Shown: positions 1 through 64,000, numbered from the stretch's first letter. The stretch: 64,000 nucleotides of DNA from Candidatus Sulfotelmatobacter sp. (GCA_030041475.1 JASHNU010000073.1:186001-250000); one strand, 5' to 3'. Translations and numbers: made by a program. The notes: generated by a model from the sequence alone, not told the origin.

Positions 1-578
1 GCTTTAATGAGTTCCTGCACCGATTGCCGCGTGGTGGAGTCGAGCAGTTCGATGGCGCCCCCAGGCAGGCCAGGCACCGCGGTCATGATTTCAACCAATT
101 GCTGGTTGCTTTGGGCGGCTTCCTTACCGCCGCGCAGCACGATGGCGTTGCCGGTCTTCAGCGCGAGCACCGCAGTGTCGACCGTGACGTTCGGACGCGA
201 TTCGTAGATGATCCCAACCACTCCGAGGGGCACGCGTACTTTGCGGATTCGCAGGCCATTGGGCCGGGTCCACTCAGCGAGCGTTTCGCCGACGGGATCG
301 GGCAGGGCCGCCACATCGCGCACGCCACAGGCCATGTCGTGAATGCGCCCCGAGGTCAGCAGCAGGCGGTCACGCATGGCGCCTTCGAGGCCGGAATTCG
401 CAACGTCTTCGCGGTTGGCCGCGAGAATTTGTTTTTCGTTCTTCTCAATCGCGTCGGCGATCGAGAGCAACAGAGCATTCTTCTCATCGGCCGAAAGCTG
501 CGCCAGGCGGGCCGAGGCAGTGCGGGCGCGCAGCAGTTTTTCCTGGGTCGACGCTGCGGTGGTAGGCGTGGCGGCCAC
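1..578 (-). CDS. proA: Glutamate-5-semialdehyde dehydrogenase (gamma-glutamyl phosphate reductase), C-terminus beyond window
   Basis: Reverse-strand translation from GTG at 578: MAATPTTAASTQEKLLRARTASARLAQLSADEKNALLLSIADAIEKN...VRVPLGVVGIIYESRPNVTVDTAVLALKTGNAIVLRGGKEA; open at window edge; immediately follows proB. Confidence 0.93.
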   Translation of the reverse strand, partial: MAATPTTAASTQEKLLRARTASARLAQLSADEKNALLLSIADAIEKNEKQILAANREDVANSGLEGAMRDRLLLTSGRIHDMACGVRDVAALPDPVGETLAEWTRPNGLRIRKVRVPLGVVGIIYESRPNVTVDTAVLALKTGNAIVLRGGKEAAQSNQQLVEIMTAVPGLPGGAIELLDSTTRQSVQELIK

Positions 579-582
579 TTTG

Positions 583-1335
583 CTATTTCTCTTTCTGGGG
601 CGGGAAATACGTCCCGATCTTGCCTTGCAGGCCGAGCGTAATGGCCTGCGAATGGCGCCCGTTGACAATTGCCACGTGAACGCCGCCCTCGCTGGCGAGT
701 TTGGCTGCGCGCAGCTTCGAGATCATGCCGCCGCGTCCGAGCGAGCTCTTGCCGTTGCACTGCGCTTCCAGCGCGGGGGTTAGTTTGCGGATCACGCGCA
801 GCAGGCGCGGTTTCTTGCGCCCGTTCGGAATCATGAAGCCGTCCACGTTGGTCAGCAGTAAGAGCCAGTCTGCCTTGACGGCAGTGGCAAGCAGCGAACT
901 GAGTTCGTCATTGTCGCCGAACGCGCCCTCCAGCTCACGCACCGAGACGCTGTCATTTTCGTTGACGATGGGCACGACGCCTAGCGCCAGCAATTCTGCC
1001 AAAGCATTCTGCAGATTTCTGTAGCGCACCGGCGAAGTGAAGTCATCGCTCGAGAGCAGAAGCTGTGCCACCACTTTCTTGCCGAAAAACAGGCGCTCGT
1101 AGGTGTGCATCAGCTTGCTCTGCCCGACAGCCGCGCAGGCCTGCATCCGGGGAACGTCCGTGGGTCGCTTTGCCAGCGCGAGCCCGGACATGCCAGCAGC
1201 GATGGCTCCGGAGGTGACGATCAGATATTCGTTCCGGGAGAGATCGAACTGATCGACGATGCCGCGCAACAGATTAATGTTGATGTTGCCGCTGGGGGCA
1301 ATAAGACTTGTGCCGACTTTGATGACGACGCGCAT
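583..1335 (-). CDS. proB: Glutamate 5-kinase (short form, no C-terminal PUA domain)
   Basis: VVIKVGTSLI, VTSGAIAAGM, VPIVNENDSVSVRELEGAFGDNDELSSLLATAVKADWLLLLTNVDG motifs; adjacent to proA. Confidence 0.95.
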   Translation of the reverse strand: MRVVIKVGTSLIAPSGNININLLRGIVDQFDLSRNEYLIVTSGAIAAGMSGLALAKRPTDVPRMQACAAVGQSKLMHTYERLFFGKKVVAQLLLSSDDFTSPVRYRNLQNALAELLALGVVPIVNENDSVSVRELEGAFGDNDELSSLLATAVKADWLLLLTNVDGFMIPNGRKKPRLLRVIRKLTPALEAQCNGKSSLGRGGMISKLRAAKLASEGGVHVAIVNGRHSQAITLGLQGKIGTYFPPQKEK

Positions 1336-1437
1336 TGGGTTTAGTTTCGTAATTTATTTGCTGCCCGGCTGATCAAGGAGGTGCGCCAAACGCGCTTGTT
1401 GCACCGCAAAGAACGTGGCGCATCACGCAACTCACCC

Positions 1438-1477
1438 GGATCCCTCGCTGCGCAAAAAGCGCTTGCTCGGGATGACA
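1438..1477. repeat. Degenerate copy of the GGATC(C/T)...CTCNGGATGACA dispersed repeat
   Basis: GGATCCCTCGCTGCGC...GCTCGGGATGACA resembles the right arm of the 25518-25627 element. Confidence 0.4.
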
Positions 1478-1566
1478 ATCGGCGCCGGCGGGGAGGACAA
1501 CATCTCTATCCTGCCGTTAGAATGGCCTTCTGGCAAGTTGAAAAATGCCGTCCAGGTTACTCCCAT

Positions 1567-2331
1567 ATGCACGCTGCAAATGCCACCAGCCGCTTCTCTG
1601 ACCGCGTGGAGAAGTATGTTCTGTACCGTCCGGGATATCCTCCGGAGGCCCTGCGAGTTCTGCAAGACGAGTGCGGGCTGCGGCCGGAGCACGTCATCGC
1701 GGATATCGCGTCCGGCACCGGCCTGTGGACGCGCATGCTGCTCGAGAACGGCACTCGCGTGTTCGGAGTCGAACCCAATCCGGAAATGCGACAGGCAGGC
1801 GAGCGCCTGCTGGCGGCGTTTCCCAAGTTCACGAGCGTTGCCGGGACAGCCGAGCAAACGACGCTGCCGGATTCGAGCGTTCACTTCGTTACCGCGGCGC
1901 AGGCCGGGCACTGGTTCGACCGGGAGCGGGCGCGGCCGGAAATGGTGAGGATTCTGAAGCCCGGCGGGTGGCTCGTGCTGTTGTGGAACGAAAGGTTGAC
2001 CGACACTACGCCGTTTCTGCGCGATTATGAGCACCTGCTTCTCGCCTACGGCACAGATTACGCGGAAGTGCGGCATGAGAAGACGACGGACGAAGTGAAT
2101 CAATTCTTTGATCCGGGGCCGTATAAGGAACGCGTCTTCGCCATGCGGCAGGAGTTTGATTATGCCGGCATCGAGGGTCGACTGCTGTCGTCGTCGTACG
2201 TGCCCGGGCCAGGCGACGCCAAATATGCGCCGATGCTCGGGGAGTTGCGGCGCATCTACGACCGGCACGCTGTTGGAGACCGGGCGCGCTTCGAGTACAA
2301 GACGCGAGTGTACTTTGGAAAATTGACGTAA
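1567..2331 (+). CDS. Class I SAM-dependent methyltransferase
   Basis: VIADIASGTGLWTRMLLENGTRVFGVEPNPEM motif I/II; LKPGGWLVLLWNE; start moved from ORF 1381 to the ATG at 1567 (HAANATSRFSDRVEKYVLYRPGYP). Confidence 0.85.
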   Translation: MHAANATSRFSDRVEKYVLYRPGYPPEALRVLQDECGLRPEHVIADIASGTGLWTRMLLENGTRVFGVEPNPEMRQAGERLLAAFPKFTSVAGTAEQTTLPDSSVHFVTAAQAGHWFDRERARPEMVRILKPGGWLVLLWNERLTDTTPFLRDYEHLLLAYGTDYAEVRHEKTTDEVNQFFDPGPYKERVFAMRQEFDYAGIEGRLLSSSYVPGPGDAKYAPMLGELRRIYDRHAVGDRARFEYKTRVYFGKLT

Positions 2332-2343
2332 CGAGCTGCTCCA

Positions 2344-3789
2344 ATGCCCGACGAAAAGTCCTTTCACATGACACCCGACGAGTTCCGCCGCCACGGCCAT
2401 GCCGTGGTGGACTGGATCGCCGACTATCAGTCGAGAGTCGAGTCGTTTCCCGTGGTCTCGAAAGTAAAGCCGGGAGAGATTCGCGCATCGCTGCCAGCGA
2501 ATCCTCCGGCGCAGGGCGAGTCGTTCGAGGCGCTGCTGAAGGATGTGGAGCAGTTGATTCTGCCTGGCGTCACACACTGGCAGTCGCCGAATTTCTTTGC
2601 CTATTTTCCGTGCAACGCCTCGGGACCTGGAATTCTCGGCGATCTGCTTTCTTCCGGGCTGGGCGTGCAGGGAATGTTGTGGTCCACTTCTCCCGCGTGT
2701 ACCGAGCTGGAAACGCACGTGATGGATTGGCTGGTCCGAATGCTGGGGCTGCCGGAGAAATTTCTTTCGTCATCCACCGGCGGGGGAGTAATTCAGGATA
2801 CGGCGTCGAGCGCGGCGGTTTGTGCTCTGTTGGCTGGCCGCGAGCGCGCCACGAACTACGCCAGCAACAGGAAAGGTTGTAACGGCAGGTTGGTGGCCTA
2901 CGCCTCAGCGCAGGCGCATTCGTCGCTGGAGAAGGCGGCGATGATTGCTGGCATCGGTTCGGAGAACCTGCGGCTGATTGAAGTAGACGAGAATTTTGCC
3001 ATGCGGCCAGATGCACTGGCGCGACAGATCGAAGCCGACAAGCAGGCTGGGCTAACACCGTGCTTTGTGTGCGCGACCGTGGGAACCACGTCCTCGAACG
3101 CCATGGATCCGATTGCCGCGATCGGCGAAATCTGCCGCGGGCACAAGCTGTGGCTGCACGTGGATGCGGCTATGTCGGGTACGGCCATGCTTTGCCCGGA
3201 ATTTCGCCACTTGCAAGAAGGCGTGGAACTCGCCGACAGCTACAACTTCAATCCGCATAAATGGATGTTCACCAACTTCGACTGCAATTGTTTCTGGGTC
3301 GCCGACCGCAGGGCGCTGATTCAAACGCTCAGTATTCTGCCGGAATATCTCCGCAATCAGGCTACGGAATCTGGCGCGGTGATCGATTATCGCGATTGGC
3401 ATATTCAGCTGGGGCGGCGCTTCCGGTCGTTGAAGTTGTGGTTTGTGATCCGGCACTACGGCGTCGAGGGTTTGCGGCACCATATTCGCGAACACGTGCG
3501 GCTGGCGCAGCAATTCGCCGGCTGGGTTCAGAATGACAACCGTTTCGAGCTGGCTGCGCCGGCGCCGTTGAATCTGGTGTGCTTCCGGCACAAGGGCGGG
3601 GACACGCTCAATCAGACGATTATGGATCGTATTAACCGCAGCGGGGATCTGTTCCTGACTCATACCAAACTGAACGGCAAACTGACGTTGCGGCTGTGCG
3701 TGGGACAGACGAATACAAAGGCAAGGCATGTCGAGAATGCGTGGAAGAGGATTCGGGATGAAGCGAACGAGCTGCAGAAGATTGCCTAG
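2344..3789 (+). CDS. PLP-dependent group II decarboxylase (aromatic-L-amino-acid decarboxylase-like)
   Basis: FFAYFPCNASGPGILGDLLSSGLGVQGMLWSTSPACTELE; NFNPHKWMFTNFDCNCFWVADR PLP-lysine motif. Confidence 0.92.
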   Translation: MPDEKSFHMTPDEFRRHGHAVVDWIADYQSRVESFPVVSKVKPGEIRASLPANPPAQGESFEALLKDVEQLILPGVTHWQSPNFFAYFPCNASGPGILGDLLSSGLGVQGMLWSTSPACTELETHVMDWLVRMLGLPEKFLSSSTGGGVIQDTASSAAVCALLAGRERATNYASNRKGCNGRLVAYASAQAHSSLEKAAMIAGIGSENLRLIEVDENFAMRPDALARQIEADKQAGLTPCFVCATVGTTSSNAMDPIAAIGEICRGHKLWLHVDAAMSGTAMLCPEFRHLQEGVELADSYNFNPHKWMFTNFDCNCFWVADRRALIQTLSILPEYLRNQATESGAVIDYRDWHIQLGRRFRSLKLWFVIRHYGVEGLRHHIREHVRLAQQFAGWVQNDNRFELAAPAPLNLVCFRHKGGDTLNQTIMDRINRSGDLFLTHTKLNGKLTLRLCVGQTNTKARHVENAWKRIRDEANELQKIA

Positions 3790-3808
3790 CTGCTGAGGGG
3801 AGACAAGA

Positions 3809-3843
3809 GGGTTGGCGGCCACCATCTGGCGGCGCGCCAACCC
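3809..3843. terminator. Putative bidirectional intrinsic terminator between convergent genes
   Basis: GGGTTGGCG (3809-3817) / CGCCAACCC (3835-3843) perfect 9-bp stem followed by TGGTTTTG; lies between the stops of 2344..3789(+) and 3856..4578(-). Confidence 0.6.
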
Positions 3844-3855
3844 TGGTTTTGTGGA

Positions 3856-4578
3856 TTACGACTGGATGATTTTTTCCAGCGCCGGGCGACTGCGGATCAC
3901 AAGCGTTGCCCCTTTGATCTGCACCAGCTCTCTCTTGCGGAACTCCGAGAACAGGCGGCTCACCGTTTCGCGCGTGGTGCCGATGATTTCGCCAATCTCC
4001 TCGTGGGTCAGCGTGAGGCGGACCTGGGTCGAGCCGTCGGCCTGTGGGGCCTTGGTCGACCAGGTCAGCAACAGCTTCGCGAATTTCTCTGAGGGCGAGG
4101 CCGCCAGGCCGAGCGTGCGAACTTCCTCGTAAGCGATGAAGTAGTTGCGGCTGAGCTGCTGCGCTACGCGCACCGACGCGTCCGGAAACTCCTTCAGGAA
4201 TTGCAGCAGACTGTCGCGAGGAATGAAGTTGGCTTGGCCAGGCTCCATCATTTCGGCGGTCACTTCGTACGGGCAGTTTGAGATGACGGCGTTCAGCCCG
4301 AGCAGGTCGCCCGGTTCGGAGATCTTGGTGATGATGGTCTTGCCTTCGCGCGAAGTCGTAGAGAGCTTCACTCGGCCCGTGCAAAGAACGAAAACCCCGC
4401 GCGGCAACTGGCCTTCGATAAACAGCATGGCGCCCTTGGGATAGACCGCGGTGGACTTAATCTCGTTCAGCCGCTGCCCGGCGGGTATCGCGAGATTGCA
4501 GAAAAGGTGTTCTCCCCGGTGGGGGCAATTCATGCAGTTATCAAGAATATTCAGACCATAAGGAGCTCGCATCGCCAA
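3856..4578 (-). CDS. Crp/Fnr-family transcriptional regulator (copy A); likely true start ATG at 4572
   Basis: Cyclic-nucleotide-binding-like beta-roll plus HTH LTHEEIGEIIGTTRETVSRLFSEF; N-terminal CX2CX8C (NCMNCPHRGEHLFCNL). Confidence 0.92.
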   Translation of the reverse strand: MAMRAPYGLNILDNCMNCPHRGEHLFCNLAIPAGQRLNEIKSTAVYPKGAMLFIEGQLPRGVFVLCTGRVKLSTTSREGKTIITKISEPGDLLGLNAVISNCPYEVTAEMMEPGQANFIPRDSLLQFLKEFPDASVRVAQQLSRNYFIAYEEVRTLGLAASPSEKFAKLLLTWSTKAPQADGSTQVRLTLTHEEIGEIIGTTRETVSRLFSEFRKRELVQIKGATLVIRSRPALEKIIQS

Positions 4579-4786
4579 CCTCCCGTGAGCGGCAGGCCTT
4601 GCTGCCTTGCTCGGCTCACGCGATAGGTAAGGGCACGCCGTGAGCCAATCTCTACTGCGCGGCAGGTTTCAGAGGTAATGCTCACATGTGCAAGAAATTA
4701 AATGGCTTAGCGCGAGCTGGATTTTCCGGGCGTGTTCTCACCCAGTCCATTCTGGGAAGGTCTGGGTTATTTCCCGCACAGCGCTG

Positions 4787-4802
4787 TGTGATCTGAATCA
4801 CT
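4787..4802. promoter_or_regulatory. Crp/Fnr-type palindromic site TGTGATCTGAATCACT
   Basis: TGTGAT-N4-ATCACT, upstream of regulator copy A. Confidence 0.55.
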
Positions 4803-4847
4803 CTGGAACGTGATTCGCTCCCCAAAGTAGGTGCTAACGCGCGGAGA

Positions 4848-5777
4848 TCAGTCTGCCGGCATGGGAGAAACGCGCGGGGCGCGGCGGCGTTCGACGCCGG
4901 GATAGGTTGCTTGTGGCGCCTCGAGCCATTTACGCACGGTCGGGAGCGCGTTGCGCATGGCGATTTCGCCCATGCGGATCAGCTCGCCGGACCGCTTAAA
5001 ATCGTCGTAGGCGAAGCCGGCGACGTCGGGCTCCAGCACCACGTCAGCGGCGTCACGCCAAAGCGAAGACATCGCGTCCTGGGCAATGGCGAACGATTGG
5101 CCGATCACGTCGAAGAGATGGCGCGGCGCTCCGCCGCTGGACCAGGTCCCTTTCAAATGAACCCCGATCACACGGTCGGCCCCCATTTCGCGCAGCGGCC
5201 GCGAGGGCACCGGATGCGAGAGCATGCCATCTACAAGATACCGGCCGCCAAGCCGTACGGGCAGGAACATTCCCGGGTAAGCGCAACTGGCGCGTACGGG
5301 ATCGATGATCGGGCCGGAACTGAAGAGCACACCCTGCCCAGTGTTGAAGTCGGTCGCAGTGACGCCGAGCGGAATACGCAGTTCTTCAAAGGTCTTGGCC
5401 TTCAAAGTGCGAGTGAGGAATGCGATCATGCGGTCGTTCGAGGCAAAGCCGAAGCGCGACAGAGTCCAGCGGGCAAAGGTGGTGAAGCGCGTGTTGCGGG
5501 CGACTTCTTCCATCTCCTCCAGCGTGAGACCGCTGCAATAGCAGGCGCCGATCAGGGCACCAACGCTTGTCCCCGTGACGGCACGAACGGGGATGCCTTC
5601 CTCTTCGAGGACCTTGAGAACGCCAATGTGGGCAATGCCGCGGGCGAAACCTCCGCCCAGCGCGACGCCGATTGCAGGAGCTTGAGGAACAGCGGAAAGC
5701 GGTTTGCGGGAGAGTTCCCGCCCAAAGGCTTGAACCGAGCGAATGATCTTGCCCAGAGTCTTCACAGCGAACCCCAC
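4848..5777 (-). CDS. Patatin-like phospholipase / RssA family
   Basis: GVALGGGFARGIAHIGVLKVLEEEGIPVRAVTGTSVGALIGACY (oxyanion loop and GTSVG nucleophile elbow); DGMLSHPVPSRPL DG motif. Confidence 0.92.
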   Translation of the reverse strand: MGFAVKTLGKIIRSVQAFGRELSRKPLSAVPQAPAIGVALGGGFARGIAHIGVLKVLEEEGIPVRAVTGTSVGALIGACYCSGLTLEEMEEVARNTRFTTFARWTLSRFGFASNDRMIAFLTRTLKAKTFEELRIPLGVTATDFNTGQGVLFSSGPIIDPVRASCAYPGMFLPVRLGGRYLVDGMLSHPVPSRPLREMGADRVIGVHLKGTWSSGGAPRHLFDVIGQSFAIAQDAMSSLWRDAADVVLEPDVAGFAYDDFKRSGELIRMGEIAMRNALPTVRKWLEAPQATYPGVERRRAPRVSPMPAD

Positions 5778-6012
5778 ATCTTTTCCGCCGGCGTGTGACG
5801 CGCGGGCGGCTGACGAACCTATGGCCTTACCCCACTGCCTTACATATCTATAAACCCAGTTCTTCTAAGTAAGATGCCACAAATCAGCGAAGGGTATAAG
5901 GGCACGTTTGTGCCATTTGGTATTACTGTTTGCACTTACGTTGGAGCGGGTAACTGGTTACCTTTCGCCTTGCCGGATGACGAACTCCCTGTATTCCTGC
6001 TAACTTGCGGAC

Positions 6013-6555
6013 ATGGTCCGCGAGATCTCGGCTGGCGGCGTGGTGGTTCGCGAAAAGGACGGGGAGTGGTGGTTGGCGGCGATTGAACTGCCAAAAGAAG
6101 ACCTGTCGGGTGAGGACCCTCGAAGCAGCCAATTGCCAGGCAATCCGTCCGGCAGTCCCAAGCCCGGAAAACGCACACCAAGTCTGAAGGCGCAACCCGT
6201 TCTTTGTTTGCCCAAGGGACTTGTGGATAAGGGCGAAAAGGCCCTGGACGCGGCCCTGCGCGAGGTGCGGGAGGAAACCGGCGTTACGGCCGTGCCAATC
6301 ACCAAGCTGGCAGACATTAAGTATGTGTATGTTCGCACCTGGGGCGATCGCGAGCGAGTGTTCAAGATCGTCAGCTTCTATTTGTTGCGCTACGAGTCGG
6401 GACGCATTGATGACATTTCCCAGGAGATGCGCGTCGAAGTAGCAAAGGCGAAATGGGTACGCTTGGAAGACGCGCCGAAACTGCTCGCCTATCGCGGCGA
6501 AAAGCAGATGGCGCGCAAGGCGCTGGAATATGTGCGGTCGCATGCCGAGTTTTAA
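6013..6555 (+). CDS. NUDIX hydrolase
   Basis: Nudix box GLVDKGEKALDAALREVREETGV; about 35-aa Pro/Ser-rich insertion before it. Confidence 0.9.
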   Translation: MVREISAGGVVVREKDGEWWLAAIELPKEDLSGEDPRSSQLPGNPSGSPKPGKRTPSLKAQPVLCLPKGLVDKGEKALDAALREVREETGVTAVPITKLADIKYVYVRTWGDRERVFKIVSFYLLRYESGRIDDISQEMRVEVAKAKWVRLEDAPKLLAYRGEKQMARKALEYVRSHAEF

Positions 6556-6608
6556 AACTCCAGCACGACTGCGCAAATCGGATGCCGCTGGGACGCTCGA
6601 TCGCTCTT

Positions 6609-8120
6609 ATGCTCAAGATAGTTTCGGCCCTCGGACGAATTGAAATCAACATTTTCGCTTTTCTTCTGCTGATCCCCAATTGCGTGGTTCAGGCCCAGTC
6701 GAGCCAACCCGCTGCCTGCGCACATCCGGGGTTCAATCCGCAGACGTGGCTCGAGGATTTCACGCAGCTGACAGCTGAAATGTCGGCTCACTACGCCAAT
6801 CTGGAGTATGCCGTTCAGGAGCGCCGCATGGATCTGCCGCAACTGCGGCGCGACACCGAAGCCAAGCTTAGCCAAAGCTGCAACGAGCTGGAGGCGCGAA
6901 AAGTGCTGGAATCATTTTTGAAGGCGTTCGGCGATGGCCACCTGGTAATCGACTGGCCGCAACCGGCAGCGCCCGCCGAAGGAGCAAAGCCAACGGAGCC
7001 GGAGTCATTGTGCACGCGTCTGGGCTACAAGAAGTTCGGATTCAAACATGGAATCGACTTGTCCTCCTTTCCGCAGTTCAGCAGCATCGGCGGGGTGGAG
7101 GCGGACTGGTTTCCGGGAGGAATTCTGCGCCTGCCCGATAGGGCAAAGCTGGGCGTGCTTCGGATGGCGATTTTCAGCGAGCACGCCTACCCCGACGCTT
7201 GCGAGCAGACCGTTCAGGAGTTGCACCTCAAAGACTCCGACAAGTGCGACCAGAAGTGCGAGGACGCGCTGGAACGCGAGACCGGAAACCGGTTAACGGC
7301 GGCCATGGTGCGGCGCGTGGCCCAGCTCGAGGCTGCTGGAGCCGCGGCGATTTTGGTGGATATCACGCGCAACGGTGGCGGGTCTGACTGGGTGCTGCCG
7401 CTGCCGAGGGCGCTCAGCCGGGTTCCACTACGAGAAGCGCGATTCGGTTTCATCAAGCACCAGCACTGGACCAAACAACTGAAAGAGCATCTCGCCGACG
7501 TGGATGCCGACCTGAAAAAGGAGGCCGTGCCAGAGGATGTTCTCGAGGAAGCAGCTGCGCGGCTACGCTCAGGTATCGCCCGCAGCGAGGAACATTGTGA
7601 CCGGAGGCAGGTATGGATGGACGGTAATTTGCCATGTTCACTGCTGGTGAACGACGTCTTCTTCGGCGGCAGCCTGCTTCCCTACGCCGCGCCGGGATCA
7701 TTCGCGGGGCTCCAATCGAGAACTGAGTTGTTTCAGCCGCTGGACTATTTCTATACCGAATCTTCGCACCGGCCGCCATTGTATGTTGTGGTGGATGCCG
7801 GCACCGGGTCCGCCGCGGAGTATTTTCCTGCAATTCTTCAGGACAACGGCGCGGCCACGATAGTCGGGGAAGTGACCGGCGGCGCGGGATGCGGCTACAC
7901 CGATGGCGGAATTCCCACCGTGCTGAAAAACTCTCAAGCGAAGGTGAACATGCCCGATTGCGTCCGCTATCGCAAGAACGGCATGAACGAAGTCGCCGGC
8001 GTTACACCTGATGTTCTGGTGCCGTGGTCAGCGCACGACAGTCCCTATCTGAAGGCGCAGAAGTTGTTGCGATCACTCGCCGCGGTCGTTGCAACGGCAC
8101 AGGCTCACAAGGTGCAATAG
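6609..8120 (+). CDS. S41-like peptidase family protein, secreted
   Basis: Signal-like N-terminus (IFAFLLLIPNCVVQAQS); ILVDITRNGGGSDW...YVVVDAGTGSAAEYFPAILQDNGAATIVGEVTGG resembles S41 core; start at ATG 6609 rather than ORF 6453. Confidence 0.75.
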   Translation: MLKIVSALGRIEINIFAFLLLIPNCVVQAQSSQPAACAHPGFNPQTWLEDFTQLTAEMSAHYANLEYAVQERRMDLPQLRRDTEAKLSQSCNELEARKVLESFLKAFGDGHLVIDWPQPAAPAEGAKPTEPESLCTRLGYKKFGFKHGIDLSSFPQFSSIGGVEADWFPGGILRLPDRAKLGVLRMAIFSEHAYPDACEQTVQELHLKDSDKCDQKCEDALERETGNRLTAAMVRRVAQLEAAGAAAILVDITRNGGGSDWVLPLPRALSRVPLREARFGFIKHQHWTKQLKEHLADVDADLKKEAVPEDVLEEAAARLRSGIARSEEHCDRRQVWMDGNLPCSLLVNDVFFGGSLLPYAAPGSFAGLQSRTELFQPLDYFYTESSHRPPLYVVVDAGTGSAAEYFPAILQDNGAATIVGEVTGGAGCGYTDGGIPTVLKNSQAKVNMPDCVRYRKNGMNEVAGVTPDVLVPWSAHDSPYLKAQKLLRSLAAVVATAQAHKVQ

Positions 8121-8364
8121 TTCTTCGCCCGATCCCCTGTGATTTCAGGCGCTGGATTAATTGTCCTCGAAGCGTTTACCATTACCAGTTCTGGAGTCTC
8201 CGAAATTTGGGGACTGATTCGCATGCCATCTTGTCAGTTGCCATCCTTTCAGGTGCCAGGCTTTCATCTAGGGCAACCGAATTTCGTCCGGCGGAAAACC
8301 GGCCATTGACGCTCATTAATGTCCTTGACGCCCGCTGTAGTCAAAATTTCTTTGAGGCACAGTC

Positions 8365-10815
8365 ATGAAACGCATCAATAAAGTCGCCATCCTCGGCGCC
8401 GGAACCATGGGCGCCCGCATCGCCGCGCATTTTGCCAATGCTGGCGTTCCGAGCTACCTGCTCGATATCGTTCCTCCTGACGCGGACGCCCCCGCGCGCA
8501 ACAAAATTGCAGCTGCCGGCCTGGATGCCGCGAAAAAATCGAAACCGGCGGCGTTTATGGAACCGTCTCTCGCCCGCCTGGTCACCGTGGGTAATTTCGA
8601 GGACGATCTCAAGAGTCTTGCCGACGTCGATTGGATCATCGAGGCCGTGGTGGAGAATCTCGAGATCAAGCGCTCGCTGCTGCGCAAAGTGGAGGCCATT
8701 CGCAAGCCGGGGACCATCGTGACCACGAACACCAGCGGACTGCCGGTGGGCAAAATCGCGGAAGGATTCTCCGACGATTTCCGCTGGGCGTGGTTCGGCA
8801 CACACTTCTTTAATCCGCCGCGTTATATGCGCTTGTTGGAAATCATTCCGACGCCGGAAACTGATCACTCCGCCATTTTTGCCATCTCTCATTTCTGCGA
8901 CGTCCGCCTGGGCAAGGGTGTCGTCATCGCGAAAGACACGCCTAACTTCATTGGCAATCGCATTGGCACGTTCTCGGTCTTGAATGTCATCCGGCTGATG
9001 CAGGAAATGGGATTGACGATCGAGGAAGTCGACGCGCTGACGGGACAGGCCGTCGGGTGGCCAAAGTCGGCGACGTTCCGCACCATCGATCTGGTCGGGC
9101 TCGACATTCTGGGCCACGTAGTCGGCAACATGACGCAGAATGTGCATGACGAACGCGGCGATCTGCGGCTGCCGGATTTCTTCCATCAGATGCTGCAGAA
9201 GAAGTGGCTCGGCGATAAAACCAAGGGCGGATTCTACAAAAAGGCGAGGGGCGGCGACGGCAAGGAAGACGAGCGCCTCGCGCTCGACTGGAAGACGCTC
9301 GAATACCATCCGCGGCAGAAGCCGAAATTCGCCGCCCTCGACATGGCCAAGAACATTGAGGACACGGGAGCGCGCCTGCGAACATTACTAGGCATCGACG
9401 GCGCGCCGGCCAAAGGCGACAAGGCAGGAGCTTTTCTGTGGTCAGCGTTGTCAGATCTGTGGACTTACTCGGCCAATCGCCTGCCGGAGATTGCGGATTC
9501 CGTCGTCGAAATCGATCGCGCGATGCGCCTCGGCTTCAACTGGGAACTGGGTCCGTTTGAACTTTGGGATTCCGCCGGAGTCGAGGCCACGGTTGCGCGC
9601 ATGAAGAAGGAGGGCAAGCCGGTCGCCGCGAATGTCGAACGCTTGCTGGCTTCCGGGCAAAAGTCGTGGTATATCGACGATCCGAAGTCGCCCGCGGGGC
9701 GCAAGTATTGGGACTCAGGGACCGTGAGCTGGGAGCCAGTTCGAGTTCCAGCGGGGGTGTGGTCGGTCACGGTCGCGAAGAAATCCAACGGAGTGGTGAA
9801 GAAGAACTCGGGCGCCTCACTGGTCGATCTTGGCGATGGAGTGGCTTGCCTCGAATTCCACTCCAAAATGAACTCACTCGGTGCGGACATCATCAGCCTG
9901 ATTACACAGACACTCAAGCCCGGCGGACCGGGAGACAGCTTCGACGCTTTCGTGATCAGCAATGACGCTGCGAATTTCTCCGTCGGCGCGAATCTGATGC
10001 TGCTGCTGATGAGCGTGCAGGAAGAGGAGTGGGACGACGTCGACCTCGCCATCCGCCAGTTCCAGGGAATGACGCAGGCAATCAAGTTCTCTCCGAAACC
10101 CGTGGTGTCAGCGCCGTTCGGGCTGTGCCTGGGCGGCGGCACTGAGATTTCGTTGCACGCTGCGGCACGCCAGCCCCATGCCGAGCTTTATACAGGTCTG
10201 GTCGAGATCGGTGTGGGCCTGCTGCCCGGTGGCGGAGGCTGCAAGGAAATGCTGCTGCGTGCCGTGGATAGTGCCGCGGCTTCGCGAGGTGGAACTGCGG
10301 CCTTGAGCGGTTCTCAAAAAGACGCGTTGGCGGGATCGGTCGAAATGCTGGAAGCGATGAAAAAGGCGTTTGAGACCATCGCGACGGCAAAAGTGGCGAC
10401 CTCGGCGCATGAAGCCCGCGGCCTCGGTTTCCTCGCCGACTCCGACCGCATCACCATGAACCGCGAGCGCGTGCTCTCCGATGCGAAGGCGCGCGCTCTG
10501 GAACTGGTCCGCGCGGGCTACGAACCGCCGGTGCCGCGTACCGATATTCCAGCGCCGGGCGAAAGCTTGCTGGCAGCGCTCAAAATGGGCGTTTACCTTA
10601 TGCGGCAGGGCGACTACATCACCGACTATGAGGTGAAGCTGGGCGGAAAGATCGCGGAAGTGCTCTGCGGCGGACACGTCACCCCGGGCACAGCGGTCAG
10701 TGAGCAGTACATTCTTGACCTGGAACGCGAAGGGTTCAAGTCGCTGTGCGGCGAGAAGAAGACGCAGGAGAGAATTCAGTACACGCTGAAGACAGGCAAG
10801 ACGCTGAGAAATTAG
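8365..10815 (+). CDS. 3-hydroxyacyl-CoA dehydrogenase / enoyl-CoA hydratase fusion (FadB/FadJ-like)
   Basis: N-terminal Rossmann KVAILGAGTMGARIAAHFANAGVPSYLLDI; NFIGNRIGTF; C-terminal crotonase SVGANLMLLL..PVVSAPFGLCLGGGTEISLHA. Confidence 0.93.
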   Translation: MKRINKVAILGAGTMGARIAAHFANAGVPSYLLDIVPPDADAPARNKIAAAGLDAAKKSKPAAFMEPSLARLVTVGNFEDDLKSLADVDWIIEAVVENLEIKRSLLRKVEAIRKPGTIVTTNTSGLPVGKIAEGFSDDFRWAWFGTHFFNPPRYMRLLEIIPTPETDHSAIFAISHFCDVRLGKGVVIAKDTPNFIGNRIGTFSVLNVIRLMQEMGLTIEEVDALTGQAVGWPKSATFRTIDLVGLDILGHVVGNMTQNVHDERGDLRLPDFFHQMLQKKWLGDKTKGGFYKKARGGDGKEDERLALDWKTLEYHPRQKPKFAALDMAKNIEDTGARLRTLLGIDGAPAKGDKAGAFLWSALSDLWTYSANRLPEIADSVVEIDRAMRLGFNWELGPFELWDSAGVEATVARMKKEGKPVAANVERLLASGQKSWYIDDPKSPAGRKYWDSGTVSWEPVRVPAGVWSVTVAKKSNGVVKKNSGASLVDLGDGVACLEFHSKMNSLGADIISLITQTLKPGGPGDSFDAFVISNDAANFSVGANLMLLLMSVQEEEWDDVDLAIRQFQGMTQAIKFSPKPVVSAPFGLCLGGGTEISLHAAARQPHAELYTGLVEIGVGLLPGGGGCKEMLLRAVDSAAASRGGTAALSGSQKDALAGSVEMLEAMKKAFETIATAKVATSAHEARGLGFLADSDRITMNRERVLSDAKARALELVRAGYEPPVPRTDIPAPGESLLAALKMGVYLMRQGDYITDYEVKLGGKIAEVLCGGHVTPGTAVSEQYILDLEREGFKSLCGEKKTQERIQYTLKTGKTLRN

Positions 10816-10827
10816 GAGAGGTCACTC

Positions 10828-11400
10828 ATGCCAGTCTTGGAGGAAAGCTTTCTGCCGGTTCGATGGCTAATGTTCAAATTAATGATAGTTCTCGTCGGAT
10901 CGCTGGCCGCCATGGCGCAGACAAGCGCTCCCCCAAAGGAAGCGGCGCCCGATGTGCCCGATGCGATCGCGGTTCCTGCGGGCTTGACTCCGGTCCTGTT
11001 CGTGCACGCCAAGGGATCGCAGGTTTACGCCTGCCAGGCAGGCGCGGACGGCAAGTTCGCGTGGACACTAAAAGGCCCGGAGGCCGAGTTGCGTGACCGG
11101 AGCGACAAAGTAATCGGCCAGCACTCCGCCGGGCCGACATGGAAGCTAAAAGATGGCAGCGAAGTCACCGGCAAAGCCGCGGCGCACGTGGATTCGCTCG
11201 ACGCGGACTCGATTCCCTGGCTGCTGGTGAATGTGGTCAGCAATTCAGGAAAAGGACAGCTTGCGAAAGTAACCGCCATTCAACGAGTGCATACGCACGG
11301 GGGCAAGCCCGGCGGCGAGGCTTGCGACGAAGCCCACAAAGACGCGGAAACAAAGAGCAATTACACCGCCGATTATTTCTTCTTCGCACCGGCAAGGTAA
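10828..11400 (+). CDS. DUF3455 domain secreted protein
   Basis: AVPAGLTPVLFVHAKGSQVYACQ...FAWTLKGPEAELRD...HSAGPTWKLKDGSEVTGK...SIPWLLVN...IQRVHTHGG. Confidence 0.8.
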   Translation: MPVLEESFLPVRWLMFKLMIVLVGSLAAMAQTSAPPKEAAPDVPDAIAVPAGLTPVLFVHAKGSQVYACQAGADGKFAWTLKGPEAELRDRSDKVIGQHSAGPTWKLKDGSEVTGKAAAHVDSLDADSIPWLLVNVVSNSGKGQLAKVTAIQRVHTHGGKPGGEACDEAHKDAETKSNYTADYFFFAPAR

Positions 11401-11483
11401 CCGGGTGCTGAAGCGGAAAGGCGAGACAAAACATCGAATCGTAAGGACGTCGAATTGACAGTTCTGTTAAATGGAGAAATTCT

Positions 11484-12659
11484 ATGCGTGAAGTCGTGAT
11501 TGTTTCGTCGGTTCGGACGCCGGTGGGGCGCGCCTACAAAGGAACGCTCCGCGCTACGCGGCCGGATGAATTGGGCGCGGTTGCCATCAAGGGCGCGCTA
11601 GAGCGCGTGCCGAAGCTCGATCCCAGAGAAATCGAAGACGTGATTCTCGGCTGCGCCATGCCTGAGGCGGAGCAGGGGATGAACGTGGCCCGTATTGCCT
11701 CGTTGCGCGCGGGTTTGCCGGTAGAGGTTTCGGCGCTGACGATTAATCGATTTTGTTCCTCTGGATTGCAGGCGATTGCCATGGCGGCCGAGCGCATTAT
11801 GAGCGGCGGCGCGGACGTGATCGTCGCGGGCGGGACCGAGTCAATGACCATGATTCCGATGGGCGGCCACAAGATCTCGCCGAATCCGTGGCTGGTCGAT
11901 CATTATCCCGACGCATATCTTTCGATGGGACTGACCGCGGAGCGCGTGGCACAGCGCGCTGGAATTACGCGCCAAGCTGCGGATGAGTTCTCGCTGCGGA
12001 GCCATCAGAAAGCGCTGGCTGCGATCCAGGCCGGGAAGTTCGACGACGAAATCGTACCCGTTCCCGTGACTTTCAGCATGCCGAATGGCTCGAAGCCGAA
12101 GAAGCAGGAGATTCTGTTCAAGATCGATGAAGGGCCCCGCGCCGACACCTCGCTTGAAGCGCTGCTTTCTCTGAAGCCGGCATTCCATCTGAAAGGCACA
12201 GTGACTGCGGGTAATTCATCGCAGATGTCGGATGGCGCCGCGGCTGCGGTCGTGATGTCCGCAGAGCGGGCAAGAGCCCTCGGCATCAAGCCGCTGGCCC
12301 GCTACGTTGCATTTGCGACGGCCGGATACAAACCGGAAGAAATGGGACTGGGCCCGGTGTTCGCAATTCCGAAGGCCCTGAAAATCGCGGGGCTGAAACT
12401 TTCCGACATTGACGTGATCGAGCTAAACGAGGCGTTCGCGGCGCAGTCGCTGGCCGTGATAAAGGAAGCTGGGCTTGATCCGGAGAAGGTCAATCCCAAT
12501 GGCGGCGCGATCGCGCTGGGGCATCCGCTGGGATGCACGGGAGCCAAGCTCGCTGCGACCGTGATCCGCGAAATGAAGCGGCGCAAGGCCCGCTACGGCA
12601 TGGTGACCATGTGTGTAGGCGGAGGCATGGGCGCGGCAGGAATTTTCGAGAACGTTTAG
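11484..12659 (+). CDS. Acetyl-CoA C-acyltransferase (thiolase)
   Basis: [18 protein letters not shown] (active Cys), [32 protein letters not shown]. Confidence 0.95.
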
Positions 12660-12790
12660 CTCCACGTCCGACGAAACGCCCTTGAAACTCGGGATTTCCG
12701 GCCTATCATTCGCGTCGCGCCCGAATTAGAATTGCATAGGGTTCCCGCCGAGCCCTTAGGGTGGCCGGCGGTTCATACGTGAGGGACGTC

Positions 12791-14590
12791 ATGGCGACAA
12801 CCACTGCATTACCCAAGACCAAAATTGCCGGCGGCAGCTTTCTGTTGGAGTCGCGGCAGCCGGAAGAAGTGTTCACTCCTGAAGATTTCTCGGAGCAACA
12901 CCAGCTCATCGGCCAGACTGCGGAGGAGTTCGCGGTCAATGAAATTATTCCTAACATTGAGAAGATCGAGCACAAGGATTTCTCGGTAACGCGTGACCTG
13001 CTGAAGAAAGCGGGCGAACTCGGCCTGGCTGGAGTCGAAATTCCTGAGGCGTATGGCGGCCTCGAGATGGACAAGGTCACTGCCGCCGTCATTGCTGATC
13101 ACATTGCGAAATACGCCGGCTTTGCCACCAGCTGGGGCGCGCATAGCGGCATCGGGCTCTTGCCGATTGTTTATTTCGGCACGGAGGAACAGAAGCAGAA
13201 ATACTTGCCGCGCCTGGCCACCGGCGAGATGGTCGGTGCCTATGCGCTGTCGGAATCGACCTCCGGTTCGGACGCCATGAATATTCGCGCCCGCGCTGAG
13301 CTTTCGAAGGACGGCAAGCATTACATCCTGAACGGCGAGAAGATGTGGATCACCAACGCGGGATTCGCCGACTTGTTCACTGTGTTCGCGAAGATCGATG
13401 GTGAGAAGTTTTCGGCGTTTCTTATCGAGCGCGGCTTCCCTGGATTTTCGGTCGGTGCAGAAGAACACAAGATGGGGATCCGCGGATCCTCCACCTGTCC
13501 CATCATTCTGAATGACTGCAGGGTGCCGGCGGAAAATCTTCTGGGCGAAATCGGCAAGGGGCACCTCATCGCTTTTAACATTTTGAACATTGGGCGCTTC
13601 AAACTGGGCGCGATGTGCATCGGGGGCGGCCGTGTGTCGATGGAAAACGCCATTGCCTATGCCAAGCAGCGCAAGGCGTTCAACAAAGTCATCGCAGACT
13701 TCGGGCTGGTGCGGGAAAAGATCGCCAACATGGCGACTTTACTGTACGTCGGCGAATCGCTCGTCTATCGCACGGTGGCCATGATGGACACGGCTCTGGG
13801 CGAGGTCGACAAATCGGCATCCGATGCCGCCAAGCAAGCTCTGAAGGCGATTGAAGAGTATGCGGTCGAGTGCTCTATTCTGAAAGTCTGGGGCTCGGAG
13901 ATGATCGACTACATCGTCGACGAGACCATGCAGATTTATGCAGGTTACGGATTCGTCGAAGAGTATCCGGCGGAACGGGCATATCGCGATGCCCGCATTA
14001 ATCGCATTTTTGAAGGGACGAACGAGATCAACCGGCTCATCATCACCGGCTTTTTGCTGAAGCGGGCGATGACCGGCCAGTTACCGCTGATGCCGGCCAT
14101 CAAGAAACTCATGGACGAAGTGCTCTCCGGACCTTCAGCCGGAGAGGAACTGGAGGGCGCACTGGCAGAGGAGCGCAAGCTGGTAGCGCAAGCCAAGAAG
14201 CTGGGACTGTTTGCGGCAGGCGCAGCCACGCAGAAATACATGCAGGCGATCCAGGATCAGCAGGAAATCATGGGTGCAATTGCCGACATGACCATTGAGA
14301 CCTACGCCATGGAATCGGCCGTGCTGCGCGCGCAGAAAATCGCCGAGGCCAAGGGCGAAGCGGCCGCGGCCTTGCCAATTGCCATGACGCGCGTGTATCT
14401 GTCACAGGCAATCGAGAAAGTGGAGTCAGCAGCTCGGAAGGTCATAGCCGCAGTGGCGGACGGAGACATGTTGCGCACCCAGCTTGCCATCCTGCGGCGG
14501 CTCGCGAAGTATGAACCGTTCAACACGATCGAACTGCGCCAACAAGTCGCGCAGAAAATGATCGAGCGCGGCAAGTACACGCTGGCGTAA
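12791..14590 (+). CDS. Acyl-CoA dehydrogenase
   Basis: YALSESTSGSDAMNIRARAELSKDGKHYILNGEKMWITNAGFADLFTVFAK; IYAGYGFVEEYPAERAYRDARINRIFEGTNEINRLI; start likely ATG 12791. Confidence 0.94.
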   Translation: MATTTALPKTKIAGGSFLLESRQPEEVFTPEDFSEQHQLIGQTAEEFAVNEIIPNIEKIEHKDFSVTRDLLKKAGELGLAGVEIPEAYGGLEMDKVTAAVIADHIAKYAGFATSWGAHSGIGLLPIVYFGTEEQKQKYLPRLATGEMVGAYALSESTSGSDAMNIRARAELSKDGKHYILNGEKMWITNAGFADLFTVFAKIDGEKFSAFLIERGFPGFSVGAEEHKMGIRGSSTCPIILNDCRVPAENLLGEIGKGHLIAFNILNIGRFKLGAMCIGGGRVSMENAIAYAKQRKAFNKVIADFGLVREKIANMATLLYVGESLVYRTVAMMDTALGEVDKSASDAAKQALKAIEEYAVECSILKVWGSEMIDYIVDETMQIYAGYGFVEEYPAERAYRDARINRIFEGTNEINRLIITGFLLKRAMTGQLPLMPAIKKLMDEVLSGPSAGEELEGALAEERKLVAQAKKLGLFAAGAATQKYMQAIQDQQEIMGAIADMTIETYAMESAVLRAQKIAEAKGEAAAALPIAMTRVYLSQAIEKVESAARKVIAAVADGDMLRTQLAILRRLAKYEPFNTIELRQQVAQKMIERGKYTLA

Positions 14591-14658
14591 ACAGACCCGT
14601 ATAACACAGAGGACACAGAGGGGCACGGACTGATTCGGGTTGTTGGTGCTCCTCTGCG

Positions 14659-14928
14659 CTAACCAGAGGTCAGGGCCGCGTCCTTCTTCAGCCCTTCCAT
14701 TACGCTCTGGATCAGCTCTTTGGCGCCGGTCAGACTGTTCATGATGATTTGGATGTCCATGACTGGTTTGCCCGGCCAGCGCTGACTTTGGCAATAGACG
14801 CCGTGCTGGCCGACCAGGGCCATGGCGTCGGTGATCATGTCGAGTGTGACGGCCAGGCGGCCGCGAGGCACGCCCATCATGGTTTCGTAGCGCTCGAGTT
14901 CTTCCTGCTTTTCGTCGAATACGGGCAT
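14659..14928 (-). CDS. Small conserved hypothetical protein
   Basis: Start re-set to ATG at 14928 (MPVFDEKQEELERYETMMGVPRGRLAVTLDMITDAMALV...). Confidence 0.6.
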   Translation of the reverse strand: MPVFDEKQEELERYETMMGVPRGRLAVTLDMITDAMALVGQHGVYCQSQRWPGKPVMDIQIIMNSLTGAKELIQSVMEGLKKDAALTSG

Positions 14929-15033
14929 TGGAGGATTGTACCCGCCGCAACGCGGGGAGCATAATCGTCGCTGACAGAATCCTTCTTCAAACGTCAAAAG
15001 CTTCTTGAGGGCACGTCCTCAAAAGGAGAAACC

Positions 15034-15558
15034 ATGCAACAACGAATTACCATCTTCGCACTTTTCGCCCTCGTTTTCACTGCCGCTTCGTTCGCCCAGG
15101 GAAACCGGCCCAGCCCAGCTGCTTCGGCAACGTGCGATCTCGGCGGCGGCAAGACTGTTAAGACCGATTACTCCAGCCCGCGTATGAAGGGGCGAAAAAT
15201 CTTCGGCGACCTGGTGCCGCTGGGCCAGGTGTGGCGCACGGGCGCGAACGAGGCAACGACATTTGTCGCGAGCGCAGACCTTGTGGTCGGCGGCAAGACG
15301 GTTCCAGCGGGCAGCTACACGATTTTCACCATCCCGGCTGCGGACAAGTGGACACTGATCATCAACAAGAAGACGGGCGAGTGGGGAATCCCGTACAAGT
15401 ACGAGAGCGACGAGCTAGCTCGCGTGGACATGAAAGTCTCCAAGCTGCCTTCGCCGGTGGAGAATTTCACGATCGCCTATGACAAGGCGGGTAGTGGCTG
15501 TACGATGCGTCTGGAGTGGGAAACCACGCGAGCATCGGTGGACATCAGCCCTAAGTAA
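15034..15558 (+). CDS. DUF2911 domain secreted protein
   Basis: TDYSSPRMKGRKIFGDLVPLGQVWRTGANEATTFVASADLVVGGKTVPAGSYTIFTIP. Confidence 0.88.
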   Translation: MQQRITIFALFALVFTAASFAQGNRPSPAASATCDLGGGKTVKTDYSSPRMKGRKIFGDLVPLGQVWRTGANEATTFVASADLVVGGKTVPAGSYTIFTIPAADKWTLIINKKTGEWGIPYKYESDELARVDMKVSKLPSPVENFTIAYDKAGSGCTMRLEWETTRASVDISPK

Positions 15559-15705
15559 CGTTCGACGAAATTCACAATCGTCTGATTTCCTGATGGTGGG
15601 ATAAGCTGCCAGGAATGCGGCGCTCCAGTCACCATAAGAAATGTCCGTCATTCATTTTCGTGCAGGCGTACAATTTCCCCAACGGCATTCTCACGGGAGG
15701 TGTCC

Positions 15706-15870
15706 ATGCCCGTTTACGATTACGTCTGCCTCGATTGTCATAAGCCCTTCGAAGTAGTTCTAACCCTGACCGAACACGACAAGGACGCTCCAAAGTGCCC
15801 GCATTGTGGAAGTAAGAACGTGGAGCAGGAGGCCGCCGCCTTCTTTGCGGTGACTTCCAGAAAAAGCTAG
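15706..15870 (+). CDS. FmdB-type zinc-ribbon protein (54 aa)
   Basis: MPVYDYVCLDCHKPFEVVLTLTEHDKDAPKCPHCGSKNVEQEAAAFFAVTSRKS; two CX2C knuckles; below the size cut-off of the supplied ORF track. Confidence 0.85.
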   Translation: MPVYDYVCLDCHKPFEVVLTLTEHDKDAPKCPHCGSKNVEQEAAAFFAVTSRKS

Positions 15871-15910
15871 CGGGCTCAGGCGCCAGAGTCAGGCTGAACT
15901 TAGACCGCAC

Positions 15911-17773
15911 TTACCGCTTCTGTCGGCGAAGCGCTTCGATGGCTTGCTGCGCCTCGGTCAGATCGGGAGAGACTTCCAGCGCTTGCTGATAAGCACCGAG
16001 CGCATCCACAGGACGGCCAACCCGTTCCAATGTGCGGCCGAGTTCCAGGTACGCCTGCGCCGACGGCTGGATCGCGATTGAACGGCTCAGATTCGCGATC
16101 GCTTCCGGAAGATCGCCGCGTTTTTCGGCCAGCAATCCGAGCCCTAGCCAGGCATTGAACTGATTCTCATTCAGGCGCAGCGAGTGCATGAAATCGCCGT
16201 GTGCGGCCGCGTCTTCGCCAAGCTCTTCTTGCGCCGCGCCGAGATTGGCATAGATCTGCGCCAACAAGCCTGAGTCGGATGTAACAGCAATCGCGGCTTG
16301 ATATTGCTCAATCGCTTTGCGCATTTGATGGTGCGTCTGGAAATAGGCACCAAGGTTGGTATGGCTCATGGGATCGTTCGGGTTGATGCGCGACGCGGCC
16401 TCGAAATGAGCACGGGCCTCATCCTCTTTGCCTTCCAGAATCAGCGCGCCGCCGAGATTGTCTTCCGCAATGAAATTGTTCTGCGTCACGGCTAGAGCGT
16501 GTGACCAGAGAGCTTGGTTGTTCTGCCAGTAATCGATCTGGCGATGAGCAGCAAACGCCAGAGCGATCAACCACGCTGCAGCGGCTGCCGCTGGCCAGCC
16601 GCCGAGACCCGCCGCTTCCGCCAGGTCAGCGGCACCGAACGCGACCATGACAAAGATGCCGATCAGCGGAATGTAGGCATAACGGTCAGCCATGGCAGCG
16701 TCTCCCACCTGCACCAGTCCAATGACGGGAACGAGCGTTCCGAGGAACCACAGCCAACCGACGAGCAGATAGCGGCGGGTGCGGAACTTGATCGCGGCTG
16801 CGGTGATAATGATGAGGACGAGCACCGCGAGCGACACTTGCCACGCTGCGAGGGCCTTCCCGAAGTGCGGATATAAAGGGGCCAAGTGCGCGGGCCAAAT
16901 CATCTTCCACAGATACATCGCGTAGGCGAAGATCGCGTTGGCGATGCGCGCTCCGAAGGTGAATTGCTCGGTCGACCGCATCGCACCTCCGGTTCGCTGC
17001 GCGTGCAAAGTGATGACTGCACTCGCGGCCGACAACACCAGCAGGGGAACTTTTTCCAGAGCAAGCTTCGACCACGCCAATTGCGGCGAATCCGTTCCGC
17101 TGTTTCCACCATGTCCGATCGCGTGCGCGGTGCGAACCCGCATCAGCGGCCAGTAGTCCATCAGCAGCAAAACGAATGGCAGAGTGATCACCATCGGCTT
17201 GGAGGCGAGTCCAGCGGCGAACAAGGCGACGACCGCCAGATACCGCGTCCAATGCGGTTTTCGCACGAACCGGCCATAAGCCCAAAGCGCGAGGAGGAAA
17301 AAGAAGGCGCAGAGAACGTTCTTGCGCTCGGCAACCCAAGCAACCGACTCGACGTTGATGGGATGCACCGCGAACAACGCGGCAACAAATAGGCTCGGAC
17401 CAAGCCGGCGCGTCGACCCTACCAGTGTGAGAAAAAGCATAATCACATTGCCGACATGCAGCAGCATGCTGGTGAGATGGTGCCCCGCAGGATTCAAACG
17501 AAACAACGAAGCGTCGAGAGCGTGCGACATCCATGTCAAAGGATGCCAGTTGGCCTGCTCGGTTGACGTCAGCGCCCAAGCAACGGTGCCCGGCGTCAGT
17601 CCCTGGCGAACGTGCGGGTTCTCGGTGACGTAGCGGTCGTCGTCATAGTTGACGAACGGATGATGGGTGACCGGATTGTAGAGCGCGAGCGTGATCAGCG
17701 CGAGCAACAGACACACGAGCAGATTGCGTTTTTCCGGGGACGCGAACAAGCTCGCTGGTTCGTTTGCGGGCAA
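15911..17773 (-). CDS. Multi-spanning membrane protein with C-terminal TPR repeats (TMTC/GT-C-like)
   Basis: About 10 hydrophobic stretches, NYDDDRYVTENPHVRQGLT luminal motif, C-terminal AHFEAASRINPNDPMSHTNLGAYFQ... TPRs. Confidence 0.85.
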   Translation of the reverse strand: MPANEPASLFASPEKRNLLVCLLLALITLALYNPVTHHPFVNYDDDRYVTENPHVRQGLTPGTVAWALTSTEQANWHPLTWMSHALDASLFRLNPAGHHLTSMLLHVGNVIMLFLTLVGSTRRLGPSLFVAALFAVHPINVESVAWVAERKNVLCAFFFLLALWAYGRFVRKPHWTRYLAVVALFAAGLASKPMVITLPFVLLLMDYWPLMRVRTAHAIGHGGNSGTDSPQLAWSKLALEKVPLLVLSAASAVITLHAQRTGGAMRSTEQFTFGARIANAIFAYAMYLWKMIWPAHLAPLYPHFGKALAAWQVSLAVLVLIIITAAAIKFRTRRYLLVGWLWFLGTLVPVIGLVQVGDAAMADRYAYIPLIGIFVMVAFGAADLAEAAGLGGWPAAAAAAWLIALAFAAHRQIDYWQNNQALWSHALAVTQNNFIAEDNLGGALILEGKEDEARAHFEAASRINPNDPMSHTNLGAYFQTHHQMRKAIEQYQAAIAVTSDSGLLAQIYANLGAAQEELGEDAAAHGDFMHSLRLNENQFNAWLGLGLLAEKRGDLPEAIANLSRSIAIQPSAQAYLELGRTLERVGRPVDALGAYQQALEVSPDLTEAQQAIEALRRQKR

Positions 17774-17914
17774 TATCAGTAGTTAACCACAGAGAAGACG
17801 GAGGAACACAGGGGAGGAAACGGGAACGACAATTCGGGGCTTGCGATTTCAGATACGGATTGAAGACTTAGGACGTCGCGGGCAATTGTGCAATCTGAAA
17901 TCAAAACTCTGCAA

Positions 17915-19405
17915 TCAAGAAGCCGGTTTCCAGCGCAGCACAGGTTTGCGGGCGGCGGCGGTTTCGTCCAGCCGGGAAACACGCGTGGAGTGCGGCGCAT
18001 CGAGCACTGTCTGCGGATCTTCCTCGACTTCCTCGGCGATCGACTTCATCGCTTCGATAAACAGATCGAGTTCTTCCTTCGGTTCGCTCTCGGTCGGCTC
18101 GATCATCAACGCACCCGGCACGATCAAGGGAAACGCCGTCGTGTAAGGATGGAAACCGTAATCTATCAGGCGCTTGGCGATATCCATAGTGCGGACGCCT
18201 TTTTTCGCCTGCAACTTGTCGCTGAACACCACTTCGTGCATGGTGGGCGTGGAATACGGCAAATCGTAAGTGCCCTCGAGGCCTTTGCGAATGTAATTGG
18301 CATTCAGTACGGCGTCTTCAGTCGTCTGGCGCAGCCCGTCGGGGCCGTTTGCCTGGATGTAGGCCAGCGCCCGCACGAACATGCCAAAGTTGCCATAGAA
18401 CGCGCGCACGCGTCCGATCGATTGCGGACGGTTGTATTCGAAGGCGAGCGCGCCGTCGGCTCTCCTCACCACGACCGGTGTCGGAAGAAATGGCTCCAGA
18501 ATTTTCTTGATCGCGACTGGCCCTGACCCTGGGCCTCCTCCGCCGTGCGGTGTGGAAAACGTCTTGTGCAGGTTGAGGTGCATGACGTCGACGCCGAAAT
18601 CACCGGGGCGCGCTTTGCCCACGAGCGCGTTCATGTTAGCGCCATCCATGTAAAGCAGGCCGCCCTTGGCGTGCAAGATTTCGGAGATCTTGTGGATGTC
18701 CTGTTCGAACACACCCAAAGTGTTGGGATTGGTGAGCATGAGGGCCGCGACATCTTCGTTCATTTGCGCCTCGAGCGAGGCGATGTCGACCATCCCGCGC
18801 GAATCAGATTTCAGATTTTCGACCGCGTAGCTCACCATGGCGGCAGTGGCCGGATTCGTTCCATGGGCGGAGTCGGGGATCAGAATTTTCTTCCGCGCGT
18901 TGCCTTTGGATTGGTGATACGCGCGTACCATCAGAAGGCCAGTCATTTCGCCGTGTGCACCTGCGGCAGGCTGCAGCGTGATGGCGTCCATGCCGGTAAT
19001 CTCGATCAGGCATTCGCTCAGGGTTTTGATGATGCGCAGCGCACCCTGGGAAATTTCTTCCGGCTGGTAGGGATGCGCGTTGGCAATCCCCTCCACACGC
19101 GCGACCGCTTCGTTCACGCGCGGGTTGTATTTCATAGTGCAGGAGCCGAGCGGATACATGCCGAGATCGATGGCGTAGTTCCACGTCGAAAGCCGCGTGA
19201 AGTGGCGGATAATCTCGATCTCGCTCACTTCAGGCATGGCCCCCAGATCTCTTCTTTCCCAGGCCCCGAGCAGCTTTGTGGCATCCGCTGCGGGCACGTC
19301 GAGCGGCGGAAGCTTCCAGGCGGCTTTGCCGAGAGAGGACTTTTCGAAAATCAGGCCTTCGTTTTGACTGACGTGACGCGTGGCTTTACGGGTCATGTGC
19401 TTCAT
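17915..19405 (-). CDS. gcvPB: Glycine dehydrogenase (decarboxylating) subunit 2
   Basis: [47 protein letters not shown]. Confidence 0.96.
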
Positions 19406-20781
19406 CGCGTCACCTCTTGCAGGCCCACCTCTTTGCCGGAGCGCACGGAGCGTTCGCTCTCAGCGACGAAGCCGGCAGCGGTATCGATCGTGCTCCGTGT
19501 GGTGAGTTCTGTGCAGCACCACAGGGCCGCATTCCCCAATTCCGGATAAAACTTCTCCAGCGGGAGTCCGCCGACAATCTTGTGCCCAAGCAGGCGGCTG
19601 TTGATGGCGCGGGGATCTTCGCTGGTCTGCACCACAAATTCGTTGAAGCGTGGTGAGCCGCCGAAGAGAATCTTGCTGTGCTTCGCGAATTGCGCTGCTG
19701 CGTAAGCAGCCTTTGCCAGATTCTGTTTCGCCAGTTCCTTCAGCCCAACCTTCCCGTACACCGTCATGAAAATGTTAACCATGAGCGCGACCAGCGCCTG
19801 GTTCGTGCAGATATTCGAGGTCGCCTTCTCCCGCCGGATGTGCTGTTCCCGGGTCGCGAGAGTCAGCACGAAGCCGCGCTTGCCCTGCTTGTCGGTCGTT
19901 TGCCCGACCAGGCGGCCGGGCATCTGGCGGACATTTTTCTCATGCGTCGCGATTACGCCGCAGTAGGGACCACCGAAACCCATGGGCACGCCAAAGGACT
20001 GCGCTTCCATGGCGATGACGTCAGCCTGCCGCGGCGGCTCAACGATTCCAAGCGAAACAGCTTCTGCAATCGAGACCACCAGCATCGCTCCATTTTTGTG
20101 GGTGATTTCGGCGATAGCGTCTACATCTTCGATAGCGCCGAAGAAATTTGGCGACTGGATGAGCACGCAGGCCGTTTCGGCGGAAATTGAACTCTCGAGT
20201 TCTCTGCGGTTCACGCGACCATCGTCTCCGAAGCCCACGAGCGAGAGCGGCATGCCCTGATGTGTGGCATAGGTTGTCAGCACTTCGCGGTATTCGGGAT
20301 GCAAACTGCGCGCCACAACCACTCGCCGGCGACCGGTCAGGCGCACCGCCATCATCACCGCTTCGGCCGCGGCGGTCGAGCCGTCGTACATCGAGGCATT
20401 GGCCACTTCCATGCCCGTCAGTTCGCAGATCATGGTCTGGAATTCAAAGATCGACTGCAGCGTGCCCTGAGAAATCTCAGCTTGATAGGGCGTATAGGCT
20501 GTAAGAAATTCGCCGCGCGAAATCAGGGAGTCGATGATGACGGGCCGGTAGTGAAAGTACACACCCGCACCCAGAAAGCTGGTGTAGCCGTCGCCATTTT
20601 CGCGCGAGCGCTGGCGGAAATAGTCCACGATTTCCGATTCCGCCATCTGGCGCGGGATGTTGAGGTCGCGAGCGAGGCGATACTCGGCGGGAATGGGTGC
20701 GAAAAGATCGTCAACCGAGCGAAAGCCAATCGCCTTCAGCATGGCTTCGCGGTCAGCAGGTGATTTGGGTAAGTAGCGCAT
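19402..20781 (-). CDS. gcvPA: Glycine dehydrogenase (decarboxylating) subunit 1
   Basis: [14 protein letters not shown]...[57 protein letters not shown]; overlaps gcvPB start by 4 bp. Confidence 0.96.
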
Positions 20782-20920
20782 AGGAAGCTATATCGATGTA
20801 TTCAAGGCCGACAACGATTCGTATGCTCCGTTTGAGTCCAGACCAAACATTCTAGATTGCGGATTTCACCGGCGAAGTGACCCGAATCACTCGCAATCGA
20901 AAATCTGTAATCGAGAACTG

Positions 20921-21310
20921 TTAGTGGCCCGCCTCTTCGGCTACGAATTTTTCGTAGTCTGCAGCCGAGAGCAAGGCCTTCAGTTCGGCCGGATTTTTCA
21001 GTGTGATCTTCACCATCCAGGAACCGTGGGCGTCTTTGTTCACATTTTCCGGAGAAGTGGCCAGGGCGCCATTCACCTCGGTCACCGTGCCTGAAGCCGG
21101 CGCGAACAAATCTGATACCGCCTTTACCGATTCGACCGTACCGAAGGTCTTGCCGGCGACGAGTTCCGTGCCAGCTTTGGGGACCTCCACAAACACGATG
21201 TCACCGAGCGATTGCTGCGCGTAATCGGTGATACCGATAGCAGCAGCGTTGCCGTTCACCTGGATCCACTCGTGTTCCTTGGTGTATTTGCGATCTGTGG
21301 GGTAGGCCAT
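20921..21310 (-). CDS. gcvH: Glycine cleavage system H protein
   Basis: YTKEHEWIQVNGNAAAIGITDYAQQSLGDIVFVEVPKAGTELVAGKTFGTVESVKAVSDLFAP (lipoyl-Lys ESVKA). Confidence 0.97.
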   Translation of the reverse strand: MAYPTDRKYTKEHEWIQVNGNAAAIGITDYAQQSLGDIVFVEVPKAGTELVAGKTFGTVESVKAVSDLFAPASGTVTEVNGALATSPENVNKDAHGSWMVKITLKNPAELKALLSAADYEKFVAEEAGH

Positions 21311-21367
21311 AAACCTTTCGCTCCTGGCTGCCAGCTTACGTCTGTAATGCTCTTTCCTTGTTCGCCG

Positions 21368-22528
21368 TTAGGCCGCTTTCTTCGGTCGCTTGTAAAACGG
21401 CGTCGGCACGACCACCGCCCCAGCGCCCTGCCCACGAATTTCCACTTTCAGGTTATTGCCGACTGCGCCAAACTCCAGTGGAACGTAGGCCAGCGCAATA
21501 TTTTTCTTCAGGAAAGGTGCCGGGGAGCCACTCGTGACATAGCCGATCTCGCGGCCGCCCTTATCGAGAACCTTGTAGCCATCGCGAGCGATGCCGCGCT
21601 CCGTCATTTCAAGGCCGACGAGAGTTCGCTTCAGACCAGCGGCTTTGGCCCTTTCAAGCGCCGCACGGCCGATGAACTCGAGCTTCTCCATTTTGCAGAA
21701 GCGGTCGAGAGCGGCCTCCCAGACATTAATCGTATCGGAGATCTCGTGGCCGTAGAGCGGCAGCTTGCCCTCCAGGCGCAGTGTGTTGCGGGCGCCCAAG
21801 CCGCAAGGGACGGCCCCGAACTCCTTGCCAGCAGCCAGAATTTCGTACCACACGCGCGCGCTGGTGGCCTCATCCGAGGGAATGTAGACTTCGAACCCGT
21901 CTTCCGCCGTATAGCCGGTGCGGCCCATCAGAATCTGATTGAGGCCGCAGAGTTTTCCGTGCGTCACCCAATAGAATTTGACGGCGCTGAGGTCGGCGTC
22001 GGTCAGCTTCTGCAAAAGGTCAACCGCCTTCGGACCTTGGATGGCGATCTGCGTGTAATCATCGGAAAGATTTTCGACGGCGCAGTCGAACTGGCGCGTG
22101 TTGTCGCGCACCCAGCTGAAATCTTTTTCGCGTGTGCCCGCATTGATAACGAGCAGATATTCGTCGGCGGCCAGTCGGTGCACGATCACATCATCTACAA
22201 ACGTGCCTTCAGGATAGAGCAGCGCGGAGTACTGCGCCTGCCCGATCGCCAGCTTCGACGCGTCGTTCATGGAGATGTGCTGAACGGCGCCGAGGGCCTG
22301 CGGGCCGGCGAGGCGGATGTCGCCCATGTGGCTGACGTCGAAAATGCCGACGCTGGTGCGCACGGCAATGTGCTCATTGATGATTCCGCAGCCAATGGCC
22401 GCGGGATATTCGACCGGCATGTCCCAGCCGTTGAACTCCACCATCTTCGCGCCCATCTGGCGATGGACGGCGTTCAGCGCGGTTCTGCGAATGGCAGGGG
22501 CCTCGACCGAATGCAAAATGGACCTCAA
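21368..22528 (-). CDS. gcvT: Glycine cleavage system aminomethyltransferase T
   Basis: FNGWDMPVEYPAAIGCGIINEHIAVRTSVGIFDVSHMGDIRLAGPQAL. Confidence 0.97.
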   Translation of the reverse strand: MRSILHSVEAPAIRRTALNAVHRQMGAKMVEFNGWDMPVEYPAAIGCGIINEHIAVRTSVGIFDVSHMGDIRLAGPQALGAVQHISMNDASKLAIGQAQYSALLYPEGTFVDDVIVHRLAADEYLLVINAGTREKDFSWVRDNTRQFDCAVENLSDDYTQIAIQGPKAVDLLQKLTDADLSAVKFYWVTHGKLCGLNQILMGRTGYTAEDGFEVYIPSDEATSARVWYEILAAGKEFGAVPCGLGARNTLRLEGKLPLYGHEISDTINVWEAALDRFCKMEKLEFIGRAALERAKAAGLKRTLVGLEMTERGIARDGYKVLDKGGREIGYVTSGSPAPFLKKNIALAYVPLEFGAVGNNLKVEIRGQGAGAVVVPTPFYKRPKKAA

Positions 22529-22625
22529 TCAGCCAGCGGCGGCAGGTCTGGCGAGTTGCTGTGACTGTTTACCGTAACACGCGCTTTTTCGGCGGGTCAA
22601 ACGGAAGGCGGAGCAGAGAAGTGCT

Positions 22626-23222
22626 CTACGTCGTCTCCCAGTCCAGCCATTTTTCGACGGTCATGGGTTGCCACTCTTCGAGCGCTTCGAGCAGTGCGGG
22701 CACCGAGTCCCGCGCCAGCACCAGGGCTCGATTTTCCGGCTTGAGGAAGCGTTCTTCGACGGCATGGTCGAGCATGGCGAGCAGCGGAGAATAATATCCC
22801 AGCACGTTCAGAATGCCGCAGGGCTTGGCATGCAGCCCGAGCTGTGCCCAAGTGACGATTTCGCAGAACTCTTCGAGCGTCCCGAAACCGCCGGGCAGGG
22901 CGACAAATGCGTCGGACAGGTCGGCCATCAGGGCCTTGCGCTCGTGCATGGAGCGCACAACATGGAGTTTGGTGAGACCGCGATGCCCGACTTCCAGCGC
23001 CATCAGATGCTCGGGGATCACCCCCACGGCCTCGCCGCCAGCGGCCAGGGCTGCATCGGCAATCGCTCCCATTAAGCCGACCTTTCCTCCGCCGTAAATG
23101 AGCCCGATCTTGCGCCGCGACAATTCGACGCCCAACTGCTCGGCACAGGCGCGATACTCAGGACGATTGCCTGCGCTGGAACCGCAGAAGACGCAGATTC
23201 GCTGAATGGCGGCATTCTTCAT
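22626..23222 (-). CDS. LOG / TIGR00730-type Rossmann-fold nucleotide phosphoribohydrolase
   Basis: ICVFCGSSAGNRPEY...IYGGGKVGLMGAIADAAL...ALPGGFGTLEEFCEIVTWAQLG (PGGFGTxxE motif). Confidence 0.95.
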   Translation of the reverse strand: MKNAAIQRICVFCGSSAGNRPEYRACAEQLGVELSRRKIGLIYGGGKVGLMGAIADAALAAGGEAVGVIPEHLMALEVGHRGLTKLHVVRSMHERKALMADLSDAFVALPGGFGTLEEFCEIVTWAQLGLHAKPCGILNVLGYYSPLLAMLDHAVEERFLKPENRALVLARDSVPALLEALEEWQPMTVEKWLDWETT

Positions 23223-23297
23223 TCGCTCATTCTAAGTCGAGGAGAAGTGGAAAACTGGCTCAGATTAAGGTGGGGACTTCGCGGTGGTTGGTGGGTG

Positions 23298-25499
23298 TTA
23301 CCTTCCGAACTGCACGGTCACCCGCGTTCCGGCGGTGACACGCGTCCCTGCGGCGGGCGACTGCTGGCGGGCGACGCCACTGCCGACGGCGTCGAGTTCG
23401 AGGCCTGCGTCTTGCGCTGCTTCGACGGCACCGCGCACGGTTTTGCCCACAAATGACGGCACAATGATTCCGCCCTGTTCCACGTTCAGAACAACAGTTC
23501 CAGTTGTGGGTGAGGCAGTGGTCATAGCGGGGCTCGGCATGGCACCGATCGAAGACGCACCTTTGGCCTGGTCTGATGGACTGGTCGCAGCAACGGTCTG
23601 GCGCATCGCCGCCTGGACTACCTGTGCGTCGCTATTGGCCTGCGCCAGCGAGGGCGCATGCGTCACGCCAGGCTTGGCGACATCCGAGGAATCCATGTTC
23701 ACTTCGGCTGACTCTAGCGGCTCGCCGGGGTGATCCGGAGTTCCCTCCTCCAGGTCTTTATCCTGAGTCTTCGCCCGAGCCAGCAGCAGTTGATGTTGCG
23801 GCGCCAGCGGCAGATCGTGCGGCACGCGCAGATATTCGAGCACCTGCTGCGCGATGCGATGAAACACCGGAGCCGAAACCTGGCCGCCCTGGTGCAATCC
23901 GACGGCTGAGTCGAGAATAACGGCGACCACGATCTGCGGATTGTTCACCGGTGCGAAGCCGGCGAAGGAACCGATATATTTCGTTTTCGAATACGCTCCG
24001 GTGGCGGGGTCAACCTTCTGCGCCGTGCCGGTTTTTCCCGCCGAGCTGTAGCCCTCGAGAATTGCTTTGCGTCCGGTACCTTCGAGCACGACTTTCTGCA
24101 TCATCGAGCGCATCTCGGCGGCCGTGTAAGAAGAGATCACGCGATGTGACGCGCCCGGGTGAAACGCCACGGTCTGCGGCTGGTTGGAAGACTCGACCGT
24201 TCCCGCCAAAATTCGCGGTGCGACCCATACACCGTCGTTGGCAAAGGTCGAAACCAGGTCGGCGAGTTGCATTGCAGAAATCCCGATTTCCTGTCCCATC
24301 GAGATCGCGGCAATCGAAACTTTCGACCAGCGGCTTGGTGGCTTGGTCAGTCCGCGCGTCTCGCCGGGCAGTTCAATGCCGGTCTGCTGCCCGAATCCGT
24401 AAGCGCGAATGTATTTGTAGAAGCGTTCGTCGCCCAGGCGCAGCGCGATTTTGATGGCGCCCACATCGCTCGACTCAGCTAGCACTCCCCAGACCGGCAG
24501 CAGCCCGTGCGGCTTCGAGTCGCGGATGCGCATGCCGTTGTAGACGATCGATCCCATTTGGCAGTCGAAGACCTCGTTGGGATTGGTCAGCTTCTCCTCG
24601 AGCGCGGCGGAAATCGTGACCAGCTTGAAGGTCGATCCCGGCTCGTAGATGTAGCTCACGGCACGGTTCGTCAGAGCCGCCGGCGTGATCTCTTTTCGCA
24701 GGTTAGGGTTGAACGTTGGCCGGTTGGCGAGTGCCAGAATTTCTCCCGTGTGCGGGTTCTCGACGATGACAGTCCCGGCGATTGCCTGCGTGTCGTGAAT
24801 CGCCTGGTCAAGTTCTTTCTCGGCGATGTACTGGATGTTCTTGTCGATGGTCAGGACCAGGTTCTCGCCCGGCTCGGGTTGCCTCTCGACGTCGGAGAAC
24901 CACTGCTTGCGCGCATCAACGGAGATGAACATTTTTCCGTCGCGGCCGCGCAACTGATCGTCAAATTCGTGCTCGATGCCGCTCTGGCCCGAATCCTCCA
25001 TACCTACTGAACCGAGCACCTGCGCCGCCAGATCGCGCGCGGGATAGAAACGCTTGGGCTCTTTCTGGAAGTGAATGCCCTGCAGACTGAGCGACTTGAT
25101 GCGCTCGATGGTCTCGTCGTCGGCTTTGCGCGCCACCCAGCAGAAAGTCTTGTGCACGCGGCAGTCGGCCAACACGACGTTCGCGTCGTCACCTGTGATG
25201 CGCGTAATCAGTGAAATCGCGGTCGGCAGGTCTTTGACTTCCGTAGGCACTGCAAATGCAGAATCCACCATTACGGACATGGCCAGTTCGCGCCCGGCGC
25301 GGTCGTAGATGACGCCTCGTTTGGCAGCCAGCGGAATCGCCCGCTGCTGCTGGTGTCCCGCCTGCTTGACAAAACTGCCGTAGCCGAGGATCTGTAGGTA
25401 GACGAGACGGCCGCAGATGGCAACGCACCAGATCAGGAGTGCCGCGCCCAGAAGGTAGAGGCGGAAGTTCTTGCTCAGGTTGGAGTCAGTTGCGGACAT
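23298..25499 (-). CDS. ftsI: Penicillin-binding protein / FtsI with C-terminal PASTA domain
   Basis: EPGSTFKLVTISAALEE (SxxK), SSAGKTGTAQKVDP (KTG), SSDVGAIKIA (SxN-like); C-terminal IIVPSFVGKTVRGAVEAAQDAGLELDAVGSG PASTA. Confidence 0.93.
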   Translation of the reverse strand: MSATDSNLSKNFRLYLLGAALLIWCVAICGRLVYLQILGYGSFVKQAGHQQQRAIPLAAKRGVIYDRAGRELAMSVMVDSAFAVPTEVKDLPTAISLITRITGDDANVVLADCRVHKTFCWVARKADDETIERIKSLSLQGIHFQKEPKRFYPARDLAAQVLGSVGMEDSGQSGIEHEFDDQLRGRDGKMFISVDARKQWFSDVERQPEPGENLVLTIDKNIQYIAEKELDQAIHDTQAIAGTVIVENPHTGEILALANRPTFNPNLRKEITPAALTNRAVSYIYEPGSTFKLVTISAALEEKLTNPNEVFDCQMGSIVYNGMRIRDSKPHGLLPVWGVLAESSDVGAIKIALRLGDERFYKYIRAYGFGQQTGIELPGETRGLTKPPSRWSKVSIAAISMGQEIGISAMQLADLVSTFANDGVWVAPRILAGTVESSNQPQTVAFHPGASHRVISSYTAAEMRSMMQKVVLEGTGRKAILEGYSSAGKTGTAQKVDPATGAYSKTKYIGSFAGFAPVNNPQIVVAVILDSAVGLHQGGQVSAPVFHRIAQQVLEYLRVPHDLPLAPQHQLLLARAKTQDKDLEEGTPDHPGEPLESAEVNMDSSDVAKPGVTHAPSLAQANSDAQVVQAAMRQTVAATSPSDQAKGASSIGAMPSPAMTTASPTTGTVVLNVEQGGIIVPSFVGKTVRGAVEAAQDAGLELDAVGSGVARQQSPAAGTRVTAGTRVTVQFGR

Positions 25500-25517
25500 C
25501 GACTGTATTCACTTGTC

Positions 25518-25627
25518 TGTCATCCTGAGGCCCGCGCTTTGTTATGGGCCGAAAGATCTATGCAACTTCCCACCAGCGCCTTGTTAGATGCGAATTGCAT
25601 AGATCTTTCGCTTCGCTCAGGATGACA
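25518..25627. repeat. 110-bp palindromic dispersed element (nested inverted repeats)
   Basis: Outer TGTCATCCTGAG (25518-25529)/CTCAGGATGACA (25616-25627), inner CGAAAGATCTATGCAA (25550-25565)/TTGCATAGATCTTTCG (25595-25610), both perfect. Confidence 0.85.
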
Positions 25628-25763
25628 ACGCTCCCGAAGAACGTTTGAGACAAATGTGGCGGCCCATGGACCGCAGGGCCGCCGTCAAAATGTTGCTGAG
25701 CCATCTTCCGTTGAGCTATGCTCAGCCCGTCCAGAATTAAAGAAGTCGGACCTGCTCAAATCT

Positions 25764-26240
25764 CTACTGCCCGGCGATCGTTACCATCACTGCGCTTGCC
25801 ATCACCGGGCCCTGGCCATCGGCGGTAGCGCCGTCCATGCGGATCACCTGCCCAGGATTCGGCGGGACCAATCCCATCCGGCGCGCCAGCACGTCAATGC
25901 GCTCCGGGTCGCGCAGCGAGGCTTCTTCCAGCATGAGCGCATGGTTCATCTCAGTGAGCGAGTTCAGGTCGCGCTTGGCCGACTCGATCTGATAACCGTA
26001 TTCAATGGCGCGAAAATGCTGCCAGGTATAGCCGAAAACGAGCACGAACAGGAGAACCAGGGCCGCGCAGAACTGCTTCATTTCTTCATTGCGGCGCGCG
26101 TCTTCCATCTTGACCAGCCGCGAATTGTCGATGGCCTTGGAGAAATAAATCTCCGGCGTGCCCGTCCAGAACGGACGCCGCTGCGCTGCAGTGCATCCTG
26201 CCGTCAAATCCGCGTTTCGAATTGCCGCCGCTGCCGCCAT
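25764..26240 (-). CDS. ftsL: FtsL-like cell division protein
   Basis: Single TM (FCAALVLLFVLVFGYTWQHF) then coiled coil (RAIEYGYQIESAKRDLNSLTEMNHALMLEEASLRDPERIDVLARRMGLVPPNPGQVIRMD); sits between rsmH and ftsI. Confidence 0.75.
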   Translation of the reverse strand: MAAAAAIRNADLTAGCTAAQRRPFWTGTPEIYFSKAIDNSRLVKMEDARRNEEMKQFCAALVLLFVLVFGYTWQHFRAIEYGYQIESAKRDLNSLTEMNHALMLEEASLRDPERIDVLARRMGLVPPNPGQVIRMDGATADGQGPVMASAVMVTIAGQ

Positions 26241-26450
26241 TTATGCCGCCCCTGTCAGGACTGGATCGTGATCCGTGAGTGGAATCTGCATAGCAAAGCT
26301 CTCCAGAGAGAAGATCGCCTGCAGTTCTTCCGTAATGCGCTGCTGCTCTGCTCTTTGCTCAGCCCGCCGCTCGGCCCGTTCTACGGCCGTGATCAGATCG
26401 CGGATGACCGTTCCCGTGTACATTCCCGTATTCGCTCTGCCCGTGTTCAT
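26241..26450 (-). CDS. Small conserved-position ORF (69 aa) in division cluster
   Basis: TAA stop abuts the ftsL ATG (TAAATG); short Glu/Arg-rich helix ERAERRAEQRAEQQRITEELQAIF. Confidence 0.5.
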   Translation of the reverse strand: MNTGRANTGMYTGTVIRDLITAVERAERRAEQRAEQQRITEELQAIFSLESFAMQIPLTDHDPVLTGAA

Positions 26451-26610
26451 GGCCCACTACCTACCTCAATTGGATTCCTACCACGGAACCCGTTCCTGCC
26501 CGCCCCAGCGGATTCTATTGCCACCTCGCGTCCGCATTGGTTGCAACCTGATCTCTAGACCCGGCACCGCCATGACAGCCATGCCGGGAGCTCCAGCAGG
26601 TTTTCCGGAG

Positions 26611-27561
26611 CTAAACTCTTTCCGCGGCTCTCAGCTTCGCGCTGCGCGCCCGCGGATTGCGATCTCTTTCTTCTTCGGATGCCGTCACCGGCTTCCTGGT
26701 CAGCACCCGGAAGTACTTGTACTTTTTTTCGCCGTCGCGGAAGGCATCCTTTACGATGCGGTCCTCCAGCGAATGAAAACTGATCACCACCAGGCGTCCA
26801 CCGGGCTTCAGAATCCGAGGCGCCGCTTCCAGCAGCGCCCGCAGATCGTCCAGTTCGCGGTTTACGAAGATTCGAAGAGCCTGAAAGGTGCGCGTCGCGG
26901 GATGAATCTTTTCGGCCCGATTCATTGGCCGGGCCGCGGCTGATATCACGTCCGCAAGATGTGCGGTAGTTCGTATCGGCCGCGACCGGCAAATGGCTCT
27001 GGCGATTCTCCGCGACCTCCTTTCCTCTCCGAATTCGTAAATCACATCGGCAAGCTCACGCTCGTCGAGGTGGTTTACCACTTGTTCGGCGGTGCGCTCC
27101 GACTGCGGGTCCATCCGCATATCGAGCGGCCCATCCGCCTGAAAACTGAATCCGCGCACGGCCGAGTCTAGCTGCAGGCTGCTGACTCCCAGGTCGGCCA
27201 GAATGCCGTCGATGGTCCCTGGTTGCTGCCCGTTTGCAATTTCTGCAAACGAGCGATGCAGCAGCGTGGTCTCCGGCCAATCCGGTTGTTCGCCAACGAC
27301 TGACGACGAACGACCAACGACCAGTTTCTGTCGCGCAATGTCCAGCGCTCCCGGGTCCTTATCGAGCCCAATCAAATGTCCCGGTGCGCCGAGGCGTCTT
27401 GCGATTTCGTAACTGTGCCCGCCCAGGCCCACCGTGGCGTCGATATAGGTCCCGCCACGCCGCACGGATAAAAAGTCGATCGCTTCTTTTAAAAGAACCG
27501 GAACGTGTCCAGCTTCCCCACGTCCAACCCCCTGAGGGGTATATGTTGAACCCTCGCCCAT
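26611..27561 (-). CDS. rsmH: 16S rRNA (cytosine(1402)-N(4))-methyltransferase
   Basis: HVPVLLKEAIDFL...YIDATVGLGGHS...ADLGVSSLQLDSAVRGFSFQADGPLDMRMD...RTFQALRIFVNRELDDL. Confidence 0.97.
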   Translation of the reverse strand: MGEGSTYTPQGVGRGEAGHVPVLLKEAIDFLSVRRGGTYIDATVGLGGHSYEIARRLGAPGHLIGLDKDPGALDIARQKLVVGRSSSVVGEQPDWPETTLLHRSFAEIANGQQPGTIDGILADLGVSSLQLDSAVRGFSFQADGPLDMRMDPQSERTAEQVVNHLDERELADVIYEFGEERRSRRIARAICRSRPIRTTAHLADVISAAARPMNRAEKIHPATRTFQALRIFVNRELDDLRALLEAAPRILKPGGRLVVISFHSLEDRIVKDAFRDGEKKYKYFRVLTRKPVTASEEERDRNPRARSAKLRAAERV

Positions 27562-27607
27562 ATTTCGGGGCCCCCATCAAACATGCCCTTCGCTTTGATG
27601 GGGCTGA

Positions 27608-28048
27608 CTAGATGCCCAGTTCGTCGAGCGTCTTCGCATCGTCAGGCGTAATCTTGTCTTCCACCACTTGCTTGCGATACGCCTCCAGGTTGCGGACCTC
27701 CAGATACTTCTGATAGCCCACTACTGCGACGTCGCCCTTCAGTTGTGCCGCATCGCGCAACAACTGCGGCAGCAGCAGCCTTCCCTGCCCATCCATCTCC
27801 ACTTCTTGTCCCCAATATCCGGTCGTGCGCAGGAACTTGATCTTTGTAGGGTTGTACGTCGACAGCCCGGCCAGCTTCCGCTCGATCGCCTCCCACTCCT
27901 CGAAGGGATAAAGTTGAGCAATAGTCCCGTCCAGGCTCGTGATGTAGAATTTCTGCCCATACTTCTCGTCGATCACCCGCTTGAACTCGGCCGGGACCTT
28001 GAGGCGTCCTTTTTCGTCGACTCGGGTTGGATGATTGCCGCGAAACAT
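27608..28048 (-). CDS. mraZ: Transcriptional regulator MraZ
   Basis: MFRGNHPTRVDEKGRLKVPAEFKRVID...EEWEAIERKLAGLSTYNPTKIKFLRTTGYWGQEVEMDGQGRLLLPQLLRDAAQL. Confidence 0.96.
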   Translation of the reverse strand: MFRGNHPTRVDEKGRLKVPAEFKRVIDEKYGQKFYITSLDGTIAQLYPFEEWEAIERKLAGLSTYNPTKIKFLRTTGYWGQEVEMDGQGRLLLPQLLRDAAQLKGDVAVVGYQKYLEVRNLEAYRKQVVEDKITPDDAKTLDELGI

Positions 28049-28058
28049 GGCGTTTGTC

Positions 28059-28163
28059 TGTCACCCTGAAGCGACATGTCTTTCGTCGCTGAAGGATCTG
28101 GGTGTGCTCACTGAAACTTGTCATCCTGAGGGCGCCGCTTTTGCGTCCGAAGGATCTGCGCGT
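28059..28163. repeat. Two tandem half-copies of the TGTCA(T/C)CCTGA...GAAGGATCTG dispersed repeat
   Basis: TGTCACCCTGAAGCG...CGCTGAAGGATCTG then TGTCATCCTGAGGGCG...CGTCCGAAGGATCTG, followed by hairpin GAACATTCGCGC...GCGCGAATGTC to 28200. Confidence 0.7.
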
Positions 28164-28367
28164 GCCGCGCGAACATTCGCGCGCTGTTTGCGCGAATGTC
28201 AAATCGCGCGTTTGGCACGCTTCCTCAATCACAGCGTCAAGGGAGGTAAAAGCAGCGCAAAGGTCAATCAAACTCGGGCGATTCGGGCTGTCTATCGTCT
28301 TGCTGGGTCGGTTTTCCACCGGCTCCTCGTTTTCAGCTCCTGACTCCCACGGCCCCTACCGGAACCA

Positions 28368-28419
28368 CCATTTTGTTCCACTTTGTACCACATCTTACCC
28401 GTAAGTCGTTTATTGTCAA
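28368..28419 (-). promoter_or_regulatory. mraZ promoter with MraZ-box array
   Basis: Minus strand TTGACA (28419-28414) N16 TAAGAT (28397-28392), directly followed by GTGGTACAAA-GTGGAACAAA-ATGG, 10-bp periodic repeats. Confidence 0.7.
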
Positions 28420-28714
28420 GCGGAAACTTAACCGCGTCCGTCCCACTCTCGCGCTCATTTCAGAAACTACGAAGGCTTGTGGTTAACCGATCAGGCGACC
28501 ACAAGGGATTGCGTTTACGCGATTGGTTCTTTCGCTATTCATTCGCTAAGATTTTTCTTGACCTCGGCCAGCGGCGCGGAGTTTGTTGTGGAAATCGCGG
28601 CTCGGGATTCCCCCTACGCCGAAATGTGGAAGCAGAAATTTCGGATTGGTGTACACTGCCGCGCAGATTCCCGAGGGTCATTCTTGAATAAACGACATCA
28701 GGAGGAGCCCCCTT

Positions 28715-29140
28715 ATGTCTCTTAACAAAGGACGAATCTGGCTGGGCGGTCTTGCCGGCGGCGTGGTGTGGAACATCTGGAGCTTTCTGCTGGGCATCTA
28801 TGTCATCGGAACCGCCCGCTACACCGCCCTGCAAAACGCAGGCATCTTCCTCAAAACTCCGCGCTACCCGTACTTCGTCGGGCAATGGATCGTCATTTTG
28901 TTCATCCTGGCGATCATCATTGCGCACCTCTACGCATGGACGCGGCAAACGCTAGGCCCGGGCCCCGGTACGGCTCTACGCATCGGTTTCTGGGTCGGTC
29001 TGGTCGCGGGCTTTCCTTTGAATTTCGCGCAAGCGACCTGGTCGGCGGCCGGCCGCGAACTTCCCATGGGTTGGATGATCGAAATGTGGCTGGGCGCGAT
29101 TCTGGCTTCGCTAGTGGCAGGGTTCTTCTACAAGGAATAA
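28715..29140 (+). CDS. Hypothetical membrane protein (4 predicted TM)
   Basis: Hydrophobic segments IWLGGLAGGVVWNIWSFLLGIYVIG, WIVILFILAIIIAHLYAW, IGFWVGLVAGFPLNF, WLGAILASLVAGFFY; RBS-like AGGAGG upstream. Confidence 0.7.
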   Translation: MSLNKGRIWLGGLAGGVVWNIWSFLLGIYVIGTARYTALQNAGIFLKTPRYPYFVGQWIVILFILAIIIAHLYAWTRQTLGPGPGTALRIGFWVGLVAGFPLNFAQATWSAAGRELPMGWMIEMWLGAILASLVAGFFYKE

Positions 29141-29168
29141 TCCGGACCGTCAATTCATCGGCTCGGCA

Positions 29169-29531
29169 TCACTTCGCCGGCTCGACCACCACGGCCGTCC
29201 CATACGCCAGCACTTCGGTGACGCCCTGCATGATCTCCGTGGCGTCGTAGCGCGCGCCCACTACGGCGTTCGCGCCCAGTTCGGCGGCATGCTGCAGCAT
29301 CAGGTCGAAAGCCTCCTGCCGCGTTTTTTCGCACAGGTTGGTCAGCAGCGTAATGTTGCCGCCCACCAGGGTCTGCAGTCCGGCACCAATGGTTCCAAAG
29401 ATCGAGCGTGACCGCACGACGATGCCGCGCACGACTCCAAGCGTGCGCGTTACGCGGAAGCCGTCCAGTTCAAACTGCGTCGTCACCATGTTGTGCGACA
29501 CCATCCTGCCCGCGCTGTACCCGGTTGCCAT
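29169..29531 (-). CDS. YbjQ family (heavy-metal-binding domain-like)
   Basis: [71 protein letters not shown]. Confidence 0.9.
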
Positions 29532-29626
29532 GTGTTCCGTCCTTTCTGTGGCTGGTTCGACTCCGCCTCCGCACGACTGGTAACTATACCGCGCCTAGTC
29601 ATTGAAGACGCTGGCTGAAGGCAGCA

Positions 29627-29806
29627 TCACTCCAGTTCTGCGGCGATCACGAACTCTCCCGACGCCTGGTCGTACTCCACGCGCAGCACATTCGGCTTGC
29701 AGCAGACCTGGCAGTCTTCCACGTAGCGTTGGTGGCCTCCGGCAGACGCATCGACCGAAGTCATATTCCACTCGCCGCAGCCCGCGCATTGGAAGCCGGC
29801 TTCCAT
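29627..29806 (-). CDS. CPXCG-type cysteine-rich small protein
   Basis: MEAGFQCAGCGEWNMTSVDASAGGHQRYVEDCQVCCKPNVLRVEYD; ORF may extend to 29872. Confidence 0.75.
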   Translation of the reverse strand: MEAGFQCAGCGEWNMTSVDASAGGHQRYVEDCQVCCKPNVLRVEYDQASGEFVIAAELE

Positions 29807-29941
29807 CTTCGTTTGTTTCGCTGGAGAGGATACCGCCTGCACTCTCAAATCTCCTATAATGCCCGATTGCATTCCTTGTTCGCTTACGCAATTCCCGGCT
29901 TCGCGTAATTCCGGTTGTTTCTAATTCCAGGAGGGGCTCTC

Positions 29942-31231
29942 ATGATTTCGCGGCGACGTTTTCTTCAAGTCGGCGGGGTAACGGCAGGCGCGGCGGCCGT
30001 TTCGCAACCGTTGTTTGCCGGCAAGAGCGCCAGCGCAGACGAGGCTTCCCTGCCGCCGTCGCTCGCCCAGCTGAAGTCGCGCAAGAACGAAGCGGTCCCC
30101 ATCACCAAGGACGAGCGCCGCGAGCGTCAGGAACGAGCCCGCAAACTCATGGGTGAAAACACGCTCGATGCCATCGTGATCATGGAAGGCACGTCATTGC
30201 GCTACTTTACCGGCATGCGCTGGTGGGGCGGCGAACGGACATTTGCGTTGGTGCTGCCCGCCAAAGGCGCGTCGTTCTATGTCTGCCCGGCGTTTGAAGA
30301 AGGCCGTGCGCGCGAACAGCTTGCCAATGCGCCGGACGGCGAACAGGCCGACGTCCGCGTGTGGCAGGAAGATGAAAGTCCGTACCGGCTCATCGCAGCA
30401 GGATTGAAAGATCGCGGCATCGCCGGCGGGAAAATCGGCATCGAGGAAACCATCCGTTTCGTGTTTTCCGATGGTATGGCCAAAGCCTCGCCGCAAGCCA
30501 CGTTCGTCAGCGCGACGCCCGTCACTGCCGGCTGCCGCATGATCAAGAGTGCGCACGAAATCGCGCTGATGCGGTTGGCGTCGCAAGTGACGTTAATGGT
30601 CTACGAAGCGGTATACCGTGCATTAAAGGAAGGCATGACGCAGCGCGACGTCGGCGAGCTCATCGAGAAAGCTTACGGCCGCATGGGCTTTTCCGGCGAG
30701 GCCAGCGTGATGGTCGGCGAATACACGTCCTCGCCGCACGGTTCCACCACGCCGCAAGTCATCCGCGAAGGCACTGTCATCATGGTTGACGACGGCTGCT
30801 CGGTCGAAGGATATCAGTCCGACATCACGCGCACATTCGTGTTAGGCAAGGCGACCGACAAGATGAGGCAGGTCTTCGACATCGTGCGCCGCGCGCAATC
30901 GGCCGCATTAGCGGCGGCTCGTCCCGGAACAGCTTGTGGTTCTGTCGATGATGCTGCCCGCAAAGTTATCACCGACGCCGGATACGGCCCCGATTACAAA
31001 TATTTCGCTCACCGGCTGGGCCACGGCCTGGGTATGGACGGCCATGAATGGCCGTACCTGGTTCGCGGGAACCCTACGAAACTGCTGGCGAACATCACCA
31101 CCAGCAACGAGCCGGGAATTTACATTCGCGGCGAATTCGGCATCCGCCTCGAAGACGATATGCACGTAACCGAAGACGGAGCGGAACTGTTCACGCGGCA
31201 AAGTCCATCGCTTGAGGAGCCGTTTGCATAG
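29942..31231 (+). CDS. M24 family metallopeptidase (Xaa-Pro aminopeptidase-like), Tat-exported
   Basis: Twin-Arg MISRRRFLQVGGVTAGAAA; MVDDGCSVEGYQSDITRTFVLG, HRLGHGLGMDGHEWP, EPGIYI metal ligands. Confidence 0.93.
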   Translation: MISRRRFLQVGGVTAGAAAVSQPLFAGKSASADEASLPPSLAQLKSRKNEAVPITKDERRERQERARKLMGENTLDAIVIMEGTSLRYFTGMRWWGGERTFALVLPAKGASFYVCPAFEEGRAREQLANAPDGEQADVRVWQEDESPYRLIAAGLKDRGIAGGKIGIEETIRFVFSDGMAKASPQATFVSATPVTAGCRMIKSAHEIALMRLASQVTLMVYEAVYRALKEGMTQRDVGELIEKAYGRMGFSGEASVMVGEYTSSPHGSTTPQVIREGTVIMVDDGCSVEGYQSDITRTFVLGKATDKMRQVFDIVRRAQSAALAAARPGTACGSVDDAARKVITDAGYGPDYKYFAHRLGHGLGMDGHEWPYLVRGNPTKLLANITTSNEPGIYIRGEFGIRLEDDMHVTEDGAELFTRQSPSLEEPFA

Positions 31232-31277
31232 CGCGGGAGCCAGGAACGTTAACCGAATGGCGGAAGAAAGGCCCGTC

Positions 31278-31631
31278 TTAGCTCGGCGAGGAATGGCGCC
31301 ACTTGGCATGAAACCAGATCAGGATGCCGAGAGAGCAAATCTCCACCGGGCTGGGCGGATAGAGTTGAAGCTGCCAAGGGCTGACGCGGTCGAAGATCAC
31401 CTGGTACACGGCCCAGATCGCCCCGCAAGCCACAATCAAAGCACCAAAGCCTTCTTCCCCCCGCGTCCTTACGGGATGATGAAGAGGATGCTGTTTGTCT
31501 TCACGGCCGTGGATCGCCGGATAGGCGACGCGCGGTTGACTGACGTAGCCTTCACGTTCCTCGTCACAGTCCATCGCACTGCCCCAAAACGTAGATTCTT
31601 GCTGCTTCCAAAATGCCATAAAAATGCCCAA
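31278..31631 (-). CDS. Hypothetical protein with one or two hydrophobic segments
   Basis: GALIVACGAIWAVYQVIF and PVEICSLGILIWF segments; no family recognised. Confidence 0.45.
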   Translation of the reverse strand: MGIFMAFWKQQESTFWGSAMDCDEEREGYVSQPRVAYPAIHGREDKQHPLHHPVRTRGEEGFGALIVACGAIWAVYQVIFDRVSPWQLQLYPPSPVEICSLGILIWFHAKWRHSSPS

Positions 31632-31720
31632 GAAGACCCGTTACTTGCGTAACGATCCTTCCGAGTTCGCGCAGTTGCAGCCGCGGCGATCGCGACAGGT
31701 TGACACGGGAAGTTCCGTGG

Positions 31721-32614
31721 CTACCAGCGCAGAGCGCTCAAATACTCGTAGCTCGTCTTGATACTCTCAAACGGCTGCTTGGGGTGGTCGTGCTCGACGA
31801 TGTAGTGCTTGATCCCGGCCTTGTCGGACTGCACGAAGATCTTCTTCCAGTCGATGATGCCACTGCCTACCTCGGTCATGGCGACGGTGTCGCCAAAGTT
31901 TTGCGCTCCGCCCGCGGTGACTTGAGGCATGCTCTTCAGGTCCTTCACGTGGACCAGCGGGAATCGCCCGGGATAGCGGTCGAAATAGGCGAGTGGATCG
32001 CCCCCGCCGGCGGTAATCCAGCACAAATCCATTTCCATTTTCACCAGGTTCGGATCACAGGCCGCCAGCAAGAAGTCATACGGACGTTTTCCGTTCGCCG
32101 GCAGGAATTCGAACCAGTGATTGTGATAGGCGAACTGAATGCCAGCTTTCTGGCTGGCTTCTCCAGCCCGATTGAAAGTTTCGGCTGCGCGCTTCCAGTC
32201 GTCCTCGGTTTTCCGCAGTTCCTCTGGAATCCACGGGTTAACGATGTAGCTTTGCCCGATCGTTTTAGCGGATTCGATCTGAACCGGCCATTTGTCCGGC
32301 GCAAGCAAGTCGTAATCAACGTGGCAGGAGGGAGACGTAAGACCGTTTTTTTCGAGAGCAGCGCGGACCTGTTGCGGCGGGCGGCCGAAGTATCCTGCGA
32401 ATTCCACTTCCTTGTATCCGATGGAAGCGACCTTGGCGAGGGTGCCGTCAAAGTCCCTCTTCATTTTCCCCCGCACGGTGTAGAGCTGCAGGCCAACTTT
32501 CCCAATCTTGTGGTCGTCGGTGGCCCACCCCAATTTCGTGCTTATCAGTGTGGCTGCGCTCAATATGGTTGCGGTTTCGAGAAATCTACGGCGGTTCATG
32601 GCATGAGAACTCAA
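31721..32614 (-). CDS. Sugar phosphate isomerase/epimerase (AP-endonuclease-2-like TIM barrel), Tat-exported
   Basis: MNRRRFLETATILSAATL; VGLQLYTVRGKMKRDFDGTLAKVASIGYKEVEFAGYFG; VKMEMDLCWITAGGGDPLAYFDRYPGRFPLVHVKD. Confidence 0.9.
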   Translation of the reverse strand: MSSHAMNRRRFLETATILSAATLISTKLGWATDDHKIGKVGLQLYTVRGKMKRDFDGTLAKVASIGYKEVEFAGYFGRPPQQVRAALEKNGLTSPSCHVDYDLLAPDKWPVQIESAKTIGQSYIVNPWIPEELRKTEDDWKRAAETFNRAGEASQKAGIQFAYHNHWFEFLPANGKRPYDFLLAACDPNLVKMEMDLCWITAGGGDPLAYFDRYPGRFPLVHVKDLKSMPQVTAGGAQNFGDTVAMTEVGSGIIDWKKIFVQSDKAGIKHYIVEHDHPKQPFESIKTSYEYLSALRW

Positions 32615-32697
32615 ACGGGCCTTCCTCCAGTTTCCGAGGCGATCTTCTGCTGATCGAAGTCTAAGTCATGAGCATGATACGCAAGCGCAGTCTCAAC

Positions 32698-33240
32698 TCA
32701 TGGCTTCACCACTTCCAGATTGTTGGTGACGGAAAAAACCCCGGACACGCCATTGGCTCGCAGGTTGACCATATTCTTGTCGCCCTCGCTGTCCACGACC
32801 CCTTCCAGCGTCACGTGGCCATTCTTGACGATGATATGGATCGCCTTCTGCACACCCAGCGCATACCTTTGCAGTGGAGGATATCGGTAGATCGCACGGA
32901 ATAGCCGGCGGCGAAGGCCGTCGTCCATGGGGGATGGGGGAAGCACTTCGATCTGGTTGTCGACGTGTTCGACCCCTTCAATATGCTTGACCGCATTCTC
33001 GGCGTCCGACCGGGTCACGGGCCGCACGACCTGTCCCAGCAACGTGACGTTGTAGCCGTTCACCTTGTAACTCATATTGTCGAACACACCATAGTAAGGA
33101 AGCATCAGGATCTCGTGACGCACTTGCTTGATGATGCGCTCCTCGGCCTTGGCGGTGGGTTGATCGCGTTGCGCTTCCTGGGCACAACATAAAACTCCGA
33201 GAGCGAAGACGCTGACGAAACAGAGCACTCGGATTTTCAT
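32698..33240 (-). CDS. BON-domain periplasmic protein
   Basis: YKVNGYNVTLLGQVVRPVTRSDAENAVKHIEGVEHVDNQIEVLP and VKNGHVTLEGVVDSEGDKNMVNLRANGVSGVFSVTNNLEV: two BON-like repeats; signal peptide. Confidence 0.88.
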   Translation of the reverse strand: MKIRVLCFVSVFALGVLCCAQEAQRDQPTAKAEERIIKQVRHEILMLPYYGVFDNMSYKVNGYNVTLLGQVVRPVTRSDAENAVKHIEGVEHVDNQIEVLPPSPMDDGLRRRLFRAIYRYPPLQRYALGVQKAIHIIVKNGHVTLEGVVDSEGDKNMVNLRANGVSGVFSVTNNLEVVKP

Positions 33241-33447
33241 AGACTCTGTCCTCTCTTTGGTAGTCGCGGCGTTGGTTCAGTTAGTCTACTCCCGCGAAGT
33301 ACTGAATTTCGACGATGCAAAATGATTAACAGCGGGCAAAGCTCTGGGTGTGGACTGCAGGGAGACGGAGAACAGAAATAAATCCGGTGCAGTGAGCCGA
33401 CTGAGGAGGTTTGACAGTCGCTCGACGGCACCGGACTCAGTGAGAAC

Positions 33448-34059
33448 TTAAGCCGAGACGCTGATTCCGCTGTTGTTCTGCGCTTGAGACAACGTGTTGT
33501 TAAACAAGTTCAGCACGATTTGCTCGTTGCTGTTGGGGTTTACGTTGAACGTAAGTTGCTGCGGGTTCTGACTCTGCGGGTTGGACGCACTGACCGTGAC
33601 CTGCTCCGTCCCGTTCGTAGCAGCGTTCAAGTTAATAGTGATCTGCTCGCCGGCCGGCTCGTTGCCCAGGTTCAAAATTAGTTCCGGCCCACCCGGGTTC
33701 GTGCCGGCGCCAGGGCTACCGGGCGCGCCGGTTGTCGACAGCGGCTGAATCGCGGTCGGCCCCTGAAAGGTAGACGCCAGTTGGGTGAAGGCCTGTTGCG
33801 CATCGGCCAGATTGCCGGATTGCAAAGCCTGGCCAATCGCGTTGAAGTCCTGCTGACGGTTGCTCAGGTAGAAGGCGTCGCCGTTGGCGAACGGCCCGTT
33901 CTGCCCCAGCGTCTGAATCGCGTTATATTCCGTTTGCGCATCGGTGAGATCGCCGGCCTGCAGATCCTGTCCCAATTGCTGCAGGTCGCTTTTCCGCTGC
34001 TGAAAATAGGTTTGCAGTTGCTGGTACAGGGAACTGCTGGAAACCGCTGCCGTTGACAT
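33448..34059 (-). CDS. Hypothetical protein, helical-repeat N-terminus and Asn/Gln-rich C-terminus
   Basis: LGQDLQAGDLTDAQTEYNAIQTL / IGQALQSGNLADAQQAFTQLAS internal repeats. Confidence 0.7.
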   Translation of the reverse strand: MSTAAVSSSSLYQQLQTYFQQRKSDLQQLGQDLQAGDLTDAQTEYNAIQTLGQNGPFANGDAFYLSNRQQDFNAIGQALQSGNLADAQQAFTQLASTFQGPTAIQPLSTTGAPGSPGAGTNPGGPELILNLGNEPAGEQITINLNAATNGTEQVTVSASNPQSQNPQQLTFNVNPNSNEQIVLNLFNNTLSQAQNNSGISVSA

Positions 34060-34215
34060 AAGTCGCTCCTAATAGGTTCTTTCAGCCAGAGGTCACAGAA
34101 CCCTCTTGCAATTCGATGACCTGATCGGCAGCGCGAGAAAATACTTTAGAGGGGGACGGTTTACGAGAAATTCTTAATTCAGCGACGGCCGACACACATC
34201 GCCATCAGCACCGTC

Positions 34216-34881
34216 TCACTTTTTCGCGCCGCGAAGGGTGAGCAGGAGTCCCGGTCCACAGTTCATCACGCCTATGTCGGAACAATTGCTGAGAATCCAG
34301 TCCGCCCCTGCGGCGCGCAACGCCGGCTCCTGATCCGTGGTCGAGAAGGCAATCACTTTACTCCCGGCGGCCTTGCCCGCGCGGATGCCTGCGGGAACAT
34401 CCTCCAACACAACGCAATCAGCGGGAAGAAATCCCATACAGGATGCGGCTTTCAGATAGGGCTCGGGATGCGGCTTTCCTTGCGTCACATCGTCGGCAGT
34501 AATCAGCTTCTGCGGTAGCGGAAGCGCGGCAGCCCGCATGCGAACTTGCGCCAGCGCCTGCGTGCACGAGGTTACGATCGTCCAGCGATCCGCGGGCAGA
34601 CTGCACAGCAACTCGAGCGCGCCAGGCAGCGGAACAACGCCCTCCAGGTCCTCGATCTCGCGCCGTTCAACATCGCGATTCTCGGCCTCGTGATCGGAGT
34701 GCGGAAGAAATTCGCGGACGGTCATGAGGCTGGGACGTCCGTGAGCATGGGCCACGACTTCACGCGGGTTGAAGCCATGTTCCAGTGCCCAGCGGCGCCA
34801 CACGCGGGTTACGGCCGGAGTGGAGTCGATGAGCACTCCATCCAGGTCGAATAGCAGGGCGGCACAGTGCAGTTGAGCCAT
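34216..34881 (-). CDS. HAD-family hydrolase (beta-phosphoglucomutase/sugar phosphatase-like)
   Basis: LLFDLDGVLIDSTPAV; TIVTSCTQALAQVRM; GKPHPEPYLKAASCMGFLPADCVVLEDVPAGIRAGKAAG. Confidence 0.93.
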   Translation of the reverse strand: MAQLHCAALLFDLDGVLIDSTPAVTRVWRRWALEHGFNPREVVAHAHGRPSLMTVREFLPHSDHEAENRDVERREIEDLEGVVPLPGALELLCSLPADRWTIVTSCTQALAQVRMRAAALPLPQKLITADDVTQGKPHPEPYLKAASCMGFLPADCVVLEDVPAGIRAGKAAGSKVIAFSTTDQEPALRAAGADWILSNCSDIGVMNCGPGLLLTLRGAKK

Positions 34882-35027
34882 CTTGGTTTGACGCTTCGTT
34901 TCATTCTAAGGGCAGGCACTCAAGATTTTCCGGGTGATGGCCGATTTAGAACGGTGAGCGTTGATCGAACCTCCGGCGACTCGGAGAAGAAGTGATCGCA
35001 CTAGAAGTATTCGAACGTAGTGCCAAC

Positions 35028-35426
35028 ATGAACACCAATCAGACCGGCAGCTCGCCCATCGCAGAGCGCCTTCAGAGGGCCACCGAAGAACTGAAGGCCC
35101 TGGAGCAACTAATCGTTTCGGGCGACTTTGCTCCGCGCCTTCTCAGCGATTTCCGCAACGCGGTCGACAGCATCCGTCAGACCGCGCGGGCAGTCCAAAT
35201 GTGGGTCGGGCTGCAACAGCAGCAACGCGATCCCTACGCCGCGATCAACCGTTTGTCAGAAGACAGGGTTCGCCGGGCCACACAAATCGCTAAAGATCTT
35301 ACGATCGATCTGCAGTCTCTCGAAGTCGATTTCGGTACGGAGGGGTTAGCAGAACTCTTCCAGGCGATTGAGATTCTCCACGAGCGTCTCCTGCCGTTGT
35401 TCAAATCCGGCGATCACCGGTTTTGA
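35028..35426 (+). CDS. Hypothetical helical protein
   Basis: Good coding bias, ORF ends 35426; internal ATG at 35028 plausible start; no family recognised. Confidence 0.6.
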   Translation: MNTNQTGSSPIAERLQRATEELKALEQLIVSGDFAPRLLSDFRNAVDSIRQTARAVQMWVGLQQQQRDPYAAINRLSEDRVRRATQIAKDLTIDLQSLEVDFGTEGLAELFQAIEILHERLLPLFKSGDHRF

Positions 35427-35580
35427 AGCCGCGGGGAGGAAAACAGGAGGCTTCCAGCGTCTGAATCCCGAGATCAGGGAGAAATCGTTCCTTGAGAACA
35501 CGATCAGCGCGGCGAAGGGAAGTCTCGCCGCGCCAACACGTCTCTTCCTGCTCACCTGACTAGCAACGCAACACCCCAAG

Positions 35581-36300
35581 TCAGGACTGAACGATCTTCT
35601 CCAGCGCTAACCGGTTGCGAATAACCAGGGTCGACCCTTTCAATGCCAGCAGCTGCTTTTTCTTGAATTCCGAAAACAGCCTGCTCACCGTTTCCCGCGT
35701 GGTGCCGATGATCTCCGCGATCTCCTCGTGAGTCAGCGTCAGCTTGACCTGCGAAGAGCCGTCGGTTTGCGTTGTTTTGGTCGTCCACGAAAGCAGCAGT
35801 TTGGCGAATTTTTCCGAAGGCGAAGTCGCCAGCCCCAGCGTGCGGATCTCCTCATACGCAGTGTAGTAGTTGCGGCTCAACTGCTCGGCCACGCGCAAGG
35901 CCACTTCCCCATGCTCCTTGAGGAACTGCAACAACGAGTCGCGTGGAATAAAGTTGGCTTGCCCCGGCTCCATCATCTCTGCCGTCACTTCATACGGGCG
36001 GTTGGAGATCACCGCATTCAGACCGAGAACGTCGCCACCCTCGGAAAGTTTCGTGATGATGGTTTTGCCTTCGCGGGAACTGGTGGAAAGTTTCGCCTTC
36101 CCGGTGCAGAGCAGAAAAACTCCGCGCGGTTGCTGCCCTTCGATAAAGAGCATCGCACCCTTGGGATAAACAGCGGTGGATTTGATTTCATTCAGACGCT
36201 GACCGGCGTGAACCGAGAGGTTACAAAAAAGATGTTCCTCCCGCACCGGGCAGGTAAGGCAATTATCAAGAATATTTAGTCCATAAGGAGCGCGCATCAC
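35581..36300 (-). CDS. Crp/Fnr-family transcriptional regulator (copy B); likely ATG 36297
   Basis: Close paralogue of 3856..4578; CX2CX8C (NCLTCPVREEHLFCNL), HTH LTHEEIAEIIGTTRETVSRLFSEF. Confidence 0.92.
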   Translation of the reverse strand: MMRAPYGLNILDNCLTCPVREEHLFCNLSVHAGQRLNEIKSTAVYPKGAMLFIEGQQPRGVFLLCTGKAKLSTSSREGKTIITKLSEGGDVLGLNAVISNRPYEVTAEMMEPGQANFIPRDSLLQFLKEHGEVALRVAEQLSRNYYTAYEEIRTLGLATSPSEKFAKLLLSWTTKTTQTDGSSQVKLTLTHEEIAEIIGTTRETVSRLFSEFKKKQLLALKGSTLVIRNRLALEKIVQS

Positions 36301-36339
36301 GCACCTCCCTCGCGCTCATTGTAGCATCGGATTTGCGCG

Positions 36340-36355
36340 TGTGATCACCATCACC
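36340..36355. promoter_or_regulatory. Crp/Fnr-type site TGTGATCACCATCACC
   Basis: 40 bp upstream of copy B start; upstream of a TACAAT -10-like hexamer (minus strand, 36324-36319); also faces the divergent ACD-GNAT gene. Confidence 0.6.
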
Positions 36356-36536
36356 GACACATGTGATTTGAGCCCTATACGCGCACAGACAGCTGTAGAA
36401 AACTCTGCCATGATGGTGGTTGTGTCGGAGGTTGATCTACTCCGGGAATCAGATCTGTGCGCATTTCCGACTCACGGCTCCGCGTTGGGTGAAGATATGC
36501 AACAATGGGTGCACTCAGGATTGCCGGAGAATTTTC

Positions 36537-39290
36537 GTGAGTCAGGTATCCAGCCCCGCCATACGCTCCATCGTTGACAAGGCTTATCCTGCCGCTCCCC
36601 GTGCGCGTGCAGGCTTGGATCCACTTTTCCTTCCCCGCTCGGCAGCGGTGATCGGGGCCACCGATCGGCCGGGAACGGTCGGCCGTAGCGTGATCTCGCA
36701 TCTGCTCGACAGCAAGTTTCCCATCAAAGTCCATGCTGTAAATCCCAGCCATGGTGAGGTCCTCGGCATCAAAACGCACAAGAATATTTGCGACATCGAG
36801 GGTGGAGTGGACCTGGCCCTGGTGGTCACGCCGGCCCAGACCGTGCCCCAGATCATCGGCGAGTGCGTAGACGCGGGCGTGAAATCAGCTGTCGTGATCT
36901 CCGCCGGATTCCGCGAGCAAGGGCCTGCGGGTGCAGCGCTGGAAGAAGAAATTCAGAAGCATCTGCGGCGCGGGAGTCTGCGTCTGATCGGTCCCAACTG
37001 CATGGGCTTCATGAATCCCAGCATCGGATTGAATGCGACCTTCGCCAAGACCCTGCCAGAAAAAGGCAGTGTCGCCTTTCTCAGCCAGAGTGGCGCGCTG
37101 CTGACGGCGATTCTCGACTGGAGCAAACGCGAGCATGTCGGCTTCAGTACCATCGTTTCCACCGGTTCGATGCTCGATGTCGGCTGGGGCGATCTCATCT
37201 ACTACTTCGGCGACGATCCGCACACCAAGAGCATTCTTCTCTACATGGAGTCGGTAGGAGATGCGCGTTCATTCCTCTCCGCGGCCCGCGAGATCGCTCT
37301 CAGCAAGCCCATCATCGTCATCAAGGCGGGACGCTCGGAAGCTGCTTCGCGCGCGGCCGCGTCGCACACTGGGGCGTTGACCGGAAGCGACGACGTTCTG
37401 GATGCGGCGTTCCGCCGCTGCGGCGTGCTGCGCGTGCAGAATATCGCCGACCTGTTCTATATGGCCGAAGTGCTGAGCAAGCAGCCGCGCCCGCGTGGCC
37501 CGCGCCTGACGATCGTGACCAACGCGGGAGGGCCGGGCGTGCTGGCCACGGACGCACTCATCGCGACCGGCGGCAAGCTCACTGAACTCTCGCCGGATTC
37601 TCTGCAACAGCTCGACAGCTTTCTCTCTCCTCACTGGAGTCACGGCAATCCCGTCGACGTTCTGGCCGATACGAATGCGGAGGGTTTGGTCAAGGCGGTG
37701 GACATCGCATCGAAAGACCCGGGAAGCGACGGCTTGCTCGCGGTGATTGCGCCGCAGGGTCTCGCCGATCCCACCCAGGTAGCGGAACGCATGCGGCCCT
37801 ACGCCCACAGCTCGGGCAAACCAGTGCTGGCCAGCTGGATGGGCGGCGACGGCGTGGCGCAAGGGACCGCGATTCTCAATGCCGCCGGCATCCCCACCTT
37901 CAACTATCCCGACGCTGCGGCTCGCGCCTTCACTTACATGTGGCGCTACACCTACAACTTGCGCGGTCTCTATGAGACTCCGGCGCTGGTAGAAGGACCC
38001 GAGATCTCCGCCGAGGCGCGCCGCAAGGTCAGAGAATTCGTGCAAAGCGCGCGCTCCTGCGGCCGAACCTTGCTCAACGAATTCGAATCCAAGCAGCTGC
38101 TGGCCAACTACGGAATTCCGGTGGTCGAAACCCGCGTGGCCGAAAACGAAGAGCAGGCAGTGGCGCTCGCTGCCGAAATCGGCTATCCCGTCGTACTGAA
38201 ACTCTTGTCGAATACCATTGCCCACAAAACCGACGTGAACGGTGTTCATCTCGGTCTGAAGAACGAGGAGCAGGTACACACCGCGTTTCGTGCTATTCAG
38301 TCTTCGGTTGCGCAAAACGCCGGCCCCGAACACTTCTCCGGTGTGACCGTGCAGCCCAATGTGAAGCGCGAAGGCTACGAACTCATTCTGGGCAGCAGCG
38401 TGGATGCGCAGTTTGGTCCCGTCATTTTGTTTGGCACGGGCGGAGTTATGGTTGAAGTGTACCGCGACCGCGCACTGGCGCTGCCGCCACTGAACACCAC
38501 TCTGGCCCATCGCTTGATGGAGCAGACAAAGATCTTCTCTGCACTCGAGGGCGTGCGCGGGCGCCAACCGGTTAACTTGACCGCCCTCGAAGGCTTGCTG
38601 GTGCGTTTCAGTCAACTTGTGATCGAGCAACCATGGATCAAGGAGATTGACATCAATCCTGTCCTGGCCACACCGGAACACCTGCTCGCACTCGATGCAC
38701 GCATGGTCCTCCATGACGCCACAGTCCGGTCAGAGCAACTGCCGCGGCCGACCATTCGGCCATACCCTGCGCAATACATCTGGTCGTGGAAACTCAAAGA
38801 CGGCACCCCGGCCACGATCCGCCCAATCCGTCCCGAGGACGAGCCGTTCATGGTGCAGTTTCACCACACGCTTTCCGAACGCAGCGTTTACCTGCGCTAT
38901 TTCTGCTCCTTGAGTCTGAGCACGCGCGTGGAGCACGAGCGTCTTGTGAGAATCTGTTTTGGCAGCTATGAGCGCGGATTTGCCCTGGTCGCTGATCGTA
39001 CGAACCCGGACACCGGACAGCACGAAATTCTCGGCGTAGCCCGGTTCAGCGCCATCAATAATGCCGAAGCGGAGGCGGCCGTTCTGGTTTCAGATCGTTG
39101 GCAGGGGCTCGGCCTGGGAACCGAATTACTGGCGAGCGTGGCTCGCGTCGCACGGGAGGAAAACTTCAAGAGACTTTCCGCTGAAATCCTGCGCGACAAC
39201 CTGGCAACGCAGGCCATCTTCAAGAAAGTGGGATTCCGCCTGCACGCAATGGATGATCCCTCTTCTGTGTCAGCTCTCCTGGAGCTTTAG
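36537..39290 (+). CDS. ADP-forming acyl-CoA synthetase (alpha-beta) fused to C-terminal GNAT acetyltransferase
   Basis: [53 protein letters not shown]-grasp [57 protein letters not shown]...[20 protein letters not shown] start at 36537. Confidence 0.92.
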
Positions 39291-39317
39291 AAGCTGGCCG
39301 CGCGTGAAGTCACGCCC

Positions 39318-39770
39318 TTAAACCACGCGCGCGGGTTTCACGATTTCCAACTGAGGCTCGAACTTCAGCGCCGTTCCGATCGCGCGCGAAACCAAACACA
39401 GTTTTTCTGCTCGCTTCAGTAGATCGAGCGCACGCTCCCTTTCATCGGCTGACGCGATCTTGAGATTGGGCCGTACCACGATTTGAGTGAAAGTCCAGCC
39501 CGCTTCTCCCTTGCGTACCGTGCCGCTGGCTTCCACCTGCAGGTCAGTGAAGTTAAACTGCGCTGTTCCGGCAATCGCTCTCAGGGTCGTGGTGTAGCAA
39601 CCCGCCAGGGCCGCCAGTAAGAGTTCCTCCGGCGTCCACCGGCCTTCGAGGCCGCCAAATTCTGTTGGGGCCGTAAAGTGGATTGCATTGGGCGCGGAGT
39701 CGGACTTGGCCAGACCCGTGCGTCCGGAAGTCCACCATGCTGCTACTCGATATGCGTGCTCGTCATTCAT
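39318..39770 (-). CDS. OsmC/Ohr family protein
   Basis: EFGGLEGRWTPEELLLAALAGCYTTTLRAIA...EKLCLVSRAI Cys pair context. Confidence 0.9.
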   Translation of the reverse strand: MNDEHAYRVAAWWTSGRTGLAKSDSAPNAIHFTAPTEFGGLEGRWTPEELLLAALAGCYTTTLRAIAGTAQFNFTDLQVEASGTVRKGEAGWTFTQIVVRPNLKIASADERERALDLLKRAEKLCLVSRAIGTALKFEPQLEIVKPARVV

Positions 39771-39879
39771 GACGCTTTGATTTCTCCTTGGGAGATGGAA
39801 TTGTCGGTTTCATTCCGCCAGATAAGGTGGAGCGAACGGGGCCCGGTCACCGCTTCTGTGCAGGTTCAGAGCCGGCGGA

Positions 39880-40266
39880 CTAGGCCACTCCGTTCTTTTG
39901 GGTCACTGCGCGCTCCTGCTCAATCTTCTGAATCTGGTTGCGCAGCCAATTCGCCAGCGCCTCCTCCATTTCGACCTGGCTCGCCGTGCGATAAAGATCG
40001 TCCACCGTCTGCCCCTGCTCCGTCAGCCGAATAAACCGGCACGGAACGATTTCCGAACGCTGATCCTCGGGAACGAATTGCTCCAGCAGGCAGGTCTCGC
40101 AGGGATGCGGCCGGGTCGGATCACAGAAGTTGGGGCAAATCGGCGAGTCTTCGAAAATCGCCGGGGCGCGCCAAGGTGTGCGCGGAGACCGCCCGTACCC
40201 GCCGTCCTCCAGAAAGCTGAGTTCAAACTTGAGAACCTCTAGGATGTCGCGATCGTCTTGAGTCAT
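39880..40266 (-). CDS. Cys-rich hypothetical protein
   Basis: CX3CX7CX2C (CPNFCDPTRPHPCETC) plus later Cys; preceded by three palindromic sites. Confidence 0.75.
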   Translation of the reverse strand: MTQDDRDILEVLKFELSFLEDGGYGRSPRTPWRAPAIFEDSPICPNFCDPTRPHPCETCLLEQFVPEDQRSEIVPCRFIRLTEQGQTVDDLYRTASQVEMEEALANWLRNQIQKIEQERAVTQKNGVA

Positions 40267-40335
40267 AGGGCACCTCGATTGGGGTGAGAATGCCAGAGCC
40301 TAAGCGGGAACTCCGTGTATTCCGTCACTGGGAAT

Positions 40336-40351
40336 AGTGATTTGGCTCACA
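40336..40351. promoter_or_regulatory. Crp/Fnr-type site AGTGATTTGGCTCACA
   Basis: GTGA-N8-TCAC core, 70 bp upstream of 39880..40266. Confidence 0.5.
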
Positions 40352-40421
40352 TAGAAGGCATGTGGTTGCGGGCGCCAACGTGCGACTTGCCCCTATTTTG
40401 AGGGAATTTCACGGGGAAAGG

Positions 40422-40437
40422 CGTGATTCTAATCACA
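40422..40437. promoter_or_regulatory. Crp/Fnr-type site CGTGATTCTAATCACA
   Basis: GTGATnnnnATCAC perfect core. Confidence 0.6.
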
Positions 40438-40443
40438 GGGGAG

Positions 40444-40459
40444 TGTGATCCTGATCAAA
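40444..40459. promoter_or_regulatory. Crp/Fnr-type site TGTGATCCTGATCAAA
   Basis: TGTGAT-N4-ATCAAA; centre 22 bp from the previous site. Confidence 0.55.
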
Positions 40460-40593
40460 CACAGGCCAGAGCATCCGAATCCAGATTGGTCCTGAAATCG
40501 GCCTGATACGGGGGATACCTGCCACAACCTGAGATCGTACTGAAATCACACCGATGTGTGATTCCAAGCCGAGGCATCCGAACCACGAATCTT

Positions 40594-41739
40594 TCAACGC
40601 TTCTGAGGAGGCATGTAGGCGCAGCAGGGCTCCTCCGCGAACAGATCACCGGTCATCGCATAGGCGCGCGCCCGCGACCCGCCACAGACATTGCGGACTT
40701 CGCAACGACCGCACTTGCCCTTGAGTTGCGAACTGTCTCGCAGGGACACGAACAAAGGCGAATCACCGAAGAGTCTTGCGAGTGGCTCTCTGGTCACGTT
40801 GCCGGCCGAAAGGCGCAGGAAACGGCTGGGGTAGACCTCGCCTTCATGATTGATGAAGACGAAACCTTTGCCGTCGTTTACGCCTTTGGGAGCGCAGGTG
40901 ATGGCCTCTGACTCTGTCAAGTCGGCCTGCGATTCCCGCAACCGCTGCTGCAAGAGATACCGCTGATAGTGCTGGCCTTCCGTGGTTTTGATCTGAAAGT
41001 GTACCCGCTTCGAGGCTGCGTACAGCTTAGCAAACACCTCTTCGTGTTCCTCGGCAGTAAGTAGTTCCGCCACCTGATCCCGGTTGCTGGGAACCAGGAA
41101 GAAGACATTCCACAGGGCCAGGTCGAGACGAGCAAGCAACTCGATCATGGGATCGATATCGTGAAAATTGCGTCGCGCCACGACGGTGTTGATCTGCACC
41201 GGCAACTCCACATCATGGCAAAACCCGATGGCGTCAAGCGTGCGCTTGTGAGCTCCGGCAACCTTCCAATAGGCGTCGTCGAGCACAGCTGTCGAGCCAT
41301 GCATCCACAAAGCAAGGCGCATCAGGCCGCGCGCTTTCAGCTCAGCAACGGTCTCGGCATCCAGCTTCGCAGTAGGAGGCAGCGTCAGAGAAGTCCGCAC
41401 CGAGCGGCGCGCCGCAAACTCGACGATGGGAAACAGATCCGGCCGCTGCAGCGGATCGCCGCCCGTCAGCACAAGCAGTGGCACGTGCATGGCCGCCACC
41501 TCTTCGATCATATGAAAGGCTTCGGCGGTCGAGAATTCCCTCTTGTCCCGGGCGGACCGCGCGCTTCTTGCGAGCGCAGATTTCCGGTCGCAAGGCGGTG
41601 TCATCTCCCACGTCACTTGTAGCGGCCGCAGCTGAAAATTCGGACCCTTCGACCCCGCCAAACTCGACCAGCCCGCCGCAGATGACGGGACCTTTCCGGC
41701 AGTGGCCGCGTGCACGGGTTTCGCCAAGGCATTCGACAT
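40594..41739 (-). CDS. Radical SAM/SPASM-family protein with degenerate N-terminal cluster motif
   Basis: VTWEMTPPCDRKSALARSARSARDKREFSTAEAFHMIEEVAAMHVPLLVLTGGDPLQRPDL (GGDP kept, CxxxCxxC lost); SPASM-like C...CGRCEVRNVCGGSRARAYAMTGDLFAEEPCCAY. Confidence 0.85.
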   Translation of the reverse strand: MSNALAKPVHAATAGKVPSSAAGWSSLAGSKGPNFQLRPLQVTWEMTPPCDRKSALARSARSARDKREFSTAEAFHMIEEVAAMHVPLLVLTGGDPLQRPDLFPIVEFAARRSVRTSLTLPPTAKLDAETVAELKARGLMRLALWMHGSTAVLDDAYWKVAGAHKRTLDAIGFCHDVELPVQINTVVARRNFHDIDPMIELLARLDLALWNVFFLVPSNRDQVAELLTAEEHEEVFAKLYAASKRVHFQIKTTEGQHYQRYLLQQRLRESQADLTESEAITCAPKGVNDGKGFVFINHEGEVYPSRFLRLSAGNVTREPLARLFGDSPLFVSLRDSSQLKGKCGRCEVRNVCGGSRARAYAMTGDLFAEEPCCAYMPPQKR

Positions 41740-41796
41740 GGCACAAAGGTTAGTTCTAATCTACGGCTAGCAACAGTGCGGGGTCGCACCGAAGGC

Positions 41797-41812
41797 CGTG
41801 ACAGCGGTCACA
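41797..41812. promoter_or_regulatory. Crp/Fnr-type site CGTGACAGCGGTCACA
   Basis: GTGAC-N4-GTCAC; in divergent gap between radical-SAM gene and cytochrome operon. Confidence 0.6.
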
Positions 41813-41830
41813 AAACCCGGCGGAAGGCCT

Positions 41831-41846
41831 TGTGATCTCTGTCACG
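41831..41846. promoter_or_regulatory. Crp/Fnr-type site TGTGATCTCTGTCACG
   Basis: GTGA-N8-TCAC core; a further half-site AGTGAC starts at 41853 (22 bp centre-to-centre). Confidence 0.6.
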
Positions 41847-41929
41847 GGGCCAAGTGACTTCTGCCATAGGTCAGTGCGGACCCTCATGCGAACCTACCCT
41901 GTTGCAAAAACTCTCAGGAGGAAACCAAA

Positions 41930-42247
41930 GTGAAACGACTTGTCATTCGGGCAACCCTGGTAACGCTGTTGGCAGTTGCTGTTGTCGCTCTCTATAGTCC
42001 ATCCGTCGCAGCGCAGGATGCCGCGGGAACCTACAAAGCCAAGTGCGCCATGTGCCATGGACCTGACGGCAAGGGCGGCAAAATGGGGACCCGCGACTTT
42101 GCCTCGCCTGAAGTAAAAGCCGAAACCGATGCCCAACTGACTGAGATCGTCACCAAGGGCAAGGGCAAGATGCCGGCCTACGAGGGCAAGCTGAAAGATA
42201 CGGAGATCAAAGACCTGGTTGCATACGTCCGCAGCCTGGCCAAGTAA
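41930..42247 (+). CDS. Small monoheme c-type cytochrome, secreted
   Basis: Signal peptide; YKAKCAMCHGPDGKGGKMGTRDF...GKGKMPAYEGKLKDTEIKDLVAYVRSLAK. Confidence 0.95.
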   Translation: MKRLVIRATLVTLLAVAVVALYSPSVAAQDAAGTYKAKCAMCHGPDGKGGKMGTRDFASPEVKAETDAQLTEIVTKGKGKMPAYEGKLKDTEIKDLVAYVRSLAK

Positions 42248-42340
42248 GAGTTGCAGCGGCCGGGTTAAGGCAATAAGAAAGGCGGCTTTGGTGCAGCCGC
42301 ACAAAAATCGCTTGATTGTGAAGGACCGGCGGGTGAGAGT

Positions 42341-44404
42341 ATGCCAACGCGGACAAAACGGAATGTTTTTGCGCTTGGCATCGCTCTCACCCTCTTCTTA
42401 ACCGCCGGTGCCGCGCGCTCTGCCGCGCCAGAAATTTCCAGCACCGACGATTGTCTCGCCTGCCACAGCGACAAAACTCTGACCACCAAACGCGGCGTGC
42501 GCACCGTCTCTCTGTTTGTCGACGGCAAGAAGTTCGCCTCCTCGGTGCATGGTTCGTTTTCGTGCACCAACTGTCACGCTGACCTGGAGGGCAAAGACCT
42601 GCCCCACTCCACGCCTCTGGCCCGCGTCCAATGCGGTACCTGCCACACCGAGGAGCAGAAGCAGCACTCGCAGTCCCTGCACGGCAAAGCCATTGCCCGC
42701 GGCGACCCGCTCGCTCCCCATTGCGTCGATTGCCACGGCAATCACGACATTGTGCCCGTCCGGGACCGCAACTCCGCCGTGGCTCCGCTGAAAGTTCCTT
42801 TCGTTTGCGGAAGATGCCACCAGGAGGGCACGCCTGTCCAACTCAATCGCAATATCGACCAGCACGACATCCTGCAGAACTACTCCGAGAGCATTCATGG
42901 CGAGGCGCTGCTCCAGAAGGGCCTGGTGGTCGCGGCCAACTGCGTCTCCTGCCACACGCCGCACAACATCCTTCCTCACACCGATCCCAATTCCTCCATC
43001 AATCGGCGCAACATCGCGGCGACCTGCACCAAGTGTCACGCCGAGATCGAGACCGTACACCGCAAGACCATCCGCGGAGAGCTTTGGGAGAAGGAAGCTC
43101 ACGTTCTTCCCGCATGCGTGGACTGCCACCAGCCGCACAAGATCCGCAACGTTTTCTATACCCAAGGCATGGCTGACGCCGATTGCATGCGCTGCCACGC
43201 CAACGAAAAGTTGAAAGCGGCCGACGGCCGCAGCATGTTCGTAAGCGCCGCAGAAATCGCCGCCTCGCGGCATGCTCACCCGCGCACGCAGGCGACGCCC
43301 GTCTCCTGCAGCCAGTGCCACTCTGAAGTCAATGCCTCACGCGTCCGCCCCTGCGAGACGATCACTCACCCGGTCGACTGCAGCCGCTGCCACGTCGAGG
43401 TCGGCCAGCAGTACCAGCGCAGCAAGCACGGTCAACTTCTCGCCGCCAACGAACCCAACGCACCCAGTTGCAGGGACTGCCACAGCACGCATCGCATTCT
43501 CGACAAACGGGATCCTCAGTCGAAAACCTTCTCCACCAACGTGCCCAACCTGTGCGGCGGCTGCCACCGGGAAGGGCAGAAGGCGGCGGTTCGCTACACC
43601 GGCGCGCAGCACGAAATCATTCAGCATTACCAGGAAAGCATTCACGGCAAGGGCCTGCTGCGCAGCGGATTGACCGTTACCGCGACCTGCACCAACTGCC
43701 ATACCGCACACATGGTCCTGCCCGCGTCAGACCCGGAGTCCTCGGTCAATTCGAAAAATGTTCCGTCCACCTGCGGCGCCTGCCATCACGGCATCGAAGA
43801 GCAGTTCGAGCAGAGCATTCACTCGCGTCTTGTCACCAAGACCGACAAGCAACTCCCGGTTTGCAACGACTGCCACAGCGCCCACACCATCCGCCGCACC
43901 GACGACACCGGCTTCATGCTCGACATCATGGATAAGTGCGGCAAGTGCCACAGCGAGATCGCCAAGACTTACTTCGATACCTATCACGGCAAAGTGTCGC
44001 GCCTGGGCTATACCAAAACAGCGAAATGCTACGACTGCCACGGCGCGCACGATATTCTGCCACCCACCGATCCCCGTTCGCATCTGAGCCGCGCCAACGT
44101 GGTCGCAACCTGCCAGAAATGCCACGCCACCGCGACTCGCCGGTTTGCCGGCTATTTGACTCATGCCACGCACCACGATCCCAAGAAGTATCCGTTCCTG
44201 TTCTGGACGTTCTGGGGCATGACCACGCTTCTGATCTCGACCTTCGTGATGGGCGGCATGCACACTCTGCTCTGGCTCCCGCGTGCGTTGCAGATGCGCC
44301 GCGACCTGAAAGCCGAGGCAGCCCGCGAAGAAGGCAAAGAAGAAGAGGCGGAGCGGTCAAACGGAAGGAAATCGTCGGGCGAGGAGGGATCCCATGCCGA
44401 CTGA
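42341..44404 (+). CDS. 19-heme c-type cytochrome with C-terminal TM anchor
   Basis: 19 CXXCH motifs counted by eye; N-terminal signal-like segment; C-terminal FLFWTFWGMTTLLISTFVMGGMHTLLWLPRAL. Confidence 0.93.
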   Translation: MPTRTKRNVFALGIALTLFLTAGAARSAAPEISSTDDCLACHSDKTLTTKRGVRTVSLFVDGKKFASSVHGSFSCTNCHADLEGKDLPHSTPLARVQCGTCHTEEQKQHSQSLHGKAIARGDPLAPHCVDCHGNHDIVPVRDRNSAVAPLKVPFVCGRCHQEGTPVQLNRNIDQHDILQNYSESIHGEALLQKGLVVAANCVSCHTPHNILPHTDPNSSINRRNIAATCTKCHAEIETVHRKTIRGELWEKEAHVLPACVDCHQPHKIRNVFYTQGMADADCMRCHANEKLKAADGRSMFVSAAEIAASRHAHPRTQATPVSCSQCHSEVNASRVRPCETITHPVDCSRCHVEVGQQYQRSKHGQLLAANEPNAPSCRDCHSTHRILDKRDPQSKTFSTNVPNLCGGCHREGQKAAVRYTGAQHEIIQHYQESIHGKGLLRSGLTVTATCTNCHTAHMVLPASDPESSVNSKNVPSTCGACHHGIEEQFEQSIHSRLVTKTDKQLPVCNDCHSAHTIRRTDDTGFMLDIMDKCGKCHSEIAKTYFDTYHGKVSRLGYTKTAKCYDCHGAHDILPPTDPRSHLSRANVVATCQKCHATATRRFAGYLTHATHHDPKKYPFLFWTFWGMTTLLISTFVMGGMHTLLWLPRALQMRRDLKAEAAREEGKEEEAERSNGRKSSGEEGSHAD

Positions 44405-45287
44405 TCTGGAGCTGCGATCCACGGAGGCACGGTCCGGGCGGGCGGCCGAACCTAAACGGCCCGAGCGCGAGTTCGTGCGCTTCACGCGCCTGCAGCGCAC
44501 GCTTCACGCCTGCATGATCCTAAGCTTTTTGAGCCTTGCCACGACCGGCCTGACTCTGAAGTTCTCGTACACGAGGTGGGCCGCGATGGTCTCCCGCTTC
44601 CTCGGCGGATTCCAGGTCGCCGGCTTCATTCATCGCAGCGCGGCAATTTTGATGTTCGGGGTTTTCGTCACTCACCTGTACAGCCTGGTGAAACTGAAGA
44701 AGCTGGAATACAAATCCTGGCGCGCTTTAATCCTCGGCCCCGACACTATGCTGCCCACACGTCAGGATCTGAAACAGTTCATTGCTACCATGCGTTGGTT
44801 CATCGGCATGGGCCCGCGGCCGCAATACGGGCGCTGGACCTACTGGGAAAAATTCGATTATTTCGCGGTGTTTTGGGGAATCGCGGTCATCGGTTCGACC
44901 GGTCTGACCCTGTGGTTTCCGACTTTCTTTACGCGCTTCATACCCGGCTCATTCATTAACGTCGCCACTGTCATTCATAGTGACGAAGCCCTGCTGGCCA
45001 CGGGCTTCATTTTTACCGTGCACTTCTTCAACACTCATTTGCGGCCGGAAAAGTTCCCCATGGACACAACTATTTTCACTGGCCACATGCCCCTGGCCGA
45101 ACTGAAGCGCGACAAGCCTTTGGAATACGAATCTCTGGTGAGCTCTGGCCTTCTGGAGCAACAGATGGAAGAGCCACAGCCGGAGATTGTGGTGCGTACG
45201 ATCCGGTTCCTTGCCTGGATCGCGCTTAGTATCGGTTTCAGCATCGTGATCTGGATCATTTACGCGATGCTGTTTGCATACAAGTAG
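44394..45287 (+). CDS. Membrane cytochrome b (b561/FdnI-like), partner of the 19-heme cytochrome
   Basis: Overlaps 42341..44404 by 11 bp; RTLHACMILSFLSLATTGLTLKFSYTRWAA...GFIHRSAAILMFGVFVTHLYSL...TVIHSDEALLATGFIFTVHFFNTHLRPEKFPMD. Confidence 0.88.
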   Translation: MPTDLELRSTEARSGRAAEPKRPEREFVRFTRLQRTLHACMILSFLSLATTGLTLKFSYTRWAAMVSRFLGGFQVAGFIHRSAAILMFGVFVTHLYSLVKLKKLEYKSWRALILGPDTMLPTRQDLKQFIATMRWFIGMGPRPQYGRWTYWEKFDYFAVFWGIAVIGSTGLTLWFPTFFTRFIPGSFINVATVIHSDEALLATGFIFTVHFFNTHLRPEKFPMDTTIFTGHMPLAELKRDKPLEYESLVSSGLLEQQMEEPQPEIVVRTIRFLAWIALSIGFSIVIWIIYAMLFAYK

Positions 45288-45337
45288 CGCTGCCGGTCGC
45301 CCCCGACGCGATCCGCAGAGGCTACAAGGAGCATGTT

Positions 45338-47479
45338 ATGAGAGCCGTAAAGCATCTCCGCCGGCTGGTTGGCGCGGGCTCATTCTTTTTCGCGTCTTTA
45401 TTCTTCTTCGCGCTCGTCCCTGGCCGCTCGTGGGCGTCACCGGCATCGGATCAGGATTGTCTGGTCTGCCACGGCCAGGCCGGCATGAAGTCTGATTCCG
45501 GCCGCAGCCTCCACGTGGATGCCGCCAAGTTCAAAGCCAGCATGCACGCCGCCCTGGGATGCACCGACTGCCACACCGGCGTGAAGGAATATCCGCATCC
45601 TACAAAGACGCAGCTCCCCAAGTGCACCACGTGTCACGAAGATCCGACGCGGCAAATACCCAAGAGCGTCCACGCGGTTCTGGGCGATGGCGCCGCCGCC
45701 TGCGCGAGTTGCCACGGCACAGCTCACGAAGTGCAGGAAGCTGCCAAGATTGTGCCGCAGCAATGCGCCACTTGCCACGAAGATGCCGTTCGCGGCTACC
45801 AGGCCGGCGTCCATGCCGTGGCCCGCAAGGACGGCGACGGACAAGCTCCCACCTGCCTCTCATGCCACGGCGGCCCGCACCAGATTCTGGCCGCCGACGA
45901 CCCCAACTCGCCGGTCAATCATGTCCGCATCCCCGCGACCTGTGCCCAGTGCCACGGACAGAAGTTTGTCATGGAGCGGGCAGGATTCAGTACCCAGCCC
46001 TTCTATTCATACGAAGAGAGCGTGCACGGCAAAGCGGTGGCCGCGGGATCCACCAAGGCCGCTGTTTGCACGGACTGCCACGGAGTGCACGAGATTCGCC
46101 CGGCCAATGACGACAAGTCATCTATCTTCAAGTTTAACGTTCCCGCCACTTGTGCCAAATGTCATAGTGCCGTGGAGCAGGAGTTCATGCAGAGTATTCA
46201 CGGCCAGGCCATCCGGCAGGGCAACTCCCAGGCGCCGGTCTGCACCGATTGTCACGGCATTCACTCCATCAAGTCGCACGTCGATCCCAACTCCTCGGTA
46301 GCAGCACAGAATCTGGCGCGTACCACCTGCGCCAAGTGCCATGAAGGCGTGCGCCTGTCGCAGGAATTGGGCGTCCAAGGCCGCCGTGCCACGACGTATC
46401 TCGCCAGTTATCACGGCCTCGCCGCCCGCGGCGGATCGCAAGTGGTCGCCAACTGCGCCAGTTGCCACGGTGTGCACAACATCCTGCCTTCGAGTGATCC
46501 TCGCTCCACGATCAATCAAGCCAATCTCGCCACGACGTGCGGCCAGTGCCATCCCGGCGTCACCGAGAAATTCGCGTCTTCCAAAGTTCATGTGGACGCG
46601 CCCCTTTCCGCCGACATCGGCAGCAAAGCGGTGCGCTGGATTCGCAGGTTTTACCTCAGCATGATCTTCGCCGTCGTCGGCGGCATGCTGCTGCATAACC
46701 TGATCATCTGGCGCGCCAAAGTTATCGCCCGGCGAAAGACCGAACATGAGTTCGTCGAGCGTATGCCGCTTCGTTTCCGTTGGCAGCACGCTGCCCTGCT
46801 CAGCAGTTTTATCGTCCTCGTGCTCACCGGCTTCGCCCTGAAATTCCCTGATTCCTGGTTCGCCTCCATGCTCTCGCTGGGTGAGGCCAAGCGCCATCTG
46901 CTGCACCGGATCGCCGCCGTGGTTCTGATCGGCGTCAGCCTTTACCACATGTTCGACGCCATCCTGACCCGCGAAGGGCGCAGGCTGGTCCGCGACCTGT
47001 TCCCCACGCTGGACGATGCCCGCACCGCGTGGCAAAATCTTGCCTATTATCTCGGCCTGACTTCGCGGAAGCCCGAGTTTCCGCGTTTCACTTACGCCGA
47101 GAAAGCCGAGTATTGGGCGCTGGTCTGGGGCATGATCGTCATGGCCGTGACCGGCATCATGCTGTGGGCAAAGGTGGAAGTGGGGAACCATCTGCCGCGC
47201 TGGTGGCTTGATATCGCAACCGCAATTCACTTCTACGAGGCTGTGCTGGCGACTCTGGCTATCATCGTCTGGCATTTCTATCAGGTCTTCCTCGACCCGG
47301 ACGTCTATCCGATGAACTGGGCCTGGTGGGACGGAAAAATGTCGGCACACCACTATCACGAGGAGCACGGCCTGGATCGCGGTACCTTGCAGGATGCCGC
47401 TCTGACCGAGATTTCCGATACCAGCCTTACCATCGTTGAGGAACAACCCGACTCCGCCGAGGTCAAACATGGACAATGA
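45338..47479 (+). CDS. 13-heme c-type cytochrome fused to cytochrome b membrane domain
   Basis: 13 CXXCH motifs counted; C-terminal membrane domain (QHAALLSSFIVLVLTGFALKFPDSW...HRIAAVVLIGVSLYHMF...AIHFYEAVLATLAIIVWHFYQVFLDPDVYPMNWAWWDGKM) homologous to 44394..45287. Confidence 0.93.
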   Translation: MRAVKHLRRLVGAGSFFFASLFFFALVPGRSWASPASDQDCLVCHGQAGMKSDSGRSLHVDAAKFKASMHAALGCTDCHTGVKEYPHPTKTQLPKCTTCHEDPTRQIPKSVHAVLGDGAAACASCHGTAHEVQEAAKIVPQQCATCHEDAVRGYQAGVHAVARKDGDGQAPTCLSCHGGPHQILAADDPNSPVNHVRIPATCAQCHGQKFVMERAGFSTQPFYSYEESVHGKAVAAGSTKAAVCTDCHGVHEIRPANDDKSSIFKFNVPATCAKCHSAVEQEFMQSIHGQAIRQGNSQAPVCTDCHGIHSIKSHVDPNSSVAAQNLARTTCAKCHEGVRLSQELGVQGRRATTYLASYHGLAARGGSQVVANCASCHGVHNILPSSDPRSTINQANLATTCGQCHPGVTEKFASSKVHVDAPLSADIGSKAVRWIRRFYLSMIFAVVGGMLLHNLIIWRAKVIARRKTEHEFVERMPLRFRWQHAALLSSFIVLVLTGFALKFPDSWFASMLSLGEAKRHLLHRIAAVVLIGVSLYHMFDAILTREGRRLVRDLFPTLDDARTAWQNLAYYLGLTSRKPEFPRFTYAEKAEYWALVWGMIVMAVTGIMLWAKVEVGNHLPRWWLDIATAIHFYEAVLATLAIIVWHFYQVFLDPDVYPMNWAWWDGKMSAHHYHEEHGLDRGTLQDAALTEISDTSLTIVEEQPDSAEVKHGQ

Positions 47480-49004
47480 CAAAACTCCACCTCCTGCGGT
47501 GGAGCCCTGGCACCGCTCCCGCATGCTGCTGCGCAATCCCATTAGCCTGGCGGGAGTGGCGCTGGCGATCGTCAGCCTGGCCAACATCTTCCTGTTTGTT
47601 CTGATTGACCAGATCGCTACCAAACCAAGCCCTTACATCGGCATCCTCGCCTATATGGTGTCGCCGGGCTTCCTCATCCTTGGTTTCTTACTGATGCTGG
47701 CGGGAGAGCTGCTGGAACGCCGCAAGCACCGTCCACCTTCGGACTTCTACCCACGCATTGACCTCAACGATCCCACTCAGCGCAGCGCCGTGATCTCGTT
47801 CATCACTTTCCTGGTGGTGTTCGCCGTGGTCAGCGCCGCTGGCAGTTACAAGGCTTACGAGTTTACCGAATCCACGACATTTTGCGGACAGTTATGCCAC
47901 ACCGTGATGATTCCGGAATACACGGCTTATCAGCTCTCTCCCCACGCCCGTGTGGCCTGCGCAGAATGCCACGTCGGAGCTGGCGCAACCTGGTTTGTGA
48001 AGTCCAAGCTCTCCGGCACGCGTCAGGTATTCGCCACCGTTTTCAACACTTTTCCCCGCCCCATCCCCACGCCAGTGCACAACTTGCGCCCCGCCCAGGA
48101 AACCTGCGAGCAGTGCCACTGGCCCAAGAAGTTTTACGGCGGGCAGCTTAAAGTCTTTTCCCACTACGCCAACGACGAGAAGAACAGCCTGCACCAGATC
48201 CGCATGCTGATCAAGACTGGCGGCGGCGATCCCGCCACCGGGGCGCCAGAAGGCATTCACTGGCACATGAACATCGGCAACCGGATTGACTATCTCGCTG
48301 CCGACGAGAAGCGGCAAATCATTCCCTACATTCACGTTGAAGATATGCAGGGGCGCGTCACCGAGTATTATGCGAAAGATTCAACCCTGACCAAAGACCA
48401 GATCAAAGCCCAGATCGCCAAAGGCGCTACGCATCACATGGACTGCGTGGACTGCCACAACCGCCCCACACACATCTACGTTCCGCCCGACCTGGCCGTC
48501 GATCAGTCGCTGCTCGCGCGCCGCATCGACGTTTCCCTCCCCTTCATCAAGCAGCAAGCCGTTACCGTGCTGACCGCGAATTACAAGACCAGCGAGGAAG
48601 CCATGCGCGGCATCGCCAGCGGCATGCAGGACTTCTACGAGAAGAAATATCCCGACGTGGCGAAGGCTAAGCAACTCGAAATTCGCAACGCCGTGACCGA
48701 AATTCAGCAGATCTTCAGCCGCACCGCCTTCCCCGACATGAAGCTGAACTGGCAGACCCACCCTAACAACCTGGGACATTACTACTATCCCGGCTGCTTC
48801 CGCTGCCATGACGGCCAGCACGTCAGTGCCGACGGCAAGGTGATCACCCGAGACTGCAACCAGTGCCACACTATGATGTCAGAGACGGAAGGCACAGCCA
48901 CAGCAGCCATTCCCCCTGCGCCTCCGTTCCAGCATCCCGTGGATATCGGCGACCTGACCCAAGTCAACTGCGCCGATTGCCACACCGGCGGGGTGGGGCC
49001 GTAA
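47469..49004 (+). CDS. NapC/NirT-family-like multiheme cytochrome (6 CXXCH + 1 CX3CH)
   Basis: Two N-terminal TM segments; FCGQLCHTVMIPEYTAYQLSPHARVACAECHVGAGATWFVKSKLSGTRQV; overlaps previous gene by 11 bp; start at ATG 47469. Confidence 0.92.
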   Translation: MDNDKTPPPAVEPWHRSRMLLRNPISLAGVALAIVSLANIFLFVLIDQIATKPSPYIGILAYMVSPGFLILGFLLMLAGELLERRKHRPPSDFYPRIDLNDPTQRSAVISFITFLVVFAVVSAAGSYKAYEFTESTTFCGQLCHTVMIPEYTAYQLSPHARVACAECHVGAGATWFVKSKLSGTRQVFATVFNTFPRPIPTPVHNLRPAQETCEQCHWPKKFYGGQLKVFSHYANDEKNSLHQIRMLIKTGGGDPATGAPEGIHWHMNIGNRIDYLAADEKRQIIPYIHVEDMQGRVTEYYAKDSTLTKDQIKAQIAKGATHHMDCVDCHNRPTHIYVPPDLAVDQSLLARRIDVSLPFIKQQAVTVLTANYKTSEEAMRGIASGMQDFYEKKYPDVAKAKQLEIRNAVTEIQQIFSRTAFPDMKLNWQTHPNNLGHYYYPGCFRCHDGQHVSADGKVITRDCNQCHTMMSETEGTATAAIPPAPPFQHPVDIGDLTQVNCADCHTGGVGP

Positions 49005-49118
49005 GCCCACAGTTTCTGTCCTGGCTTTCCGAATAGCCCATCGTCCTGCCCGGTCCGGCTAGGAAAACCCGATCGTCAGGGCGAGCTAGCCATAAGAAAA
49101 CCGGATTACATTCGCACG

Positions 49119-50027
49119 CTAGGCGCGATGCCCTGCGCCCACTGAGAGCACCGGGCACGTCGCCTCGCAGGCCACCTTGTACGCGACGCCCGCACCAAGG
49201 TGCTTGGTCAAGGCCTTTGGCCGTTTTACACCAAGCACGATCATGTCGGCAGTCTCCGCTGTCTTCACAATCGTCTCTGCCGGTGAGCCAAATTCCACCT
49301 TATACTCTGGCGCATGCCAAAGCTGGTTTGCTTCCGGAATCAGGTCACGGAGTTGCTTCTCTGTGAAAGCCTCTACCTGCTCCCGGTCGAGCACCGGCAG
49401 AGCTCCGGGCTGCGGCTCCGGCAGCGCCACACCAGGTTCCGGCGCCACATGCAGCAGGGTTAGTCGAGCCCGATTCTCCTCTGCCAAAGATATGGCGTAG
49501 GGCAGGCCGTGCACCGACTCTGGCCCGAAGTCGGTGGCGTACATAATATGCCGGAGGTTGCCATCGCCCTCCCAGCGGGTGGCATGCGGCCCAACCGTGA
49601 GCACGGGGCACTCGGCATTGCGAAAGACCTCTTCCGCCACCGACCCCAGCAGCAGCTTTTCCAGTCCCTTGCGGCCGCCGGTGCTGATCACAATGAGGTC
49701 AATGTCGTACTTCCAGATCAACTTCGAGAGCACTTCTGGCACTTCGCCCTCCTCGATCAGTTCCTTGTGTCTGATTGCCCGGAATGGCTCAGAGCTTGTC
49801 AAGTGAGTCATCTGCTGCTTCGCTAACAACCTGATTTGCTCTGGATCCGGCTGCACGCCTTCTACGAACGTCACGTGCGGCAGCACGTTCACCGAGTACA
49901 CCTCGGCGTCGTAGCGGTGAGCCAGGTTGAGGGCATAAGACAAAGCTGATTGTGCAGATGGCGAAAAGTCCGTGGCAAACAGAATGTTGTGCAGCTTAAT
50001 GCGCGGTGGAGCACTTACGGTGGGCAT
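49119..50027 (-). CDS. Universal stress protein, tandem UspA domains
   Basis: KLHNILFATDFSPSAQSALSYALNLA...VISTGGRKGLEKLLLGSVAEEVFRNAECPVLTVG, repeated in second half. Confidence 0.95.
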   Translation of the reverse strand: MPTVSAPPRIKLHNILFATDFSPSAQSALSYALNLAHRYDAEVYSVNVLPHVTFVEGVQPDPEQIRLLAKQQMTHLTSSEPFRAIRHKELIEEGEVPEVLSKLIWKYDIDLIVISTGGRKGLEKLLLGSVAEEVFRNAECPVLTVGPHATRWEGDGNLRHIMYATDFGPESVHGLPYAISLAEENRARLTLLHVAPEPGVALPEPQPGALPVLDREQVEAFTEKQLRDLIPEANQLWHAPEYKVEFGSPAETIVKTAETADMIVLGVKRPKALTKHLGAGVAYKVACEATCPVLSVGAGHRA

Positions 50028-50252
50028 GACAAACCTCCTTTCGAAACCGGAGGCTCAAGACCGGCAAGGATTCTGTCAGACGCCGGCGGCAATCCGGCTT
50101 CGCTCTTGGCCTACGACATCACGGGTAGGAGCGCCTTGATGTCTGGGGCTGGGGAAAATATCACATGGTCCCGGTATAGCCGGGGTCACGCCGCTAGTTC
50201 CACGAGAAAAACTCTACCTGTGGCATTGTCGTCAAGTGCAGCCCTCATTTGC

Positions 50253-50268
50253 AGTGACGTACGTCACA
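50253..50268. promoter_or_regulatory. Crp/Fnr-type site AGTGACGTACGTCACA
   Basis: 14-bp perfect palindrome GTGACGTACGTCAC between divergent USP and 50467 genes. Confidence 0.6.
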
Positions 50269-50377
50269 AACATGGTGCTCGCTTCAATGGCAGCCCATGT
50301 TACTGGTCCTTGACGCATCGCCCCATTCGCTCTCGCAGAAATGCACCGTGGAGCAACACGATTCCCGAGGCCAAGTC

Positions 50378-50393
50378 TGTGATTTTTGTCACT
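50378..50393. promoter_or_regulatory. Crp/Fnr-type site TGTGATTTTTGTCACT
   Basis: GTGA-N8-TCAC core, about 75 bp upstream of 50467 ORF. Confidence 0.55.
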
Positions 50394-50466
50394 GCGGTTC
50401 GATGCATATAGTGATTCTATTTGTATGGACTTCCCAAGGCACTTTCCGCCTTGAAAGGAGAGAGCT

Positions 50467-50754
50467 ATGCAATTCCACCTGGAAAAAGACGAGCTGAAAC
50501 TGCTTGCAGACCTCTTGCTGGAACAAGACGGTCGACAGTACGGCGAACTTTTGAACAGAGTACTAGACCGCGACTTGCGATTCGACTCTGGTGAACTCGA
50601 ACAAACCGCAGACCTCCTCGCTGGCAAGAAGCGTAGCCTTAAGGATGAAATCGCCCGGCAGCCGAACGCCGCGCTGAAGATGGAACTGCAGCAGCAACTG
50701 GCGCTGTTGGAACGGGTACTGGAGAGGGTCAACGAGGCCTGCGTCATGTTCTGA
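50467..50754 (+). CDS. Small acidic helical hypothetical protein (95 aa)
   Basis: MQFHLEKDELKLLADLLLEQDGRQYGELLNRVLDRDLRFDSGELEQTADLL; RBS AAAGGAGAG upstream. Confidence 0.7.
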   Translation: MQFHLEKDELKLLADLLLEQDGRQYGELLNRVLDRDLRFDSGELEQTADLLAGKKRSLKDEIARQPNAALKMELQQQLALLERVLERVNEACVMF

Positions 50755-50947
50755 ACGCCGTACCGGCGGAGGCCGGCGCTTCGCCTTTCCCGTTCGCCGT
50801 CAAGTGTCGAGAAATCGCCAATACACTCATTGACGGGCAACGGCCGGGCACAGCCACCGGCTCCGCAACTCCAATGCTCCGTTAGCGGCTATCCGTAATC
50901 TGGCTGGAACCTCGACCACACTGAGCGGGCTTCCTTTCCAGGTAGGA

Positions 50948-50963
50948 TGTGATCCTAATCACA
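50948..50963. promoter_or_regulatory. Crp/Fnr-type site TGTGATCCTAATCACA (best copy)
   Basis: Perfect TGTGAT-N4-ATCACA palindrome 103 bp upstream of PFOR start; followed by near-site TGTGAACCTGGGTCACG. Confidence 0.7.
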
Positions 50964-51065
50964 CCCCCCTGTGAACCTGGGTCACGACAGAGCCACTCCT
51001 CCTCCGGCATCCTGAACCTATCGCAGCGGTTACGCCAGTATCCGCCGATAAGTCTGTTTTGGGGG

Positions 51066-54000
51066 ATGTCAATGAAGCGCAAATTCAAGACTATGGACGG
51101 CAACGAGGCCGTCGCGCATGTCGCATACCGGGTAAGCGAGGTTATCGCCATCTACCCCATCACCCCTTCTTCGCCGATGGGCGAGTGGGCCGACCAGTGG
51201 GCCTCCGAAATGGTGCCGAACGCCTGGGGAAGCGTGCCCCATGTTATTGAGATGCAAAGTGAAGGCGGCGCCGCCGGCGCCGTGCACGGCGCCCTGCAAA
51301 CTGGCTCGCTGGCCACCACGTTTACTGCCTCGCAGGGCCTGCTGCTGATGATTCCCAACATGAACAAGATTGCCGGCGAGTTGACCCCGACCGCGTTTCA
51401 CGTTTCGGCGCGCACCGTGGCTACGCACGCACTCTCGATCTTCGGCGACCATTCCGACGTCATGTTCTGCCGCACTACCGGCTTCGCCATGCTCTGCTCG
51501 AACTCGGTACAAGAAGCCATGGATCTGGCCCTGATCGCGCACGCCTCATCGCTTGAGACCCGCATTCCTTTCCTTCATTTTTTCGATGGATTCCGCACCT
51601 CGCACGAGGTCAACAAGATCGAAATGCTTGAAGATGACGATATCCGCGCCATGATCAACATGGAGCGCGTCATCGAACACCGCCAGCGCGCACTTTCGCC
51701 CGATCATCCCGTCCTGCGCGGAACGGCGCAAAACCCCGACGTCTTCTTCCAGATTCGCGAAACGGCAAATCGTTACTATAACGACGCTCCCGCCAAAGTG
51801 CAGGCCGTGATGAACAAGTTCGCTGAAGCCGTCGGGCGTCAGTACCACCTGTTTGACTACGTCGGCGCACCAGATGCCGAGCGCGTCATCGTCATGATGG
51901 GCTCGGGCGCAGAGGTCGCGCATGAAACTGTCGATTACCTGAACGCACGTGGTGAAAAAGTCGGTCTGCTGAAAGTTCGCCTGTATCGGCCCTTTTGCGT
52001 CAAGTCGTTTATCGAGGCCCTCCCCGCAACCGTCCGCCAGATCGCCGTTCTCGATCGCACGAAGGAATCCGGCGCCATCGGCGAACCGCTCTACCTCGAC
52101 GTGGTCAACGCCCTGCACGAAGGCCTGAAACTCGGCTACGGCAAACTGAAAAACGCTCCCGGAGTAGTCGGCGGCCGCTACGGCCTGTCGTCAAAGGAAT
52201 TCACTCCGGCCATGGTGAAGGCCGTTTACGACAATCTGAAGCCGGCAATGCCGGATCGTCCAATAAAAGATCACTTCACCATCGGCATCAACGACGACGT
52301 CACTCACACCAGCCTCGACTACGACGCGAAATTTTCCACCGAGCCCGACAGCGTGATCCGCGCCATGTTCTACGGCCTGGGCGCGGATGGCACCGTCGGC
52401 GCCAACAAAAACTCGATCAAAATCATCGGTGAGAACACCGCCAACTATGCTCAGGGATACTTCGTCTACGATTCGAAAAAATCAGGCGCCATGACCGTTT
52501 CGCACCTGCGCTTCGGCCCGCAGCCGATCAAATCCAGCTACCTTGTCTCGAAGGCAAACTTCGTCGCCTGCCATCAGTGGATCTTCCTGGAGCGTTACGA
52601 CATGCTCAGCTCGCTGGTCGAAGGCAGCGTTTTCCTGCTCAACAGCCCGTTCGGCAAGGACGAGGTCTGGGACCACCTGCCGCGCGAAGTGCAGGAGCAG
52701 CTGATTGCCAAAAAAGCGAAGTTCTACGTCATCGACGCCTACCAGGTCGCAAAAGACGCCGGCATGGGCTCGCGCATGAACGTAATCATGCAGGTCTGCT
52801 TCTTCGCCATTTCGAAGGTGCTTCCCGGCGACGAAGCCGTTGAAGCCATCCGCAAGTCCATCCGCGACACCTATGGCAAAAAGGGCGAGGAAGTCGTCGC
52901 CAAGAACATGCGCGCCGTCGATGAAACGCTGGCGCACTTGTTCGAAGTGAAGATTCCCACGAGCGTAAGCAGCAAAATCGAAATCCCCGGTGTCTTCCCC
53001 GGCGCGCCAAAGTTTGACCGCGAAGTGCTCGGCGCCATCTACGCTGGCAAGGGCGATGACCTCCCCGTCAGCGCATTCTCCTGCGACGGCACTTTCCCCA
53101 CCGGTACCGCCCGCTGGGAGAAGCGCAACCTGGCCCTCGAGATTCCCGCATGGGACACCAAGATCTGCATCCAGTGCGGCAAGTGCGCCATGGTCTGCCC
53201 GCACGCCGTAATCCGCATCAAGGTTTACGACAGCAAGGAACTCGCCAACGCTCCCGCCACATTCAAATCCTGCGATGTCCGCGACAAAGAGTGGGCGGGC
53301 ATGAAGTACACCATCCAGGTCGCGCCCGAAGACTGCACCGGATGCGGCGTTTGCGTCGACGTTTGCCCGGTCAAGAACAAGAGCGAAGTGCGGCTCAAGG
53401 CCATCAACATGGTCCCCCAGCCGCCGCTGCGCGAGCCCGAAAAAGAAAACTGGGAATTTTTCCTGAAGATTCCCGAGCTCGATCGCCGCAAAATCAAAGT
53501 CGGCACCATCCGCCAGCAACAAATTCAGGAGCCGCTATTCGAATTCTCCGGCGCCTGCTCCGGCTGCGGCGAAACACCGTACATCAAGCTGGTCACGCAA
53601 TTGTTCGGCGATCGCACGATCATCGCCAATGCGACCGGCTGCTCCTCCATCTATGGCGGCAACCTGCCGACGACTCCCTACACTAAGAACGCCGACGGCC
53701 GCGGCCCCGCGTGGTCGAACTCTCTGTTCGAAGACAACGCGGAATTCGGTCTCGGCTTCCGCATCTCCATCGACAAGCAGACCGAATACGCTCGCGAGCT
53801 TCTTCGCTCCCTCGCGGACAAAGTCGGCGACGACCTCGCCGCAGCCATCCTGCACGCCACGCAGAAAGACGAAGCCGACATCTACGACCAGCGCCAGCGC
53901 GTCGACATCCTCAAGGAGCGGCTGAACAAGCTGACTTCCCCGCAAGCCCGTCCACTGCTCGCCCTCGCCGACATGCTGGTGAAAAAATCCGTCTGGATCG

Positions 54001-54692
54001 TCGGCGGCGACGGCTGGGCTTACGACATCGGCTACGGCGGCCTCGATCACGTTCTGGCCAGCGGCCGCAACGTCAACATCCTTGTCCTCGACACCGAGGT
54101 CTACTCCAACACCGGCGGCCAGGCGTCGAAATCCACGCCCCGCGCCGCCGTCGCAAAGTTTGCCGCCGGCGGAAAGCCCGGTCCCAAGAAAGATCTGGGA
54201 CTCATGGCCATAACCTACGGCAACGTCTACGTCGCCAGCGTGGCCATGGGCGCGAAAGACGAGCACACGCTGAAAGCATTTCTCGAAGCCGAAGCCTTCG
54301 ACGGCCCCAGCATCATCATCGCGTACTCGTCGTGCATCGCCCACGGCGTCGATATGACCACCTCCATGACCGATCAGAAAGTCGCCATCGAGTCCGGAGA
54401 GTGGCTGCTCTACCGCTATCACCCCGAGCGCGCAGCTGCGGGCGAAAACCCGCTGCAACTCGATTCCCGGGCTCCCTCGCGCAAGCTGCAGGATTACCTG
54501 CTGCAGCAGACGCGCTTCAAGATGCTGACCAAGAGCCATCCGGAAGACGCTGAGCGCCTGTGGAAGCTGGCGCAGGAAGATGTGGAACGGCGCTATCGCA
54601 TGTACGAATACATGGCCAGCCGCAAGCCGGAAGCGGCCGCCGCGAAGGAAACCATAGAGAAGCCAGTGCCCGCAGCGGGCGCACCAAAATAA
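51066..54692 (+). CDS. nifJ: Pyruvate:ferredoxin/flavodoxin oxidoreductase, single-chain
   Basis: [40 protein letters not shown]; 2[4Fe-4S] [12 protein letters not shown] / [12 protein letters not shown]; TPP domain [15 protein letters not shown]...[42 protein letters not shown]. Confidence 0.97.
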   Translation: [1208 protein letters not shown]

Positions 54693-54698
54693 TGGTTG

Positions 54699-54734
54699 CC
54701 CCACCCTTGTCGCGCTTTGTGCGACAGGGTGGGG
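54699..54734. terminator. Strong hairpin downstream of PFOR (terminator or repeat element)
   Basis: CCCCACCCTTGTCGC gctttgt GCGACAGGGTGGGG, 14-bp stem with one bulged T. Confidence 0.6.
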
Positions 54735-54862
54735 AACTTTGACGCCCTCTGGGGGCAGGAATTTTGAGCGGGCGCGCCTTTAAGCCGCGCCGCCGGGATT
54801 CGGTAAAAGGAACCGGCGGCTTCGCCGCCCCCGAAGCAGGAGAAAGAAGCAGGAGAAATTCG

Positions 54863-55879
54863 ATGGTGGATCTCAGCACAACCTATCTGAGCCTCAAACT
54901 CAAGTCGCCCCTCGTCGTCTCGGCCTCGCCCCTTTCGCGCGATGTGGATGGCATTTGCCGTCTCGAGGAAGCAGGCGCCTCCGCCATTGTTCTTTACTCA
55001 CTGTTCGAAGAGCAGCTGCGCCAGGAGGAAGTCGATCTCGAATATCATCTGAACCAGGGCACCGAGAGCTTCGCCGAGTCCCTCACCTATTTCCCGCAGC
55101 CCAGCGAGTTTCACACCGGCCCTGAGGGATACCTGAATCACATCCGCAAAGCCCGGTCGTCGGTCGGCGTTCCCATTATCGCCAGCCTCAACGGGTCGAC
55201 CATGGGCGGCTGGACCAAGTTTGCCGCCGAGATCCAGCGCGCCGGCGCGCACGCCATCGAATGCAACATCTATTCCATCCCCACCGATCCCTTGCAGTCG
55301 TCCGAGCAGGTGGAACGCACGTACGTCGATATCGTGCGCGCCGTCAAGAGCGCAGTCACCATTCCCGTGGCCGTGAAGCTCAGCCCGTTCTTCAGCAACA
55401 TGGCGAACATGGCGCACCGACTCGACGCCGCCGGCGCTGATGCCCTGGTGCTGTTCAACCGCTTTTACCAGCCCGACATCGATCTCGATGAACTCGAAAT
55501 CCGCCCGAACGTTTTGCTCAGCACGCCGCAGACGCTGCGCTTGCCCCTCACCTGGATCGGCATTCTCTTCGGCCGCATCAAGGCCAGCCTCGCGGCAACC
55601 GGCGGCGTGCATGGTGCCCAGGACGTGATCAAGTTGCTCATGGTCGGCGCCAACGTCACCATGACGTGCTCCGCCCTCATGCGTCACGGAGTCAATCATC
55701 TGCGCCACATCGAGCGCGAAATGCGCGAATGGATGGAGGAACACGAATACGAATCAGTGGCGCAGATGCAAGGCAGCATGAGCCAAATCCGCTGCCCCGA
55801 TCCCGGCGCCTTCGAGCGCGCGCAATATATGCGCGCCGTAAAGGGCATGCAGCACGTCCACATGGCGGGCTGGCGCTGA
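54863..55879 (+). CDS. Dihydroorotate dehydrogenase-like protein
   Basis: DLSTTYLSLKLKSPLVVSASPLSRDVDGICRLEEAGASAIVLYSLFEEQL; IPVAVKLSPFFSNMANMAHRLDAAGADALVLFNRFYQPDIDLD; ATG at 54863. Confidence 0.92.
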   Translation: MVDLSTTYLSLKLKSPLVVSASPLSRDVDGICRLEEAGASAIVLYSLFEEQLRQEEVDLEYHLNQGTESFAESLTYFPQPSEFHTGPEGYLNHIRKARSSVGVPIIASLNGSTMGGWTKFAAEIQRAGAHAIECNIYSIPTDPLQSSEQVERTYVDIVRAVKSAVTIPVAVKLSPFFSNMANMAHRLDAAGADALVLFNRFYQPDIDLDELEIRPNVLLSTPQTLRLPLTWIGILFGRIKASLAATGGVHGAQDVIKLLMVGANVTMTCSALMRHGVNHLRHIEREMREWMEEHEYESVAQMQGSMSQIRCPDPGAFERAQYMRAVKGMQHVHMAGWR

Positions 55880-56814
55880 TGGCAACCAAGACTCATCCCG
55901 CGCAAGGACAGAACATGTGGGGACAGCCGCCCTCGGCTGTCCGGGTCACCGAAGGTGACCGCCTTGCGACTGGATCAGCGGCAACCGACAAAGCTCGCCG
56001 CGAGCGCCAGCGGGCGCTGATTCTTCCTCGCGAGCACGGGGCCTGGGGCCTGTTACTCGTGCCCCTGGTCACTGGCGCTGGCGTTGCGTTTCGCGAGAGC
56101 CATCACGTTCTACCGGTCCTGCTGCTGCTCACCGCGGCACTCGCTTTGTTCTGGATGCGCACGCCCCTCGAGAGCCTGCTGGGCACATCGCTGGTCCACG
56201 CCCAATCGAAAGACGAGCAACGCAGCGTTTTACTCGCCACTCTGGGGCTGGCCGCCGTTGCCGCCGTCTCACTGGGCGCGCTGCTCTGGGCCGGCCGCAA
56301 TCCTTACCTGTGGTTGATCGGGTGCGCTACAGCCACCGCGTTTGTCACGCAGGCCATCCTCAGGAAACTCGGGCGCGGCACCCGCATGCTCGCCGAAGTC
56401 ATCGGCACCATCGGACTCACCGCGTCCGCGCCCGCAGCGTATTACGTCATCACCGGCCGGTTCAACGCCGTGGCCTGGATGCTCTGGCTCGCCAACTTAA
56501 TCTTCGCCGGCAACCAGATTCACTACGTGCAGCTGCGCATTCACACCGCCCGCATCGAAGGACTGCGCGCAAAATTCGCCCGCGGCTGGACCTTCGCCCT
56601 TGGCCAGGCCGTTATGGCCGGCGCGCTCGTGTTTGCCTGCTGGCGCGGCTTCCTGCCCGCTCTTGCGCTGATCGCGTTTGTCCCAGTCCTCTTACGCGGA
56701 TCCTTCTATTTCTTCCAGAAGCCCGGGCCGCTGCAAGTCCGCCGCCTCGGCTGGAACGAGTTGAGCCTGGCACTTGCCTTCTGCATCCTCTTCATCGCGT
56801 CCTTTTCACTCTAG
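55879..56814 (+). CDS. YwiC-like family membrane protein
   Basis: ILPREHGAWGLLLVPLVTGAGVAF signature; multiple TM; start overlaps preceding stop (TGATG). Confidence 0.85.
   Translation: MATKTHPAQGQNMWGQPPSAVRVTEGDRLATGSAATDKARRERQRALILPREHGAWGLLLVPLVTGAGVAFRESHHVLPVLLLLTAALALFWMRTPLESLLGTSLVHAQSKDEQRSVLLATLGLAAVAAVSLGALLWAGRNPYLWLIGCATATAFVTQAILRKLGRGTRMLAEVIGTIGLTASAPAAYYVITGRFNAVAWMLWLANLIFAGNQIHYVQLRIHTARIEGLRAKFARGWTFALGQAVMAGALVFACWRGFLPALALIAFVPVLLRGSFYFFQKPGPLQVRRLGWNELSLALAFCILFIASFSL
55921..55960. repeat. Two adjacent perfect hairpins inside the YwiC-like N-terminal coding region
   Basis: GGACAGCCG CCCT CGGCTGTCC (55921-55942) and GGTCACC GAA GGTGACC (55944-55960). Confidence 0.7.
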
Positions 56815-56884
56815 ACTGACGGTGAGCTTAACCGGGACTCCTCAACGATTGAGGGCAGCACCTATTGCGATCCGGGCTGCAACG

Positions 56885-57355
56885 TTAATAGGTGCGCATG
56901 GCGCTACTGAGCCTGTCGCTCCGCTTCCTCAACACCCATCGCACTATCCAAGTCGGAATCAAAACAGCCGAAACTAGGAGAAGAGCGAGCAAGGAGCCGT
57001 CGTACGTTGCAGCCATGAACGTGTGGATGGGAATTATCCCAAGCAGGCTTGATATCGCGAGGGACCGGAGAGGGTTGGGTGTGCTCAACATCCAACCAAG
57101 CGACATAAACAGGCCTCCGGTCACCCAGATGCCCAACAGGAACTGCGGAGCAATAGCGGATGGGCTTCTCCGCAGAGTCTTAGAAGCAGCAATCCACGCT
57201 ACGAACAAACAGAAAAGCATGCTGATAGTTGCGATCCAGACATCGCTGTCATCAAACCGAACGTTTCGGACGAGATGCAGTACAGTGTCGGGGAACCAAA
57301 ACGATAGTCCGCCAACAAGCGGAAGGGTTAACCATTTATGCTTCTTGTCTGTCAT
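56885..57355 (-). CDS. Hypothetical membrane protein (4 TM)
   Basis: Hydrophobic segments LPLVGGLSFWFPDTVLHL, WIATISMLFCLFVAWIA, FLLGIWVTGGLFMSLGWML, LLALLLVSAVLIPTWIVRWVL. Confidence 0.65.
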   Translation of the reverse strand: MTDKKHKWLTLPLVGGLSFWFPDTVLHLVRNVRFDDSDVWIATISMLFCLFVAWIAASKTLRRSPSAIAPQFLLGIWVTGGLFMSLGWMLSTPNPLRSLAISSLLGIIPIHTFMAATYDGSLLALLLVSAVLIPTWIVRWVLRKRSDRLSSAMRTY

Positions 57356-57729
57356 GAGCGTTCGCCCGCAAGAAAGATTATCACGCGATCAAGCGACGGC
57401 CTCCATTTGTGCATCACACCTTGGGCATTCGACGGTTGCATTCATGCTTCGCCCCTCTTTGTTCGACCTGAGACGCGATTGTAGTGGGTTGTTGACTTAA
57501 ACAGGGATCACACTCATATCATCCTGGCGAAAGCCGAGCCAGCCCACGCGCATGGCACCTGTCTCCTGCCATGACAGCTCTCACAACCCATCTCCGCCTA
57601 ACTATCTGCAAAAGCGCAGCATATCATGTTTTACATATATGTACGTATATCAATGTACATTGAATGTTCCTTAAGGAACACTGTGCAAATCTTACGGCAC
57701 TTCCGCCTATTCGCAACCAGCTGGCGCAC

Positions 57730-58752
57730 TTACGGCAGAATCACAGCCGCCCCGTCCACCGCATCGTTCTTCACCGCCATCAGCGCCTCGTTCGCCTGAT
57801 CCAGCGGAAACACCGTGACCTTTGGCCTCAACCCGATCTCGGCCGCCAGCGCCAGGAAGTCGCGCGCGTCGGCACGCGTCATGTTGGCAACGCTGCGCAG
57901 CTGCCGCTCGCCCCACAGCAGGCGGTCGTAGTCGAATTGAGGCATGCGATCCAGATGAATCGCATTGATGGCGACCACGCCGCCCTTGCGCAGGCTTGCG
58001 AGCGCTGTGACCACAACGTCTCCACTGGGAGCGAACGTGACGGCGCGATCCAGCTGTACTGGAGGCCGCTCGGTCTCGTTTCCCACCCACGTGGCCCCGA
58101 GCGAGGCTGCCAGCCTGTGGTGTGATTCGCCGCGCGTCGAGACATACACCTCGCACTTCCACGCCTGCAGCACTGCGATGGCAAGATGCGCCGACGCGCC
58201 GAAGCCAAACAGTCCCACGCGCTCGCCCCGCTGGACGCCCGCCACGCGCAGACTGCGAAAGCCAATGATGCCTGCACACAGCAGCGGTGCAGCATGCCGG
58301 TCGTCGAGCGACGCCGGCAGTGGGAAGACAAAATCCGCGCGCGCAACGGCGTATTCGGCGTATCCGCCCGGCACCGAATAGCCGGTGAATGTAGGCGAGT
58401 CACAAAGGTTCTCTTCGCCGCGCTTGCAGTATGGGCACGTGCCGTCGGTGCCTCCAAGCCACGAGACGCCGACGCGCGAGCCCACTGGAAGTTGCGGCGT
58501 CGCGACATGCTCGGTCGCGACATGCTCGGTCGCAGCCTGGACCACCTCGCCCACAATCTGGTGGCCCGGCGTGATGCGGGGATGCTGGGGCGGCAGTTCA
58601 CCTTCGACAATGTGCAGATCGGTCCGGCAGACACCACAGGCGCGCACTCGCAGCAGAACTTGTCCCGGCGCGGGCTGCGGCTCAGCGACTTCGGCGATCT
58701 GCAACGGACACTGCGCGACAGGCTGCGGCGTGCTGAGAATGGCAGCTTTCAT
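57730..58752 (-). CDS. Zinc-dependent alcohol dehydrogenase (MDR family)
   Basis: VRACGVCRTDLHIVEGELPPQHPRITPGHQIVGEV; structural Zn Cys CPYCKRGEENLCDSPTFTGY; GLFGFGASAHLAI. Confidence 0.93.
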   Translation of the reverse strand: MKAAILSTPQPVAQCPLQIAEVAEPQPAPGQVLLRVRACGVCRTDLHIVEGELPPQHPRITPGHQIVGEVVQAATEHVATEHVATPQLPVGSRVGVSWLGGTDGTCPYCKRGEENLCDSPTFTGYSVPGGYAEYAVARADFVFPLPASLDDRHAAPLLCAGIIGFRSLRVAGVQRGERVGLFGFGASAHLAIAVLQAWKCEVYVSTRGESHHRLAASLGATWVGNETERPPVQLDRAVTFAPSGDVVVTALASLRKGGVVAINAIHLDRMPQFDYDRLLWGERQLRSVANMTRADARDFLALAAEIGLRPKVTVFPLDQANEALMAVKNDAVDGAAVILP

Positions 58753-58872
58753 GGCGACTCTGCATTGATGCTAAGACTGAGCAGCCTGTGCTACAAGCCG
58801 AGCTTTGCCCGGCCAGACAGCTCCCTCGACTTCGCTCAGGGCAGGCTTGGGCGGCTATCCCTACATCATTCG

Positions 58873-60879
58873 TTACGGCATAGGAGCCAACTCCAGCGTC
58901 AGCACTTCGAAGGGCTGCAGGTGAAACGTGTGCTGTTCTTCGGCTGAGATTTTCAGTGTGGCCTGGTTGCTCTTCCACCGGTTGGTTGCGGTGAAGTGAG
59001 ATGGCGTGTCATTCGGCAATTCCAGCAGCCAGGCAAGGCTGGCTGTGAAGTCTTGCGGATGGTCGCTCGGATTGCGCAGCGTAACGATCGCTTTCTCCGG
59101 CGACCATGCCGCCCAGCCATACACTTCAAGCCGCGCGGGGTCGCTGCCGATCCAATGTGAGTCCTTGAGCACCTGCGCATTGGCGCGCGACCACTTCGCG
59201 GCCTCGGCCAGCACGTCCCAGTCCTGCGGCGAGAGCAGCGACGGCGTGACGTACATCTCCTGTAGTTGCGTGCCGGTGGCAAAGTACGAGTGGACTTCGT
59301 CGGCGAAGTCGTGCATCGGATCGCTGCCCAGGCGCTCGGCGTAGCGCGCATAGATGAGGCCGTGCAGCATCAGCGAATTGAGCGGAAACAGCGGACCATC
59401 TTCGACCACCCAGCGGTAGGTTTGCGAGTCGCGATAGGTGATCCAGCGCTGGCGGTTCGGGCCGACGCCGGCGAAGCTGTGGTCGTCGCCGCCGCGCCAG
59501 ATCGAATCAGCATAGAGCAGCCAAAAGGGTGAAGGATATGTTCCAGTCGTGAGGTTGATGTAGATGTCAGGCTTTTTCGCGCGCAGTGTGCCGATCAGAT
59601 GAAGGGCGGCATCGAAGTCGCTGTCGAATTCGCTTCCCTTGATCACTTCATTTGCGTTGCCCGTACCGTCGAACTTGAACTGGTTGATGCCGTACTTATC
59701 GATCAGGTCGAGGCAGGTGTCACGAAAGTAGCGATAGTACTTCGGGCCTGACAAGGCGAAACCGCCTTCGTTGGTTTCGAAGCCCTGCGGGCGCGCTGCG
59801 GCGAGGCGCTGCTCTTTGGGTTTGTCGTAGCCGCCCCAGGGCGAAAGCCAGATTCCGGGCGCGGCGCCATACTTGGCGGCCACTTCCGAAACTTTGGTGA
59901 GTCCGTTGGGGAAGCCGGGATTGAAATGCCACAGAGTAGTCGGATCGTCCCACCCGTCGTCGAAGAGAAAGCTGTCGAGCTTGACGCCGCGCTGCTTCGT
60001 CAATTGCTCACCGAACGCCTGGACCACGGCCAGTGCGCCTTGCTCGTTGTAGCGATCGAAGTATCCAAGGTCGTACCACGAGTTGTAATGCAAAAACGTG
60101 CGGTAGGGATGCGCGCGTTCGAGCTCAAGATAGTTCAAGAAATCCCGGCGCGTCTGGCCGCTATGAGCCACGCCGAATACAGATGAATAGGTGACGCTCT
60201 GGCCGGGCTGAAAAGGAAGTTCGCGCGAGAGCCAGCAGGTGGCGTGCTCATCACGTTGCACGCGGCAGTCTGACAACGGATGCTCGAAACCGAAGAACCA
60301 CTGCCATGCTGTGACAGGCGATCCTTTTACCTGGCCGGAGACTTGAGCACCGCTCACGGACACGTCGACGAGAATGATTTGCGCAAGTGCGAACGGCTCT
60401 TGTGACGCGTGGATGGTCAGTTCCTGACGGATGTAGTTGGCGTCGTCGTGGAGGATGGCTTTCCAGGTCAGGTGAAGCTTGCCGGAGGCGCCTTCCAGTT
60501 CGATGCGAATCTGGCGGCCGGGCAAATGATCGGCGGCTTTGGATGAGCTGGCTGCGGTGGCAAGCTCCTCGATGACTGGAGCGCCGACGATCTTGAAGTC
60601 GGTCGACTCGAGGACAGGACCTTCGCGAGGAACGAGTGCGAAGAGTTTCGTGAGCGGCAGGCCGGTTTCGCTCCATTCATTCTTGAGGCCGACCGGGCGA
60701 AGCGTCCCATCACGAACGGAAAAATTGGCAGAGATTTCATCGTTGGAAAGATAGAGATTGTCTCCCTGTTGCAACGCCTGCACCGAGGAAACTGGCGATG
60801 CACCAGCCAGAGAAAGCAGGCATGGAAGACTGGCAACCAAAACAACCGAAGCGCGAAGAAGACGTAGCATTCCAATCAT
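58873..60879 (-). CDS. GH36/clan-GH-D-like glycoside hydrolase (alpha-galactosidase-like), secreted
   Basis: VKLDSFLFDDGWDDPTTLWHFNPGFPNGLTKVSEVAAKYGAAPGIWLSPWGGY; YGINQFKFDGTGNAN catalytic-Asp-like motif; N-terminal signal. Confidence 0.75.
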   Translation of the reverse strand: MIGMLRLLRASVVLVASLPCLLSLAGASPVSSVQALQQGDNLYLSNDEISANFSVRDGTLRPVGLKNEWSETGLPLTKLFALVPREGPVLESTDFKIVGAPVIEELATAASSSKAADHLPGRQIRIELEGASGKLHLTWKAILHDDANYIRQELTIHASQEPFALAQIILVDVSVSGAQVSGQVKGSPVTAWQWFFGFEHPLSDCRVQRDEHATCWLSRELPFQPGQSVTYSSVFGVAHSGQTRRDFLNYLELERAHPYRTFLHYNSWYDLGYFDRYNEQGALAVVQAFGEQLTKQRGVKLDSFLFDDGWDDPTTLWHFNPGFPNGLTKVSEVAAKYGAAPGIWLSPWGGYDKPKEQRLAAARPQGFETNEGGFALSGPKYYRYFRDTCLDLIDKYGINQFKFDGTGNANEVIKGSEFDSDFDAALHLIGTLRAKKPDIYINLTTGTYPSPFWLLYADSIWRGGDDHSFAGVGPNRQRWITYRDSQTYRWVVEDGPLFPLNSLMLHGLIYARYAERLGSDPMHDFADEVHSYFATGTQLQEMYVTPSLLSPQDWDVLAEAAKWSRANAQVLKDSHWIGSDPARLEVYGWAAWSPEKAIVTLRNPSDHPQDFTASLAWLLELPNDTPSHFTATNRWKSNQATLKISAEEQHTFHLQPFEVLTLELAPMP

Positions 60880-61134
60880 TATTTCTGAGAAAGTTCGTGA
60901 CTTCTTTGAAACTCGTCATAGTACGGGAGCAGAAGACATGGAACAAGAGGTAAGAGTCGCGACGGAGGTCGCAGTCGTACGCGGCAATCGCCTGATCCTG
61001 GCTGCGCCCAGCAATGCCCACTCCGGATGAAACGAAACTGTTCCCCCGCCCTGTGAATTGTCTTGACTTTGCCCATAAACGAAAGTAATAGTATTGACTC
61101 GTAAGAATATGAAAGTTCACCAACGGAGGCTGCT

Positions 61135-64000
61135 ATGCCTGTCTCTGGCCGTAATTCGAGAATTGCCCAAGGTCTCATCTTTCCCTGCCTGACATTTCTT
61201 CTGAGTGCAATCCTGGCTGCGACGGCAGCCTGGGCGCAAGGCGCCTATGAGGCCCAGATTCGCGGGGTTGTGACCGACCAGAGCGCCGCCTTTGTGATGA
61301 ACGCCACCATCACCATTACCAACGTCGCCACCAATATCTCTCAGGTGGGGCACACGGACGACCACGGGCAATATTTCTTTGTCGGGCTGCGTCCGGCCGT
61401 CTACACCATCAAGGCCGAGAGCAAAGGGTTCAGAATCTCGGCGAAGACCAACGTCGTGTTGCAGGTCGATCAGCAGACAACGGTGGATTTTGTTCTGCAT
61501 CCGCTGGCGGTCAGCGAAACCATGGAGGTCACCGAAACCGCCCCGTTGCTCGACACCGAGAGCGCGACGCTGGGCACGGAAATCTCCAACGAATATGTGC
61601 ACGAAATCCCACTGATGAACCGCGACTTCTTCGGCCTGACGTTTCTGGCAGCAGGCGTGACGGAGGTGACTGGAGCCAGCACGGCCGATAACTACCCGTC
61701 AGGAACAAACTTTACTTCCAACGGGCAGCGCAATGCGACCGCAGAGATACGGCTGGACGGTGCTTTGATCAGCGCTCCGGAACAGGGCGAGGGCGGAAAT
61801 TCCAACGTGTATTACGAACCGCTGGTTGAGAGCATGCAGGAGTTCAAAGTCCAGAATAATAGTTTCTCGGCCGAGTTCGGCAACAACGGCGGGACGGTCG
61901 TAAACATGGTCATGAAGAGCGGCACTGACGCTTTCCATGGCAGCGGCTGGTATTTCCTGCAGCGTCCGCAAATGGACGCGCGCGATTTTTTTAATCCTGC
62001 GTATTTTCTGGACAGCTCCGTGTTCAACCCAAAACCCGACACAAGGCGAGATCAGGGAGGTTTTTCCCTCGGCGGCCCGATCAAGAAGAACCGGACTTTT
62101 TTCTTCGTCGATTTCGAGAAGGTGCGCGAGTCGAGCGCGGTCAGCGGGGTGGTAACCGTACCCACCATGGCGGAGCGAACCGGCAACTTCTCCGGACTTA
62201 CGAATAACATTTACGACCCGAATGTCAATTGCGGGACGCCGACCAACGTTCTGAGGCCACAGGTTGGCTTCAACTGTAGCGGCCAGGTGATCGGCCCTGC
62301 GAATCAAATTCCGACGGGAGAAATTAATCCCATCGGAATCGCGGTGCTCAATCTCTATCCGCAGCCCAGCAATTTGAACGAATTTAATAACTATAACTGG
62401 ACCACGACGGCGCAGGCGCCCGATTACCAGTTCGACATCAAGGTCGACCATCAGATTAACGACAAACAGAGGATCAGCGGCCGCTACAGCCGGGGCTGGA
62501 GCAACTACACCACTCCCTTAACCCTGGGCGACGGCTTCGATAATGACGGGATCGGAAGCGGCGTGACCGTGGCGCAAAACGGTTCCCTCGAATACACGTG
62601 GACCGTGAACCCGCGCATCGTGTGGACCAGCCATATCGGGGTCGACCGGGTGCACGAACTGTCGATACCGAGTATCCCCACGATCTCCAGCTTCAACGCA
62701 TCCCTGCCAGACGGCACACAGGGATTGCCGCCCGTGTTCGAACAAGCCAACGGGATCGACAAGATGCCGACGTTTATCATGCAGGGGAATCTGCCCTGGA
62801 CTGACCTCTACGATCAGTGCTGCATCAACACCACTTTTGGCCACACGCTGGTCAGCTACTCGTCCCAGTTAGTCATTTCCAGGGGATCGCACCTGATCAA
62901 GATTGGTGGCGAGCAAAGAATTTTCTACAACAATTTCTGGCAGCCGAACTACCCGACTGGCCTCCTGACTTTCACAGATGACGTCACGTCGCCGACTCCG
63001 AACAGCGATTTTGACTCATTCGGAAATACGTCGGGTAACCCATTTGCCAGCCTGGCTTTTGGTTATGGTGACAATATCAACGCCACCAGCCAGCTCGTAA
63101 TCACGCCGTCGGTGGCCAACCGGTCGCTGGAGACGGGATTTTATATCCAGGATGACTGGAAGGTGAATTCGAAACTCACGGTGAATCTGGGCCTGCGTTA
63201 CGAGTGGAGTTCGCCCTACACCGATCGTTACAACCACATCGAATTCAGCAATTTCACTGCCGACAGCGGCGTCAATATCCCGCTAAACTCTGTCCCGGCG
63301 AGCGCTCCGACGGGCACGTTCAGCACCCAGGGAATCATGCAATCGGTGGGGCTGAACTTTCCGTCCGCGCAAGAGCTGTTGGGTACGACACAATTTCCGA
63401 CTTCAAGCATGAGGACGATTCCGACTTACCGCAAAGACGTTGGGCCGAGACTTGGTTTCGCTTATCAACTCGATTCTCAGACGGTCGTGCGGGGCGGAGC
63501 GGGCGTGTATTTCGGAATGAGCCCGGCTACAAACTTCCAGTATCCCGGCTCGGCATTCCGTAAGACCGCCAACTTGTTTTTTACCAACGACAACTTTGTC
63601 ACTCAATCGGCAACCCTGGAGAATCCTTTCCCGAGCGGCTTTACGGGTCCACAGGGAACACAGTACGGCCAGTTTGCCAACTGGGGCTATCAAAACCCGA
63701 ACGATCTGGGCACGACGGCGGCGCGGGATGCCGACATATACCAGTGGAATCTGGGAATCCAGCGGCTGCTCCCCAGCCAGATCGTGCTCGGCGTGGACTA
63801 TGTCGCCAACCGCAGCACGCATCTGCCGTGGTCGGGCACAAACAACCGGGCTTTCATCCCGTCGGCTTTGCTGGCGCAGATTGCAACGGCGGTAACTCCC
63901 ACCGACGCGTCCTGTCAGACGGATAGCTGCGTGAGCAACTTTCTTCAGACCCAAGTCGGCAACCCGTTCTTCCCCAATTTCAATACCCCCTGCACGCCGT
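61135..64000 (+). CDS. TonB-dependent receptor with N-terminal carboxypeptidase-regulatory-like domain (Oar-like), truncated by window end
   Basis: Signal peptide; AQIRGVVTDQSAAFVMNATITITNVATNISQVGHTDDHGQYFFVGLRPAVYTIKAESKGF; plug NTVVNMVMKSGTDAFHGSGWYFLQR; no stop before 64000. Confidence 0.9.
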   Translation, partial: MPVSGRNSRIAQGLIFPCLTFLLSAILAATAAWAQGAYEAQIRGVVTDQSAAFVMNATITITNVATNISQVGHTDDHGQYFFVGLRPAVYTIKAESKGFRISAKTNVVLQVDQQTTVDFVLHPLAVSETMEVTETAPLLDTESATLGTEISNEYVHEIPLMNRDFFGLTFLAAGVTEVTGASTADNYPSGTNFTSNGQRNATAEIRLDGALISAPEQGEGGNSNVYYEPLVESMQEFKVQNNSFSAEFGNNGGTVVNMVMKSGTDAFHGSGWYFLQRPQMDARDFFNPAYFLDSSVFNPKPDTRRDQGGFSLGGPIKKNRTFFFVDFEKVRESSAVSGVVTVPTMAERTGNFSGLTNNIYDPNVNCGTPTNVLRPQVGFNCSGQVIGPANQIPTGEINPIGIAVLNLYPQPSNLNEFNNYNWTTTAQAPDYQFDIKVDHQINDKQRISGRYSRGWSNYTTPLTLGDGFDNDGIGSGVTVAQNGSLEYTWTVNPRIVWTSHIGVDRVHELSIPSIPTISSFNASLPDGTQGLPPVFEQANGIDKMPTFIMQGNLPWTDLYDQCCINTTFGHTLVSYSSQLVISRGSHLIKIGGEQRIFYNNFWQPNYPTGLLTFTDDVTSPTPNSDFDSFGNTSGNPFASLAFGYGDNINATSQLVITPSVANRSLETGFYIQDDWKVNSKLTVNLGLRYEWSSPYTDRYNHIEFSNFTADSGVNIPLNSVPASAPTGTFSTQGIMQSVGLNFPSAQELLGTTQFPTSSMRTIPTYRKDVGPRLGFAYQLDSQTVVRGGAGVYFGMSPATNFQYPGSAFRKTANLFFTNDNFVTQSATLENPFPSGFTGPQGTQYGQFANWGYQNPNDLGTTAARDADIYQWNLGIQRLLPSQIVLGVDYVANRSTHLPWSGTNNRAFIPSALLAQIATAVTPTDASCQTDSCVSNFLQTQVGNPFFPNFNTPCTP

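Follow-up and report, generated by a model that had tools for sequence, protein, structure and literature searches.

A predicted five-gene operon of Candidatus Sulfotelmatobacter sp. encoding ImcH, a CbcL-like paralogue and a split CbcL

Introduction

What electron-transfer function is served by five consecutive genes that between them encode some forty c-type hemes, and are the proteins a new complex or known ones in an unfamiliar form? The question is raised by a locus at positions 41930-49004 of a 64,000-nucleotide stretch of Candidatus Sulfotelmatobacter sp. (GCA_030041475.1, JASHNU010000073.1:186001-250000), hereafter the window. An earlier note on this DNA had read the locus as an Acidobacteriota version of inner-membrane quinol-oxidising gates, in which CbcL-like and ImcH-like modules are combined with a third module of a 19-heme cytochrome and a stand-alone cytochrome b.

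Inner-membrane quinone oxidoreductases of the ImcH and CbcL types have been ranked with the best markers by which extracellular electron transfer can be recognised in a genome (PMC12977616). According to their published roles in Geobacter, ImcH acts where the acceptor is of high potential and CbcL where it is of low potential, and in G. sulfurreducens the two reportedly belong to distinct pathways that are used alternately. ImcH has been described as a protein of 495-519 aa with three N-terminal transmembrane (TM) helices, an atypical CX3CH motif and six CX2CH motifs, and the same 2018 survey found no mtrAB beside imcH (Zhong and Shi 2018, PMC6295460). Here we examine the five genes, termed A to E, their relatives in other genomes, and the functions that they may serve.

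Results

Gene content and layout of the locus

All five open reading frames that the earlier note had listed were found, head to tail on the plus strand. Gene A (41930..42247) encodes a monoheme class I cytochrome c with a signal peptide and one CXXCH (PF13442, 62 bits). Gene B (42341..44404) encodes, by motif count and alignments, a 19-heme cytochrome c with an N-terminal signal helix and a C-terminal TM helix. The stand-alone gene C (44394..45287) is a cytochrome b, as had been claimed, with a sub-threshold PF01292 match. In the product of gene D (45338..47479), a 13-heme cytochrome c and a six-helix cytochrome b domain form one chain, and gene E (47469..49004) encodes a protein with three TM helices and a NapC/NirT domain. 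The start of E is most likely the ATG at 47469, giving 511 aa, rather than the TTG at 47436.

Genes A and B are separated by 93 nt and genes C and D by 50 nt, while C starts 11 nt upstream of the stop of B and E starts 11 nt upstream of the stop of D. An AGGAGG sequence precedes A (41916-41921) and another precedes C (44382-44387). The common strand, the short gaps, the two overlaps and the AGGAGG sites predict that A-E form one operon; promoter and terminator scans of the locus gave no signal above chance level. The operon is flanked upstream by a divergent 381-aa gene on the minus strand (40594-41739), which by eye resembles a radical SAM/SPASM protein and has no Pfam hit at 1e-8, and downstream by a convergent universal-stress-protein gene (49119-50027). 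Genes for pyruvate:ferredoxin oxidoreductase and an ADP-forming acyl-CoA synthetase also lie in the neighbourhood.

The motif count agreed with the 40 c-hemes counted previously, at 1 in A, 19 in B, none in C, 13 in D and 7 in E (six CX2CH plus one CX3CH), and since the pattern is conserved across relatives it is not a product of chance. The view that the operon is not NrfA-like also held, as its c-heme motifs include no CXXCK and the genome has no PF02335 match over cut-off; neither NrfA nor DsrA was found over cut-off in the genome. Family models gave the operon proteins only generic names (c7/c3, NapC/NirT, cytochrome b561), and sequence searches of the PDB returned only weak generic matches to NrfB, NrfH and one cytochrome c of unstated kind.

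Gene E carries the signature of ImcH

The protein encoded by E has three hydrophobic segments within residues 19-130, followed by the CX3CH diagnostic for ImcH (CGQLCH at residue 139; 47883..47900) and six CX2CH motifs, and its length lies within the described range. It is 44-49% identical over nearly its full length to the ImcH proteins of the Geobacterales genera Geomonas, Geobacter and Oryzomonas, and the CX3CH is invariant in 15 of 15 diverse relatives. By this exact signature and homology E is assigned as ImcH, in keeping with the earlier description of a 7-heme NapC/NirT-like, ImcH-like protein. Matches to E at E <= 1e-20 were found in 128 of the 297 sampled Acidobacteriota genomes.

Genes B and C as a CbcL cut in two

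In Acidobacteriota relatives, the match to C usually lies inside a frame of ~930-1060 aa that also contains the 19-heme domain. Among 37 Acidobacteriota genomes with a strong match to C, B and C are fused in 30 and stand alone in 6, the remaining one being a contig fragment. The fusion is present also in KSB1 (L106) and Zixibacteria (L131), and the fused and split states require at least three changes on the tree. In alignments, helix 1 of Oryzomonas CbcL is matched by the C-terminal helix of B (44195..44263), which ends at the invariant His641, and the remainder is matched by C. In a cytochrome b tree, C and all of the fusions join the 9-heme CbcL of Geobacterales with support of 100/100, although some rows have long branches and some joins within each clade are not firm.

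The six TM helices and the conserved b-heme histidines of CbcL are all present, with TM1 on B and the others on C. The membrane His columns common to both cytochrome b clades are B641, C38, C80, C94, C195 and C210, matched in the same order by residues 453, 484, 523, 537, 631 and 646 of D; these columns are complete except for C94, which is found in 83% of clade I. Structure prediction by AlphaFold gave low confidence for both B and C (mean pLDDT 48 and 53), and the models were too poor for a test of the membrane fold.

Taken together, the alignments, the fusions and the tree indicate that B and C are a CbcL cut into two polypeptides just after TM helix 1. The pair shares with Geobacter CbcL the cytochrome b clade, the six-helix layout and the membrane histidines, but differs in that the multiheme and cytochrome b parts are not fused in one chain, in having 19 rather than nine c-hemes, and in a Cys among the candidate distal ligands; it is thus best described as a split CbcL lineage and not as canonical CbcL. 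The fusions and the tree led us to reject a third, unrelated 19-heme/cytochrome b module. What stands of the earlier reading is that CbcL-like and ImcH-like gates occur in one acidobacterial operon. For physical pairing of proteins within the operon, the fusions argue directly for B with C, and for that pair only.

A duplicated heme wire with a predicted ligand swap

Over 217 aa, the two halves of B share 41% identity, and each of them can be aligned with the 9-heme domain of CbcL, which suggests that B is a heme wire enlarged by internal duplication. Fourteen stand-alone B sequences from Acidobacteriota and Ignavibacteria/Bacteroidota retain all 19 motifs without exception. With fusions added, the set comprises 24 B or B-C proteins (Acidobacteriota, Ignavibacteria/Bacteroidota/Chlorobi, KSB1 and Zixibacteria); all of these keep the same 18 motifs, and 23 keep the first motif as well.

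Candidate distal ligands number 19, namely 18 conserved non-motif histidines and Cys338, in a selection that was made by us from the alignment rather than from a structure and leaves out His213, 611, 612 and 641. Cys338 (codon at 43352..43354) is invariant in 24 of 24 proteins and aligns with the conserved, ligand-type His89 of repeat 1; because of this position and this conservation, one His/Cys-ligated heme is predicted in B. PMC9562282 describes His/Cys hemes as having very negative potentials and as forming the active site of thiosulfate dehydrogenases.

Gene D is a second CbcL-like paralogue

With 13 hemes and a PF01292-type membrane domain, D has the layout of the CbcL/MtrH/MtoC superfamily (3-23 CX2CH and about six TM helices; Zhong and Shi 2018), that is, a multiheme domain on a six-helix cytochrome b. 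In the cytochrome b tree, D and its 9-13-heme relatives lie on the other side, in a separate clade (100/100) apart from Geobacterales CbcL. The likening of D to CbcL in the earlier note is therefore borne out for the domain layout and fails for membership in the Geobacterales CbcL clade. D is a second CbcL-like paralogue, distinct from B+C.

Distribution and movement between phyla

The window, SbA1 (L063), L072, G121, G073, G265 and G257 each have a complete B-C-D-E set in one place, the last with the order A-D-B-C-E. SbA1 contig OMOD01000037 holds the whole A-E operon in the window's gene order, including A, at 81-86% identity. Sets that are complete with a fused B-C were found in G230/L089, G278 and G192. 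ImcH accompanies a strong match to C in 28 of the 37 Acidobacteriota genomes and lies within 9 kb in 15.

The cassette is not confined to Acidobacteriota. Complete sets are found in Ignavibacteria/Bacteroidota/Chlorobi (L105, L113, L121, L126 and L133, in the order D-B-C-E, with B-C of L113 appearing partly fused or frameshifted) and in Zixibacteria (RBG-1 and L131). The window's B and C are ~60-72% identical to Ignavibacteria proteins, D and E only ~38-48%. A single acidobacterial clade for C was rejected by the AU test (p 0.0007, with one Geothrix-like row on a long branch and a tested group that was not named before tree inspection), which argues that B-C probably moved between phyla.

Outer-membrane conduits in relatives and in the window's own genome

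In G121 and G073, which belong to the window's family, a decaheme MtrA-like gene (TIGR03508, over 250 bits) and an MtrB gene (PF11854) lie directly upstream of the cassette on one strand, in the order MtrA-MtrB-B-C-D-E. This order is the best evidence that the cassette may serve extracellular electron transfer. Within ~18 kb of its D and B-C genes, RBG-1 encodes a decaheme, a barrel and two A-like cytochromes. In L087 and L107 a decaheme gene and a gene for a barrel-like protein precede A, D and E, in that order; TIGR03508 matches the L087 decaheme at 270 bits, and the two barrels were named from sequence habit and position, without a PF11854 match. The same neighbourhood in L075 has a PF11854 barrel (255 bits). 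SbA1 has a barrel 39% identical to the L087 type, and its decaheme-porin pair (L166) lies on a different contig from the operon. Of ~108 fetched loci, 26 have a gene resembling A in the vicinity of ImcH or MtrAB.

No porin-cytochrome genes lie near the operon, in agreement with the earlier note. The search was extended to the window's own genome, rated 99.56% complete in 112 contigs, where neither PF11854, nor a barrel of the L087 type, nor an MtrA-like decaheme over cut-off was found; the best decaheme match (43 bits) is the 9-heme subunit of a Rieske/cytochrome b operon. The same searches found both MtrA and MtrB in G121 and G073. Family and pattern searches, on which all our genome-wide statements on cytochromes rest, showed as further multihemes of this genome the 9-heme protein just mentioned, a 4-heme protein and a 5-heme protein resembling ActA. 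That no MtrAB conduit was found may mean that the conduit is divergent, that it falls in an assembly gap, or that the acceptor is periplasmic.

Discussion

We favour, with reasonable rather than high confidence, the view that this operon serves to oxidise quinol and to deliver the electrons to acceptors in the periplasm or outside the cell. Quinol oxidation, the direction in which electrons move, the part played by A and a division of labour are inferred as follows. B-C, D and E would be alternative inner-membrane menaquinol:periplasmic-cytochrome oxidoreductases. In the split CbcL, B would carry the 19 c-hemes and TM1, and C would carry TM2-6 with the b-heme ligands. Menaquinol electrons would be passed at differing potentials to periplasmic carriers, with A proposed as a periplasmic electron shuttle, and, by analogy with Geobacter, a cell with all gates encoded in one operon would be able to choose among them according to the potential of the acceptor.

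The same proteins could be imagined to run in reverse, as quinone reductases that are fed through MtrAB-type conduits by Fe(II), a partner cell or a cathode. The direction cannot be read from any sequence feature; Fe(II) oxidisers have CbcL/MtrH/MtoC homologues, this ancient family includes reverse-running members, and PioA/MtoA homologues are reported from Acidobacteriia. However, ImcH has so far been implicated in quinol oxidation only (PMC6295460), and the pyruvate:ferredoxin oxidoreductase and acyl-CoA synthetase genes nearby fit heterotrophy, as far as a neighbourhood, which is weak evidence, can indicate. We regard electron uptake as unlikely. We hold it quite unlikely, too, that B is itself a terminal periplasmic reductase with the His/Cys heme at Cys338 as its active site, acting on a soluble substrate such as a sulfur oxyanion. 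Such an enzyme needs no conduit, and none was detected in the window's genome; the invariance of Cys338 and the thiosulfate dehydrogenase precedent (PMC9562282) also speak for it. Yet Cys338 is equally conserved where MtrAB adjoins the operon (G121, G073 and RBG-1), the effect of a Cys ligand can simply be that one heme of a wire has a lower potential, and family-model and PDB sequence searches revealed no similarity to a known reductase. An aerobic or stress role, in which the gates feed A and thereby a cytochrome c oxidase or peroxidase, has in its favour that the class I family of A commonly serves oxidases, but the genome already has a Rieske/cytochrome b/cytochrome c complex, a Rieske/cytochrome b/9-heme complex and an ActA-like cytochrome, and A-like genes adjoin MtrAB in relatives; this we judge very improbable.

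Quinol oxidation toward external or periplasmic acceptors, the reading preferred here, has parallels in other systems. The Geobacter quinol gate CbcBA, used at very low potential, has separately encoded b- and c-type subunits, as do B and C, with far fewer c-hemes than B; the comparison is by description. Cluster 1 of MBNT15 SHF-111 (PMC9386147), also compared by description, likewise combines several multihemes with stand-alone cytochromes b and a proposed quinol oxidation in iron reduction, but has 9-16 hemes per protein, another gene set and no named ImcH. What sets E apart from Geobacter ImcH is its co-encoding with two CbcL-type enzymes.

No earlier description of a 19-heme/cytochrome b/CbcL-like/ImcH cassette was found in our searches of the open-licence literature, and one may exist elsewhere. 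The cassette puts ImcH and CbcL types in one conserved unit, ties them directly to an MtrAB conduit in relatives, and points to a CbcL lineage that is easily overlooked, being split and doubled in its hemes. A broader proposal, which we advance only tentatively, is that the split CbcL with its His/Cys heme, the second CbcL paralogue and ImcH form one potential-matching assembly, a cross-phylum module from quinol to the exterior that in some Acidobacteriota is co-encoded with MtrAB in a six-gene operon.

Hausmann et al. 2018 (PMC6018796) report that peat acidobacterial MAGs lack known metal-reduction genes, except for one candidate in SbA2, and leave Fe(III) respiration open. SbA1, a close relative of the window's organism that was published there as being without known metal-reduction genes, carries the whole operon and a decaheme-porin pair. 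Fe(III) respiration in peat acidobacteria thereby becomes a testable question, and the conduit in the operons of two relatives suggests extracellular mineral respiration by these little-studied soil bacteria.

Discussion

The pairing of the proposed inner-membrane quinol gates CbcL and ImcH is found in Geobacterales too, since in Oryzomonas japonica imcH is directly preceded upstream by the gene for a 9-heme CbcL (L135 7740-9611 and 9938-11488). Within the operon of the window, two conserved membrane histidines, at position 641 of the 19-heme cytochrome c (window 44261-44263) and position 94 of the adjoining cytochrome b (44673-44675), come in addition to the four that a diheme cytochrome b would be expected to have, and are candidates to bind a third b-heme or to serve as a ligand to a nearby c-heme.

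A family of barrel-like proteins of ~790-900 aa has a decaheme cytochrome as neighbor every time, at five loci (L087 5156-7534, L107 4452-7001, L166 7835-10291, L168 2402-5089, and L169 7750-10296). None of these five proteins is recognized by PF11854, the MtrB family model, and they possibly constitute an MtrB-like family for which there is no existing model.

Elsewhere in the window's own genome, consecutive genes encode a Crp/Fnr-like regulator, a Rieske protein, a cytochrome b6-like protein, and a cytochrome c with nine hemes (6298-9618 of L052, G000:C3:8000-24000). Beside this operon, on the minus strand, lie genes for a histidine kinase whose sensor portion carries two CXXCH motifs (3754-5667), a possible heme redox sensor, and an adjoining NtrC-type regulator (2402-3757). 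At the G257 locus (L169 6721-13700), a decaheme, a barrel, and a cytochrome like the monoheme one of the window precede a set shaped like this Rieske/9-heme row.

Within the window, the region of the multiheme cytochrome operon is flanked by genes for a one-piece pyruvate:ferredoxin oxidoreductase (50949-54692) and for a fusion of a GNAT domain with an ADP-forming acyl-CoA synthetase (36420-39290), each of which is consistent with an anaerobic lifestyle.
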